DNA from: an uncultured Actinomycetes bacterium
GTDB lineage: Bacteria > Actinomycetota > Acidimicrobiia > Acidimicrobiales > SZUA-35
Direction: 5' to 3'
Assembly: GCA_902826025.1 (NCBI GenBank)
Contig: CADEDH010000014.1
Span: 59,833 to 94,708, forward strand
Length of the DNA stretch: 34,876 bases
Part shown: one piece after another, positions 1 through 34,876 of the stretch
How positions within the stretch are numbered: position 1 is the stretch's first letter
Layout: each line of letters begins with the position of its first letter
The notes under the pieces: model-generated
What the model was told of the DNA's origin: nothing
Seen by the model: only the letters and a program-made list of their open reading frames with translations
The model's database searches: none
Position numbers and translations under genes: made by a program

Positions 1-1226
1 TCGGCGCGTGGGGTGACGCTGGCTGGCGGAGGTTGGGGTGGCGTCGGCGGGCGAACCGCAGCGGGGGGCGAGGCGTCGGCCGGTGGGGGAGGGACGTCGG
101 CCGGTGCCGTTGCCGCCGGGCGTAGCTCGGGCCCGGCTGGGTCGGGCTCGGACGAGTCGGGCTCGGACGCGGCCTCGTTCGGCAGGGTCGGGGCGGTTGC
201 GGGGGGCGCCGATGCCGGCAGGGCGAAGGTGGCCGGAGGCTGAGGGGGCGCGCTGGCGACTGTGCGGTCGACATCGGCGGCAGGCGTGGCGATCGGCTTG
301 GGGCCGAACGGCGACGGGTCGGGGGGCGCGGGGGAGATGACCACCGCCTCGGCCGCCGCGTCGGCCGCCGGCGGGTCCTGGTCGTCTGGCGGGGATTCGG
401 CCATCGGCGGCGCCGCGGCCGATGCCGCCCGGCCGTTGTCGGCCGACGCCACCGTGATCGGCTCGTCGGTGGCGCCGTGCTCGTGAGCCGGCTCCTCCTC
501 CAACACCACGGGGATGTCGTGGGCCACCAGCCCGTTGGCCTCGTCGCCCGATTCGGCCCCGATGGCGACCAGCGCGCTGGCGGTCTCGGCCTCCGGGCCC
601 TCGTGGTGGCCGACCGGTTCGGCCGGTAGCCCCTCGTAGGGAGACAGATCGTCGTCTTCGCCCTGCACCGGCGGCAGCTTCAGCTCGGCCCAGTCGAGTG
701 GGTCGGGGGCGTCGTCGCCGGGGTCGGGGCCGGCGGTGGCGCCGTTGCCCGCTCCGCTCCCGTGAGCGAGGAGATCGACGTCGGCCGACCCGTCGTCGGC
801 CCGAACCGGGGAGGTCGCCTGGCTGGCGTCGGTTCCTCCCGCCCCACCGTTGGCAGCCGCCGGCTCGCCGGCCCGGGCCGCCCTCGCCTCCTCGTGCCGC
901 TGCCGGCGCGAGCCCGGCACACGGGCCGGGGAGATCGGCCGCAGGAGGCCATCGGGGGCGGGCGGCGTCAGCCCGTCGACGCCCCGAACCAGATCGATAC
1001 GGGCGGCGACGGCGCCGTCGGCCCCGGCCCCCGTGCCATTGCCGGGGACGGATGGGCCCGTTTCGGACGCGCCGCTGCTCACTTCTGCCGGGTGACCGTC
1101 GTCACCATCCACGTTGTCGCTCGACGGGGTGGCCGGATCGCCAGCCGACCCGTCGGCCGAGTCAGCGCCTGGGTTCTCGTTCGATGTCGCCCTTGATCGG
1201 GGGTGGGTAAATCGAAAAGAAGGCAA
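1..1226 (-). CDS. Long acidic Pro/Ala-rich disordered protein, partial
   Basis: This minus-strand frame is open from the left edge to a TAG stop near 1236, so about 408 codons are visible and the C-terminus lies outside the window. The composition is strongly biased to Ala, Pro, Gly, Asp and Glu, with almost no hydrophobic runs, as in an intrinsically disordered linker or N-terminal tail. A slightly more structured basic patch (RRQRHEEARAARAG) is followed by acidic stretches such as LPPVQGEDDDLSPYEG. The start is uncertain. TTG at 1226 is the only usual start codon near the upstream stop and has a weak AGGA before it; internal GTG codons further in are alternatives. Third-position GC and the absence of stops over 1.2 kb support this frame over the plus-strand ones, which are shorter and broken. 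The function is not recognisable from this part; a folded domain may follow beyond the edge. Confidence 0.6.
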   Translation of the reverse strand, partial: MPSFRFTHPRSRATSNENPGADSADGSAGDPATPSSDNVDGDDGHPAEVSSGASETGPSVPGNGTGAGADGAVAARIDLVRGVDGLTPPAPDGLLRPISPARVPGSRRQRHEEARAARAGEPAAANGGAGGTDASQATSPVRADDGSADVDLLAHGSGAGNGATAGPDPGDDAPDPLDWAELKLPPVQGEDDDLSPYEGLPAEPVGHHEGPEAETASALVAIGAESGDEANGLVAHDIPVVLEEEPAHEHGATDEPITVASADNGRAASAAAPPMAESPPDDQDPPAADAAAEAVVISPAPPDPSPFGPKPIATPAADVDRTVASAPPQPPATFALPASAPPATAPTLPNEAASEPDSSEPDPAGPELRPAATAPADVPPPPADASPPAAVRPPTPPQPPPASVTPRA

Positions 1227-1282
1227 ACCACGATCCTAATCGTCGCTCTATGCGGTTACGGCCCCACGGAGGTGGCTCCAGG

Positions 1283-1960
1283 TTATTCACAGGGCGGGGC
1301 AAGGGGTAGCGCGAGCCGTTGGCGCTCATTCTCGCAGTCCTCCCGTACCCAGCAGCCCGCCAGGTGGTCGTTCACCACACCCATCGCCTGCATGGCGGCA
1401 TAGGCCGTGGTGGGGCCGACGAAGCGGAACCCCCGTCTCTTCAGCGCCTTCGACAGTGCCAACGAGGCCGGCGTCTGAGCCGGAACGTCGGCGTAGGTCC
1501 GCGCCGCCCGCCGGTCCGGCTCGTGGGCCCAGACGAGCTCCGCCAGCGATTCGCCCCGGTCCCACATGTCCACCAGGGCCCGGGCGTTGTTCACCGCCGC
1601 CTCGATCTTGCCCCGGTGGCGGACGATCCCGGCGTCCGCCAGCAGCCGGGTCACGTCGTCGGGGCCGAATCGGGCCATCTCGGCTGCCTCGAACCCGGCG
1701 AACGCCGCCCGGAACCCCTCCCGTTTGCGCAGGATGGTGAGCCAGGAGAGCCCCGACTGGAACCCCTCGAGGCAGAGCCGTTCCAGCAGGGTGCGGTCGT
1801 CGGCCGTGGGCCGGCCCCACTCGGTGTCGTGGTAGAGGGCGTAGTCGAGGGTGCTGGCCCCCCAGCGGCATCGGGCGTTGGCGTCGGTCAGCGGGTCGGG
1901 CCCGGAGAATCCGGCCGGGCCCGGTCTGGCCTCGGCGAGGCCCAGGGTCAAGTCGCTCAT
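1283..1960 (-). CDS. tag: DNA-3-methyladenine glycosylase I
   Basis: This 225-residue protein is a Tag-family base-excision repair enzyme that removes 3-methyladenine from alkylated DNA. The family zinc ligands are visible as C31, H44, H199 and C203, with the same 13-residue spacing between the first two as in E. coli Tag. The base-recognition residues fall in CLEGFQSGLSW (E65, W73), and RHRGKI and KALKRRGFRFVGP match the helix-hairpin-helix core. It has about 27 extra N-terminal residues compared with E. coli Tag, before RCRWG. The ATG is preceded by GAGACT with a 6-base gap, a layout that would give a leaderless mRNA. It is divergent from the LCP gene. The identity is firm. Confidence 0.96.
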   Translation of the reverse strand: MSDLTLGLAEARPGPAGFSGPDPLTDANARCRWGASTLDYALYHDTEWGRPTADDRTLLERLCLEGFQSGLSWLTILRKREGFRAAFAGFEAAEMARFGPDDVTRLLADAGIVRHRGKIEAAVNNARALVDMWDRGESLAELVWAHEPDRRAARTYADVPAQTPASLALSKALKRRGFRFVGPTTAYAAMQAMGVVNDHLAGCWVREDCENERQRLALPLAPPCE

Positions 1961-1966
1961 GGGCGC

Positions 1967-1972
1967 AGTCTC
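1967..1972 (-). promoter_or_regulatory. Possible -10 element for leaderless tag mRNA
   Basis: GAGACT on the minus strand lies six bases before the tag ATG. It keeps the key A2 and T6 of the actinobacterial -10 and would place the transcript start at or next to the start codon. The first base is G rather than T and no -35 is clear, so this is weak by itself; its support is that several other genes here show the same spacing. Confidence 0.25.
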
Positions 1973-2075
1973 GCCCCTCGCCGTTTCAAATCGGCAAGCA
2001 GGGGGAAGCCGGGATCTGCTACCGCAGCACAGCGGGGGCGGTCAAGCCTGCCGCCAGCTTCGGGTGGTCGGCTGG

Positions 2076-2081
2076 TAGGTT
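2076..2081 (+). promoter_or_regulatory. Candidate -10 element for the LCP gene
   Basis: TAGGTT fits the TAnnnT actinobacterial -10 consensus and lies 39 bases before the TTG start of the LCP gene, inside the 160-bp divergent spacer with tag. No good -35 hexamer is seen at 16 to 18 bases upstream. Confidence 0.3.
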
Positions 2082-2120
2082 GGAGCATTCCACACGAGCG
2101 TCGGGTCGGGAGTTGCCGCC

Positions 2121-3620
2121 TTGTCAACACGGTTCGAGTCGGGCATCCAGAGGCCCCCAACAGCGACTCGCACCAAGCCCCGCCGTACGTGGGGCCAGCG
2201 GTTCCTGATCGGTTTCGGCTTCACCGCGTCCCTGTCGTTGGTGGTCGCCGCCCTCGGCCTCACCTACACGCTCAACCGCTACCGCAGCATCACCTTCCTC
2301 AAGGTGCCCACGGTGGAGTCGGCGCCTCCTGGTGAGCCGGTCAACTGGCTGCTCGTCGGGTCCGACTCCCGGGAGGGGATAGACCCCAACGATCCCAACG
2401 CCGGCGCGTTCCTGGGCGAGAAGGTCAACGGCAAGCGTACCGACACGATCATGCTGGCCCGGATCGATCCGGCCAACCACATGGTCGATCTCCTGTCGAT
2501 CCCGCGTGACCTGTGGGTGCCGATCGCCGGGACCGACGGCAACAACCGGATCAACTCCGCCTTCAACGCCGAGACCGGTGGCGGTGAGCAACGGCTCGTC
2601 TCCACGGTGGAAGACGTGCTGGGTGTTGAGGTCAACAATTACGCCGAAGTCAACTTCGTCGGCTTTCAGCAGATCATCGACAGCCTGGGTGGGGTGCCGA
2701 TCTACTTCTCCACCCCGGTGCGCGACACCCACTCCGGGCTCGACGTCAAGACCGCCGGCTGTCACGTGCTCGACGGCTCCCAGTCGCTGGCCTTCGCCCG
2801 CAGCCGGTATCTGGAGTACCAGCAGAACGGCAAGTGGAAGAGCGACATCACCAGTGATCTCGGCCGTTCGGCCCGCCAGCAGTACCTGATCACCCGCATC
2901 GCCGACCTGTCGAAGCAGTCGCTCGACCTCACCAGCCTGGGCACGATCAACGACATCCTCACCATCGGTGGCCGCAACCTGGTGATCGACGACGGCGCCT
3001 CGGCCAAGGAGCTCTACAACCTGGCCCGCACGTTCTCCGGTGTGGGCAGCGAGGGCATCCGTCGCCACGCCCTGCCGGTGAGCGAGTTCCGCACGGGCGG
3101 TGGCGCCGATGTGCTGCGGCTGAACGAGGCCGAAGCCCAGGCCACGCTCGACATCTTCCGGGGTCGGGTACCGGTCGATCCCACGCAGCCCCCGTCAACC
3201 GACACGGTGGCCAAGGACAGCTTCGCCATCGGGGTGCAGAACGGGGCCGGCATCTCGGGCCTGGCCAAGTCGTCGGCCACCGACCTGGAGACCGCCGGGT
3301 TCCAGGTCGACCAGATCGCCGACGCGCCGGCACCGGTCGACTTCACCACCGTGCGCTACCCCAGCCGCCTGGCTGCCGGAGCCTCGGTGCTCGGCACCAG
3401 CCTGGCCGTGGCCCCCCACTACGAGCAGGACAACACGCTCAAGAGCGTGCAACTCGTGTTGGGCCCCGACTACGACGGGTTGGGCACCGGCACGCCGGCG
3501 TCGCCCACCACCACGGCCGCCCCCGCTATCACCACGCCACCACCGACGCCGGAGAACGAGAACATCGTCGGCATCGTGCCCGGGCCCGGCCCCGCCGGCA
3601 CCCCCTGCGCCGCCACCTGA
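2121..3620 (+). CDS. LCP (LytR-CpsA-Psr) family glycopolymer transferase
   Basis: This is a 499-residue membrane-anchored LCP protein. The family transfers undecaprenyl-linked glycopolymers (teichoic acid, arabinogalactan, capsule) onto peptidoglycan on the outer face of the membrane. A basic cytoplasmic tail is followed by one membrane segment at about residues 28-50. The LCP core then shows NWLLVGSDSR (75-84), RTDTIML (106-112), SIPRDLWVPI (126-135) and AFARSRY (224-230), including the Arg/Asp residues that bind the pyrophosphate lipid. A LytR_C-type domain follows at about 375-455, and the tail is Thr/Pro-rich. The start is TTG with GGGAG eight bases upstream; no ATG or GTG fits better. 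It sits beside a polysaccharide locus, so ligation of that polymer to the wall is a reasonable inference. Confidence 0.93.
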   Translation: MSTRFESGIQRPPTATRTKPRRTWGQRFLIGFGFTASLSLVVAALGLTYTLNRYRSITFLKVPTVESAPPGEPVNWLLVGSDSREGIDPNDPNAGAFLGEKVNGKRTDTIMLARIDPANHMVDLLSIPRDLWVPIAGTDGNNRINSAFNAETGGGEQRLVSTVEDVLGVEVNNYAEVNFVGFQQIIDSLGGVPIYFSTPVRDTHSGLDVKTAGCHVLDGSQSLAFARSRYLEYQQNGKWKSDITSDLGRSARQQYLITRIADLSKQSLDLTSLGTINDILTIGGRNLVIDDGASAKELYNLARTFSGVGSEGIRRHALPVSEFRTGGGADVLRLNEAEAQATLDIFRGRVPVDPTQPPSTDTVAKDSFAIGVQNGAGISGLAKSSATDLETAGFQVDQIADAPAPVDFTTVRYPSRLAAGASVLGTSLAVAPHYEQDNTLKSVQLVLGPDYDGLGTGTPASPTTTAAPAITTPPPTPENENIVGIVPGPGPAGTPCAAT

Positions 3621-3633
3621 GGCTCCGAACCCG

Positions 3634-3680
3634 GAACTCTGACGTCGGGGCCCGCTTTCGGCCACGCCGTGTCAGAGTTC
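3634..3680. terminator. Bidirectional stem-loop between LCP gene and cysC
   Basis: GAACTCTGAC (3634-3643) and GTCAGAGTTC (3671-3680) form a perfect 10-bp stem, with further pairing of CGGGGCC and GGCC inside the 27-base loop. It lies between two convergent genes, and its right arm covers the last codons and stop of cysC. It could end transcription from both sides. There is no T-run. Confidence 0.55.
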
Positions 3681-4274
3681 GCTTAGAAGCGTGAGCAGCC
3701 GGGCGGCCATGGCTGCCGGGGCGCCGTCGGCCGGGGTGAGCACCAGCTCGGGGGACAGTGGCGCCTCGTAGGGGTCGTCGATGCCGGTCATGCCCCGCAG
3801 CTCACCGGCCCGGGCCCTCGTGTACAGGCCCTTGGGATCGCGCCGTTCGCACTCGGCCAGCGGAGTGTCCACGAAGACCTCCAGGAACGGCAGGTCGGCG
3901 GCGTCGTGGAGCCGGCGGGCCAGGCTCCGGGCCGCCCGGTACGGGCTGATCAGGGGCACGATGGCCACCACCCCGGCGTCGGCCAGGAGCCGGGCCACGT
4001 GGGCCACCCGGCGCACGTTCTCGTCGCGATCGGCGGCCGAGAACCCCAGGTCGCCGTTGAGGCCCTGGCGGAGGTTGTCGCCGTCGAGCAGATAGGCGGC
4101 CCGACCCCTGGCCACCAGCTGGCGTTCCAGCTCCACCGCCACCGTCGACTTCCCCGACCCCGACAGCCCGGTCAGCCACACCGTTGCGCCCGGACCGCCG
4201 GTGGCCTGGGCACGGCTGGCCCGGTCAACGGCGCTGGGGTGCCAGACGGTGTTCTCGGAGACGGGGTCGGTCAC
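3672..4274 (-). CDS. cysC: Adenylylsulfate (APS) kinase
   Basis: This 200-residue enzyme phosphorylates APS at the 3' position to give PAPS, the donor for sulfotransferases and for PAPS reduction. The P-loop is GLSGSGKS (36-43). LDGDNLR (63-69) supplies the APS-site residues, and [22 protein letters not shown] and [14 protein letters not shown] are the family lid and substrate motifs. Nothing is missing. The start is GTG, seven bases after the cysN stop, so it is the last gene of a cysD-cysN-cysC operon. In many bacteria CysC is fused to CysN; here it is separate. No PAPS reductase, sulfite reductase or sulfotransferase is seen in the window. Confidence 0.96.
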
Positions 4275-4281
4275 GCCCCGC

Positions 4282-5535
4282 TCACTCGGTGCCGACGATC
4301 ATGCCGGCGGCAACCGTGACGTTGGTGGCCTCGTCGACCAGGATGAAGCTGCCGGTGTTGCGGTTGCGCTGGTAGTCGTCGGCCATCAGCGGCTGGGTGG
4401 TGCGCAGCCGGACCCGACCGATCTCGTTGAGGGCCAGGCTGGTGGCCGACTCGTCGCGGTGCGAGGTGTTGATGTCGAGCCGGTAGCGGAGATCCTTCAC
4501 CATGGCCCGGGCCCACCGGGTGGTGTGCTTGATGGCCAGCTTGGCTCCCGGCAGCAGGGGTGTCGTCTCCGACATCCAGCACACCATGGCCTCCAGGTCC
4601 TGGGTGACGGCGGGCCGATTGTTGGGTCGGCACAGCATGTCGCCCCGGCTCACGTCGAGGTCGTCTTCCAGCAGCACGGTGACCGCCATGGGGGCCACGG
4701 CGGCGTCGACCGGGCCGTCGGCGGTGTCGATCCGGGTGATGCGGGTGCCGAAGCCCGAGGGGAGGGCGATCACCTCGTCGCCGGCCCGCAGCATGCCGCC
4801 GGCCACCGTGCCGGCGTAGCCGCGGTAGTCGTGGTGCTCGGTGCTCTGGGGCCGGATCACGTACTGCACCGGGAACCGCACGTCCACCAGGTTGCGGTCG
4901 GACGCGATGTAGACCTCCTCCAGGTGGTGGAGCAGGGTGGACCCCTTGTACCAGTCCATGTTGGCCGACCGGTCGACCACGTTGTCGCCGTGGAGGGCCG
5001 ACAGCGGGATGAACGTGAGATCCCGGAAGTCGAGCCGGCTGGCCAGCTCGGTGTACTCGCGCTTGATGTCGGTGAAGACCTGCTGGTCCCAGCCGACGAG
5101 GTCCATCTTGTTGATGGCCACCACCACGTGGGGGATACGCAGCAGGTTGGCGATGTAGGAGTGGCGCCGGCTCTGCTCCAGGATCCCCTTGCGGGCGTCG
5201 ACCAGGATGATGGCCAGATCGGCGGTGGAGGCCCCGGTGACCATGTTGCGGGTGTACTGGATGTGCCCCGGGGTGTCGGCGATGATGAACTTGCGGTTGG
5301 GGGTGGCGAAGTACCGGTGGGCCACGTCGATCGTGATCCCCTGCTCCCGCTCGGCCCGCAGGCCGTCGGTGAGCAGGGCCAGGTTGGTGTGCTCGTCGCC
5401 CCGGCTGGCGCTGGTGGCCTCGATGGCCTCCAGCTGATCCTCGAAGATCGACTTCGAGTCGTACAGCAGGCGCCCGATGAGGGTGCTCTTGCCGTCGTCG
5501 ACGGAGCCGGCGGTGGCCAGGCGAAGCAGGTCCAT
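4282..5535 (-). CDS. cysN: Sulfate adenylyltransferase large (GTPase) subunit
   Basis: CysN is the regulatory GTPase of ATP sulfurylase; GTP hydrolysis drives formation of APS from ATP and sulfate with CysD. The 417-residue product is an EF-Tu-like GTPase with G1 GSVDDGKST (10-18), G3 DTPGH (87-91) and G4 NKMD (142-145), followed by two beta-barrel domains. It ends without a fused APS kinase. The ATG at 5535 shares one base with the cysD stop (TGATG), which indicates translational coupling. A longer upstream reading in this frame overlaps cysD and has no family similarity, so it was not used. Confidence 0.96.
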
Positions 5536-6443
5536 CAGAAGTACCCCTCCTTCTTGCGGTCTTCCATGGCCGCTTCGGTTGTGCGATCGTCGGCCCGGGT
5601 GGCCCCCCGCTCGGTGATGCGGGTGGCGGCGATCTCGTCGATCACGGTGTCGATGTCGGCGGCCGAGGACTCGACGGCGCCGGTGCAGCTGGCGTCGCCA
5701 ACGGTGCGGAAGCGCACCAGCCGGTCCTCCGGCGTCTCGCCCTCCATCACGGTGACGTAGGGGGTGACGGCCAGCCACATGCCGTCGCGGGAGAACACGG
5801 AACGGCGGTGGGCGTAGTAGATGGAAGGCAGCTCCAGGTTCTCTTCCCGGATGTAGTGCCACACGTCGAGCTCGGTCCAGTTGGAGATGGGGAACACCCG
5901 GATGTGCTCGCCCTGGCGGTGGCGGCCGTTGTAGAGGTTCCACAGCTCGGGCCGCTGGGCCTTGGGGTCCCACTGGCCGAACTCGTCGCGGAAGCTGAAG
6001 ATCCGCTCTTTGGCCCGGGCCTTTTCCTCGTCTCGCCGGGCGCCGCCGAACACGGCGTCGAAGCGGTGCTCCTCGATGGCGTCGAGCAGGGTTGTGGTCT
6101 GGAGCCGGTTGCGGGAGGCCCGGGGCCCGGTCTCCTCGGCCACCCGACCGGCGTCGATCGAGGCCTGCACCGAGGCCACCACCAGGCGGACCCCGGCCTC
6201 GGCCACCCGACGGTCGCGGTAGTCGATCACCTCGTCGAAGTTGTGGCCCGTGTCCACATGCATCACCGGGAACGGCACCGGCGCGGGGTGGAAGGCCTTG
6301 ATGGCCAGGTGGAGCATCACGATCGAGTCCTTGCCCCCCGAGAACAGCAGCACCGGCCGCTCGAACTCGGCCGCCACCTCCCGGATGACGTGGATGGCTT
6401 CGGACTCCAGCATCGACAGATGGCTGAGCTGGGTGGTTGACAT
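5535..6443 (-). CDS. cysD: Sulfate adenylyltransferase small subunit
   Basis: CysD is the catalytic subunit of the CysDN ATP sulfurylase and belongs to the PP-loop N-type ATP pyrophosphatases. At 302 residues it has the family's usual length. The PP-loop is LFSGGKDS (33-40). Other matching stretches are MHVDTGHNFDEV, GGARRDEEKARAKER and FPISNWTELDVW. The ATG at 6443 has GAGAGGAAG just upstream and gives the canonical N-terminus; the open frame continues upstream but into unrelated sequence. It is the first gene of the cysDNC operon. No cobalamin, SAM or other riboswitch was recognised before it. Confidence 0.96.
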   Translation of the reverse strand: MSTTQLSHLSMLESEAIHVIREVAAEFERPVLLFSGGKDSIVMLHLAIKAFHPAPVPFPVMHVDTGHNFDEVIDYRDRRVAEAGVRLVVASVQASIDAGRVAEETGPRASRNRLQTTTLLDAIEEHRFDAVFGGARRDEEKARAKERIFSFRDEFGQWDPKAQRPELWNLYNGRHRQGEHIRVFPISNWTELDVWHYIREENLELPSIYYAHRRSVFSRDGMWLAVTPYVTVMEGETPEDRLVRFRTVGDASCTGAVESSAADIDTVIDEIAATRITERGATRADDRTTEAAMEDRKKEGYF

Positions 6444-6624
6444 GGCTTCCTCTCGGGCCACCTCGACGCTGGCCCGGAGCGGGAGGCGAAGGCGGCCGGC
6501 GGGGGCGGCGGTACGTGGTAGGGCGGGTTGCTCAGGAGTCTGGTCGGCCTGCCGACTCAGACCTTGATCGTTCGGCGCGCCGACCGATCGACCGGTCCAT
6601 CCTACGAAAGGTCGGGACGAACCC
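6444..6624. other. Divergent spacer, cysD / BY-kinase-like gene
   Basis: This 181-bp spacer must hold the promoters of both the cysDNC operon (leftward) and the polysaccharide locus (rightward). On the minus strand TAGGAT (6604-6599) fits a -10 for cysD with a long leader. A CGGCGCGCCG palindrome lies near 6575. No clear -35 and no recognised operator was found. Confidence 0.3.
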
Positions 6625-8223
6625 ATGTCCGACGGCTCGTCTTCAGTTGTACGACTCAGCGAGTACAGCCGGGTCCTGCGGCGCGGGGCCCGGGTGATCG
6701 CCGGTGTGGCCGTGATCGGGGCCATGGTCGGCACCGCGCTCGTGGCCAGCCAGCCCCGTCGGTACGAGACCGTGGCCACGGTGGAGGTCCGGCCGATCGT
6801 GTCCCGCCAGGACGACCCCAACCTCGATCTCTCCCGCCAGGTCGATCCCGAGACCGAGGTGGCCATCGCCCGCTCGTTGCGGGTGGCCGAACGGGCCCTG
6901 GCCCTGCGTGCGGCGGCCACCGAGCTGGGCCGGACCGACCTGGAGTCCGTCGAGGTGGCCGAACTGGCCGCCACCCTGGTTCCCGCCCCCGAAGTGGCCC
7001 GTACCGACATGGCCGGCCTGGAGGTGACGGTCGTCGACGACTCCACGATCCTCAAGTTCCACGCCACCGCCGCCGACGCCCGCGGCGCCCAGCTCCTGGC
7101 CCAGTCGAGCGCTCTGGCCTACCTGGCCTTCCGTCAGGAAGAGGCCACCGCCGGCGCCGCTGAGTCGCGGGCCCGCCTGGAGGCCCGCGAGGCCGAGCTG
7201 CTCACCGCCCTGGCCGCCATCGACAACAGCGCCACGGCGGCCGACGCCCAGGCCCCGGCCGCCATCGACACGGTGCCGGTGGCCGCCCTGCCCTACGCCG
7301 CGGTGGCCAAGCGCCAGGAGTTGGTGGCCATCGGTTCCACCTACGCCAATCTGGCCGCCCTGGCCATCGACCCCGGTGTGGTGCTGACCGACGCCGTCCT
7401 GCCCACCACCACCCAGGGCCTGCCCCTCTACGCCGGGCCGGTGATGGGCCTGATGCTGGGCCTGATCGGCGCCCTGACCGCCGTGTTCGTGCTCGACCGC
7501 ACCGACGACCGGCTCCGGTCGGGTCGGGTGGAGCTGAGCGCCCTCGGCGTGCCCGTGCTGGGCAACGCCCCGGTGGCGGCCAAGCGGGGCACGCTGGTGG
7601 ACAGCGGCGGGGTGTACCCCAGCAGCAGCCCGGCCGGCGATGCCTATCGCCGTTTGCAGGGCAGCCTCCTGTTCACCCTGGAGCACGACTCCCGCAGCGT
7701 GGTGCTGGTGGCCGGTGTCACCAGCGCGGCGGCCGCCACCACCGTGGCCGCCAACGTGGCCGTCACCGCCGCCCGCTCGGGCCGCCGCACCCTGGTGGTG
7801 GGGGCCGACCTGCGGCGCAACGGGCTCGCCCCCCGCTTCGGCCTGTCGGGGGGCAAGGGCCTCAGCGACGTGGTGGTCGACGGGGCCAGCCTGGCCGAGT
7901 CGATCCGGGCCGTGCCCGGGGTCGACAACCTGTCGGTGCTGGGCGCCGGCACCCGCCTCGACCGCCCGGCGGCCGTGCTCCAGAGCGAGGCCCTGGCCCG
8001 CCTGTTGGCCGCCGTAGAGGCCGACTTCGACCTGGTGATCGTGGAGGCCGCCCCCATCCTGGAGGTGGCCGACGCGGTGGACGTCGCCCGCTTGTGCCAC
8101 GGCTCGGTGGTGGTGGTCGACGCCGCCACCGAGACCCGGGCCGCCATCGCCGACTCGGTGGACCAGCTCCGCAGTGTGGGGGCCGACGTGGTGGGCGTCG
8201 TGGTGGCCGACGCCGACCGCTGA
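6625..8223 (+). CDS. Wzz/BY-kinase-like protein, nucleotide motifs degraded
   Basis: This 532-residue protein has the layout of a polysaccharide co-polymerase fused to a bacterial tyrosine kinase. There is a membrane segment at 24-41, an extracytoplasmic Wzz-like region with an Ala-rich helix at about 160-200, a second membrane segment at 268-290, and a cytoplasmic CpsD/Wzc-type P-loop fold (about 335-530). The usual catalytic motifs are altered. The Walker A, normally like TSxxPGEGKST, reads VTSAAAATTVAANVA (365-379) and has lost the GxGK lysine. Walker A' reads VVGADLRR, with Gly for the first Asp. Walker B reads VIVEAAP, with Glu for Asp. There is no C-terminal tyrosine cluster. It therefore probably does not hydrolyse ATP or autophosphorylate and may act only in chain-length control. 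The start is ATG, with AAAGG upstream. It heads the polysaccharide locus. Confidence 0.85.
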   Translation: MSDGSSSVVRLSEYSRVLRRGARVIAGVAVIGAMVGTALVASQPRRYETVATVEVRPIVSRQDDPNLDLSRQVDPETEVAIARSLRVAERALALRAAATELGRTDLESVEVAELAATLVPAPEVARTDMAGLEVTVVDDSTILKFHATAADARGAQLLAQSSALAYLAFRQEEATAGAAESRARLEAREAELLTALAAIDNSATAADAQAPAAIDTVPVAALPYAAVAKRQELVAIGSTYANLAALAIDPGVVLTDAVLPTTTQGLPLYAGPVMGLMLGLIGALTAVFVLDRTDDRLRSGRVELSALGVPVLGNAPVAAKRGTLVDSGGVYPSSSPAGDAYRRLQGSLLFTLEHDSRSVVLVAGVTSAAAATTVAANVAVTAARSGRRTLVVGADLRRNGLAPRFGLSGGKGLSDVVVDGASLAESIRAVPGVDNLSVLGAGTRLDRPAAVLQSEALARLLAAVEADFDLVIVEAAPILEVADAVDVARLCHGSVVVVDAATETRAAIADSVDQLRSVGADVVGVVVADADR

Positions 8224-8235
8224 CGGGCCCACGCT

Positions 8236-9591
8236 GTGACTGTGACCGTGTCCCCGGCCACCACCGGCAACCCGGCCGGGCCCGCCGGTTCGGCCGGCGG
8301 ATCGGTCGGCGGATCGGTCGGCGGTTCGGTCGGTGTCTACCGGGCCGAGGCGGCGGCGCCCCTGCCCCACTGGCCCCTCACGTTGATGGTGGCGGCCTAC
8401 CCGGTGTGGTTCCTCCTCGGGCTCAGCGGGTTCATGTGGGTGGCCCTGGCCTTCCCCATGGCCGGAGCTCTGCTCCGGCGGCGGGGGCTGGTGGCCCCCC
8501 GGGGTATCGGCTGGTGGGCGCTGTTCCTGGCCGCCGTGGCGGCCTCGGTGGTGAGCATCGACTCGGTGTCCCGCATGGCCGGCTACGTGCTCCGCTTCGG
8601 CTACTACGGGGCGGCCACCGTGTTCCTGCTGTATCTGCTGAACGGGGGCGACGGGGTGCCGGTGCGGCGCATCGTGCGGGCCTTCAACCTGCTGTGGGTG
8701 TTCGCCATAACCGGCGGGTACCTGGCCCTGGTGTTGGGGGCGTTCACCTTCCGCTCGCCCATGTGGTACCTGCTGCCCGGGCCCCTGCTCGACAACGACC
8801 TGATCCACACGCTGGTGACGCCGGGCTTCGCCGACGTGCAGGACATCATCGGGTTCCCCGTACCCCGGCCCAAAGCCCCGTTCGCCTACACCAACTCGTG
8901 GGGGTCGATGGTGGCCCTCACCACCCCGTTCGCCCTGGCCGCCCTGGCCAATCCCCGCATCGGGCTGTCGCCCCGGGTGATCCGCTGGGTGCTGGTGGCG
9001 GCGGTGATCCCCATGGTGATCTCGCTCAACCGGGGCCTGTGGCTCAGCCTCGGGCTGGGTCTCGTCTACGCCGCGGTCCGCCTGGGGATGGGCGGGCACC
9101 GGCGCCTGTTCGCCCGTCTGGTGGTGTCGGGTGTGATGCTGGCGGCGGTGCTGGTGCTGTCACCCCTGGGCGGGCTGGTCACCTCCCGGGTGGAGACCGG
9201 CCACTCCGACCACGACCGCGAGGGCCTGGCCATGGCCGCGGTGCACGGCGCCCAGGAGCGGCCCCTGTTCGGTTGGGGGGCGCCCCGGCCCAACGTGCGT
9301 GACCTGCCGTCGATCGGTACCCACGGCCAGATCTGGCTGGTGACGTTCTCCCACGGCTTCGTGGGGGCCGCCGGTTTCGTGGGGGCCCTGGTGTCGTTCC
9401 TGTGGTGGACCCGGCGCCAGGTCACCACCACCGGCCTGTGGGCCCATGTGGTGGTGCTGGTGGGGATCATTCAGCTCCCGTTCTACCTGATGATCCCGAA
9501 CGCCCTGTTCGCCGTGATGGCGGGGGTGGCCGTCGCCCTCCGTTGCCAGCGGGAGCCGGTCGACGGCGAGCCCGTCGCCTCGCCTGTCTGA
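8236..9591 (+). CDS. O-antigen ligase / Wzy-like membrane protein
   Basis: This 451-residue polytopic membrane protein has about ten hydrophobic segments. A large extracytoplasmic loop lies around residues 175-225, and a second loop carries SRVETGHSDHDREGL and RPLFGWGAP. The SLNRGLWLSL stretch and the short GWG-type motif after it are typical of the Wzy_C/O-antigen ligase family, which polymerises or ligates lipid-linked glycans on the outer membrane face of the cytoplasmic membrane. Ligase and polymerase cannot be told apart from sequence. The start is GTG, 12 bases after the upstream stop, so it is probably co-transcribed with the BY-kinase-like gene. The N-terminal 35 residues are Gly/Ser/Val-rich and come from a 12-bp tandem repeat. 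Confidence 0.82.
   Translation: MTVTVSPATTGNPAGPAGSAGGSVGGSVGGSVGVYRAEAAAPLPHWPLTLMVAAYPVWFLLGLSGFMWVALAFPMAGALLRRRGLVAPRGIGWWALFLAAVAASVVSIDSVSRMAGYVLRFGYYGAATVFLLYLLNGGDGVPVRRIVRAFNLLWVFAITGGYLALVLGAFTFRSPMWYLLPGPLLDNDLIHTLVTPGFADVQDIIGFPVPRPKAPFAYTNSWGSMVALTTPFALAALANPRIGLSPRVIRWVLVAAVIPMVISLNRGLWLSLGLGLVYAAVRLGMGGHRRLFARLVVSGVMLAAVLVLSPLGGLVTSRVETGHSDHDREGLAMAAVHGAQERPLFGWGAPRPNVRDLPSIGTHGQIWLVTFSHGFVGAAGFVGALVSFLWWTRRQVTTTGLWAHVVVLVGIIQLPFYLMIPNALFAVMAGVAVALRCQREPVDGEPVASPV
8296..8331 (+). repeat. Three tandem 12-bp units in Wzy-like gene
   Basis: The unit GGCGGATCGGTC occurs at 8296-8307 and 8308-8319, with a one-base variant at 8320-8331. It encodes a GGSV repeat in the cytoplasmic N-terminus. 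Because the unit is a multiple of three, copy-number change would keep the frame. Confidence 0.85.
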
Positions 9592-9600
9592 GCCCTCCTG

Positions 9601-10845
9601 ATGGCCTCCGACCTCGGCCCAACTGCGCCACGAAAACCGCGCCCCCCGAGCGATCTGCGTCACGTTTTCGACGGATTCCGGAGACTTCGCGACGCAGATC
9701 CGTGGCCGGGCGCGATTTTCGTCGCGCAGTTCGGGCGGCGCCGTCCCGCGGCCGTGGTCGTCGCCGGCGCCCTGCTGGTGGCGGGCTGCGGCGGATCGAC
9801 GACCGGCTCGGCCGGCGGAGGTACGGCGACCACGGGCCGGTCGACCGCCGGCGGGGCCGGGTGGACGGCGGCCGACGGTTCGATCGTGGTGGGGGGCGAG
9901 GCCGGGGCCCCCGATCCCGCCGGTGCGCTGGGTGGCCCCCGACCGGATCGGGCGGCGCCGCTGGGCATGGCGGTCGATGCCGACGAACGCCGGCGAATCG
10001 AGGATGCCACCGGCGTGGCCCTGCCTGTGGTTCGGGTGTTCGCCCGCTGGGACAGCCCGTTCCCCACCGCCGAGCAGCAGGCCCTGCTCGACGCCGGCCG
10101 GATCGTGCACCTGTCGGTCCGGCCCCGCACCGACGGCGGCCGCCGCATCGGCTGGGCCGACGTGGCCGCCACCGGGGCTGGCACCCCGCTCGGGGACGAG
10201 ATCGACCGATGGGCGCAGACGATCGGGGAGGCGGCCGAGCAGGCGGCAGCCAACGGCGGGCGGCTTTACCTCACGTTCAACCACGAGCCGGAGGCGGCCG
10301 ACAGCGACGGGTACGGCACCGCCGCCGACTACCGGGCGGCGTGGCGGGCCATGGTGGGTCGAATCCGTCTCGCCCCGGGTGGGGCCGGAGTGCGGACCGT
10401 GCTGGTGCTGAACCGGGGCACGTTCGCCTCGGGGGAGGCTGAGGCCTGGTGGCCCGGCGACGACGTGGTCGACGTGGTGGGGGTGGACGCCTACAACTGG
10501 TTCGACTGCCAGGCCGCCCCCGGCGCCCCCAGCCGGCCCTGGGCGGCTCCGGCCGAGCTGCTGGCCCCGGCTCTGGCCTTCGCCCGGGCCCACGGCAAGC
10601 CGCTGGCCGTGCCCGAGATCGCCTCCACCGAAGACCCGGCCGACCCGTCGGCCAAGGCGGCGTGGATCCTCGAGCTGGCCCGCACGCTGGCCGACCCCGC
10701 CGTCGCTCCCGATATCGAGTACGCCGCCTGGTTCCCCGCTCACGACCCCGCCTGGCCCCGTTGCCGTTGGGCCTGGGACTCGAGCCCGGCCTCGTCGCTG
10801 GCCATGGCCCGGGCCCTGGCCTGGCTGGCCGGCCCGAACTCCTGA
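9601..10845 (+). CDS. GH26-like glycoside hydrolase lipoprotein
   Basis: This 414-residue product is a secreted lipoprotein with a (beta/alpha)8 hydrolase domain. A signal segment RRRPAAVVVAGALLVAGC ends in a lipobox with Cys63. A Gly/Thr linker follows, then a domain resembling GH26 (beta-mannanase and related endoglycanases). LTFNHEPEA carries the likely acid/base E229, and LAVPEIAST the likely nucleophile E339. Beta-strands such as VDVVGVDAYNW lie between. The ATG at 9601 adds about 44 residues before the signal peptide, encoded by a long palindrome, and has no good ribosome site. No ATG, GTG or TTG lies closer to the signal segment; an ATT at 9715 is the only nearby alternative. A role in trimming or releasing the polysaccharide made by this locus is inference. 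Confidence 0.78.
   Translation: MASDLGPTAPRKPRPPSDLRHVFDGFRRLRDADPWPGAIFVAQFGRRRPAAVVVAGALLVAGCGGSTTGSAGGGTATTGRSTAGGAGWTAADGSIVVGGEAGAPDPAGALGGPRPDRAAPLGMAVDADERRRIEDATGVALPVVRVFARWDSPFPTAEQQALLDAGRIVHLSVRPRTDGGRRIGWADVAATGAGTPLGDEIDRWAQTIGEAAEQAAANGGRLYLTFNHEPEAADSDGYGTAADYRAAWRAMVGRIRLAPGGAGVRTVLVLNRGTFASGEAEAWWPGDDVVDVVGVDAYNWFDCQAAPGAPSRPWAAPAELLAPALAFARAHGKPLAVPEIASTEDPADPSAKAAWILELARTLADPAVAPDIEYAAWFPAHDPAWPRCRWAWDSSPASSLAMARALAWLAGPNS
9617..9736. repeat. 120-bp imperfect palindrome inside a gene start
   Basis: Outer arms 9617-9644 and 9708-9736 pair over about 28 bases, with one bulge and two mismatches. Inner arms GATCTGCGTC (9652-9661) and GACGCAGATC (9691-9700) pair perfectly, around a loop that pairs partly. 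The element falls in codons 6-46 of the GH26-like gene, upstream of its signal peptide. It could be an inserted mobile palindrome, a regulatory RNA hairpin, or both. Confidence 0.8.
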
Positions 10846-10854
10846 CCTCCGGGA

Positions 10855-12387
10855 TCAGCGGCGCCCGATGGAGCTGAGGCCCAGCAGGCGGCGCCAGCGG
10901 GCGGCCCACAACACGTAGAGGGGGCCGGCGACGGCCGCCGCCACCAGCAGACCGGTGAACGTGTCGGGGGTCGACAGGCCGATCGGCACCACGGCCCCGA
11001 CGGCCCCCGCCGCCGCCACCAGGGCCGGGCGGCCGAACGAAACGGTACCGCTGGTCCGCCGCACCAGGGTGGCGGCCGTGAGGTTCTGGGCCATCACGGC
11101 CAGACCCCAGGCCACCGCGGCGCCCATGAGGCCGAAGCGGGGAATGAGCAGCCAGGCCAGGGTGAGGTCGATGGTCAGGGCCAGGGCCACCGCCGCCAGC
11201 GAGGCCCGGCTGCGGCCCAACATCAACAGGGCCAGGTCGGCCGGGCCGACGGCCGAGCACACGAGCATGCACAGGGCCAACACGGTGAGCGCCGCCCCGT
11301 GTCCGGCGAACTCGGGGTTGGCCAGGCCGAGGAAGGTGTCGGGCTTGGTCGCCACCGCCAGCAGGTAGGGCCACACGATCAGCACCATCCACCCCGTGGC
11401 CTGCTGGAGCAGCCGGCGGCCGGCCGTCGGGTCACCCCCGCCCAGGGTGCGGCGCAGTCCCGGTCCGCAAGCCTGTCCGATGGAGAACACGAGGAAGTTG
11501 CCGGCGGTGATGTAGCGCGAGAGGGCGGAGTAGATCCCGGCCACGGCTGGTCCGGCCAGGGCCGACACCAGCACCACGTCGAGCCGTTCCAGGGCGATCT
11601 GGAGGGCCGTGGCGAACGACCGGGGCCGGGTGTATGACCAGAACTCGGAGCCCGGCACCGGCGACGGGCCCGACCCGACCAGGCCCCCCTCCCGCCACAG
11701 GATCACTACGGCGGCCACCGCGCCGGCCACCACCGGGACGCTCCAACCGGCGGCCACCAGCCACGGCGGCGGATGCTCGGTGGTGAGCAGCACCGTGCCC
11801 ACGCCCACGAGCTGGCCCATGGGCCGGCCCACCTGCTGCACCGCCACCGTGGGCACCATCGACCCCAGGCCCCGGGTGGCCCCCAGGGCGCTCATCGTGA
11901 GGGCCCAGGCCGGCACGGCGGGCGACAACACCCGCAGCATCTGGGCCAGCTCGTCACCCCGGCTGCCGGCGATGGCGTTGCCCACCACCGGGGCTGCCAC
12001 CAGCAGTAGCCCGCCGCCCAGGAGGCCGGCCACCACCACCGGCCCCAACGCCACCTTCACCAGGCCGCGTGGGTTGGGGCCCGGCTCGGCCGCTCGGGCC
12101 ACCGGCATGAAGTACACGAGACCGGTCATCGTGCCGAGGCCAGCCGAGTTGCCCAGCACGATCACGAGGGCGGTGGCTGAGAAGAACAGGCCGGCCAACA
12201 CGGCCCCCACGTGGGCCACCAGGAACAGTAGCCCGAAGTTGTTCACGGTGGTGACAACGGCCCCCACCAGGGCCACGCCGGTGGCGGCGCCGGCCGACTG
12301 GTCGGCCCGGGGCGGCGCCCCCCATCCACCTCCGGCGGAAGGGGCGGTGCCGGTGGCTCCGGCCCGGTCGGCGACGGTGGTGGTCAT
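10855..12387 (-). CDS. Wzx-like polysaccharide flippase (MATE/MOP type)
   Basis: This 510-residue polytopic protein has about 12 to 14 hydrophobic segments spread over its length, as in the MOP superfamily (Wzx, PST, MurJ) that flips undecaprenyl-linked repeat units across the membrane. Typical features are the repeated Gly/Ala-rich helices, SFATALQIALERLDVVLVSA at about residues 255-275, AVAGIYSALSRY, and IPRFGLMGAAVAWGLA near 415-430. The first 30 residues are a Gly/Pro-rich cytoplasmic tail. The start ATG has AAGGTGG upstream. Its stop is only 9 bases from the end of the convergent GH26-like gene, with no clear terminator. The substrate cannot be read from sequence. Confidence 0.85.
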   Translation of the reverse strand: MTTTVADRAGATGTAPSAGGGWGAPPRADQSAGAATGVALVGAVVTTVNNFGLLFLVAHVGAVLAGLFFSATALVIVLGNSAGLGTMTGLVYFMPVARAAEPGPNPRGLVKVALGPVVVAGLLGGGLLLVAAPVVGNAIAGSRGDELAQMLRVLSPAVPAWALTMSALGATRGLGSMVPTVAVQQVGRPMGQLVGVGTVLLTTEHPPPWLVAAGWSVPVVAGAVAAVVILWREGGLVGSGPSPVPGSEFWSYTRPRSFATALQIALERLDVVLVSALAGPAVAGIYSALSRYITAGNFLVFSIGQACGPGLRRTLGGGDPTAGRRLLQQATGWMVLIVWPYLLAVATKPDTFLGLANPEFAGHGAALTVLALCMLVCSAVGPADLALLMLGRSRASLAAVALALTIDLTLAWLLIPRFGLMGAAVAWGLAVMAQNLTAATLVRRTSGTVSFGRPALVAAAGAVGAVVPIGLSTPDTFTGLLVAAAVAGPLYVLWAARWRRLLGLSSIGRR

Positions 12388-12466
12388 CAGGCCACCTTCG
12401 TCCTGCCGGTGGGCGAGGAGCTGAACGACGGAGCAATGGCCGGTGGCCGGTGGGCGACGGCCGTGG

Positions 12467-13726
12467 TCATGGCGTGGTCCGTAGGCGCCGGGCCAGGAGA
12501 TCGGTGGCGGCAGGGGCCAGGTCGGCCAGTGGGCTGGCCCAACGCTGCCCGTCGAGCCGGCGCTCCCTCGTGATCAGCTCGCAGAGGTACAGATCGACCA
12601 GGGCGGCCAGCCGGCGGCCGGTCAGCTCCCGGCGCAGGGGGGCGAGCACCGACGGGGCGTCGACGATGGCGGCGGTCAGGGCGTCGACGGCGGAAGCGCC
12701 GGGTCGACGCCGGTGCTGCTCGAACCGGTGGTGGAGCAGGTCGAGGCCAACCGGGCGGCCGGAGCCGGCCAGCTCCCAGTCCCAGACCCAGGTGGTGCCG
12801 CCCCGGACCGTGAGGTTCCAGGGGGTGAGGTCGCCGTGCCACAGGCCGGTGGCCAGCTCCACCCCGGAATGGCGTTCGGTCAGCCGGTCCAGGTCCACCG
12901 ACTGGCCCAACCCTGCCGCCGCCCACGGGCCGAGCAGGGGGAGGGAGGCCACCGGGCGGGGGGCGGCCGGCTCGCAGGCGGCGATGGCCGCCGCCACCGG
13001 GGCCAACCCGGTGGGGTCGGCGGCAGCGGGCGCCCCGCCGCTTCGGGTGGGGCCGGCGGGCCGCAGCGGGGACAGCACGGCGACCGACCGGCCGTCCCAT
13101 CGGTCGTGCAGGAGCACCGAAGGGGCCACCACGACGGCGGGGTCGAGGCGCCCGGTCACCAGGCGGAGCACGTCGGCCTCGTTGTCGACCAGCTCGGCCG
13201 TGAGGGGCGACCAGCCGATCTTGGCGAACCCGACCACCGACCCGTCGGGCCGGATCAGCTGGAGCACAGGCTTGCGGTTGCGACGCCGGGGCCCGAGCGT
13301 GATCGCCACCGCCAGCTCGGGCTCAGCCAGGGCCCGGGCCAGGTGGTCGACCAGGGCGAACGGGGGCAGGGCGAGGCGGATGGCGCCCGGGAGGCGACCG
13401 AGCAGCCCGGCCCGGCCGGCCAAGCGCGCCACAGCCGCCTGCGCCTGGCGGGACAGGCTCCGGTCGTCGCCCAGGCGGTGGAGGGCAGCGGCGGTGGCTG
13501 GCGCCGGGCGGGCCGGCGCCAGGAAGCGCAGCTCGCCCCCGGCCACCCGGGCGGCCAGGTAGGGGACCGGCTCCGCCCCGGGGACGACGCCCAGCACCTC
13601 GGCCAGCCAGTCGATGTCATCGGCCACCGCCCCGTCGGCCGAGGCCCGCCGCCGGCCGTCGCTCAGGGGAGCCAGGCGGCGGCGTCGATCGGCGGCACGG
13701 ACGAGCACGTCGGGGGAGGGGGCCAT
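12467..13726 (-). CDS. APH-fold small-molecule kinase
   Basis: This 419-residue protein has an aminoglycoside-phosphotransferase (choline-kinase-like) fold in its C-terminal two thirds. The catalytic set is complete: FAKIG with K169 for ATP, E183 in NEADVL, the Brenner loop HGDLTPWNL (D299, N304) and the metal-binding D316 in WDWEL. The first 140 residues are Arg/Ala-rich and not recognised. It lies 79 bases upstream of the Wzx-like gene on the same strand, inside the polysaccharide locus. Phosphorylation of a sugar or of a lipid/nucleotide precursor is thus more likely than drug resistance. The ATG start is preceded by a hairpin instead of a clear ribosome site. Confidence 0.8.
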   Translation of the reverse strand: MAPSPDVLVRAADRRRRLAPLSDGRRRASADGAVADDIDWLAEVLGVVPGAEPVPYLAARVAGGELRFLAPARPAPATAAALHRLGDDRSLSRQAQAAVARLAGRAGLLGRLPGAIRLALPPFALVDHLARALAEPELAVAITLGPRRRNRKPVLQLIRPDGSVVGFAKIGWSPLTAELVDNEADVLRLVTGRLDPAVVVAPSVLLHDRWDGRSVAVLSPLRPAGPTRSGGAPAAADPTGLAPVAAAIAACEPAAPRPVASLPLLGPWAAAGLGQSVDLDRLTERHSGVELATGLWHGDLTPWNLTVRGGTTWVWDWELAGSGRPVGLDLLHHRFEQHRRRPGASAVDALTAAIVDAPSVLAPLRRELTGRRLAALVDLYLCELITRERRLDGQRWASPLADLAPAATDLLARRLRTTP

Positions 13727-13730
13727 CGTC

Positions 13731-13751
13731 GTCCCGTCGGCAGAACGGGAC
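13731..13751. promoter_or_regulatory. Palindrome between APH-fold and ALG14-like genes
   Basis: GTCCCGT and ACGGGAC form a 7-bp inverted repeat with a 7-base centre. It starts four bases upstream of the APH-fold gene's ATG and lies about 65 bases before the divergent ALG14-like gene. It could be an operator serving both genes or a leader hairpin. No known regulator site was recognised. Confidence 0.35.
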
Positions 13752-13817
13752 GGCGGTGGAGCATTCGGCCCGGTCCGGGCTCAGGTTCCGGCCGCCGGTG
13801 GCCGATACCGCTGGGCG

Positions 13818-14327
13818 ATGGCGTTGCTGGCTCCCTCCGACCCGACCTCGACCCCGGGAACCGCTCCCGGCCGCCGGCTGAAGGTCCTGTTCGTCTGCTC
13901 CTCCGGCGGGCACCTGTCGCAGCTGCTCCAGCTCCGACCGTGGTGGGAGCAGCACGACCGGCGCTGGGTCACCTTCGACCTGCCCGACGCCCGCTCCAAG
14001 CTCACGGGCGAGGTGCTGATCCCGGCCCATCACCCCACCACCCGGAACCTGCGGAACCTCGTCCGTAACGTGCCGCTGGCCCGGCGGGTGCTGCGAGAGT
14101 ACCGGCCCGACGTGGTGGTGTCGGACGGGGCCGGGGTGGCCGTGCCCTTCTTCGTGCTGGCCCGGGCCGACCACATCCCCACCGTGTACCTCGAGGTCTA
14201 CGACCGGATCGACAGCCGCACCCTCACCGGGCGTCTGTGCCGGCCGTTCACCACCCGGTTCCTCGTCCAGTGGCCCGAACAACAAGCTCTCTACCGGGGC
14301 TCCGAGCTGATCGGTCCCCTCTATTGA
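13818..14327 (+). CDS. ALG14-like glycosyltransferase subunit (PssD type)
   Basis: This 169-residue protein corresponds to the N-terminal half of a GT28 glycosyltransferase. In eukaryotes Alg14 anchors Alg13 to form UDP-GlcNAc transferase; bacterial pairs (PssD/PssE, CpsF/CpsG, EpsE/EpsF) add a sugar to the lipid-linked repeat unit. The signature SSGGHLSQ (28-35) comes after the first beta-strand. RPDVVVSDGAGVAVPF and the PTVYLEVYDRID segment are also typical. The ATG at 13818 was chosen because family similarity begins about 20 residues later; an upstream ATG at 13614 would overlap the divergent kinase gene with unrelated sequence. Its stop overlaps the TTG of the ALG13-like gene. Confidence 0.85.
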   Translation: MALLAPSDPTSTPGTAPGRRLKVLFVCSSGGHLSQLLQLRPWWEQHDRRWVTFDLPDARSKLTGEVLIPAHHPTTRNLRNLVRNVPLARRVLREYRPDVVVSDGAGVAVPFFVLARADHIPTVYLEVYDRIDSRTLTGRLCRPFTTRFLVQWPEQQALYRGSELIGPLY

Positions 14328-14878
14328 GCCGGCAGCTCCCGCCCCCGCTGGTGGTGGTGTCGGTGGGTACCGATCACCACCGCTTCGATCGCCTGGTCGG
14401 ATGGATGGACGATTGGGCCGCCCGCCACCCCGACGTGCGGGTGGTGATCCAGCGAGGGGGCGCTCCCGACACTGCTCACGCCGAGAGCGCCCCTTTGATC
14501 CCCTACGACGAGCTTCGGGCCCTGTTCGCCCAGGCCACCGCAGTGGTGAGCCACGGCGGCCCGTCCACCGTGATGGACGCCCGGGCCGCCGGCCGGATTC
14601 CGGTGGTGGTGCCCCGCGACCCGGCCCACGGCGAGCACGTCGACGGCCACCAGATCCGCTTCGGTCACCACCTCCGCCGATACGCCCTGGCCACGGTGGC
14701 CACCACCCGCGACGACGTGGAGGCGGCGGTGGAGGCGGTGCTGGCCGACCCCGACCGTTACTCCGTGCCGGCGGCCCTGGCCGACCTGCCGGGCGTTGTC
14801 GCCTTCGGCGACGTGGTGGATGACCTGTTGGGCCTGCCCGCTGTCACGATCGCCGAGGCCCGCCGGAGGAACCGATGA
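14324..14878 (+). CDS. ALG13-like glycosyltransferase subunit (PssE type)
   Basis: This 184-residue product is the C-terminal, UDP-sugar-binding half of a split GT28 glycosyltransferase. It begins with the beta-strand LVVVSVGTDHHRFDRL. The conserved donor-binding stretch VSHGGPSTVMDA is followed by PVVVPRDPAHGEHVDGHQ. The TTG at 14324 overlaps the upstream stop (TTGA), which is a strong sign of coupled translation with the ALG14-like partner; an ATG at 14237 in the same frame would intrude 90 bases into that gene. The pair should form one membrane-associated transferase. The sugar is unknown. Confidence 0.86.
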   Translation: MSRQLPPPLVVVSVGTDHHRFDRLVGWMDDWAARHPDVRVVIQRGGAPDTAHAESAPLIPYDELRALFAQATAVVSHGGPSTVMDARAAGRIPVVVPRDPAHGEHVDGHQIRFGHHLRRYALATVATTRDDVEAAVEAVLADPDRYSVPAALADLPGVVAFGDVVDDLLGLPAVTIAEARRRNR

Positions 14879-15894
14879 GCCCGGCCCGGCCCGGCGTCGA
14901 AGCAGTGCCCGGCTCGATCGGAGCCGACGGGATGGCCGAGACCGACGAGGCCGCCCTGGCCGACCGTTCGGTGTCGGTGGTGATCGCCACCCGGGACCGG
15001 CCTCAGCTGCTGAGCCGGGCCATCGACGCCGTGCTGGCCCAGGCCTTCCCCCATCGCCTCGAGATCGTGGTGGTCTTCGACCGCACCGAGCCCGACCTCG
15101 GCCTGGAGCGCTTCAGGCCCGAGGACGGCGGTGACGGCGGTGACGGCGAGCGGCGGGTGCGGGTGATCGCCAACACCCGGTCCCCCGGCCTGGCCGGGGC
15201 CCGCAACTCGGGCATCGCGGCGGCCCGCCACGCCTGGGTGGCCCTGTGCGACGACGACGACGAATGGCTGCCGGGCAAGCTGGCAGCCCAGCTCGATGCC
15301 CTGGCCGCCACCCCCGGCGCCCGGGCCGCCTGCACCGGCGTGTTGATCCGGTACGAGGGCACCGACACCCTCCGCCGGCCCGATCCGGCCAAGCTCACCT
15401 ACGGCGGCTTCCTCGACGACCGCATGACCGAGGTCCACCCGTCGAGCTGGCTCGTCCACCGCCGAACGCTGGTCGAGCTGATCGGCCCCGTGGACGAGGA
15501 CATCCCCGGCAGCTACGCCGAGGACTACGACCTGTTCCTCCGCACCGCCCGGGTGTGTCCGATCGCCGTGGCCGACGAACCCCTGGTGCGGGTGTGGTGG
15601 CACGGGGCGTCGTTCTTCTTCGAGCGGTGGCGCACCATCGACGAGGCCCTCGACTACCTGGTGGCCAAGCACCCCGACTTCGCCCGCCACCCCCGGGGTC
15701 TGGCCCGCATCCTGGGCCAACGAGCGGTGGCCCAGGCCGCCATGGGTGAGCGGCGCCGAGCGGTGGCCACAGCCGGGCGGGCCCTGCGGCTCAACCCGCT
15801 GGAGAAGCGGGTACCGGTGGCCCTGGCGGTGGCGGCCGGCCTTCCCGCCGGTACCGCCCTGCGGGCCGCCCACCGCCTGGGCAAGGGGATCTGA
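14875..15894 (+). CDS. GT2-family glycosyltransferase
   Basis: This 339-residue GT-A inverting glycosyltransferase begins after a 30-residue linker. VSVVIATRDRP (33-43) is the first strand, GLAGARNSGIAAA is the nucleotide-side loop, and CDDDDEW (125-131) carries the DXD metal site. GSYAEDYDLFLR carries the ED catalytic-base motif typical of GT2. The C-terminal 70 residues are Arg/Ala-rich helices. The ATG overlaps the ALG13-like stop by four bases (ATGA), so the three transferase genes form one operon. It most likely extends the repeat unit; donor and acceptor cannot be inferred. Confidence 0.9.
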   Translation: MSPARPGVEAVPGSIGADGMAETDEAALADRSVSVVIATRDRPQLLSRAIDAVLAQAFPHRLEIVVVFDRTEPDLGLERFRPEDGGDGGDGERRVRVIANTRSPGLAGARNSGIAAARHAWVALCDDDDEWLPGKLAAQLDALAATPGARAACTGVLIRYEGTDTLRRPDPAKLTYGGFLDDRMTEVHPSSWLVHRRTLVELIGPVDEDIPGSYAEDYDLFLRTARVCPIAVADEPLVRVWWHGASFFFERWRTIDEALDYLVAKHPDFARHPRGLARILGQRAVAQAAMGERRRAVATAGRALRLNPLEKRVPVALAVAAGLPAGTALRAAHRLGKGI

Positions 15895-16064
15895 GGGGTC
15901 GAACCCGCCGGGGCGCCAACACTGGCGGCGAACGGTCTGTCAGAATCAGCTTGTCAACGTGCGGGGGCAGGAGTACACCGATTGACAGGAGAGCCGGGAA
16001 GTCTGGTCGGCGGTAGTCCGGAGCCTGAGTTCGGACAAGGGGCGGGAGAGCCCCGGAGGGAAAC
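15895..16064 (+). promoter_or_regulatory. Leader region of the flotillin-like gene
   Basis: This 170-bp spacer holds TTGTCA (15951-15956), 17 bases and TACACC, a possible but imperfect promoter because the last T of the -10 is missing. A second TTGACA (15982-15987) has no good -10 partner. GGAGGG lies five bases before the ATG at 16065. Confidence 0.3.
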
Positions 16065-18206
16065 ATGTTGGTGATAGCGGTTCCGATCCTCGTGATCATC
16101 GCGCTCGCGGTCGGGGTGGTGTTGTTGTCCCTGCACTCGATCGGTCCGGCCGAGCTGGGTCTGGTCAACAAGCGCCTGGCCCGCCACAAGCTCGACAACG
16201 ACGACCCCATCGCCTTCAACGGCGAGGCCGGCTACCAGGCCGAGCTGTTGATGCCGGGCCTGCGGTTCAAGCTGTGGCCCATCTTCAGCGTGCAGAAGCA
16301 CCCCTGGGTGCAGATCCCGGCCGGTGAGATCGGCGTGGTGATCGCCCAGGTCGGCCAGCCCCTGCCCATCGGGGCCAAGAGCGCCGTCTACATGCCCGGG
16401 TTCGGCAACTTCACCGATCTCCAGGCCTTCCTCGGGGGCGGCGGCCAGAAGGGCGTGCAGCGTCCGGTGCTGACCCCCGGCACCCTGGCCCCCATCCATC
16501 CGGTGGCCTTCCTGGTGCTCACCGCCCATGCCGTCTACGGCGTGCCCATCGGGTCCGAGCTGGCCAACGCCGGCCGGGAAGGGCTCAGCCCCCAGCACTT
16601 CGGTCTCAGCCCGGAGCAGCTACGGGTGGTCGTGATCGCCCCCCAGGGCAACTCCGACGTCATCGGCATCGTCACCGCCCTGGAGGGCGAGCCGCTCGAC
16701 TCGGGCGACATCGCCAGCCGCCTCGGCGGGTTCCGTGACGTGGTGGCCATGGAGTCGGAGACCGCGGCCGACGCCGAGATCATCGAGGAGCTGCTGGGTA
16801 ACAAGAACGAGCAGCACAACAACTACCAGGACTTCCAGAAGTTCATGGAGGGCGGGGGCCGCATCGGTCTCCAGCACGACCCGCTGCTCTACGGCGCCTA
16901 CTTGCTGAACCCGTTCCTGGTCCGGGTGGAGCTGGTGCCGATGCTGGTGGTCCGCCAGGGTGAGGTGGCGGTTGTCAAGGCCTTCGTGGGCCTGCCCACC
17001 CTCGACACCTCGGGGGCCGAGTTCAAGTTCGGCTCGATCGTGCGCCCCGGCCACCGGGGTATCTGGCAGGAACCGTTGCGAACCGGCAAGTACCCGATCA
17101 ACCCCCGGTGCTACGCCGCCGAGATCGTGCCCACGTCGATCCTCACCCTCAACTGGGCCTCCGCCGTCAGCCAGGCCCACAACCTCGACGCCCACCTGTC
17201 GCCCATCGAGGGCAAGAGCCGGGAGGGCTTCATCTTCCGCATCGACCTCCAGGTCCAGATCCACGTGCCCGACACGAGGGCACCGAAGGTGATCTCGATG
17301 GTGGGCACGATGGCCAACCTGGTGAACGAGGTGCTGCAGTCGGCGGTGGGCAACCACTTCCGCAACACCCTGCAGGCCCTGGAGGCCGTGCAGTTCATCG
17401 AGACCCGTACCGCCGTGCAGGAGTCGGCCTACGACGCCATCAGCGGTTACCTCGACGCCTACGAGGTGGAGACGAAGGGTGTCTACATCCAGGACGTGGA
17501 GTTCCCGGCCGAGCTGGTGCAGGTGCTGACCCAGCGTGAGGTGGCCAAGCAGGAGAAGGCCACGTTCGAGGAGCAGCAGCGGGCCCAGACCGCCCGTATT
17601 GAGATGGAGAAGGCCCGGGGTACGGCCGAGATGCAGGGCCAGCTGGCCTCGGCCCAGGTGTCGGTGGAGATCAACCGGAACCAGGCCAACGCCCGGGCCG
17701 AGGCGGCCCGGGGCGAGGCGGCCTACGTGGAGACCACGGCCAAGGCCGAGGCCACCAAGGTGGAGGTGATGGGTAAGGCCGACGCCTCCCGGGTCACCGC
17801 CCTGGGTGCCGCCGAGGCGTCCCGCACCCAGGCCGTTGGCGCCGCCGAAGCCACCCGGACCGAGGCCATCGGTCTGGCCGAGGCCAAGGCGGCCGAGGCC
17901 CTGGGCCTGGCCCGGGCTGAGGGTTTCGAGGCCCAGAAGCGGGCCCTGGGGGAGATGGCCACGTCGCTGGTGGCCATCGCCAACGCCATCGCCGAGGGCC
18001 GCATCGACGTGATGCCCGACGTGCTCGTCACCGGCGGTGGCGGCAGCTTCGACGGCCTGGCCGCCAGCCTCATCCAGGCCGTCCGCAGCGGCAGCTTCGG
18101 CGGCGGCCCCAACGGCAACGGCAGCAGCAACGGTAGCAACGGCCACGGCGATCCCGACGAGATCAGAGTGGCCGCCGACCCCACGCCGGTGGCCGAACTC
18201 GACTGA
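16065..18206 (+). CDS. Large flotillin-like SPFH-domain protein
   Basis: This 713-residue protein has one N-terminal membrane segment (about 2-22), a long SPFH/band-7-like region, and an Ala/Glu-rich helical region at about 475-640 with flotillin-type repeats such as GAAEASRTQAVGAAEATRTE. The final segment is Gly/Asn/Ser-rich. Flotillins form oligomeric scaffolds at membrane microdomains. At 713 residues it is longer than typical flotillins (about 430-510). The extra length lies mainly in residues 40-300, where two strand-rich blocks (WVQIPAGEIGVVIAQVG and VPMLVVRQGEVAVVKAFVG) look like two related SPFH-type beta units. The start ATG has a good GGAGGG. No NfeD-type partner is adjacent. Confidence 0.88.
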   Translation: MLVIAVPILVIIALAVGVVLLSLHSIGPAELGLVNKRLARHKLDNDDPIAFNGEAGYQAELLMPGLRFKLWPIFSVQKHPWVQIPAGEIGVVIAQVGQPLPIGAKSAVYMPGFGNFTDLQAFLGGGGQKGVQRPVLTPGTLAPIHPVAFLVLTAHAVYGVPIGSELANAGREGLSPQHFGLSPEQLRVVVIAPQGNSDVIGIVTALEGEPLDSGDIASRLGGFRDVVAMESETAADAEIIEELLGNKNEQHNNYQDFQKFMEGGGRIGLQHDPLLYGAYLLNPFLVRVELVPMLVVRQGEVAVVKAFVGLPTLDTSGAEFKFGSIVRPGHRGIWQEPLRTGKYPINPRCYAAEIVPTSILTLNWASAVSQAHNLDAHLSPIEGKSREGFIFRIDLQVQIHVPDTRAPKVISMVGTMANLVNEVLQSAVGNHFRNTLQALEAVQFIETRTAVQESAYDAISGYLDAYEVETKGVYIQDVEFPAELVQVLTQREVAKQEKATFEEQQRAQTARIEMEKARGTAEMQGQLASAQVSVEINRNQANARAEAARGEAAYVETTAKAEATKVEVMGKADASRVTALGAAEASRTQAVGAAEATRTEAIGLAEAKAAEALGLARAEGFEAQKRALGEMATSLVAIANAIAEGRIDVMPDVLVTGGGGSFDGLAASLIQAVRSGSFGGGPNGNGSSNGSNGHGDPDEIRVAADPTPVAELD

Positions 18207-18233
18207 GTGTCCTCTTCGGGGACCCTCATTCTG

Positions 18234-18270
18234 AGGAGCCTGAGCCGTACTGAGTACGGCTCAGGCTCCT
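18234..18270. terminator. Perfect 17-bp hairpin after the flotillin-like gene
   Basis: Arms at 18234-18250 and 18254-18270 are perfectly complementary around a TGA loop. It sits between the convergent flotillin-like gene and purU, 28 and 20 bases from their stops, so it can serve as a bidirectional terminator. Only a short ATTT follows on the plus strand. Confidence 0.85.
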
Positions 18271-18289
18271 GATTTCGGCTGGTGCCGGG

Positions 18290-19138
18290 TCAGCTGAACA
18301 CGACGGTGCGGTGGCCGACCTGGAAGACGCGGTCTTCGGCCCAGTAGCGCACGGCTCGGGCCAGCACCACCCGCTCCACGTCCTGGCCCATGGCCACCAG
18401 CTGGTCGGCGGTGTGGGTGTGGTCCACCCGCACCACGTCCTGGTCGATGATCGGTCCCTCGTCGAGCGCGGTCGTCACGAAGTGGGCGGTGGCCCCGATC
18501 AGCTTCACCCCGCGCTCGTGGGCCTGGTGATAGGGCTTGGCCCCCTTGAACCCGGGCAGGAACGAGTGGTGGATGTTGATGGCCCGGCCGGCCAGCTCCC
18601 GGCACAGGTCGTCGCTCAGGATCTGCATGTAGCGGGCCAGCACCACCAGGTCGATCTTGTGCTCGGTGACGAGGTCGAGCACGGCGGCCTCCTGGCGGGG
18701 CCGGGTCTCGGGAGTCACCGGCAGGTGGACGTAGGGCACGTCGTAGCGGGCGGCCCACACCGAGCAGTCGAGGTGGTTGGAGGCGATGACGGCGATCTCG
18801 ATCGGGAGCTGGCCGCTGCGCCAGCGGTAGAGGAGGTCGGCCAGACAGTGGTCGAACTTCGACACCAGCACCAGCACCCGGGGCCGCACGGTGGCGTAGC
18901 GGATGTTCCACCGGCCGAAAGCGTCGAGGGCGGGGCCCACGGCGCCCCGCACCTCGCTGATCGAGTCCCGGTCGGCCTGGAACTCGGTGCGCATGCAGAA
19001 CCGGCCCGAATCGGGGTCGCTGAACTGCTCCGTCTCCACGATGTTGGCCTCGATGGCCAGCAGGGCACCCGACACGGCGTGCACGATGCCGGGCTGATCG
19101 GGGCAGGTGAGGGTGAGGATGTAGTTGGTGGTGGCCAA
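18290..19138 (-). CDS. purU: Formyltetrahydrofolate deformylase
   Basis: PurU hydrolyses 10-formyltetrahydrofolate to formate and tetrahydrofolate, supplying formate to purine synthesis and balancing one-carbon pools. The 282-residue protein has an N-terminal ACT domain (TLTCPDQPGIVHAVSG, about 5-85) and a C-terminal formyltransferase domain. The catalytic Asn-His-Asp set is visible as N188 and H190 in NIHHSFLPGF and D226 in ALDEGPIIDQD. KGAKPYHQAHERGVKLIGAT is also conserved. The TTG at 19138 has AGGAG ten bases upstream and starts right at the ACT domain. A GTG at 19171 would add 11 unconserved residues and has no ribosome site. Confidence 0.94.
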   Translation of the reverse strand: MATTNYILTLTCPDQPGIVHAVSGALLAIEANIVETEQFSDPDSGRFCMRTEFQADRDSISEVRGAVGPALDAFGRWNIRYATVRPRVLVLVSKFDHCLADLLYRWRSGQLPIEIAVIASNHLDCSVWAARYDVPYVHLPVTPETRPRQEAAVLDLVTEHKIDLVVLARYMQILSDDLCRELAGRAINIHHSFLPGFKGAKPYHQAHERGVKLIGATAHFVTTALDEGPIIDQDVVRVDHTHTADQLVAMGQDVERVVLARAVRYWAEDRVFQVGHRTVVFS

Positions 19139-19297
19139 CGGGGGTCCGCTCCTGGGTCGTACCGCCGGCACCGTCGGCCGGCGGTGCCATGAGCATGCCA
19201 GGCCGGGCCCGGGATCGATACGCCCGGTCCCGGTCGGGACCGGCGGACGGGCGGCGGGACGCCGGCTCCGGTCCTGCCACGATCGAGAGGCAAACCA

Positions 19298-20236
19298 TCA
19301 GCCCGCCACCAGATCGGCGAGCTCGGTGAAGAAGCGGTCGACGAAGCCGTCCACGAAGGCGGTGGCGGACAGCACCAGGAAGCCGCGGCCACAGGCCAGC
19401 ACCGGGCAGGAGCCGGCCACCCGGACATCGTGGACCTGCGGGGGCCCGATGGCGGGAGCGGTGGCACCCAGGCGGCGCAGCCCGGCCAGCAGGTGCTGGC
19501 GGTCGCCGGCGGGGCGCCACCCGTGCAGCGTCCAGGTCTCACCCGCCGCTCCGGGGTCGGCCAGGGGCGGGATCTTCCGCCTCGGGGATCCCTGGGCCAC
19601 GAGCTCCTCGATCCAGGCCAGGTCGGCCAGCACCGCCGCCGCGTCACGGTAGTAGACCAGGTGGGCGTTGAACGGCAGGGGTGGGCCGTCGTCGGTGTGG
19701 AGCCGGATCGAGGCGGGATCGACCGCCGCCACTACCTCGTCGAGCAACCGCAGCAGGAGGTGTCGGTTCCCTGCCAATGCAGCGGCGTGATCCGGCGTGA
19801 CGGTGCCGCCTGGCGTCCGGAAGGGCCACACCGGATCGAACGTCAGCTCCGCCGCACCCTCCTCCCGCTCGTCGCCAACGGCGAAATCCGGACCCCGGCA
19901 GGCCACCCGCAACGCCAGCTGCTGAGGTGGCTCGTCCGGATCGGTTGGCTGGCCGGGGAACCGCCACCCTCTGATCCGGGCTGTGGCCGCCAGGCGGACG
20001 TCGGGCCCGTCGAAACCGCCCAGTACCGCCCGCAGCCGCTCACCCGCGCCGTCGGACGAACGGAGCTGGGGCTGGTGCTGGTGGCGGGCACCGAGATCCC
20101 CCTGGTGCACCGTGGGGAGTGACCACCGGCCATCGTGCTCCTCCAGCCGCTCGACCGCTTGGGTCAAGGCGTTGAACAGCGGGGCCGGGGGACGCACTGC
20201 CGGTCCCCGGATCACCGCAGTCAGGGCGACGGACAC
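19298..20236 (-). CDS. Unrecognised protein of about 312 residues
   Basis: I do not recognise this family. The protein has no signal peptide, membrane segment or obvious catalytic motif. Visible stretches include GPDVRLAATARIRGWRF, ELTFDPVWPF, an HLVYYRDAAAVLADLAWIEE helix region, and a C-terminal FVDGFVDRFFTELADL helix. The middle is Asp/Glu- and Pro-rich. The frame is open for another 345 bases upstream, but that part overlaps the divergent SMP-30-like gene. GTG at 20236 was chosen because TAGCCT lies eight bases before it, the leaderless layout seen at neighbouring genes. A GTG at 20212, with GGGGA upstream, is an alternative. A 126-159-bp gap separates it from purU. Confidence 0.65.
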   Translation of the reverse strand: MSVALTAVIRGPAVRPPAPLFNALTQAVERLEEHDGRWSLPTVHQGDLGARHQHQPQLRSSDGAGERLRAVLGGFDGPDVRLAATARIRGWRFPGQPTDPDEPPQQLALRVACRGPDFAVGDEREEGAAELTFDPVWPFRTPGGTVTPDHAAALAGNRHLLLRLLDEVVAAVDPASIRLHTDDGPPLPFNAHLVYYRDAAAVLADLAWIEELVAQGSPRRKIPPLADPGAAGETWTLHGWRPAGDRQHLLAGLRRLGATAPAIGPPQVHDVRVAGSCPVLACGRGFLVLSATAFVDGFVDRFFTELADLVAG

Positions 20237-20244
20237 GGCGGCCC

Positions 20245-20250
20245 AGGCTA
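20245..20250 (-). promoter_or_regulatory. Candidate -10 (TAGCCT), leaderless gene
   Basis: On the minus strand TAGCCT lies eight bases before the GTG at 20236. It fits TAnnnT and would start the transcript at or just before the start codon. No -35 is clear. Confidence 0.35.
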
Positions 20251-20323
20251 GCCGCGGGCGGTGGTGGCACAGGGCGGGGCCCCGGGGCGGCCGCCGTCGC
20301 TCCTGCGCCGGGCGCCGCCCACT

Positions 20324-20351
20324 GGACGAGGTCGATCGGCTCCCGTAGGTT
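20324..20351 (+). promoter_or_regulatory. Candidate promoter for SMP-30-like gene
   Basis: TGGACG (20324-20329), a 16-base spacer and TAGGTT (20346-20351) form a plausible actinobacterial promoter. The -10 ends eight bases before the ATG at 20360, so the mRNA would have almost no leader. No ribosome-binding purine run is present, which fits a leaderless start. Confidence 0.5.
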
Positions 20352-20359
20352 GCAGCCCC

Positions 20360-21289
20360 ATGCGAACGATCGCCGAAGGACTCCGGTTCCCTGAAGGTCC
20401 CATCGCCATGGAAGACGGCTCCGTGCTGCTGGTGGAGATCGAGCGGGGCACCTTGAGCCGGGTGGCCCCCGACGGCACCGTCACCGTGGTGGCCGAGTGT
20501 GGGGGCGGGCCGAACGGGGCCGCCATCGGGCCCGACGGTGCCGTGTACGTGTGCAACAACGGCGGGTTCAGCTGGCGTCACGTGGAGGGGATGCTGCTAC
20601 CCGGCATGCAGGCCGAGAACTACACCGGTGGGTCGATCCAGAAGGTCGACCTGGCCACCGGCTCGGTCACCACGCTCTACACCGAGTGCGACGGCTGGGC
20701 CCTGAAGGGGCCGAACGACCTCGTGTTCGACCGCAACGGCGGCTTCTACTTCACCGACCTGGGCAAGGGCCGGGAGAAAGAGCTCGACCGGGGGGCCATC
20801 TACTACGCCAAGGCCGACGGCTCGTCGATCGTGTGCGTCACCCGGCCGCTGATCACCCCGAACGGGGTGGGGCTGTCGCCCGACGAGGACCGGCTCTACT
20901 ACGCCGAGACGATGACGGGGAAGGTTCGGTACTGGGAGCTGGCGTCACCCGGTGTGATCAGCGTGGCCGGCCACCAGCTGGCCTCCACCGCCGGTGCCCC
21001 GTCGATCCTGCTGGGGCAGGTGCCGGGCGACGGCCGGGTCGACTCGCTGGCTGTCGACTCCGAGGGCAACGTGTGCGTGGCCACGCTGGGCACGGGCGCC
21101 GTCACCGCCTTCTCGCCCACCGGGGCGCTGCGGGCCATCGTGCCGGTGCCGGGCGACCCGATGGTCACCAACGTCTGCTTCGGCGGTCCCGAGCTGCGCA
21201 CGGCGTTCATTACGGCGTCGGCCTTCGGCACCCTCCAGGCCCACGAGTGGCACTGCCCCGGCCTGCCGCTCAACTACCTCAACACCTGA
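20360..21289 (+). CDS. SMP-30/gluconolactonase-like beta-propeller
   Basis: This 309-residue protein belongs to the SMP-30/gluconolactonase/LRE family of six-bladed beta-propeller metal-dependent lactonases and esterases. Typical features are FPEGP at the N-terminus, with E12 as likely metal ligand, GGPNGAAIGPDG, KGPNDLVFDRNGGFYFTDLG, PNGVGLSPDEDRLYYAET and DSLAVDSEGNVCVA, which supply the Asn and Asp ligands. The ATG at 20360 gives the family N-terminus; the frame continues upstream but only through Arg-rich junk. It may be cytoplasmic, since no signal peptide is seen. The substrate (sugar lactone or other) is unknown. The next gene, an amidohydrolase, is 78 bases downstream on the same strand. 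Confidence 0.88.
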   Translation: MRTIAEGLRFPEGPIAMEDGSVLLVEIERGTLSRVAPDGTVTVVAECGGGPNGAAIGPDGAVYVCNNGGFSWRHVEGMLLPGMQAENYTGGSIQKVDLATGSVTTLYTECDGWALKGPNDLVFDRNGGFYFTDLGKGREKELDRGAIYYAKADGSSIVCVTRPLITPNGVGLSPDEDRLYYAETMTGKVRYWELASPGVISVAGHQLASTAGAPSILLGQVPGDGRVDSLAVDSEGNVCVATLGTGAVTAFSPTGALRAIVPVPGDPMVTNVCFGGPELRTAFITASAFGTLQAHEWHCPGLPLNYLNT

Positions 21290-21327
21290 TCTCCACCCGC
21301 CCCCCTCAGCCGAAATTGCGCGTCTAT

Positions 21328-21344
21328 GTCGCGCTCAGCGCGAC
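21328..21344 (+). other. Short GC hairpin between SMP-30-like and amidohydrolase genes
   Basis: GTCGCGC, a TCA loop and GCGCGAC make a perfect 7-bp stem in the 78-bp gap. It may be a weak terminator of the first gene or a spacer hairpin. There is no T-run. Confidence 0.4.
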
Positions 21345-21367
21345 TCAGGCGTACCAGAATGCCGGGC

Positions 21368-23023
21368 ATGCGGATCGATGCCCTCTTCGTCAACGGTGAC
21401 ATCCACACCCAGGACCCGGGCCGGCCCTCGGCCCAGGTGCTGGCCGTGCTGGCCGGGCGGGTGATCGCCACCGGCGACGCCGCCCTGGCCGACCAGTTCC
21501 AGCCCCGGGCCACCTACGACCTGCAGGGCCGCCGGGTGGTGCCCGGCTTCAACGACGCCCACAACCACATGCTGTTCCACGGCCTCAACCTCGACGCCGT
21601 GAATCTGGCGTCGCCCCCCATGGCCACCGTGGCCGACGTGTGCCGGGCCATCGGCGAGCGGGCCGCCACCACCCCCGAAGGGGAGTGGGTGATCGGGGCC
21701 GGCTACGACCAGAACAAGCTGGCCGAGCGGCGCCACCCCACGGCGGCCGAGCTCGACGCCGTCGCCCCCCGCCATCGGGTGTGGCTCAAGCACACGTCGG
21801 GCCACATGTGCACGGTCAACTCATTGGTGCTGGCCGACATCGCCGGCCAGCCGGTGCCCGACGGCGGCGTGGTGGAGACGGGCGACGACGGCCGCCCCAC
21901 CGGCCTGGTCCAGGAGCAGGCCCAGGCCCTGGTGCGCAACCTGACCTATCCCACGTCGCTCTCCCGGATGACGGCCGCCATCGAGCGGGCCAGCCGGCAG
22001 TACCTGGCCGAGGGGGTCACGTCGGCCACCGAGGCCGGGGTGGGGGCGGGGCTGGTGGCCCAGTCGCCCATCGAGCTGTTGGCCTGGCAACAGGCCCGGG
22101 CCTCGGGGGCCCTCGGCGTGCGGGTCAACCTGCTGGTGGCGGTGGAGGCCCTTCATCATCTCGACCACCACGCCGACGACGGCGAGTGTTTCGGCCTCGA
22201 TGGCGGCCTGGTGGGCGGCTACGGCGGGTTCGGCGACGAGTGGCTGCGGATCGGTGGCACCAAGGTGTTCTCCGACGGCTCGCTCATCGGGCGCACCGCC
22301 GCCATGTTCGACCCGTTCGAGGGCGGCGGCTGCAACTGCGGGTTCTTCCAGACCGAGCCCGAGCTGCTGCGCCAACGGATCCTGGCCGCCCACCGCAGCG
22401 GCTGGCAGGTGGGCACGCACGCCATCGGCGACCGGGCGGTGGCCACCGTGCTCGACATCTACGCCGAATGCCAGCGGGTCCATCCCCGGCCCGATGCCCG
22501 CCACCGGATCGAGCACTGCGGCGTGATCGCCGAGGGGCTGCTCGACCAGGTGAAGGCGCTGGGCGTGATCCCCGTGCCCCAGGGCCGGTTCATCTCCGAG
22601 ATCGGCGATGGCATGAAGGAGGCCCTGGGCATCCACCGCACGCCCGACGCCTACCGCCAGCGCAGCTTCCTGGAGCGGGGCATCCCCCTGCCCGGCTCGT
22701 CGGACCGGCCGGTGGTGAACGGGGCGCCGCTGCTGGGCATGCACGACATGGTCAACCAGCGCACCGCCTCCGGTGAACCGTTCGTGCCGGCCGAGGCCAT
22801 CCCGATCGAAGCGGCGCTGCACGCCTATACCGCCGGCTCGGCCTACGCCGCCCACGAGGAGGGCCGCAAGGGCACGCTGGCCCCCGGCATGCTGGCCGAC
22901 CTGGTGGTGCTGGGCGACGACCTGCTGGCCATCGATCGCGACGGCATCGGCCAGGTGCCGGTGCTGGCCACCGTGGTGGGCGGCACCGTGGCCCACGACC
23001 TCATGGGGCTGGGTCAGGCTTGA
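21368..23023 (+). CDS. Amidohydrolase family 3 (YtcJ-like)
   Basis: This 551-residue protein is a metal-dependent amidohydrolase of the YtcJ/N-acyl-D-amino-acid-deacylase group with a TIM-barrel core. It starts with the small beta-domain strand (ALFVNGDIHT). PGFNDAHNHML holds the HxH metal site, and later motifs are HAIGDRAVATVLD, HRIEHCGV and GSSDRPV with the catalytic Asp. The C-terminal strand KGTLAPGMLADLVVLGDD closes the composite beta-domain. The ATG at 21368 begins directly at the first strand and is preceded by CAGAAT seven bases upstream, a possible leaderless -10; ATGs at 21359 and 21326 are alternatives. Substrate unknown. Its stop is 18 bases from the convergent HD-domain gene. 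Confidence 0.9.
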   Translation: MRIDALFVNGDIHTQDPGRPSAQVLAVLAGRVIATGDAALADQFQPRATYDLQGRRVVPGFNDAHNHMLFHGLNLDAVNLASPPMATVADVCRAIGERAATTPEGEWVIGAGYDQNKLAERRHPTAAELDAVAPRHRVWLKHTSGHMCTVNSLVLADIAGQPVPDGGVVETGDDGRPTGLVQEQAQALVRNLTYPTSLSRMTAAIERASRQYLAEGVTSATEAGVGAGLVAQSPIELLAWQQARASGALGVRVNLLVAVEALHHLDHHADDGECFGLDGGLVGGYGGFGDEWLRIGGTKVFSDGSLIGRTAAMFDPFEGGGCNCGFFQTEPELLRQRILAAHRSGWQVGTHAIGDRAVATVLDIYAECQRVHPRPDARHRIEHCGVIAEGLLDQVKALGVIPVPQGRFISEIGDGMKEALGIHRTPDAYRQRSFLERGIPLPGSSDRPVVNGAPLLGMHDMVNQRTASGEPFVPAEAIPIEAALHAYTAGSAYAAHEEGRKGTLAPGMLADLVVLGDDLLAIDRDGIGQVPVLATVVGGTVAHDLMGLGQA

Positions 23024-23041
23024 CGGCGACGGCGCCTGGGA

Positions 23042-23650
23042 TCAGGGAAAGAAGCCGTTGCGTTCGGCGGTGTCGATGAGGGCCCGGGCGTACGCCCACA
23101 GCTGGGCCGACCCGTCGGCGATCACGGCGTTGCGGTCCCGCACCTGATCGGGGTTGATGCCGTGCTCCTGCCAGCTCCGTCCTTCGGCCGCCACGTTGTG
23201 GAGGAGTGGCATGAGCCGGTCGAGCGACCGGGCGAAGCGGGCCTCGGGCGAGTGGCCGGTGTCGAACTCCTCCCACAGCCGGCGCAACTCGGCCCCCTGG
23301 TCGGCCGGGAGGAGGGCGAAGATCCGGTCGGCGGCGGCTGCTTCCCTGGCGTCCTTGGTGGCGGCGCCGGCGGTGTCGTAGACGAAGGTGTCGCCGGCGT
23401 CGATCTCCACCAGGTCGTGGACCACCAGCATCTTGAGCACCGTGGTCGGATCGGCCGGGGCGTCGGCGTGCTCGGCCAGCACCAGGGCCATCATGGCCAG
23501 GTGCCAACTGTGCTCGGCCGTGTTCTCCAGCCGGCTGGCGTCGAGCACGTAGCTGCGGCGGAGGATCCCCTTCAGCTTGTCGATCTCGACCAGGAATTCG
23601 ATCTGACGGGTCAGGCGCTCAGGGAACGGCTCGTCGGTCACGGCCGTCAT
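23042..23650 (-). CDS. HD-domain phosphohydrolase (HDDC2/YfbR-like)
   Basis: This 202-residue protein is an HD-superfamily hydrolase resembling the HDDC2/YfbR 5'-deoxynucleotidase group. The metal-binding histidines are H47 in NTAEHSWHLA and the HD pair H78-D79 in VVHDLVEIDAGDTF; the final Asp is in ARSLDRLMPLLHN. These enzymes dephosphorylate deoxynucleoside monophosphates, but related members have other phosphoester substrates. The ATG overlaps the metallophosphoesterase stop by four bases (ATGA), so the two are co-translated. The same frame is open far upstream, but that part is a shadow of other genes. Confidence 0.88.
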   Translation of the reverse strand: MTAVTDEPFPERLTRQIEFLVEIDKLKGILRRSYVLDASRLENTAEHSWHLAMMALVLAEHADAPADPTTVLKMLVVHDLVEIDAGDTFVYDTAGAATKDAREAAAADRIFALLPADQGAELRRLWEEFDTGHSPEARFARSLDRLMPLLHNVAAEGRSWQEHGINPDQVRDRNAVIADGSAQLWAYARALIDTAERNGFFP

Positions 23651-24408
23651 TGTGCCGGCAGGCAACCCTCGGTGGGGAGCTCCACCGGGACCGACCCCAC
23701 CACCACGCCGTGCACCGGATGGAGGTCGACCAGGTTCATCTGGTGGGAGGCGGCCACCCCGTAGGGGGCACCGGAGTACCAGGCCGTCACGTTCTCGGTG
23801 CTGGCGTCGGTGCGGACGTGCCAGTGACCGAGGGCGACGTAGTCGGCCCCGGTGGCCTCGATGTCGGCCGGGGTGACGGGCGACGACCGCCCGTACACGT
23901 CGTCCTCGGTGTGCTCCAGGTGGCCGTGGCCCAGCACCACCCACCAGGCGGCGGGGTCGGGGCGGGGCGGCAGGCCACGAAGGGGGCGGAACGACCGGTC
24001 GTGGATGGGCATCGACCGGGCCCAGAGGTGGAGGGCGCCATCGAACAGCTTGACCGTGTCGCCGTCGGGATCGTCGATGAAGATCACGCCGGCCTGCTCG
24101 GCCACCCCTTCCACGTAGATCGAGCGGTCGTCGTGGACGTCGTGGTTGCCGGCGATCACCACGCAGGGCACGCCGAGGCGGCCCAGGCGCCCCAGCACCT
24201 CGTCGACCAGATCCCGGGTCACCCGCTGGTGGTCGAACAAGTCGCCCACCACCAGCATGAGGTCCACCGCGTGCGCCTTGACCTGCTGTTCGATCACCAC
24301 CAGGGGGCACAGGCAGTGGTCGTGGTGGTCGCCGTCGTCGGGGGTACGGAAGCCGCCGCCGATGTGGACGTCGGAGGTGTGCAGGAGGCGGATCGGTCGG
24401 GTCGTCAC
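23647..24408 (-). CDS. Metallophosphoesterase (SbcD/Mre11-like)
   Basis: This 253-residue calcineurin-like phosphoesterase shows all the metal-site motifs: HTSDVHIGG (D13, H15), VVGDLFDHQ, IAGNHDVHDD, LGHGHLEH and ALGHWH. The order and the HTSDVHIGG form resemble the SbcD/Mre11 DNA-repair nucleases, but it lacks their C-terminal capping domain and no SbcC-type ATPase is adjacent. A simpler phosphodiesterase is therefore equally possible. It starts with GTG at 24408, 76 bases from the divergent PhyH gene, and overlaps the HD-domain gene. The pair suggests processing of nucleic-acid or nucleotide phosphoesters. Confidence 0.85.
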   Translation of the reverse strand: MTTRPIRLLHTSDVHIGGGFRTPDDGDHHDHCLCPLVVIEQQVKAHAVDLMLVVGDLFDHQRVTRDLVDEVLGRLGRLGVPCVVIAGNHDVHDDRSIYVEGVAEQAGVIFIDDPDGDTVKLFDGALHLWARSMPIHDRSFRPLRGLPPRPDPAAWWVVLGHGHLEHTEDDVYGRSSPVTPADIEATGADYVALGHWHVRTDASTENVTAWYSGAPYGVAASHQMNLVDLHPVHGVVVGSVPVELPTEGCLPAQ

Positions 24409-24472
24409 CGGGATTCTTTCGGCTTCGGGGAGCAGCGCCGGGGTCGGTGTGATGGGAGTTCGGGGCCTGCCC

Positions 24473-24478
24473 TAGCAT
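24473..24478 (+). promoter_or_regulatory. Candidate -10 (TAGCAT) for PhyH gene
   Basis: TAGCAT lies exactly six bases before the ATG at 24485, which puts the expected transcript start at the A of ATG. There is no ribosome-binding site. The -35 is weak (GTGATG, 18 bases upstream). Confidence 0.45.
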
Positions 24479-24484
24479 GGCGCC

Positions 24485-25363
24485 ATGGCAGAACTCCGGT
24501 ACTTCGACGCCGATGCCAACTTGGACGAGGTGGTGGCATGCGTCAAATCCGACGGCGCCTGCGTGATGACCGGTGTCCTCGACCCGGAGCAGGTGGCCGC
24601 GCTCAAAGCGGAGCTCGCGCCGTGGGTTGACGCCAGCCCCGGCGGCCGTGACGGCTTCACCGGATTCAAGACCTCCCGCACCGGCGCCCTGGTGGCCCGG
24701 TCGCCCCTGTGCCGGGAGGTGGTGATGCACGCCCGGGTGATGGAGATGGCCAACAGTTTCCTGGCACCGTGGACGAACCGCATCCAGCTCCACCTGACCC
24801 AGGTGATCCGCCTCATGCCGGGCCAGGGGGCCCAGCCCCTCCACCGGGACCGGTTGGCCTGGGGCGGGTACATCCCGGCCGAGATCGAGCCCCAGTTCAA
24901 TACGATCTGGGCCCTCACCGATTTCACCGAGGAGAACGGGGCCACCCGGGTCATCCCGGGCTCCGTGCGCTGGCCGGCGGATCGGCGGGCCAGCTTGCCG
25001 GAGAAGACCCAGGCCGTGATGCCAGCCGGGTCGGTGCTGTTGTATTCCGGATCGGTGATCCACGGCGGGGGCGAGAACCGGTCCGACACCGACCGTTGGG
25101 GCCTCAACATCACCTACACCCTGGGCTGGCTGCGCACCGAGGAGAACCAGTACCTGTCGTGTCCTCCCGAGATCGCCAAGGACCTCGACCCCGATCTCCA
25201 GGAGCTGCTCGGCTACACGATGGGCAACTACGCCCTCGGGTACTACAGCGATCCCCGCCAGGTACTGGCCGCCACCGACACCTTGCCGCCGGAGCTGGCC
25301 CTCGGCCGCAAACCTCGGCAACGGCTCGACGGCACCCCCCTCATCTCGGGCGACGCCTTCTAA
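24485..25363 (+). CDS. Phytanoyl-CoA dioxygenase (PhyH) family protein
   Basis: This 292-residue Fe(II)/2-oxoglutarate-dependent oxygenase has a double-stranded beta-helix. The iron triad is visible as H120 and D122 in PLHRDRLAWGG and the distal H193 in VIHGGGENRS, with a likely 2-oxoglutarate Arg shortly after in TDRWGLNITY. FNTIWALTDFTEENGATRVIPGS is the family's central strand region. The substrate is unknown; bacterial PhyH proteins hydroxylate small acids, lipids or secondary-metabolite intermediates. The EVE-domain gene follows ten bases after its stop. Confidence 0.9.
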   Translation: MAELRYFDADANLDEVVACVKSDGACVMTGVLDPEQVAALKAELAPWVDASPGGRDGFTGFKTSRTGALVARSPLCREVVMHARVMEMANSFLAPWTNRIQLHLTQVIRLMPGQGAQPLHRDRLAWGGYIPAEIEPQFNTIWALTDFTEENGATRVIPGSVRWPADRRASLPEKTQAVMPAGSVLLYSGSVIHGGGENRSDTDRWGLNITYTLGWLRTEENQYLSCPPEIAKDLDPDLQELLGYTMGNYALGYYSDPRQVLAATDTLPPELALGRKPRQRLDGTPLISGDAF

Positions 25364-25366
25364 CCT
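25361..25366 (+). promoter_or_regulatory. Candidate -10 (TAACCT) for EVE gene
   Basis: TAACCT includes the TAA stop of the PhyH gene and lies six bases before the EVE-domain ATG, so a leaderless internal promoter is possible. No -35 is seen, and read-through from PhyH is an alternative. Confidence 0.35.
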
Positions 25367-25372
25367 TTCTGC

Positions 25373-25852
25373 ATGCCGAAGCGCAAGCAGCAGTACTGGC
25401 TGATGAAGTCGGAGCCGGGCGACTTCTCGATCGAGGACCTGGAGCGGGTGGGCACTGAGCCGTGGACCGGCGTGCGCAACTACATGGCCCGCAACTTCAT
25501 GCTGTCGATGCACGAGGGCGACGGTGTGCTGTTCTACCACTCGGCGTGCAAGGTGCCGGGGGTGTACGGGCTGGCCGAGGTGGCGGGCAAGCCCTACCCC
25601 GACCCCACCCAGTTCGACACGTCGTCGAAGTACCACGACGAGACGTCCAACCCCGACGACCCCCGGTGGTGGCTGGTGGACGTGCGCTATGTCAGCACCC
25701 TGGCCGAGCCGATCACGCTGGAGCGGATCCGCGGCCAGCAGGCCAAGCTGGGCGACGACTTCGCCCTCACCCGCAAGGGCAACCGCCTGTCGGTGCTGCC
25801 GGTGTCGGCCAAGCAGTGGAAGATCGTGCTCGGCCTGGAAGGCAAGAGCTGA
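25373..25852 (+). CDS. EVE-domain protein
   Basis: This 159-residue protein is a stand-alone EVE domain, a PUA-like fold related to YTH domains that binds modified bases in DNA or RNA. The opening YWLMKSEPGDFSIEDL, the WTGVRNYMARNFM loop and GDGVLFYHSACKVPGVYGLAEV are hallmark segments (thymocyte nuclear protein 1/THYN1 type). Aromatic residues Trp31 and Trp100 fit the base cage. The length is normal. It starts with ATG and has no ribosome site. The role is unknown; in other genomes EVE proteins appear with restriction systems, but none is seen here. Confidence 0.92.
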   Translation: MPKRKQQYWLMKSEPGDFSIEDLERVGTEPWTGVRNYMARNFMLSMHEGDGVLFYHSACKVPGVYGLAEVAGKPYPDPTQFDTSSKYHDETSNPDDPRWWLVDVRYVSTLAEPITLERIRGQQAKLGDDFALTRKGNRLSVLPVSAKQWKIVLGLEGKS

Positions 25853-25867
25853 CCATCACTGTTCAGC

Positions 25868-26776
25868 TCAGCCGCCGGAACCGGACACCCGATTGATCAG
25901 CCCGTCGATCGAGCTGAGCGACACCACCACATCGCCGAGCGGGGAGGCGGCCTTCGTGCCGGTCATTCCGCCTGAGCCGAAGCCGATCACGCCCCGGTAG
26001 TCGAACACGTCGTCGCCGGTGGCCACGTGCCACCCCGCCGGCCAGCCGGTGGCGGTGCCGTCGACCTCGGCCGGGATCAGCACCACGGTGGCGTCCAGCG
26101 TGGCGGGGTCGACCCGGGCCAGGGTCGAGTCGGGCAGGCCGCCGTCGCCGTCGTGGCCGGCGTAGACGGCGGTGGGGCCGACGGCCAGCCAGTTGGGTGG
26201 GGCGTCGGGCATGGGCCAGGCCTTCACGATGGCGCCGTCGCCGTCGAGCAACAGCAGCTCGCCGTAGTCGCTGGCCGCCGGCCCGCTCGACGGATCGCCC
26301 AGCCGACCCGATGTGGTGCTGATGAAGCGATCCACCGTGCCCCTCGGCAGCCGGGACAGTATCCAACGGCCGCCGTTGCCGGCTGGTAGCTCGGCCTCGA
26401 CCCCGATCCGGGACGACAGCGGCAGTTTGGCCACGGCGGCCTCCACGCCATCGCGGGTGGCGTCGGCGGCCGACTGGCTCGGTTGGTCGCCCTTGCCTGG
26501 CGCCGGGGCCGGGGCCGGGTTGGTCGCGGTGGCAGGCGACACCGGCGAGGTCGACGGCGGTGCCGCCCCGACGACGGTGGTCGGGGGCGTCGCCGCGGTG
26601 GTCGCCGATGCAGTCGGTGCGGTGCTCGATGGGCTGGCCGTCGACACCTGTTCGCTGTCGATGATGGCGTCGTCGGCGTCTCCGCAGGCAGACGCGGCGA
26701 TGGCCAGTACGACGGCGAGCAGGCCCGCTCGCAGCGGACGGGTCCGTCGTCGAGCGGCGGCAGGACGTTGGGGCAT
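25868..26776 (-). CDS. Putative secreted lipoprotein
   Basis: This 302-residue protein begins with a basic n-region and hydrophobic segment (LRAGLLAVVLAIAASAC) ending in a lipobox with Cys31. A Ser/Thr/Pro/Ala-rich linker spans about residues 40-100. The C-terminal 190 residues have repeated beta-strand-like segments such as YGELLLLDGDGAIVKAWPM, LAVGPTAVYAGHDGDG and LARVDPATLDATVVLIPAE, suggestive of a small beta-propeller, but no family is recognised. The ATG at 26776 has AGGAG upstream; the frame runs further but without a signal peptide at its start. It is last in a minus-strand set after the AAA+ gene, 70 bases apart. Confidence 0.78.
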   Translation of the reverse strand: MPQRPAAARRRTRPLRAGLLAVVLAIAASACGDADDAIIDSEQVSTASPSSTAPTASATTAATPPTTVVGAAPPSTSPVSPATATNPAPAPAPGKGDQPSQSAADATRDGVEAAVAKLPLSSRIGVEAELPAGNGGRWILSRLPRGTVDRFISTTSGRLGDPSSGPAASDYGELLLLDGDGAIVKAWPMPDAPPNWLAVGPTAVYAGHDGDGGLPDSTLARVDPATLDATVVLIPAEVDGTATGWPAGWHVATGDDVFDYRGVIGFGSGGMTGTKAASPLGDVVVSLSSIDGLINRVSGSGG

Positions 26777-26846
26777 GGAGGTCGTGCTCCTCGATCGATC
26801 CGGCCCCAGTCGAGGTCTTTCTAGCAGCTCGAGATCGCGCCACGGT

Positions 26847-28277
26847 TCACGTGGGAGCGTCGTCCTCGCCGCTGTCGGGGCGGGACCCTCCCAGCATCGT
26901 GCGCATGATGGGCACCGCCCGCTCCAGCAGATCGTCGAGGGCGGCGTCGAGGTGACGGGGCTCGACGGTGCTGGCGGCGCCACCGTCGGCCTCCTCGATG
27001 GCGGCGAACGCCGCCCGACGGACCAGCTCCTTCATGAACGAGGCGGTCACCCCGGCGGTCCGTTCCACCATCGGCGCCACGTCGGTTACCGAGTGGGGGG
27101 TACGATCGAGATACAGCCGGAGCAGGCGCTCCCGGGCCGGCTCGTCGGGAAGGCCGATCTCCACCGCCTGGTCGATCCGACCCGGCCGGGCCACGAGCGC
27201 CGGCTCCAGGATCTCCACCCGGTTGGTGGTGAGCACGAAGCACACGTCGTCGGTGGGGGTGAGGCCGTCCATCTCATTCAGCAGCTGGAACAGCAGAGGG
27301 GTGGGCTCCGAGCCGTACATGCCCCGCTCGGCCGCGATGAGGTCGACGTCCTCGATGACCAACATGGCCGGAGTCAGGGCCCGGACGATCGCCGCCGCCT
27401 GGCCCAGCGCCCCCACACTCGGACCCTGCAGCACTACCACGGTCCGCTCCGGCATGGCCGCCATCAGGTAGCCGATCGTGTGCGACTTGCCTGTGCCCGG
27501 TGGCCCGTAGAGAAGCAGGCCCCGCTTGAGGTGCTGCCCCGCCGCCACCAACTCGGCTGAGCGGCGGGCGACGCCGACGACGTGCTGTTCGATCGCTGCC
27601 AGGTCGGCCGGCGGGAGGATCACCTGGTCGGCGGTGGTGGTGGGGCGGCGTAGGAAGCTGATCCCGAACTCCCCGTACTCGCTGTGGGAGAACGACAGCA
27701 CCTTGCGCCGGTAGACGTTGTGGCGGCGCCTCAGTTCGGTCAGCCGGTCGGCGAGGGCCTGGGCGACGTCGGGGTCGGCGGCGATGGCCTCCACCCGGAT
27801 CGGCTGGGGCCCGGGGGAGTGTTGGGGGCCGGGCGCCACGCCGATCACCGCCGGCACACCGTCGTGACGGACGAGCCAGATGCCGGCGGCGACGCAGCGC
27901 ATCGTGGCGTCCACGTCCACCGGCACCTCCTCGTACACCGGGGGGATGGGCTCGGGTGAGATCCGGCCGGCGAGCAGCGCCGAGAAGGAGAACACGCTGA
28001 ACTGGGTGAGCTCGGGGGAGAACCCGACGATCGTGCCCCCGTCGGACGCCGCCAGCACCTCGTCCAGCGCCAACTGGAGGTTCGGGCGCTCCTCCGGCGG
28101 TAACCGCTGGCCCACCGACGTCGCCTCGGCCGGGTCGATCCCCAGATGGGCCGCTGCCTGGTCGGTGAGGACGGTGTTGGTCGGTGCCAGCCGGTGCACC
28201 TCCTGGGCCAACTGGCCGAACGCCTGGGCGAAGGCCACCACCACGTCCCTCGGGATCGATTCCGACGAGTCACTCAT
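26847..28277 (-). CDS. AAA+ ATPase
   Basis: This 476-residue protein has an unrecognised N-terminal region of about 220 residues and a C-terminal AAA module. Walker A is GPPGTGKS (258-265), Walker B LVIEDVD (306-312), sensor-1 TTN (350-352), and ARPGRID (363-369) is the second region of homology with the arginine finger, as in classical AAA proteins (Cdc48/FtsH type). No protease or membrane domain is attached. A role as unfoldase or assembly ATPase is likely, but the client is unknown. TAGCGT lies six bases before its ATG, another leaderless layout. The SDR gene is 47 bases upstream and the lipoprotein gene 70 bases downstream. Confidence 0.88.
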   Translation of the reverse strand: MSDSSESIPRDVVVAFAQAFGQLAQEVHRLAPTNTVLTDQAAAHLGIDPAEATSVGQRLPPEERPNLQLALDEVLAASDGGTIVGFSPELTQFSVFSFSALLAGRISPEPIPPVYEEVPVDVDATMRCVAAGIWLVRHDGVPAVIGVAPGPQHSPGPQPIRVEAIAADPDVAQALADRLTELRRRHNVYRRKVLSFSHSEYGEFGISFLRRPTTTADQVILPPADLAAIEQHVVGVARRSAELVAAGQHLKRGLLLYGPPGTGKSHTIGYLMAAMPERTVVVLQGPSVGALGQAAAIVRALTPAMLVIEDVDLIAAERGMYGSEPTPLLFQLLNEMDGLTPTDDVCFVLTTNRVEILEPALVARPGRIDQAVEIGLPDEPARERLLRLYLDRTPHSVTDVAPMVERTAGVTASFMKELVRRAAFAAIEEADGGAASTVEPRHLDAALDDLLERAVPIMRTMLGGSRPDSGEDDAPT

Positions 28278-28283
28278 GACGAC

Positions 28284-28289
28284 ACGCTA
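28284..28289 (-). promoter_or_regulatory. Candidate -10 (TAGCGT) for AAA+ gene
   Basis: On the minus strand TAGCGT is six bases before the AAA+ ATG, with no ribosome site between. This implies a leaderless transcript separate from the upstream SDR gene. No -35 is clear. Confidence 0.4.
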
Positions 28290-28324
28290 GAGCGGGATCT
28301 GGGGTCCGGGGCCGCCGCCCCGGC

Positions 28325-29443
28325 CTACCAACCGGTGCGGGGCGGGAACAGGCGGGCGGCCTGCATGGCGGCGACGAGGCGGCGGAACATGTCTTCGGTG
28401 TCGACACAGTGGCCGAAACCGTGGTGGCGCAGCTTGATCGTCGACAGCAGGGCGGGGGAGCGGAGCGCAGTCTGGCCGAACCCGCCGATCATGTCGGCGT
28501 AGAGGAACGACTGGCCCACGAACCGCTCCAGCGACACCGGGGCGGCCAGGCCGAACCGCTCCACCAGCGCCGCCCACTCCGGCTCCCGGGCCGGCATCGA
28601 CGCCGCCAGCGAGCACGGCACGTCATCGCCCACCTCCATACCGAAGGCGTCGGCCAGCACCGGCCACACATTGCGCAGGGTGTAGACGTCGCCGTTGGTG
28701 ACGTTGAACGTCTCGTTGGCCGCTTCCGGCGAGTCGGCGGCCCAGGCCAGCACCCGGGCCAACAGGTCGGCGTCCACCGCCTCGCTGATCGACGCCGTCC
28801 CACCCGGCCAGTGCAGCGGCTCTCCCTGGGCCCGCAGGAGGGCGGCGTACACCCCCAGCGCCGGCAGGGCGTTCATGTTGCCGCCCTGGGCCTCGCCCCA
28901 GATCACCTGGGGCCGCAGGATCGTGTGCGCCCACGGCGCGCCGGCGGCCTGCCGGTCCCGCAGGTGGTCCTCCTGGAGCCAGTAGAAGTTCTCGTGGTCG
29001 TCCCGGGGGTTGCGCTCCCGCCCGGGCACGGCGATCGGGTGCACATGGGCCCCGTAGGCCTTGGTCCCCTGGAGCAGTGAGACGTGGCGCAGGCCCTCGC
29101 CCCCGCCCAGGCCCCGGTCGAGCAGGTTGGCCAGCATGGCCAGGTTGCGCTCCATCTGATCGCGCTCCCGCCACCCGGCGAACAGCCCCGGCTTCTCGTA
29201 CAGGGCGGCGTAGACGAGGTGGGTCACGCCGGCCAGCAGGGGAGCGGCAGCGGCCGCCGAGGCCGGGTCGGCCAGGTCGACCGCCACATGCTCCACCGAC
29301 GGCGGCAGCCGATCGGGCCGGCGACGGGACAGGCCAACCACCGACCACCCCTCGGCGGCGAACCGGTGGGCGGCGGCGAATCCCACCACGCCCGACACCC
29401 CCGCCACCAGCACCCGCCGCTCCCGGCCCTCGATGTCAGCCAT
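28325..29443 (-). CDS. SDR-family oxidoreductase, PRISE-like
   Basis: This 372-residue protein is an extended short-chain dehydrogenase/reductase. The Rossmann motif GVSGVVG (15-21) follows the first strand, and GLSRRRPDRLP fits an NADPH-preferring site. The HVSLLQGTKAYGAH and NFYWLQED segments resemble the progesterone-5beta-reductase/iridoid synthase (PRISE) group, which reduces enones; Tyr in NFYW would be the catalytic residue. The ATG at 29443 has GGAGGGAGGG upstream. It is divergent from the zinc alcohol dehydrogenase over a 170-bp spacer. Substrate unknown. Confidence 0.86.
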   Translation of the reverse strand: MADIEGRERRVLVAGVSGVVGFAAAHRFAAEGWSVVGLSRRRPDRLPPSVEHVAVDLADPASAAAAAPLLAGVTHLVYAALYEKPGLFAGWRERDQMERNLAMLANLLDRGLGGGEGLRHVSLLQGTKAYGAHVHPIAVPGRERNPRDDHENFYWLQEDHLRDRQAAGAPWAHTILRPQVIWGEAQGGNMNALPALGVYAALLRAQGEPLHWPGGTASISEAVDADLLARVLAWAADSPEAANETFNVTNGDVYTLRNVWPVLADAFGMEVGDDVPCSLAASMPAREPEWAALVERFGLAAPVSLERFVGQSFLYADMIGGFGQTALRSPALLSTIKLRHHGFGHCVDTEDMFRRLVAAMQAARLFPPRTGW

Positions 29444-29568
29444 CAGCCCTCCCTCCGTCACCCCCTGATCTTCGCACCCGGACCGCCGCAGGCGACGTCC
29501 TCGGCGAGAAGTTGCCGGGAGGGGGTAGGGCCGGCGGGGCGCCTTGGCCAGGACCCCGCCCTGGGCTC

Positions 29569-29574
29569 TAACGT
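29569..29574 (+). promoter_or_regulatory. Candidate -10 (TAACGT) for alcohol dehydrogenase
   Basis: TAACGT fits the -10 consensus and lies 39 bases before the ATG. TTGGCC lies 19 bases upstream, a long spacing. GAAGGA before the ATG gives this gene a normal ribosome site and leader. Confidence 0.35.
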
Positions 29575-29613
29575 CAGGGCGGCGAACCACCCGACGCGGA
29601 AGGACGGAAGCCC

Positions 29614-30705
29614 ATGAAGGCAGCGGTGCTGAACGAGCAGCCAGGCGAGCTGGTGATCGAGGACCTCTCGATCGACAAGCCGGGGCCGGGTGAGGTTCTG
29701 ATCCAGGTGGTTGGGGCCGGCCTGTGCCACAGCGACCTCCACTTCATGGAGGGCCTGTTCCGGTCCCAACTCCCGATCGTGATGGGCCACGAGTCGGCCG
29801 GCATCGTGCAGGCCGTCGGGCCCGACGTCACCTACGTCAAGCCCGGCGACCACGTGGTGGCGTGCCTGTCGATCTTCTGCGGCCAGTGCCACCAGTGCCT
29901 GGGCGGCCACCCCAACCGGTGCTCCAACCCCGCCGCCACCTCCCGGGCCAAGGGCTCGGCCCCCCGTCTGTCGCGGGCCGACGGCACCCCGGTCGACCAG
30001 ATGGCCCGCCTGGGCGGGTTCGCCGAGGAGATGCTCGTGCACCAGAACGGCCTGGTGAAGGTGACCGAGGAGATGCCGCTGGACAAGGCGTGCCTCATCG
30101 GCTGCGGCATCACCACCGGCTTCGGCGCCGCGGTGCGCACGGCCAAGGTGGAGGTGGGCTCCTCGGCCTGTGTGATCGGGGCCGGCGGCATCGGCCTGGC
30201 TGCCATCCAGGGGGCCCGGGTGGCGGGCGCCAACCGGATCATCGCCGTCGACGTGTCCAAGGCCAAGCTGGAGATGGCGGGCCAGATGGGGGCCACCCAC
30301 TTCGTCAACGCCTCCGAGGTGGAGGATGTGGTGGCTGCGGTGAAGGAGCTATCGGGGGGCGGCGTCGACTACTCGTTCGAGGCCATCGGCCGGGCCGCCA
30401 CCGTGCGCCAGGCGTTCGACATGCTGGCCATGGGCGGCACCGCCACCGTGATCGGCATGGTGCCGTCGAAGGACGTGGTGCAGCTCCGGGGCATCGACTT
30501 CCTGCAGGAGAAGAAGCTCCAGGGGTCGATGATGGGCTCCAACCAGTTCCGCACCGACATCCCCCGCATGATCGACATGTACCTGTCGGGCCGGCTCCTG
30601 CTCGACGAGATGGTGTCGGCCACCATCGGTCTGGAAGGCGTCAACGACGGCTACGAGATGATGAAGCGGGGCGAGGTGGCCCGCACGGTCATCACCTTCG
30701 ACTGA
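29614..30705 (+). CDS. Zinc-dependent alcohol dehydrogenase
   Basis: This 363-residue medium-chain dehydrogenase is of the class III/zinc-type alcohol dehydrogenase group. Catalytic zinc ligands are C38 in GLCHSD, H59-E60 in GHES and C164 in LIGCGIT. The structural zinc site is C89, C92, C95 and C103. The NAD-binding GAGGIGL follows, with Asp at the end of the second strand (IIAVDVSKAK), indicating NAD(H). The length and motif set are complete. The substrate may be an alcohol or an aldehyde-adduct such as S-hydroxymethyl-thiol; some actinobacterial members use mycothiol or the cofactor mycofactocin, which cannot be told here. Confidence 0.93.
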   Translation: MKAAVLNEQPGELVIEDLSIDKPGPGEVLIQVVGAGLCHSDLHFMEGLFRSQLPIVMGHESAGIVQAVGPDVTYVKPGDHVVACLSIFCGQCHQCLGGHPNRCSNPAATSRAKGSAPRLSRADGTPVDQMARLGGFAEEMLVHQNGLVKVTEEMPLDKACLIGCGITTGFGAAVRTAKVEVGSSACVIGAGGIGLAAIQGARVAGANRIIAVDVSKAKLEMAGQMGATHFVNASEVEDVVAAVKELSGGGVDYSFEAIGRAATVRQAFDMLAMGGTATVIGMVPSKDVVQLRGIDFLQEKKLQGSMMGSNQFRTDIPRMIDMYLSGRLLLDEMVSATIGLEGVNDGYEMMKRGEVARTVITFD

Positions 30706-30733
30706 GCTGACAGGCGAGCTCAAAAGCAGCGAG

Positions 30734-30766
30734 GGGAGGTCGGGGGCGGACACCCCCCGACCTCCC
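30734..30766. terminator. 13-bp GC hairpin after alcohol dehydrogenase
   Basis: GGGAGGTCGGGGG (30734-30746) and CCCCCGACCTCCC (30754-30766) pair perfectly around a 7-base loop. It lies between the convergent alcohol dehydrogenase and PepSY genes and probably stops transcription from both. No T-run follows. Confidence 0.8.
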
Positions 30767-30794
30767 TGTGCGGTCGAACCGCCGGAGGCGGCCC

Positions 30795-32345
30795 TCAGCG
30801 TTGGCCGAAGGCGAGGCGCAGCGGCCGGACCCGGCGGATCACGAACCGGTCGAGGCCGAGGATGATGAGGGCGGTGGCGGCCCACTGGGGAAACAGCACG
30901 CCGAGGCCGGCCCCCACGATCTTGATCTTGCGCGACAGATGCACGTCGGCCGGTCGCTTGGGCAGACCGAGCGTGCCGGGACGGCGGCGCTTGGTGAACA
31001 TGACCAGGGCCGAGATCGACGACCAGATGGCCAGCACACACAGCAGCGTCATGAAGATCCGGCTGACGATGCCGAGCTGGGTGCCCATGTGGGTCTGGAC
31101 CAGAACGTCCATGCCGTAGCTGATCCCGCCCAGGCCGTAGGCCTTCTGGTCGGCCAGGGTGGCCCCGGTGAACTGGTCGAGGCTGAGGTCGCGGGCCTCG
31201 CCGGTCTTGCGGGGCCACGAGTTCGACAGGGTGAAGCTGCCGAAGGTTGGGGCGCCCGACTCGTCGGTGGCGTTCTCGGGGAAGAACACCGTGTATCCGG
31301 GCAGCATGCCCTCCTCCTCGGCCACCGCGGTGACGGTGTCGAGCGAGACCGGAACCGGCATCGAGCCGTCGGCCGCCGGGGCGTAGCTGGCCGGGATCGG
31401 GCGGTCGCCCGTGCTCCACTGGATCTGGTTGCCCAGCCGGTCGAGATCGGCCCGGGTGGCCACGGCGCTGGTGGGCGGGTCGACCGGATTGCCGGGCGTG
31501 ATCTTGTCGGCCAGCGAGTTGAAGTTGGGGCCCCAGTAGGTGCTCCACCCCATGCCCGACACGATCGTGAGGCCCAGCACCGGCAGCATGATCAGGCCGG
31601 AGAGGCCGTGCAGATCGCGCCAGCGGGCCCGGCCCTTCTTCTGCAGGCGGAGCGAGAACCAGCTGCGCCCGGTGCGGCTGTCGCCGCCATTGCGGGACCG
31701 GCGGGGCATCCACAGGTACAGCCCGCTGATGATCAGCACCAGCGTCCACACGCCGAGGATCTCCAGCACGAGATCACCCACCACGTAGGGGCGCATCAGG
31801 GTCTCGCCGTCCCACAGGGCCGACACGGTGGGCAGGCTGACCGTGAGCGACTCGTTGTTGAAGAAGCCGTGGAGCCGGTTCGACAGGCCCACCAGGCCGC
31901 CGTCGGAGTTGATCGTTCCCAACACTTCCCCGGTGTAGGGGTTCACGTACGCCTCGTTGAGGCCGTCGTCGAGCCCGAAGGCGGTGGCGTGGCGCTCATC
32001 GGGCGGTGTGATCATGTAAAGCACCGGCGTGTCGGGATAGGCCTCCGCCACCGCCTGCGCCTGCTCGTCGTAGGAGACGATCCGGTCGCCCTTGTCGACC
32101 ACCCGCCGGTCGCCCTCGGTGGCGTCGCGAAGGGGCTGGGTGTAGAGGATCACCAGCCCGGTGGTCGCCATGAGCAGGATGAACGGAATGGCGAACATGC
32201 CGGCGTAGAAGTGCATGCGCCACAGCGAGCGCCACTGGCGCGAGCCCTCACCTCCGCCGCTGCCGGCCGGTGCGGTGGTCGGGGTCGAGTCCGGCGTGGG
32301 CGGTGACGGCTCCGGCTCGTTGGGGGCATCTACGTCGGTTGACAC
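30795..32345 (-). CDS. PepSY-domain membrane protein (PepSY_TM)
   Basis: This 516-residue protein belongs to the PepSY-associated transmembrane family (PiuB-like), often linked to iron or copper uptake and reduction. A Pro/Thr-rich cytoplasmic tail of about 40 residues precedes the first membrane segment (FAIPFILLMATTGLVILYT). Further segments include LVLEILGVWTLVLIISGLYL, LSGLIMLPVLGLTIVSGMGW and two near the C-terminus. Two PepSY-like extracytoplasmic stretches (DEQAQAVAEAYPDTPVLYMI and VSLDTVTAVAEEEGMLPGYT) lie between them. GTG at 32345 was chosen for its GGAGG nine bases upstream; the frame extends further but overlaps the divergent promoter. It faces a copper chaperone gene, so copper-related function is a fair inference. 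Confidence 0.88.
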   Translation of the reverse strand: MSTDVDAPNEPEPSPPTPDSTPTTAPAGSGGGEGSRQWRSLWRMHFYAGMFAIPFILLMATTGLVILYTQPLRDATEGDRRVVDKGDRIVSYDEQAQAVAEAYPDTPVLYMITPPDERHATAFGLDDGLNEAYVNPYTGEVLGTINSDGGLVGLSNRLHGFFNNESLTVSLPTVSALWDGETLMRPYVVGDLVLEILGVWTLVLIISGLYLWMPRRSRNGGDSRTGRSWFSLRLQKKGRARWRDLHGLSGLIMLPVLGLTIVSGMGWSTYWGPNFNSLADKITPGNPVDPPTSAVATRADLDRLGNQIQWSTGDRPIPASYAPAADGSMPVPVSLDTVTAVAEEEGMLPGYTVFFPENATDESGAPTFGSFTLSNSWPRKTGEARDLSLDQFTGATLADQKAYGLGGISYGMDVLVQTHMGTQLGIVSRIFMTLLCVLAIWSSISALVMFTKRRRPGTLGLPKRPADVHLSRKIKIVGAGLGVLFPQWAATALIILGLDRFVIRRVRPLRLAFGQR

Positions 32346-32357
32346 GGTGGGAGACCT

Positions 32358-32384
32358 CCGGTCGGTTCGTCTGACAACGACCGG
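32358..32384 (-). promoter_or_regulatory. Hairpin touching the PepSY ribosome site
   Basis: CCGGTCGGTT and AACGACCGG form a near-perfect inverted repeat with an 8-base centre. On the PepSY transcript its 3' arm runs straight into the GGAGG ribosome site. It could be an operator or an RNA hairpin that limits translation. It is also positioned to affect the divergent copper-chaperone gene. Confidence 0.4.
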
Positions 32385-32473
32385 TAGACCGGCTGCGATC
32401 CGCTGGAGTTCCCGGGGCGGATCTCCCTTTTTCGGTCGGGTTGAGCGGTCGGTGGGAACCGATCCCTGCTCGC

Positions 32474-32479
32474 TACGGT
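32474..32479 (+). promoter_or_regulatory. Candidate -10 (TACGGT) for copper chaperone gene
   Basis: TACGGT fits TAnnnT and lies 44 bases before the ATG at 32524, which has a strong GGGAGGTGA ribosome site. No clear -35 was found. The 178-bp spacer is shared with the PepSY gene. Confidence 0.3.
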
Positions 32480-32523
32480 CTACGGCACAGGGCTCGCCCG
32501 GGCCCACCGGGAGGTGAGCACCC

Positions 32524-33129
32524 ATGTCGTCGTGGAAGACCGGCCGGCCGCGCTGGCGGGGCGTGGTCGCTGCTCTGACCCTGGCACTCGGCGCCGGGCT
32601 GACGGTCGCCGGCTGCGGCACCAGCGAGACGACACCCGCCACCGGGGTGGAGGTGAGCGGGGCCTGGGCCCGCACCTCAGCGTCGGGAGCCACCACCGGA
32701 GTGGTCTACATGACGATCACGGGCAATCAGACCGACCGCCTCGAGTCGCTCACCGTCGACCCGTCGATCGCCGCCGCCGCCGAGCTCCACCAGATGGTGG
32801 CGGCCGACGGCACCGTGGTGGCCGGCAGCGACAGCGGCGGTGGGGGCGGCGGCCATCACGACCACGGCGGGGGCGGCGGTGGCGACGATGCGGGGGCCGA
32901 CAGTGGCGCCGACACCGGCAGCGAGCAGGCCATGATCATGAAGCCGGTGACCGGCGGGCTGGCCATCCCGACGGGCCGTGACATCGTGCTCGGCCCCGGC
33001 GGCTACCACGTCATGCTGCAGGAGTTGGCTCACCCCCTGGCCGCCGGCGACTCGTTCCCCCTGGTGCTCCACTTCCAGCGGGCGGGCGACCAGACGGTCG
33101 ACGTCGAGGTCCGCGACGATGCCCCGTAA
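32524..33129 (+). CDS. PCu(A)C-type copper chaperone lipoprotein
   Basis: This 201-residue lipoprotein (lipobox ending at Cys31) belongs to the PCu(A)C/DUF461 family, which binds Cu(I) outside the membrane and delivers it to cytochrome oxidase. The copper motif is present as H89 and M91 in ELHQM, M138 in MIMKPV, and H162 and M164 in GGYHVM. In typical members about ten residues separate the first HxM from the Met; here an insertion of about 35 residues (102-135) intervenes, made of poly-Gly, HHDH and Asp-rich sequence. The added histidines may bind extra metal. The 3' end overlaps the cytochrome c gene by 11 bases. Confidence 0.9.
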   Translation: MSSWKTGRPRWRGVVAALTLALGAGLTVAGCGTSETTPATGVEVSGAWARTSASGATTGVVYMTITGNQTDRLESLTVDPSIAAAAELHQMVAADGTVVAGSDSGGGGGGHHDHGGGGGGDDAGADSGADTGSEQAMIMKPVTGGLAIPTGRDIVLGPGGYHVMLQELAHPLAAGDSFPLVLHFQRAGDQTVDVEVRDDAP

Positions 33130-33508
33130 CCGCCGCCGGATCGGGACGGGCTTCGCCGCCCTCGCTCTCGCCCTCGCCGCCTGCGGCAGCGACGACTCGG
33201 CCTCCGGCGTGTCGTTGCCCCCATCGGCGGCCGAGGGGCGCCAGCTGGCGATCGACGCTGGCTGCGCCGGATGTCATGGCAAGGACGGCCAGGGCGGGGT
33301 GGGCCCGGCTTGGACCGGCCTGGCCGGTTCCACCGTCAACCTGGCCGACGGCACCGCCGTGGTGGCCGACGACGACTACCTCCGGCGGTCAATCACCGAC
33401 CCCCGGGCCCAGATCCCGGCCGGCTACACCATGGTCATGCCCATCAACACCACGCTCACCCCGGATCAGATCGACAGCCTGGTGGCCTACATCAACGCGC
33501 TGAGCTGA
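33119..33508 (+). CDS. Small cytochrome c lipoprotein
   Basis: This 129-residue lipoprotein (lipobox LAAC, Cys22) carries one c-type haem site, CAGCH (49-53), and a probable axial Met in GYTMVMP. The C-terminal DDYLRRSITDPRAQIPAGY and TPDQIDSLVAYINAL are typical of cytochrome c domains found as partners of, or fused to, cytochrome oxidase subunit II. The ATG at 33119 overlaps the chaperone gene by 11 bases, so the two are translationally linked. It is probably an electron carrier tied to the membrane near an oxidase; no oxidase subunit is in the window. A longer upstream frame would lack the signal peptide at its start. Confidence 0.9.
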   Translation: MPRNRRRIGTGFAALALALAACGSDDSASGVSLPPSAAEGRQLAIDAGCAGCHGKDGQGGVGPAWTGLAGSTVNLADGTAVVADDDYLRRSITDPRAQIPAGYTMVMPINTTLTPDQIDSLVAYINALS

Positions 33509-33536
33509 CGGGCTGAGCTGACGCGGGCGGGGCGGG

Positions 33537-34433
33537 CTAGCTACCGCGGGCGGCCAGCGCCTCGGCCAGGGTCAGGATGCGGCGGGCCTGGGTGAAGTGG
33601 GGCACGTCGACCATCTGGCCCTCGAACCGGAAGGCCATCCGGCCGGCCGCCTGCTGTACCTCCAGCTCGGCCAGCAGGGCCCGGGCCCGGGCCACGTCCT
33701 CGGCCGACGGGGTGAACACCTCGTTGATCACGTCGATCTGGCTGGGGTGGATGCTGATCTTGCCGGTGAAGCCCACCCAGGCCCCGTCGAGGCAGTCGCG
33801 GCGCAGGCCGTCGGGGTCGGTCACGTCGGTGAACACCGTGTCCAACGGCTGCACGCCGGCGGCAGAGGCCGAGATCAAGCAGGCCGTGCGGGCGTGCTCG
33901 AACACCGGCAGGTACTTCCCGTCGGGGCCTCGGTTGCGACGGGCCCCCAGGGCGGCCGACAGGTCCTCGGCCCCCCAGCTCAGGGCGTCAACCCGGGGTA
34001 CGCAGGGGATGTCGGCGATGTTCTGGAACCCCCGGGCCGTCTCGGTGCCCAGCACCACCAGCTTCACCGAGCCCGGCTCGTGGCCGTGCTGGGCTTCCAG
34101 CTGCGACACCACCCGGTCGACCAGGCGCACATCGTCGGCGCCGGAGACCTTGGGAACGAGATAGGAGTCGGGCGGGTCGACCATGGTCGCTTCCATGTCG
34201 GCCCGGAACCACGGGGTGTCGATCGGGTTTATCCGCACCATCCGCTCGTGGGGCCCGAAGTCGACGTCGCGCAGCCAGGAGCAGATCACCTCCCGGGCCG
34301 AGTCCTTGTTCTCGGGGGTGACGGCGTCTTCCAGGTCGAGCACCAGGGCGTCGGCCTCGGTGGCCAACGCCTTGTTCAGCATCTTCTCTGACGCCCCGGG
34401 CACGAAGTGGGCGCAACGACGGACACGAGCCAT
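33537..34433 (-). CDS. CitE-like CoA-ester lyase (HpcH/HpaI family)
   Basis: This 298-residue TIM-barrel protein belongs to the HpcH/HpaI aldolase/CitE group, which includes citrate lyase beta subunit and malyl-CoA/beta-methylmalyl-CoA lyases. VLDLEDAVTPENKDSAR holds the first acidic metal and substrate residues, RINPIDTPWF the second conserved segment, and KLVVLGTETARGF the metal-binding Glu. GFTGKISIHPSQI is the conserved C-terminal loop. The start ATG has GGAGGGAG upstream. It follows the MaoC gene by 18 bases on the same strand. The pair could act on mesaconyl/methylmalyl-type CoA esters. Confidence 0.9.
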   Translation of the reverse strand: MARVRRCAHFVPGASEKMLNKALATEADALVLDLEDAVTPENKDSAREVICSWLRDVDFGPHERMVRINPIDTPWFRADMEATMVDPPDSYLVPKVSGADDVRLVDRVVSQLEAQHGHEPGSVKLVVLGTETARGFQNIADIPCVPRVDALSWGAEDLSAALGARRNRGPDGKYLPVFEHARTACLISASAAGVQPLDTVFTDVTDPDGLRRDCLDGAWVGFTGKISIHPSQIDVINEVFTPSAEDVARARALLAELEVQQAAGRMAFRFEGQMVDVPHFTQARRILTLAEALAARGS

Positions 34434-34451
34434 GATCTGCTCCCTCCGGTC

Positions 34452-34876
34452 CTACTGCTCGGTCTTCAGCGACGAGCGCTTGATCATCATGCCCTTGCGG
34501 ATGCAGGTGCAGACGAGCTCGCCCCGCTGGTTGTGGCCCTGGTGCTCGAAGGTCACGATGCCCCACTCGGGGCGGCTGTTCGACTCCCGCTTCTCCTTCA
34601 CCACGGTGGAGGAGTAGAGCGTGTCGCCGATGAACACGGGGTTGGGGAACCGGGTCTCGTCGAAGCCCAGATTGCCCACGGTGGTGCCCAGCGTGGTCTC
34701 GCCCACCGACAGGCCGATCACGGTGGCCAGGGTGAACAGCGAGTTGACCAGGATCTGGCCGAACTGCGACTTGCTGGCGAACTCGGCATCCAGGTGGAGG
34801 GGCTGCACGTTCATCGACAGTGTGGTGAACAGCAGGTTGTCGGTCTCGGTGACCGTGCGGCCGGGCTGGTGCTCGT
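34452..34876 (-). CDS. MaoC-family hydratase, N-terminus beyond edge
   Basis: About 141 C-terminal codons are visible; the start lies beyond the right edge. The fragment has the hot-dog fold pattern of MaoC-like enoyl-CoA hydratases. TVTETDNLLFTTLSMNVQP and HLDAEFASKSQFG are the hydratase motif region, including the Asp/His pair, and NPVFIGDTLYSSTVVKEKRE is the second half. An ATG at 34814 is internal to the conserved motif, so it is not the true start. Together with the downstream CitE-like lyase it suggests a mesaconyl-CoA hydratase-type step; that is inference. Confidence 0.88.
   Translation of the reverse strand, partial: EHQPGRTVTETDNLLFTTLSMNVQPLHLDAEFASKSQFGQILVNSLFTLATVIGLSVGETTLGTTVGNLGFDETRFPNPVFIGDTLYSSTVVKEKRESNSRPEWGIVTFEHQGHNQRGELVCTCIRKGMMIKRSSLKTEQ

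Follow-up and report, generated by a model that had tools for sequence, protein, structure and literature searches.

The locus described here raises the question of what becomes of a polysaccharide co-polymerase when the tyrosine kinase domain fused to it has lost its catalytic motifs. In the standard model, PCP-2 co-polymerases require cycles of Tyr phosphorylation and dephosphorylation for polymer production. In the window (the whole stretch of 34,876 nucleotides analysed here, from an uncultured member of the Acidimicrobiales), the open reading frame at 6625-8223 (+) was originally predicted to encode a BY-kinase-like protein with an intact frame and fold but degraded nucleotide motifs, that is, a retained pseudokinase.

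The predicted Wzz-plus-CpsD layout, in which two membrane segments are followed by the P-loop fold, was confirmed by hydropathy, an AlphaFold model and structural matches (Table 1). The frame is open from its ATG and coding-like, with a third-position GC of 0.95, and the frames of the orthologues are also intact, in agreement with the prediction. Using profile searches, the NCBIfam model TIGR01007 ("polysaccharide biosynthesis tyrosine autokinase") was matched at residues 341-530 with 111.9 bits (cutoff 108), and a Pfam AAA_31 match fell just below its cutoff. The Pfam Wzz match at residues 11-89, which starts before the first transmembrane helix and ends within the extracytoplasmic region, scored 21.6 bits, below the cutoff of 25.5. 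The window protein therefore has the features that define PCP-2 proteins, namely two transmembrane helices around an extracytoplasmic domain and a Wzz-like N-terminus, and by sequence its nearest solved structures are BceF, CapAB and Wzc. The AlphaFold model, built on 23 orthologues, reached a pLDDT of 84 and a pTM of 0.52, which is low, so the placing of the membrane part relative to the kinase is uncertain. The best PDB match of the kinase domain was CapA1B1-ADP-Mg (4jlv; Z 33.5, 1.5 Å, 224 residues), and the whole chain was matched from residue 9 on to full-length Wzc (7nhr; Z 32.7, 402 residues, rmsd 5.4). In the model, the full BY-kinase fold is kept despite the loss of the motifs.

Table 1 Features of the pseudokinase locus, with positions in the window.
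Feature	Position	Strand	Remarks
LCP (LytR-CpsA-Psr) protein, probable polymer-to-wall ligase	2121..3620	+	conserved in locus
cysC-cysN-cysD sulfate-activation genes	3672..6440	-	divergent; cysD start approximate
PCP-2a-type co-polymerase fused to BY pseudokinase domain	6625..8223	+	532 aa; profiles, model, orthologues
TM helix 1	6694..6750	+	residues 24-42, hydropathy; helix 22-41 in model
Extracytoplasmic region	6751..7437	+	residues 43-271
TM helix 2	7438..7494	+	residues 272-290, hydropathy; helix 270-292 in model
BY-kinase-fold (pseudokinase) domain	7507..8220	+	residues 295-532; structural match 4jlv
EX2RX2R interface motif, here DAYRRLQ	7639..7659	+	second Arg to Gln
Degenerate Walker A GVTSAAAATTV	7714..7746	+	without GxGK; Lys position 371 is Ala
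Walker A' VVGADLRR	7795..7818	+	first Asp to Gly; not diagnostic
Degenerate Walker B VIVEAAP	8035..8055	+	Asp to Glu
Wzy-type polymerase (O-antigen ligase/polymerase-like membrane protein)	8236..9591	+	Pfam Wzy_C below cutoff; synteny
Lipoprotein-like protein, weak GH26 (mannanase) match	9601-10845		conserved in locus
Wzx-type flippase candidate	10855..12387	-	homologues match MatE/Polysacc_synt
APH/choline-kinase-like phosphotransferase	12467..13726	-	orthologues match APH below cutoff; conserved in locus
Alg14-like glycosyltransferase subunit	13614..14327	+	
Alg13/GT28-C-like glycosyltransferase subunit	14237..14878	+	orthologue match
GT2 glycosyltransferase	14875..15894	+	

To judge the motif losses, we compared the 23 orthologues at the Wzx/Wzy locus (window copy included) with 48 BY-kinases encoded outside this locus in the same family. 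The Walker A Lys was found in none of the orthologues and in all 48 controls; the Fisher p value of 4e-19 for this contrast overstates independence, because the rows are related by common ancestry. In the window copy, AAAA stands in place of the GEGK of its paralogues (..xGEGKT/S.. in relatives). The Walker B Asp was present in 1/23 orthologues compared with 48/48 controls, and a Tyr in the last 40 residues, which is absent from the window protein, in 0/23 compared with 46/48. The chain ends 2-14 residues past the last strand in the orthologues and 14-64 residues past it in the controls. Thus, the predicted losses of Walker A, Walker B and the tyrosine tail all stood. The Gly in Walker A', which had been listed with them, proved to be weak evidence: the first Asp of this motif is missing in 27 of the 48 otherwise intact controls (D 21, S 19, N 5, G 2, E 1), and Ser, Asn and Cys are frequent at this site in Walker-intact Acidimicrobiales BY-kinases. 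Since a residue other than Asp is so common in Walker-intact kinases, this Gly was rejected as a sign of inactivity. One further loss can be added to those originally listed. In the EX2RX2R motif, which has a role in the ring interface (PMC3795738), the first Arg is kept in all 23 orthologues and the second is Gln in 22 and His in one, compared with Arg in 43/48 controls; the oligomer may therefore differ from that of Wzc. Of the features of active BY-kinases (Walker A Gx5GKS/T, Walker A' Phi4-D-x-D-x-R, Walker B Phi4-D-x2-P and a C-terminal Tyr cluster), none was found in the window protein, which instead combines a kept fold with missing catalytic motifs and Tyr tail, a state conserved in its orthologues and characteristic of BY pseudokinases.

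Ten of the 11 genera in the window's GTDB family (f1) have orthologues, with 41-56% identity, and in the other genus (g9) the sole version is very divergent; the carriers are uncultured Acidimicrobiales. A contig search with an alignment query yielded 24 family loci, and a single-sequence scan of the genome contigs (query P0001) found nothing. In a tree computed without the motif columns, the 23 family orthologues formed one clade with an SH-aLRT of 100. Using NG86, a simple method with which dS was near saturation in several pairs, the dN/dS of the kinase domain was 0.05-0.15 in nine close orthologue pairs, and in most pairs it did not exceed that of the membrane part. The three motif stretches were no less constrained in most of the nine pairs, and a higher dN/dS (0.33) was obtained for the window and its nearest relative, L006. 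Judged from these substitution rates, the degenerate domain is under purifying selection, unlike a decaying gene, and this selection, together with losses shared by 23 orthologues, supports the original description of the protein as a retained pseudokinase.

The genomic context of the pseudokinase is also conserved. Across the family, the order is Tag - LCP - (cysC, cysN, cysD) - pseudokinase - Wzy - GH26-like - Wzx (reverse) - APH-like (reverse) - Alg14/Alg13 - GT2. Wzy lies directly downstream of the pseudokinase in 22/24 family loci, an LCP gene is found nearby upstream in 21/24, a Wzx-like gene is present in 17/24, with several loci cut by contig ends, and about half of the loci have the cys genes beside the pseudokinase. 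The PCP-2 is thus encoded together with Wzx and Wzy, which were named from weak profile matches (Wzy_C below cutoff), membrane pattern and synteny. The divergent cysC-cysN-cysD genes suggest a sulfated polymer, and the GH26-like lipoprotein is a possible polymer-trimming enzyme. Each locus has exactly one PCP/BY-kinase-like protein. A Bac_transf-type initiating glycosyltransferase (PF02397) was not found in the window, and in the f1 genomes searched for a low-molecular-weight Tyr phosphatase (LMW-PTP) there was no match in the window or on any contig that carries the locus. The LMW-PTP genes are encoded on other contigs, several of them close to intact BY-kinases; in the window's genome (G000), such a gene at C2:128378 accompanies the intact BY-kinase at C2:130931, from which phosphatase and initiating transferase are both no more than 3 kb away. 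As a separate observation, a genome that already has one pseudokinase copy carries a second, partial copy at a contig end (L087:9001-9591; G038:C152), and this copy has cysDNC and LCP genes of its own as neighbours.

From these data, we consider it likely that the protein is the PCP-2 of a conserved Wzx/Wzy-dependent surface-glycan locus, with a fused BY-kinase domain that has turned into a pseudokinase and plays a scaffold role. Like Wzc, it would assemble with Wzy at the membrane, using the pseudokinase domain as a ring-forming scaffold, and chain length would be set by the extracytoplasmic domain. Phosphorylation-driven disassembly would be absent, ATP would probably not be needed, and assembly would be controlled otherwise, by substrate, a partner protein or turnover. 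Because selection has preserved the dead form, the usual on/off phosphorylation is probably no longer used by this pathway. In E. coli, Wzc cycles between an octamer and a phosphorylated monomer, the K540M variant, in which the Walker A Lys is replaced, is a stable octamer, and capsule production depends on the cycling (PMC8285477). Since the E. coli capsule needs this cycling, a ring that does not cycle must be compensated for in some other way. By analogy with known systems, the window protein is most likely a phosphorylation-independent co-polymerase that employs the kinase fold as an assembly scaffold. The purely structural co-polymerase suggested originally is therefore the best reading, as the protein is the sole co-polymerase/BY-kinase within its Wzx/Wzy locus.

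The original prediction also offered a decoy partner of another kinase, and such a regulatory partner would join rings with an active BY-kinase from another part of the genome, or be phosphorylated by it, and tune it. Candidates exist in the window's genome, where three BY-kinases (C2:130931, C2:140218 and C30:50541) are intact at both Walker A Lys and Walker B Asp, and a partner role of inactive kinases has been proposed in the case of CapB1/CapB2 (PMC3795738). However, the pseudokinase has neither a Tyr tail for phosphorylation nor a kinase in its own locus. In addition, three incomplete MAGs with the pseudokinase (G005, 91% complete; G010, 84%; G013, 96%) gave no match to a further intact BY-kinase, the next matches being CpaE-like and ParA-like proteins or another protein that lacks the Lys. 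Because of these three genomes, the decoy idea is weakened, and we regard a regulatory role as unlikely.

A second, distinct degenerate BY-kinase family was observed in the course of this comparison (L005, G000:C2:145403-146938 (-); L127:6091-7950). In this family, Ser or Ala replaces the Walker A Lys (RSAG[SA]TT), the A' and B Asp are kept, and in most genomes looked at the gene lies near another, usually intact, BY-kinase on the opposite strand. The L005 family is a better candidate for a decoy partner than the locus pseudokinase.

Less probable still is a cryptic nucleotide binder, in which the altered loop would bind ATP or another ligand and act as a binding-driven switch without Tyr phosphorylation. 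The replacement loop G-T-N-N-P-H/Q-S-A/T-T-T-V, common to about half of the 23 orthologues, shows conservation of its own (N in 12-13, P in 12 and S in 15 of 23), and the Walker A Ser/Thr (16/23), the second A' Asp (21/23) and the A' Arg (23/23) are retained. On the other hand, the Walker B Asp was lost along with the Lys and the glycine of GxG, and both the window copy and the orthologues closest to it deviate from the replacement loop, the window copy having AAAA at the GEGK of its relatives. Finally, a decaying gene or a local sequencing or assembly error, favoured by nothing except that motif losses in draft genomes can be errors or early decay, was rejected with near certainty, because the same losses recur in 22 other genomes, the frames there are intact, selection is purifying, and an intact GxGKS was found in 0/23 orthologues.

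Homologous loci in other families of the Acidimicrobiales were located with Wzy as an anchor, and their co-polymerases differ in motif state. Those linked to the locus in genera g13 and g154 of family f3 are intact at Walker A and B (EGKT/S and Asp, with 1-2 Tyr). Those of family f27 have Arg for the Walker A Lys (EGRT) and keep the Walker B Asp (L100, L104, L106, L110, L112-L115 and L117), which, judged from the motifs, appears to be an intermediate decay. Degenerate co-polymerases occur at homologous loci in f42, f17, f19 and genus g113 of f3, as well as in genus g9 of the window's family. Given these intact (f3 g13, g154), Lys-to-Arg (f27) and lost (f1, f17, f19, f42, f3 g113) states, one old Acidimicrobiales glycan locus might repeatedly have switched its co-polymerase away from phosphorylation cycling and into a mode without a kinase, with the P-loop of f1 becoming a conserved NNPHS loop for a new ligand or contact, an idea that we put forward tentatively and consider rather doubtful. 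The tree, from which the very divergent rows L005 and L118 were left out, requires three changes of Lys state, one of them in the non-locus protein L053, and its deep forks are unsupported. In family f90 of the same class, two proteins (L133:1847-3418 and L134:5365-6936) were observed to have an intact Walker A (DGKT) and Glu in Walker B.

Compared with known systems, the window protein shows several similarities and differences. First, EcpK of Myxococcus xanthus was proposed, from genetics, interaction data and modelling, to be a phosphorylation-independent scaffold for EpsV (PMC12004946). EcpK/EpsV and HfsB/HfsA of Caulobacter share with the window protein a BY-kinase fold without Walker A, A', B and Tyr tail, and belong to a Wzx/Wzy pathway, as here. 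However, EcpK and HfsB are separate proteins of Gram-negative bacteria, whereas here the domain is fused to the co-polymerase, the host belongs to the Acidimicrobiales and the locus contains LCP. Second, fused PCP-2/BY-pseudokinase proteins, such as S. meliloti SMc01795, are attributed to Cuthbertson et al. in the same paper (PMC12004946). As described there, these combine a co-polymerase and a degenerate kinase domain in one polypeptide, as here, and the examples are proteobacterial; the likeness to the window protein is one of description. Third, the active PCP-2a and PCP-2b systems (Wzc, CapAB and BceF) have the same fold, membrane layout and TIGR01007 profile, but the window protein is without their catalytic motifs and Tyr tail, and no phosphatase was found at its locus. 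Fourth, CapB1 of S. aureus, like the predicted pseudokinase here, is inactive, with no detectable autophosphorylation, but it retains the active-site residues that the window protein lacks (PMC3795738). Among open-access papers, nothing relevant was found on BY-kinases of Acidimicrobiia or Actinobacteria.

In conclusion, BY pseudokinases are a known kind of protein, and so are versions fused to a PCP. What our comparison adds is a lineage-wide, locus-specific and selected pseudokinase in Acidimicrobiales, together with homologues in related families that, at the same locus, are intact or partly decayed. The EcpK-type phosphorylation-independent class would thereby be extended to Acidimicrobiales. 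In addition, these homologous co-polymerases form a natural series from intact to dead kinase inside one bacterial order, and such a series can be used for a direct test of whether polymer assembly needs the kinase fold or its chemistry.
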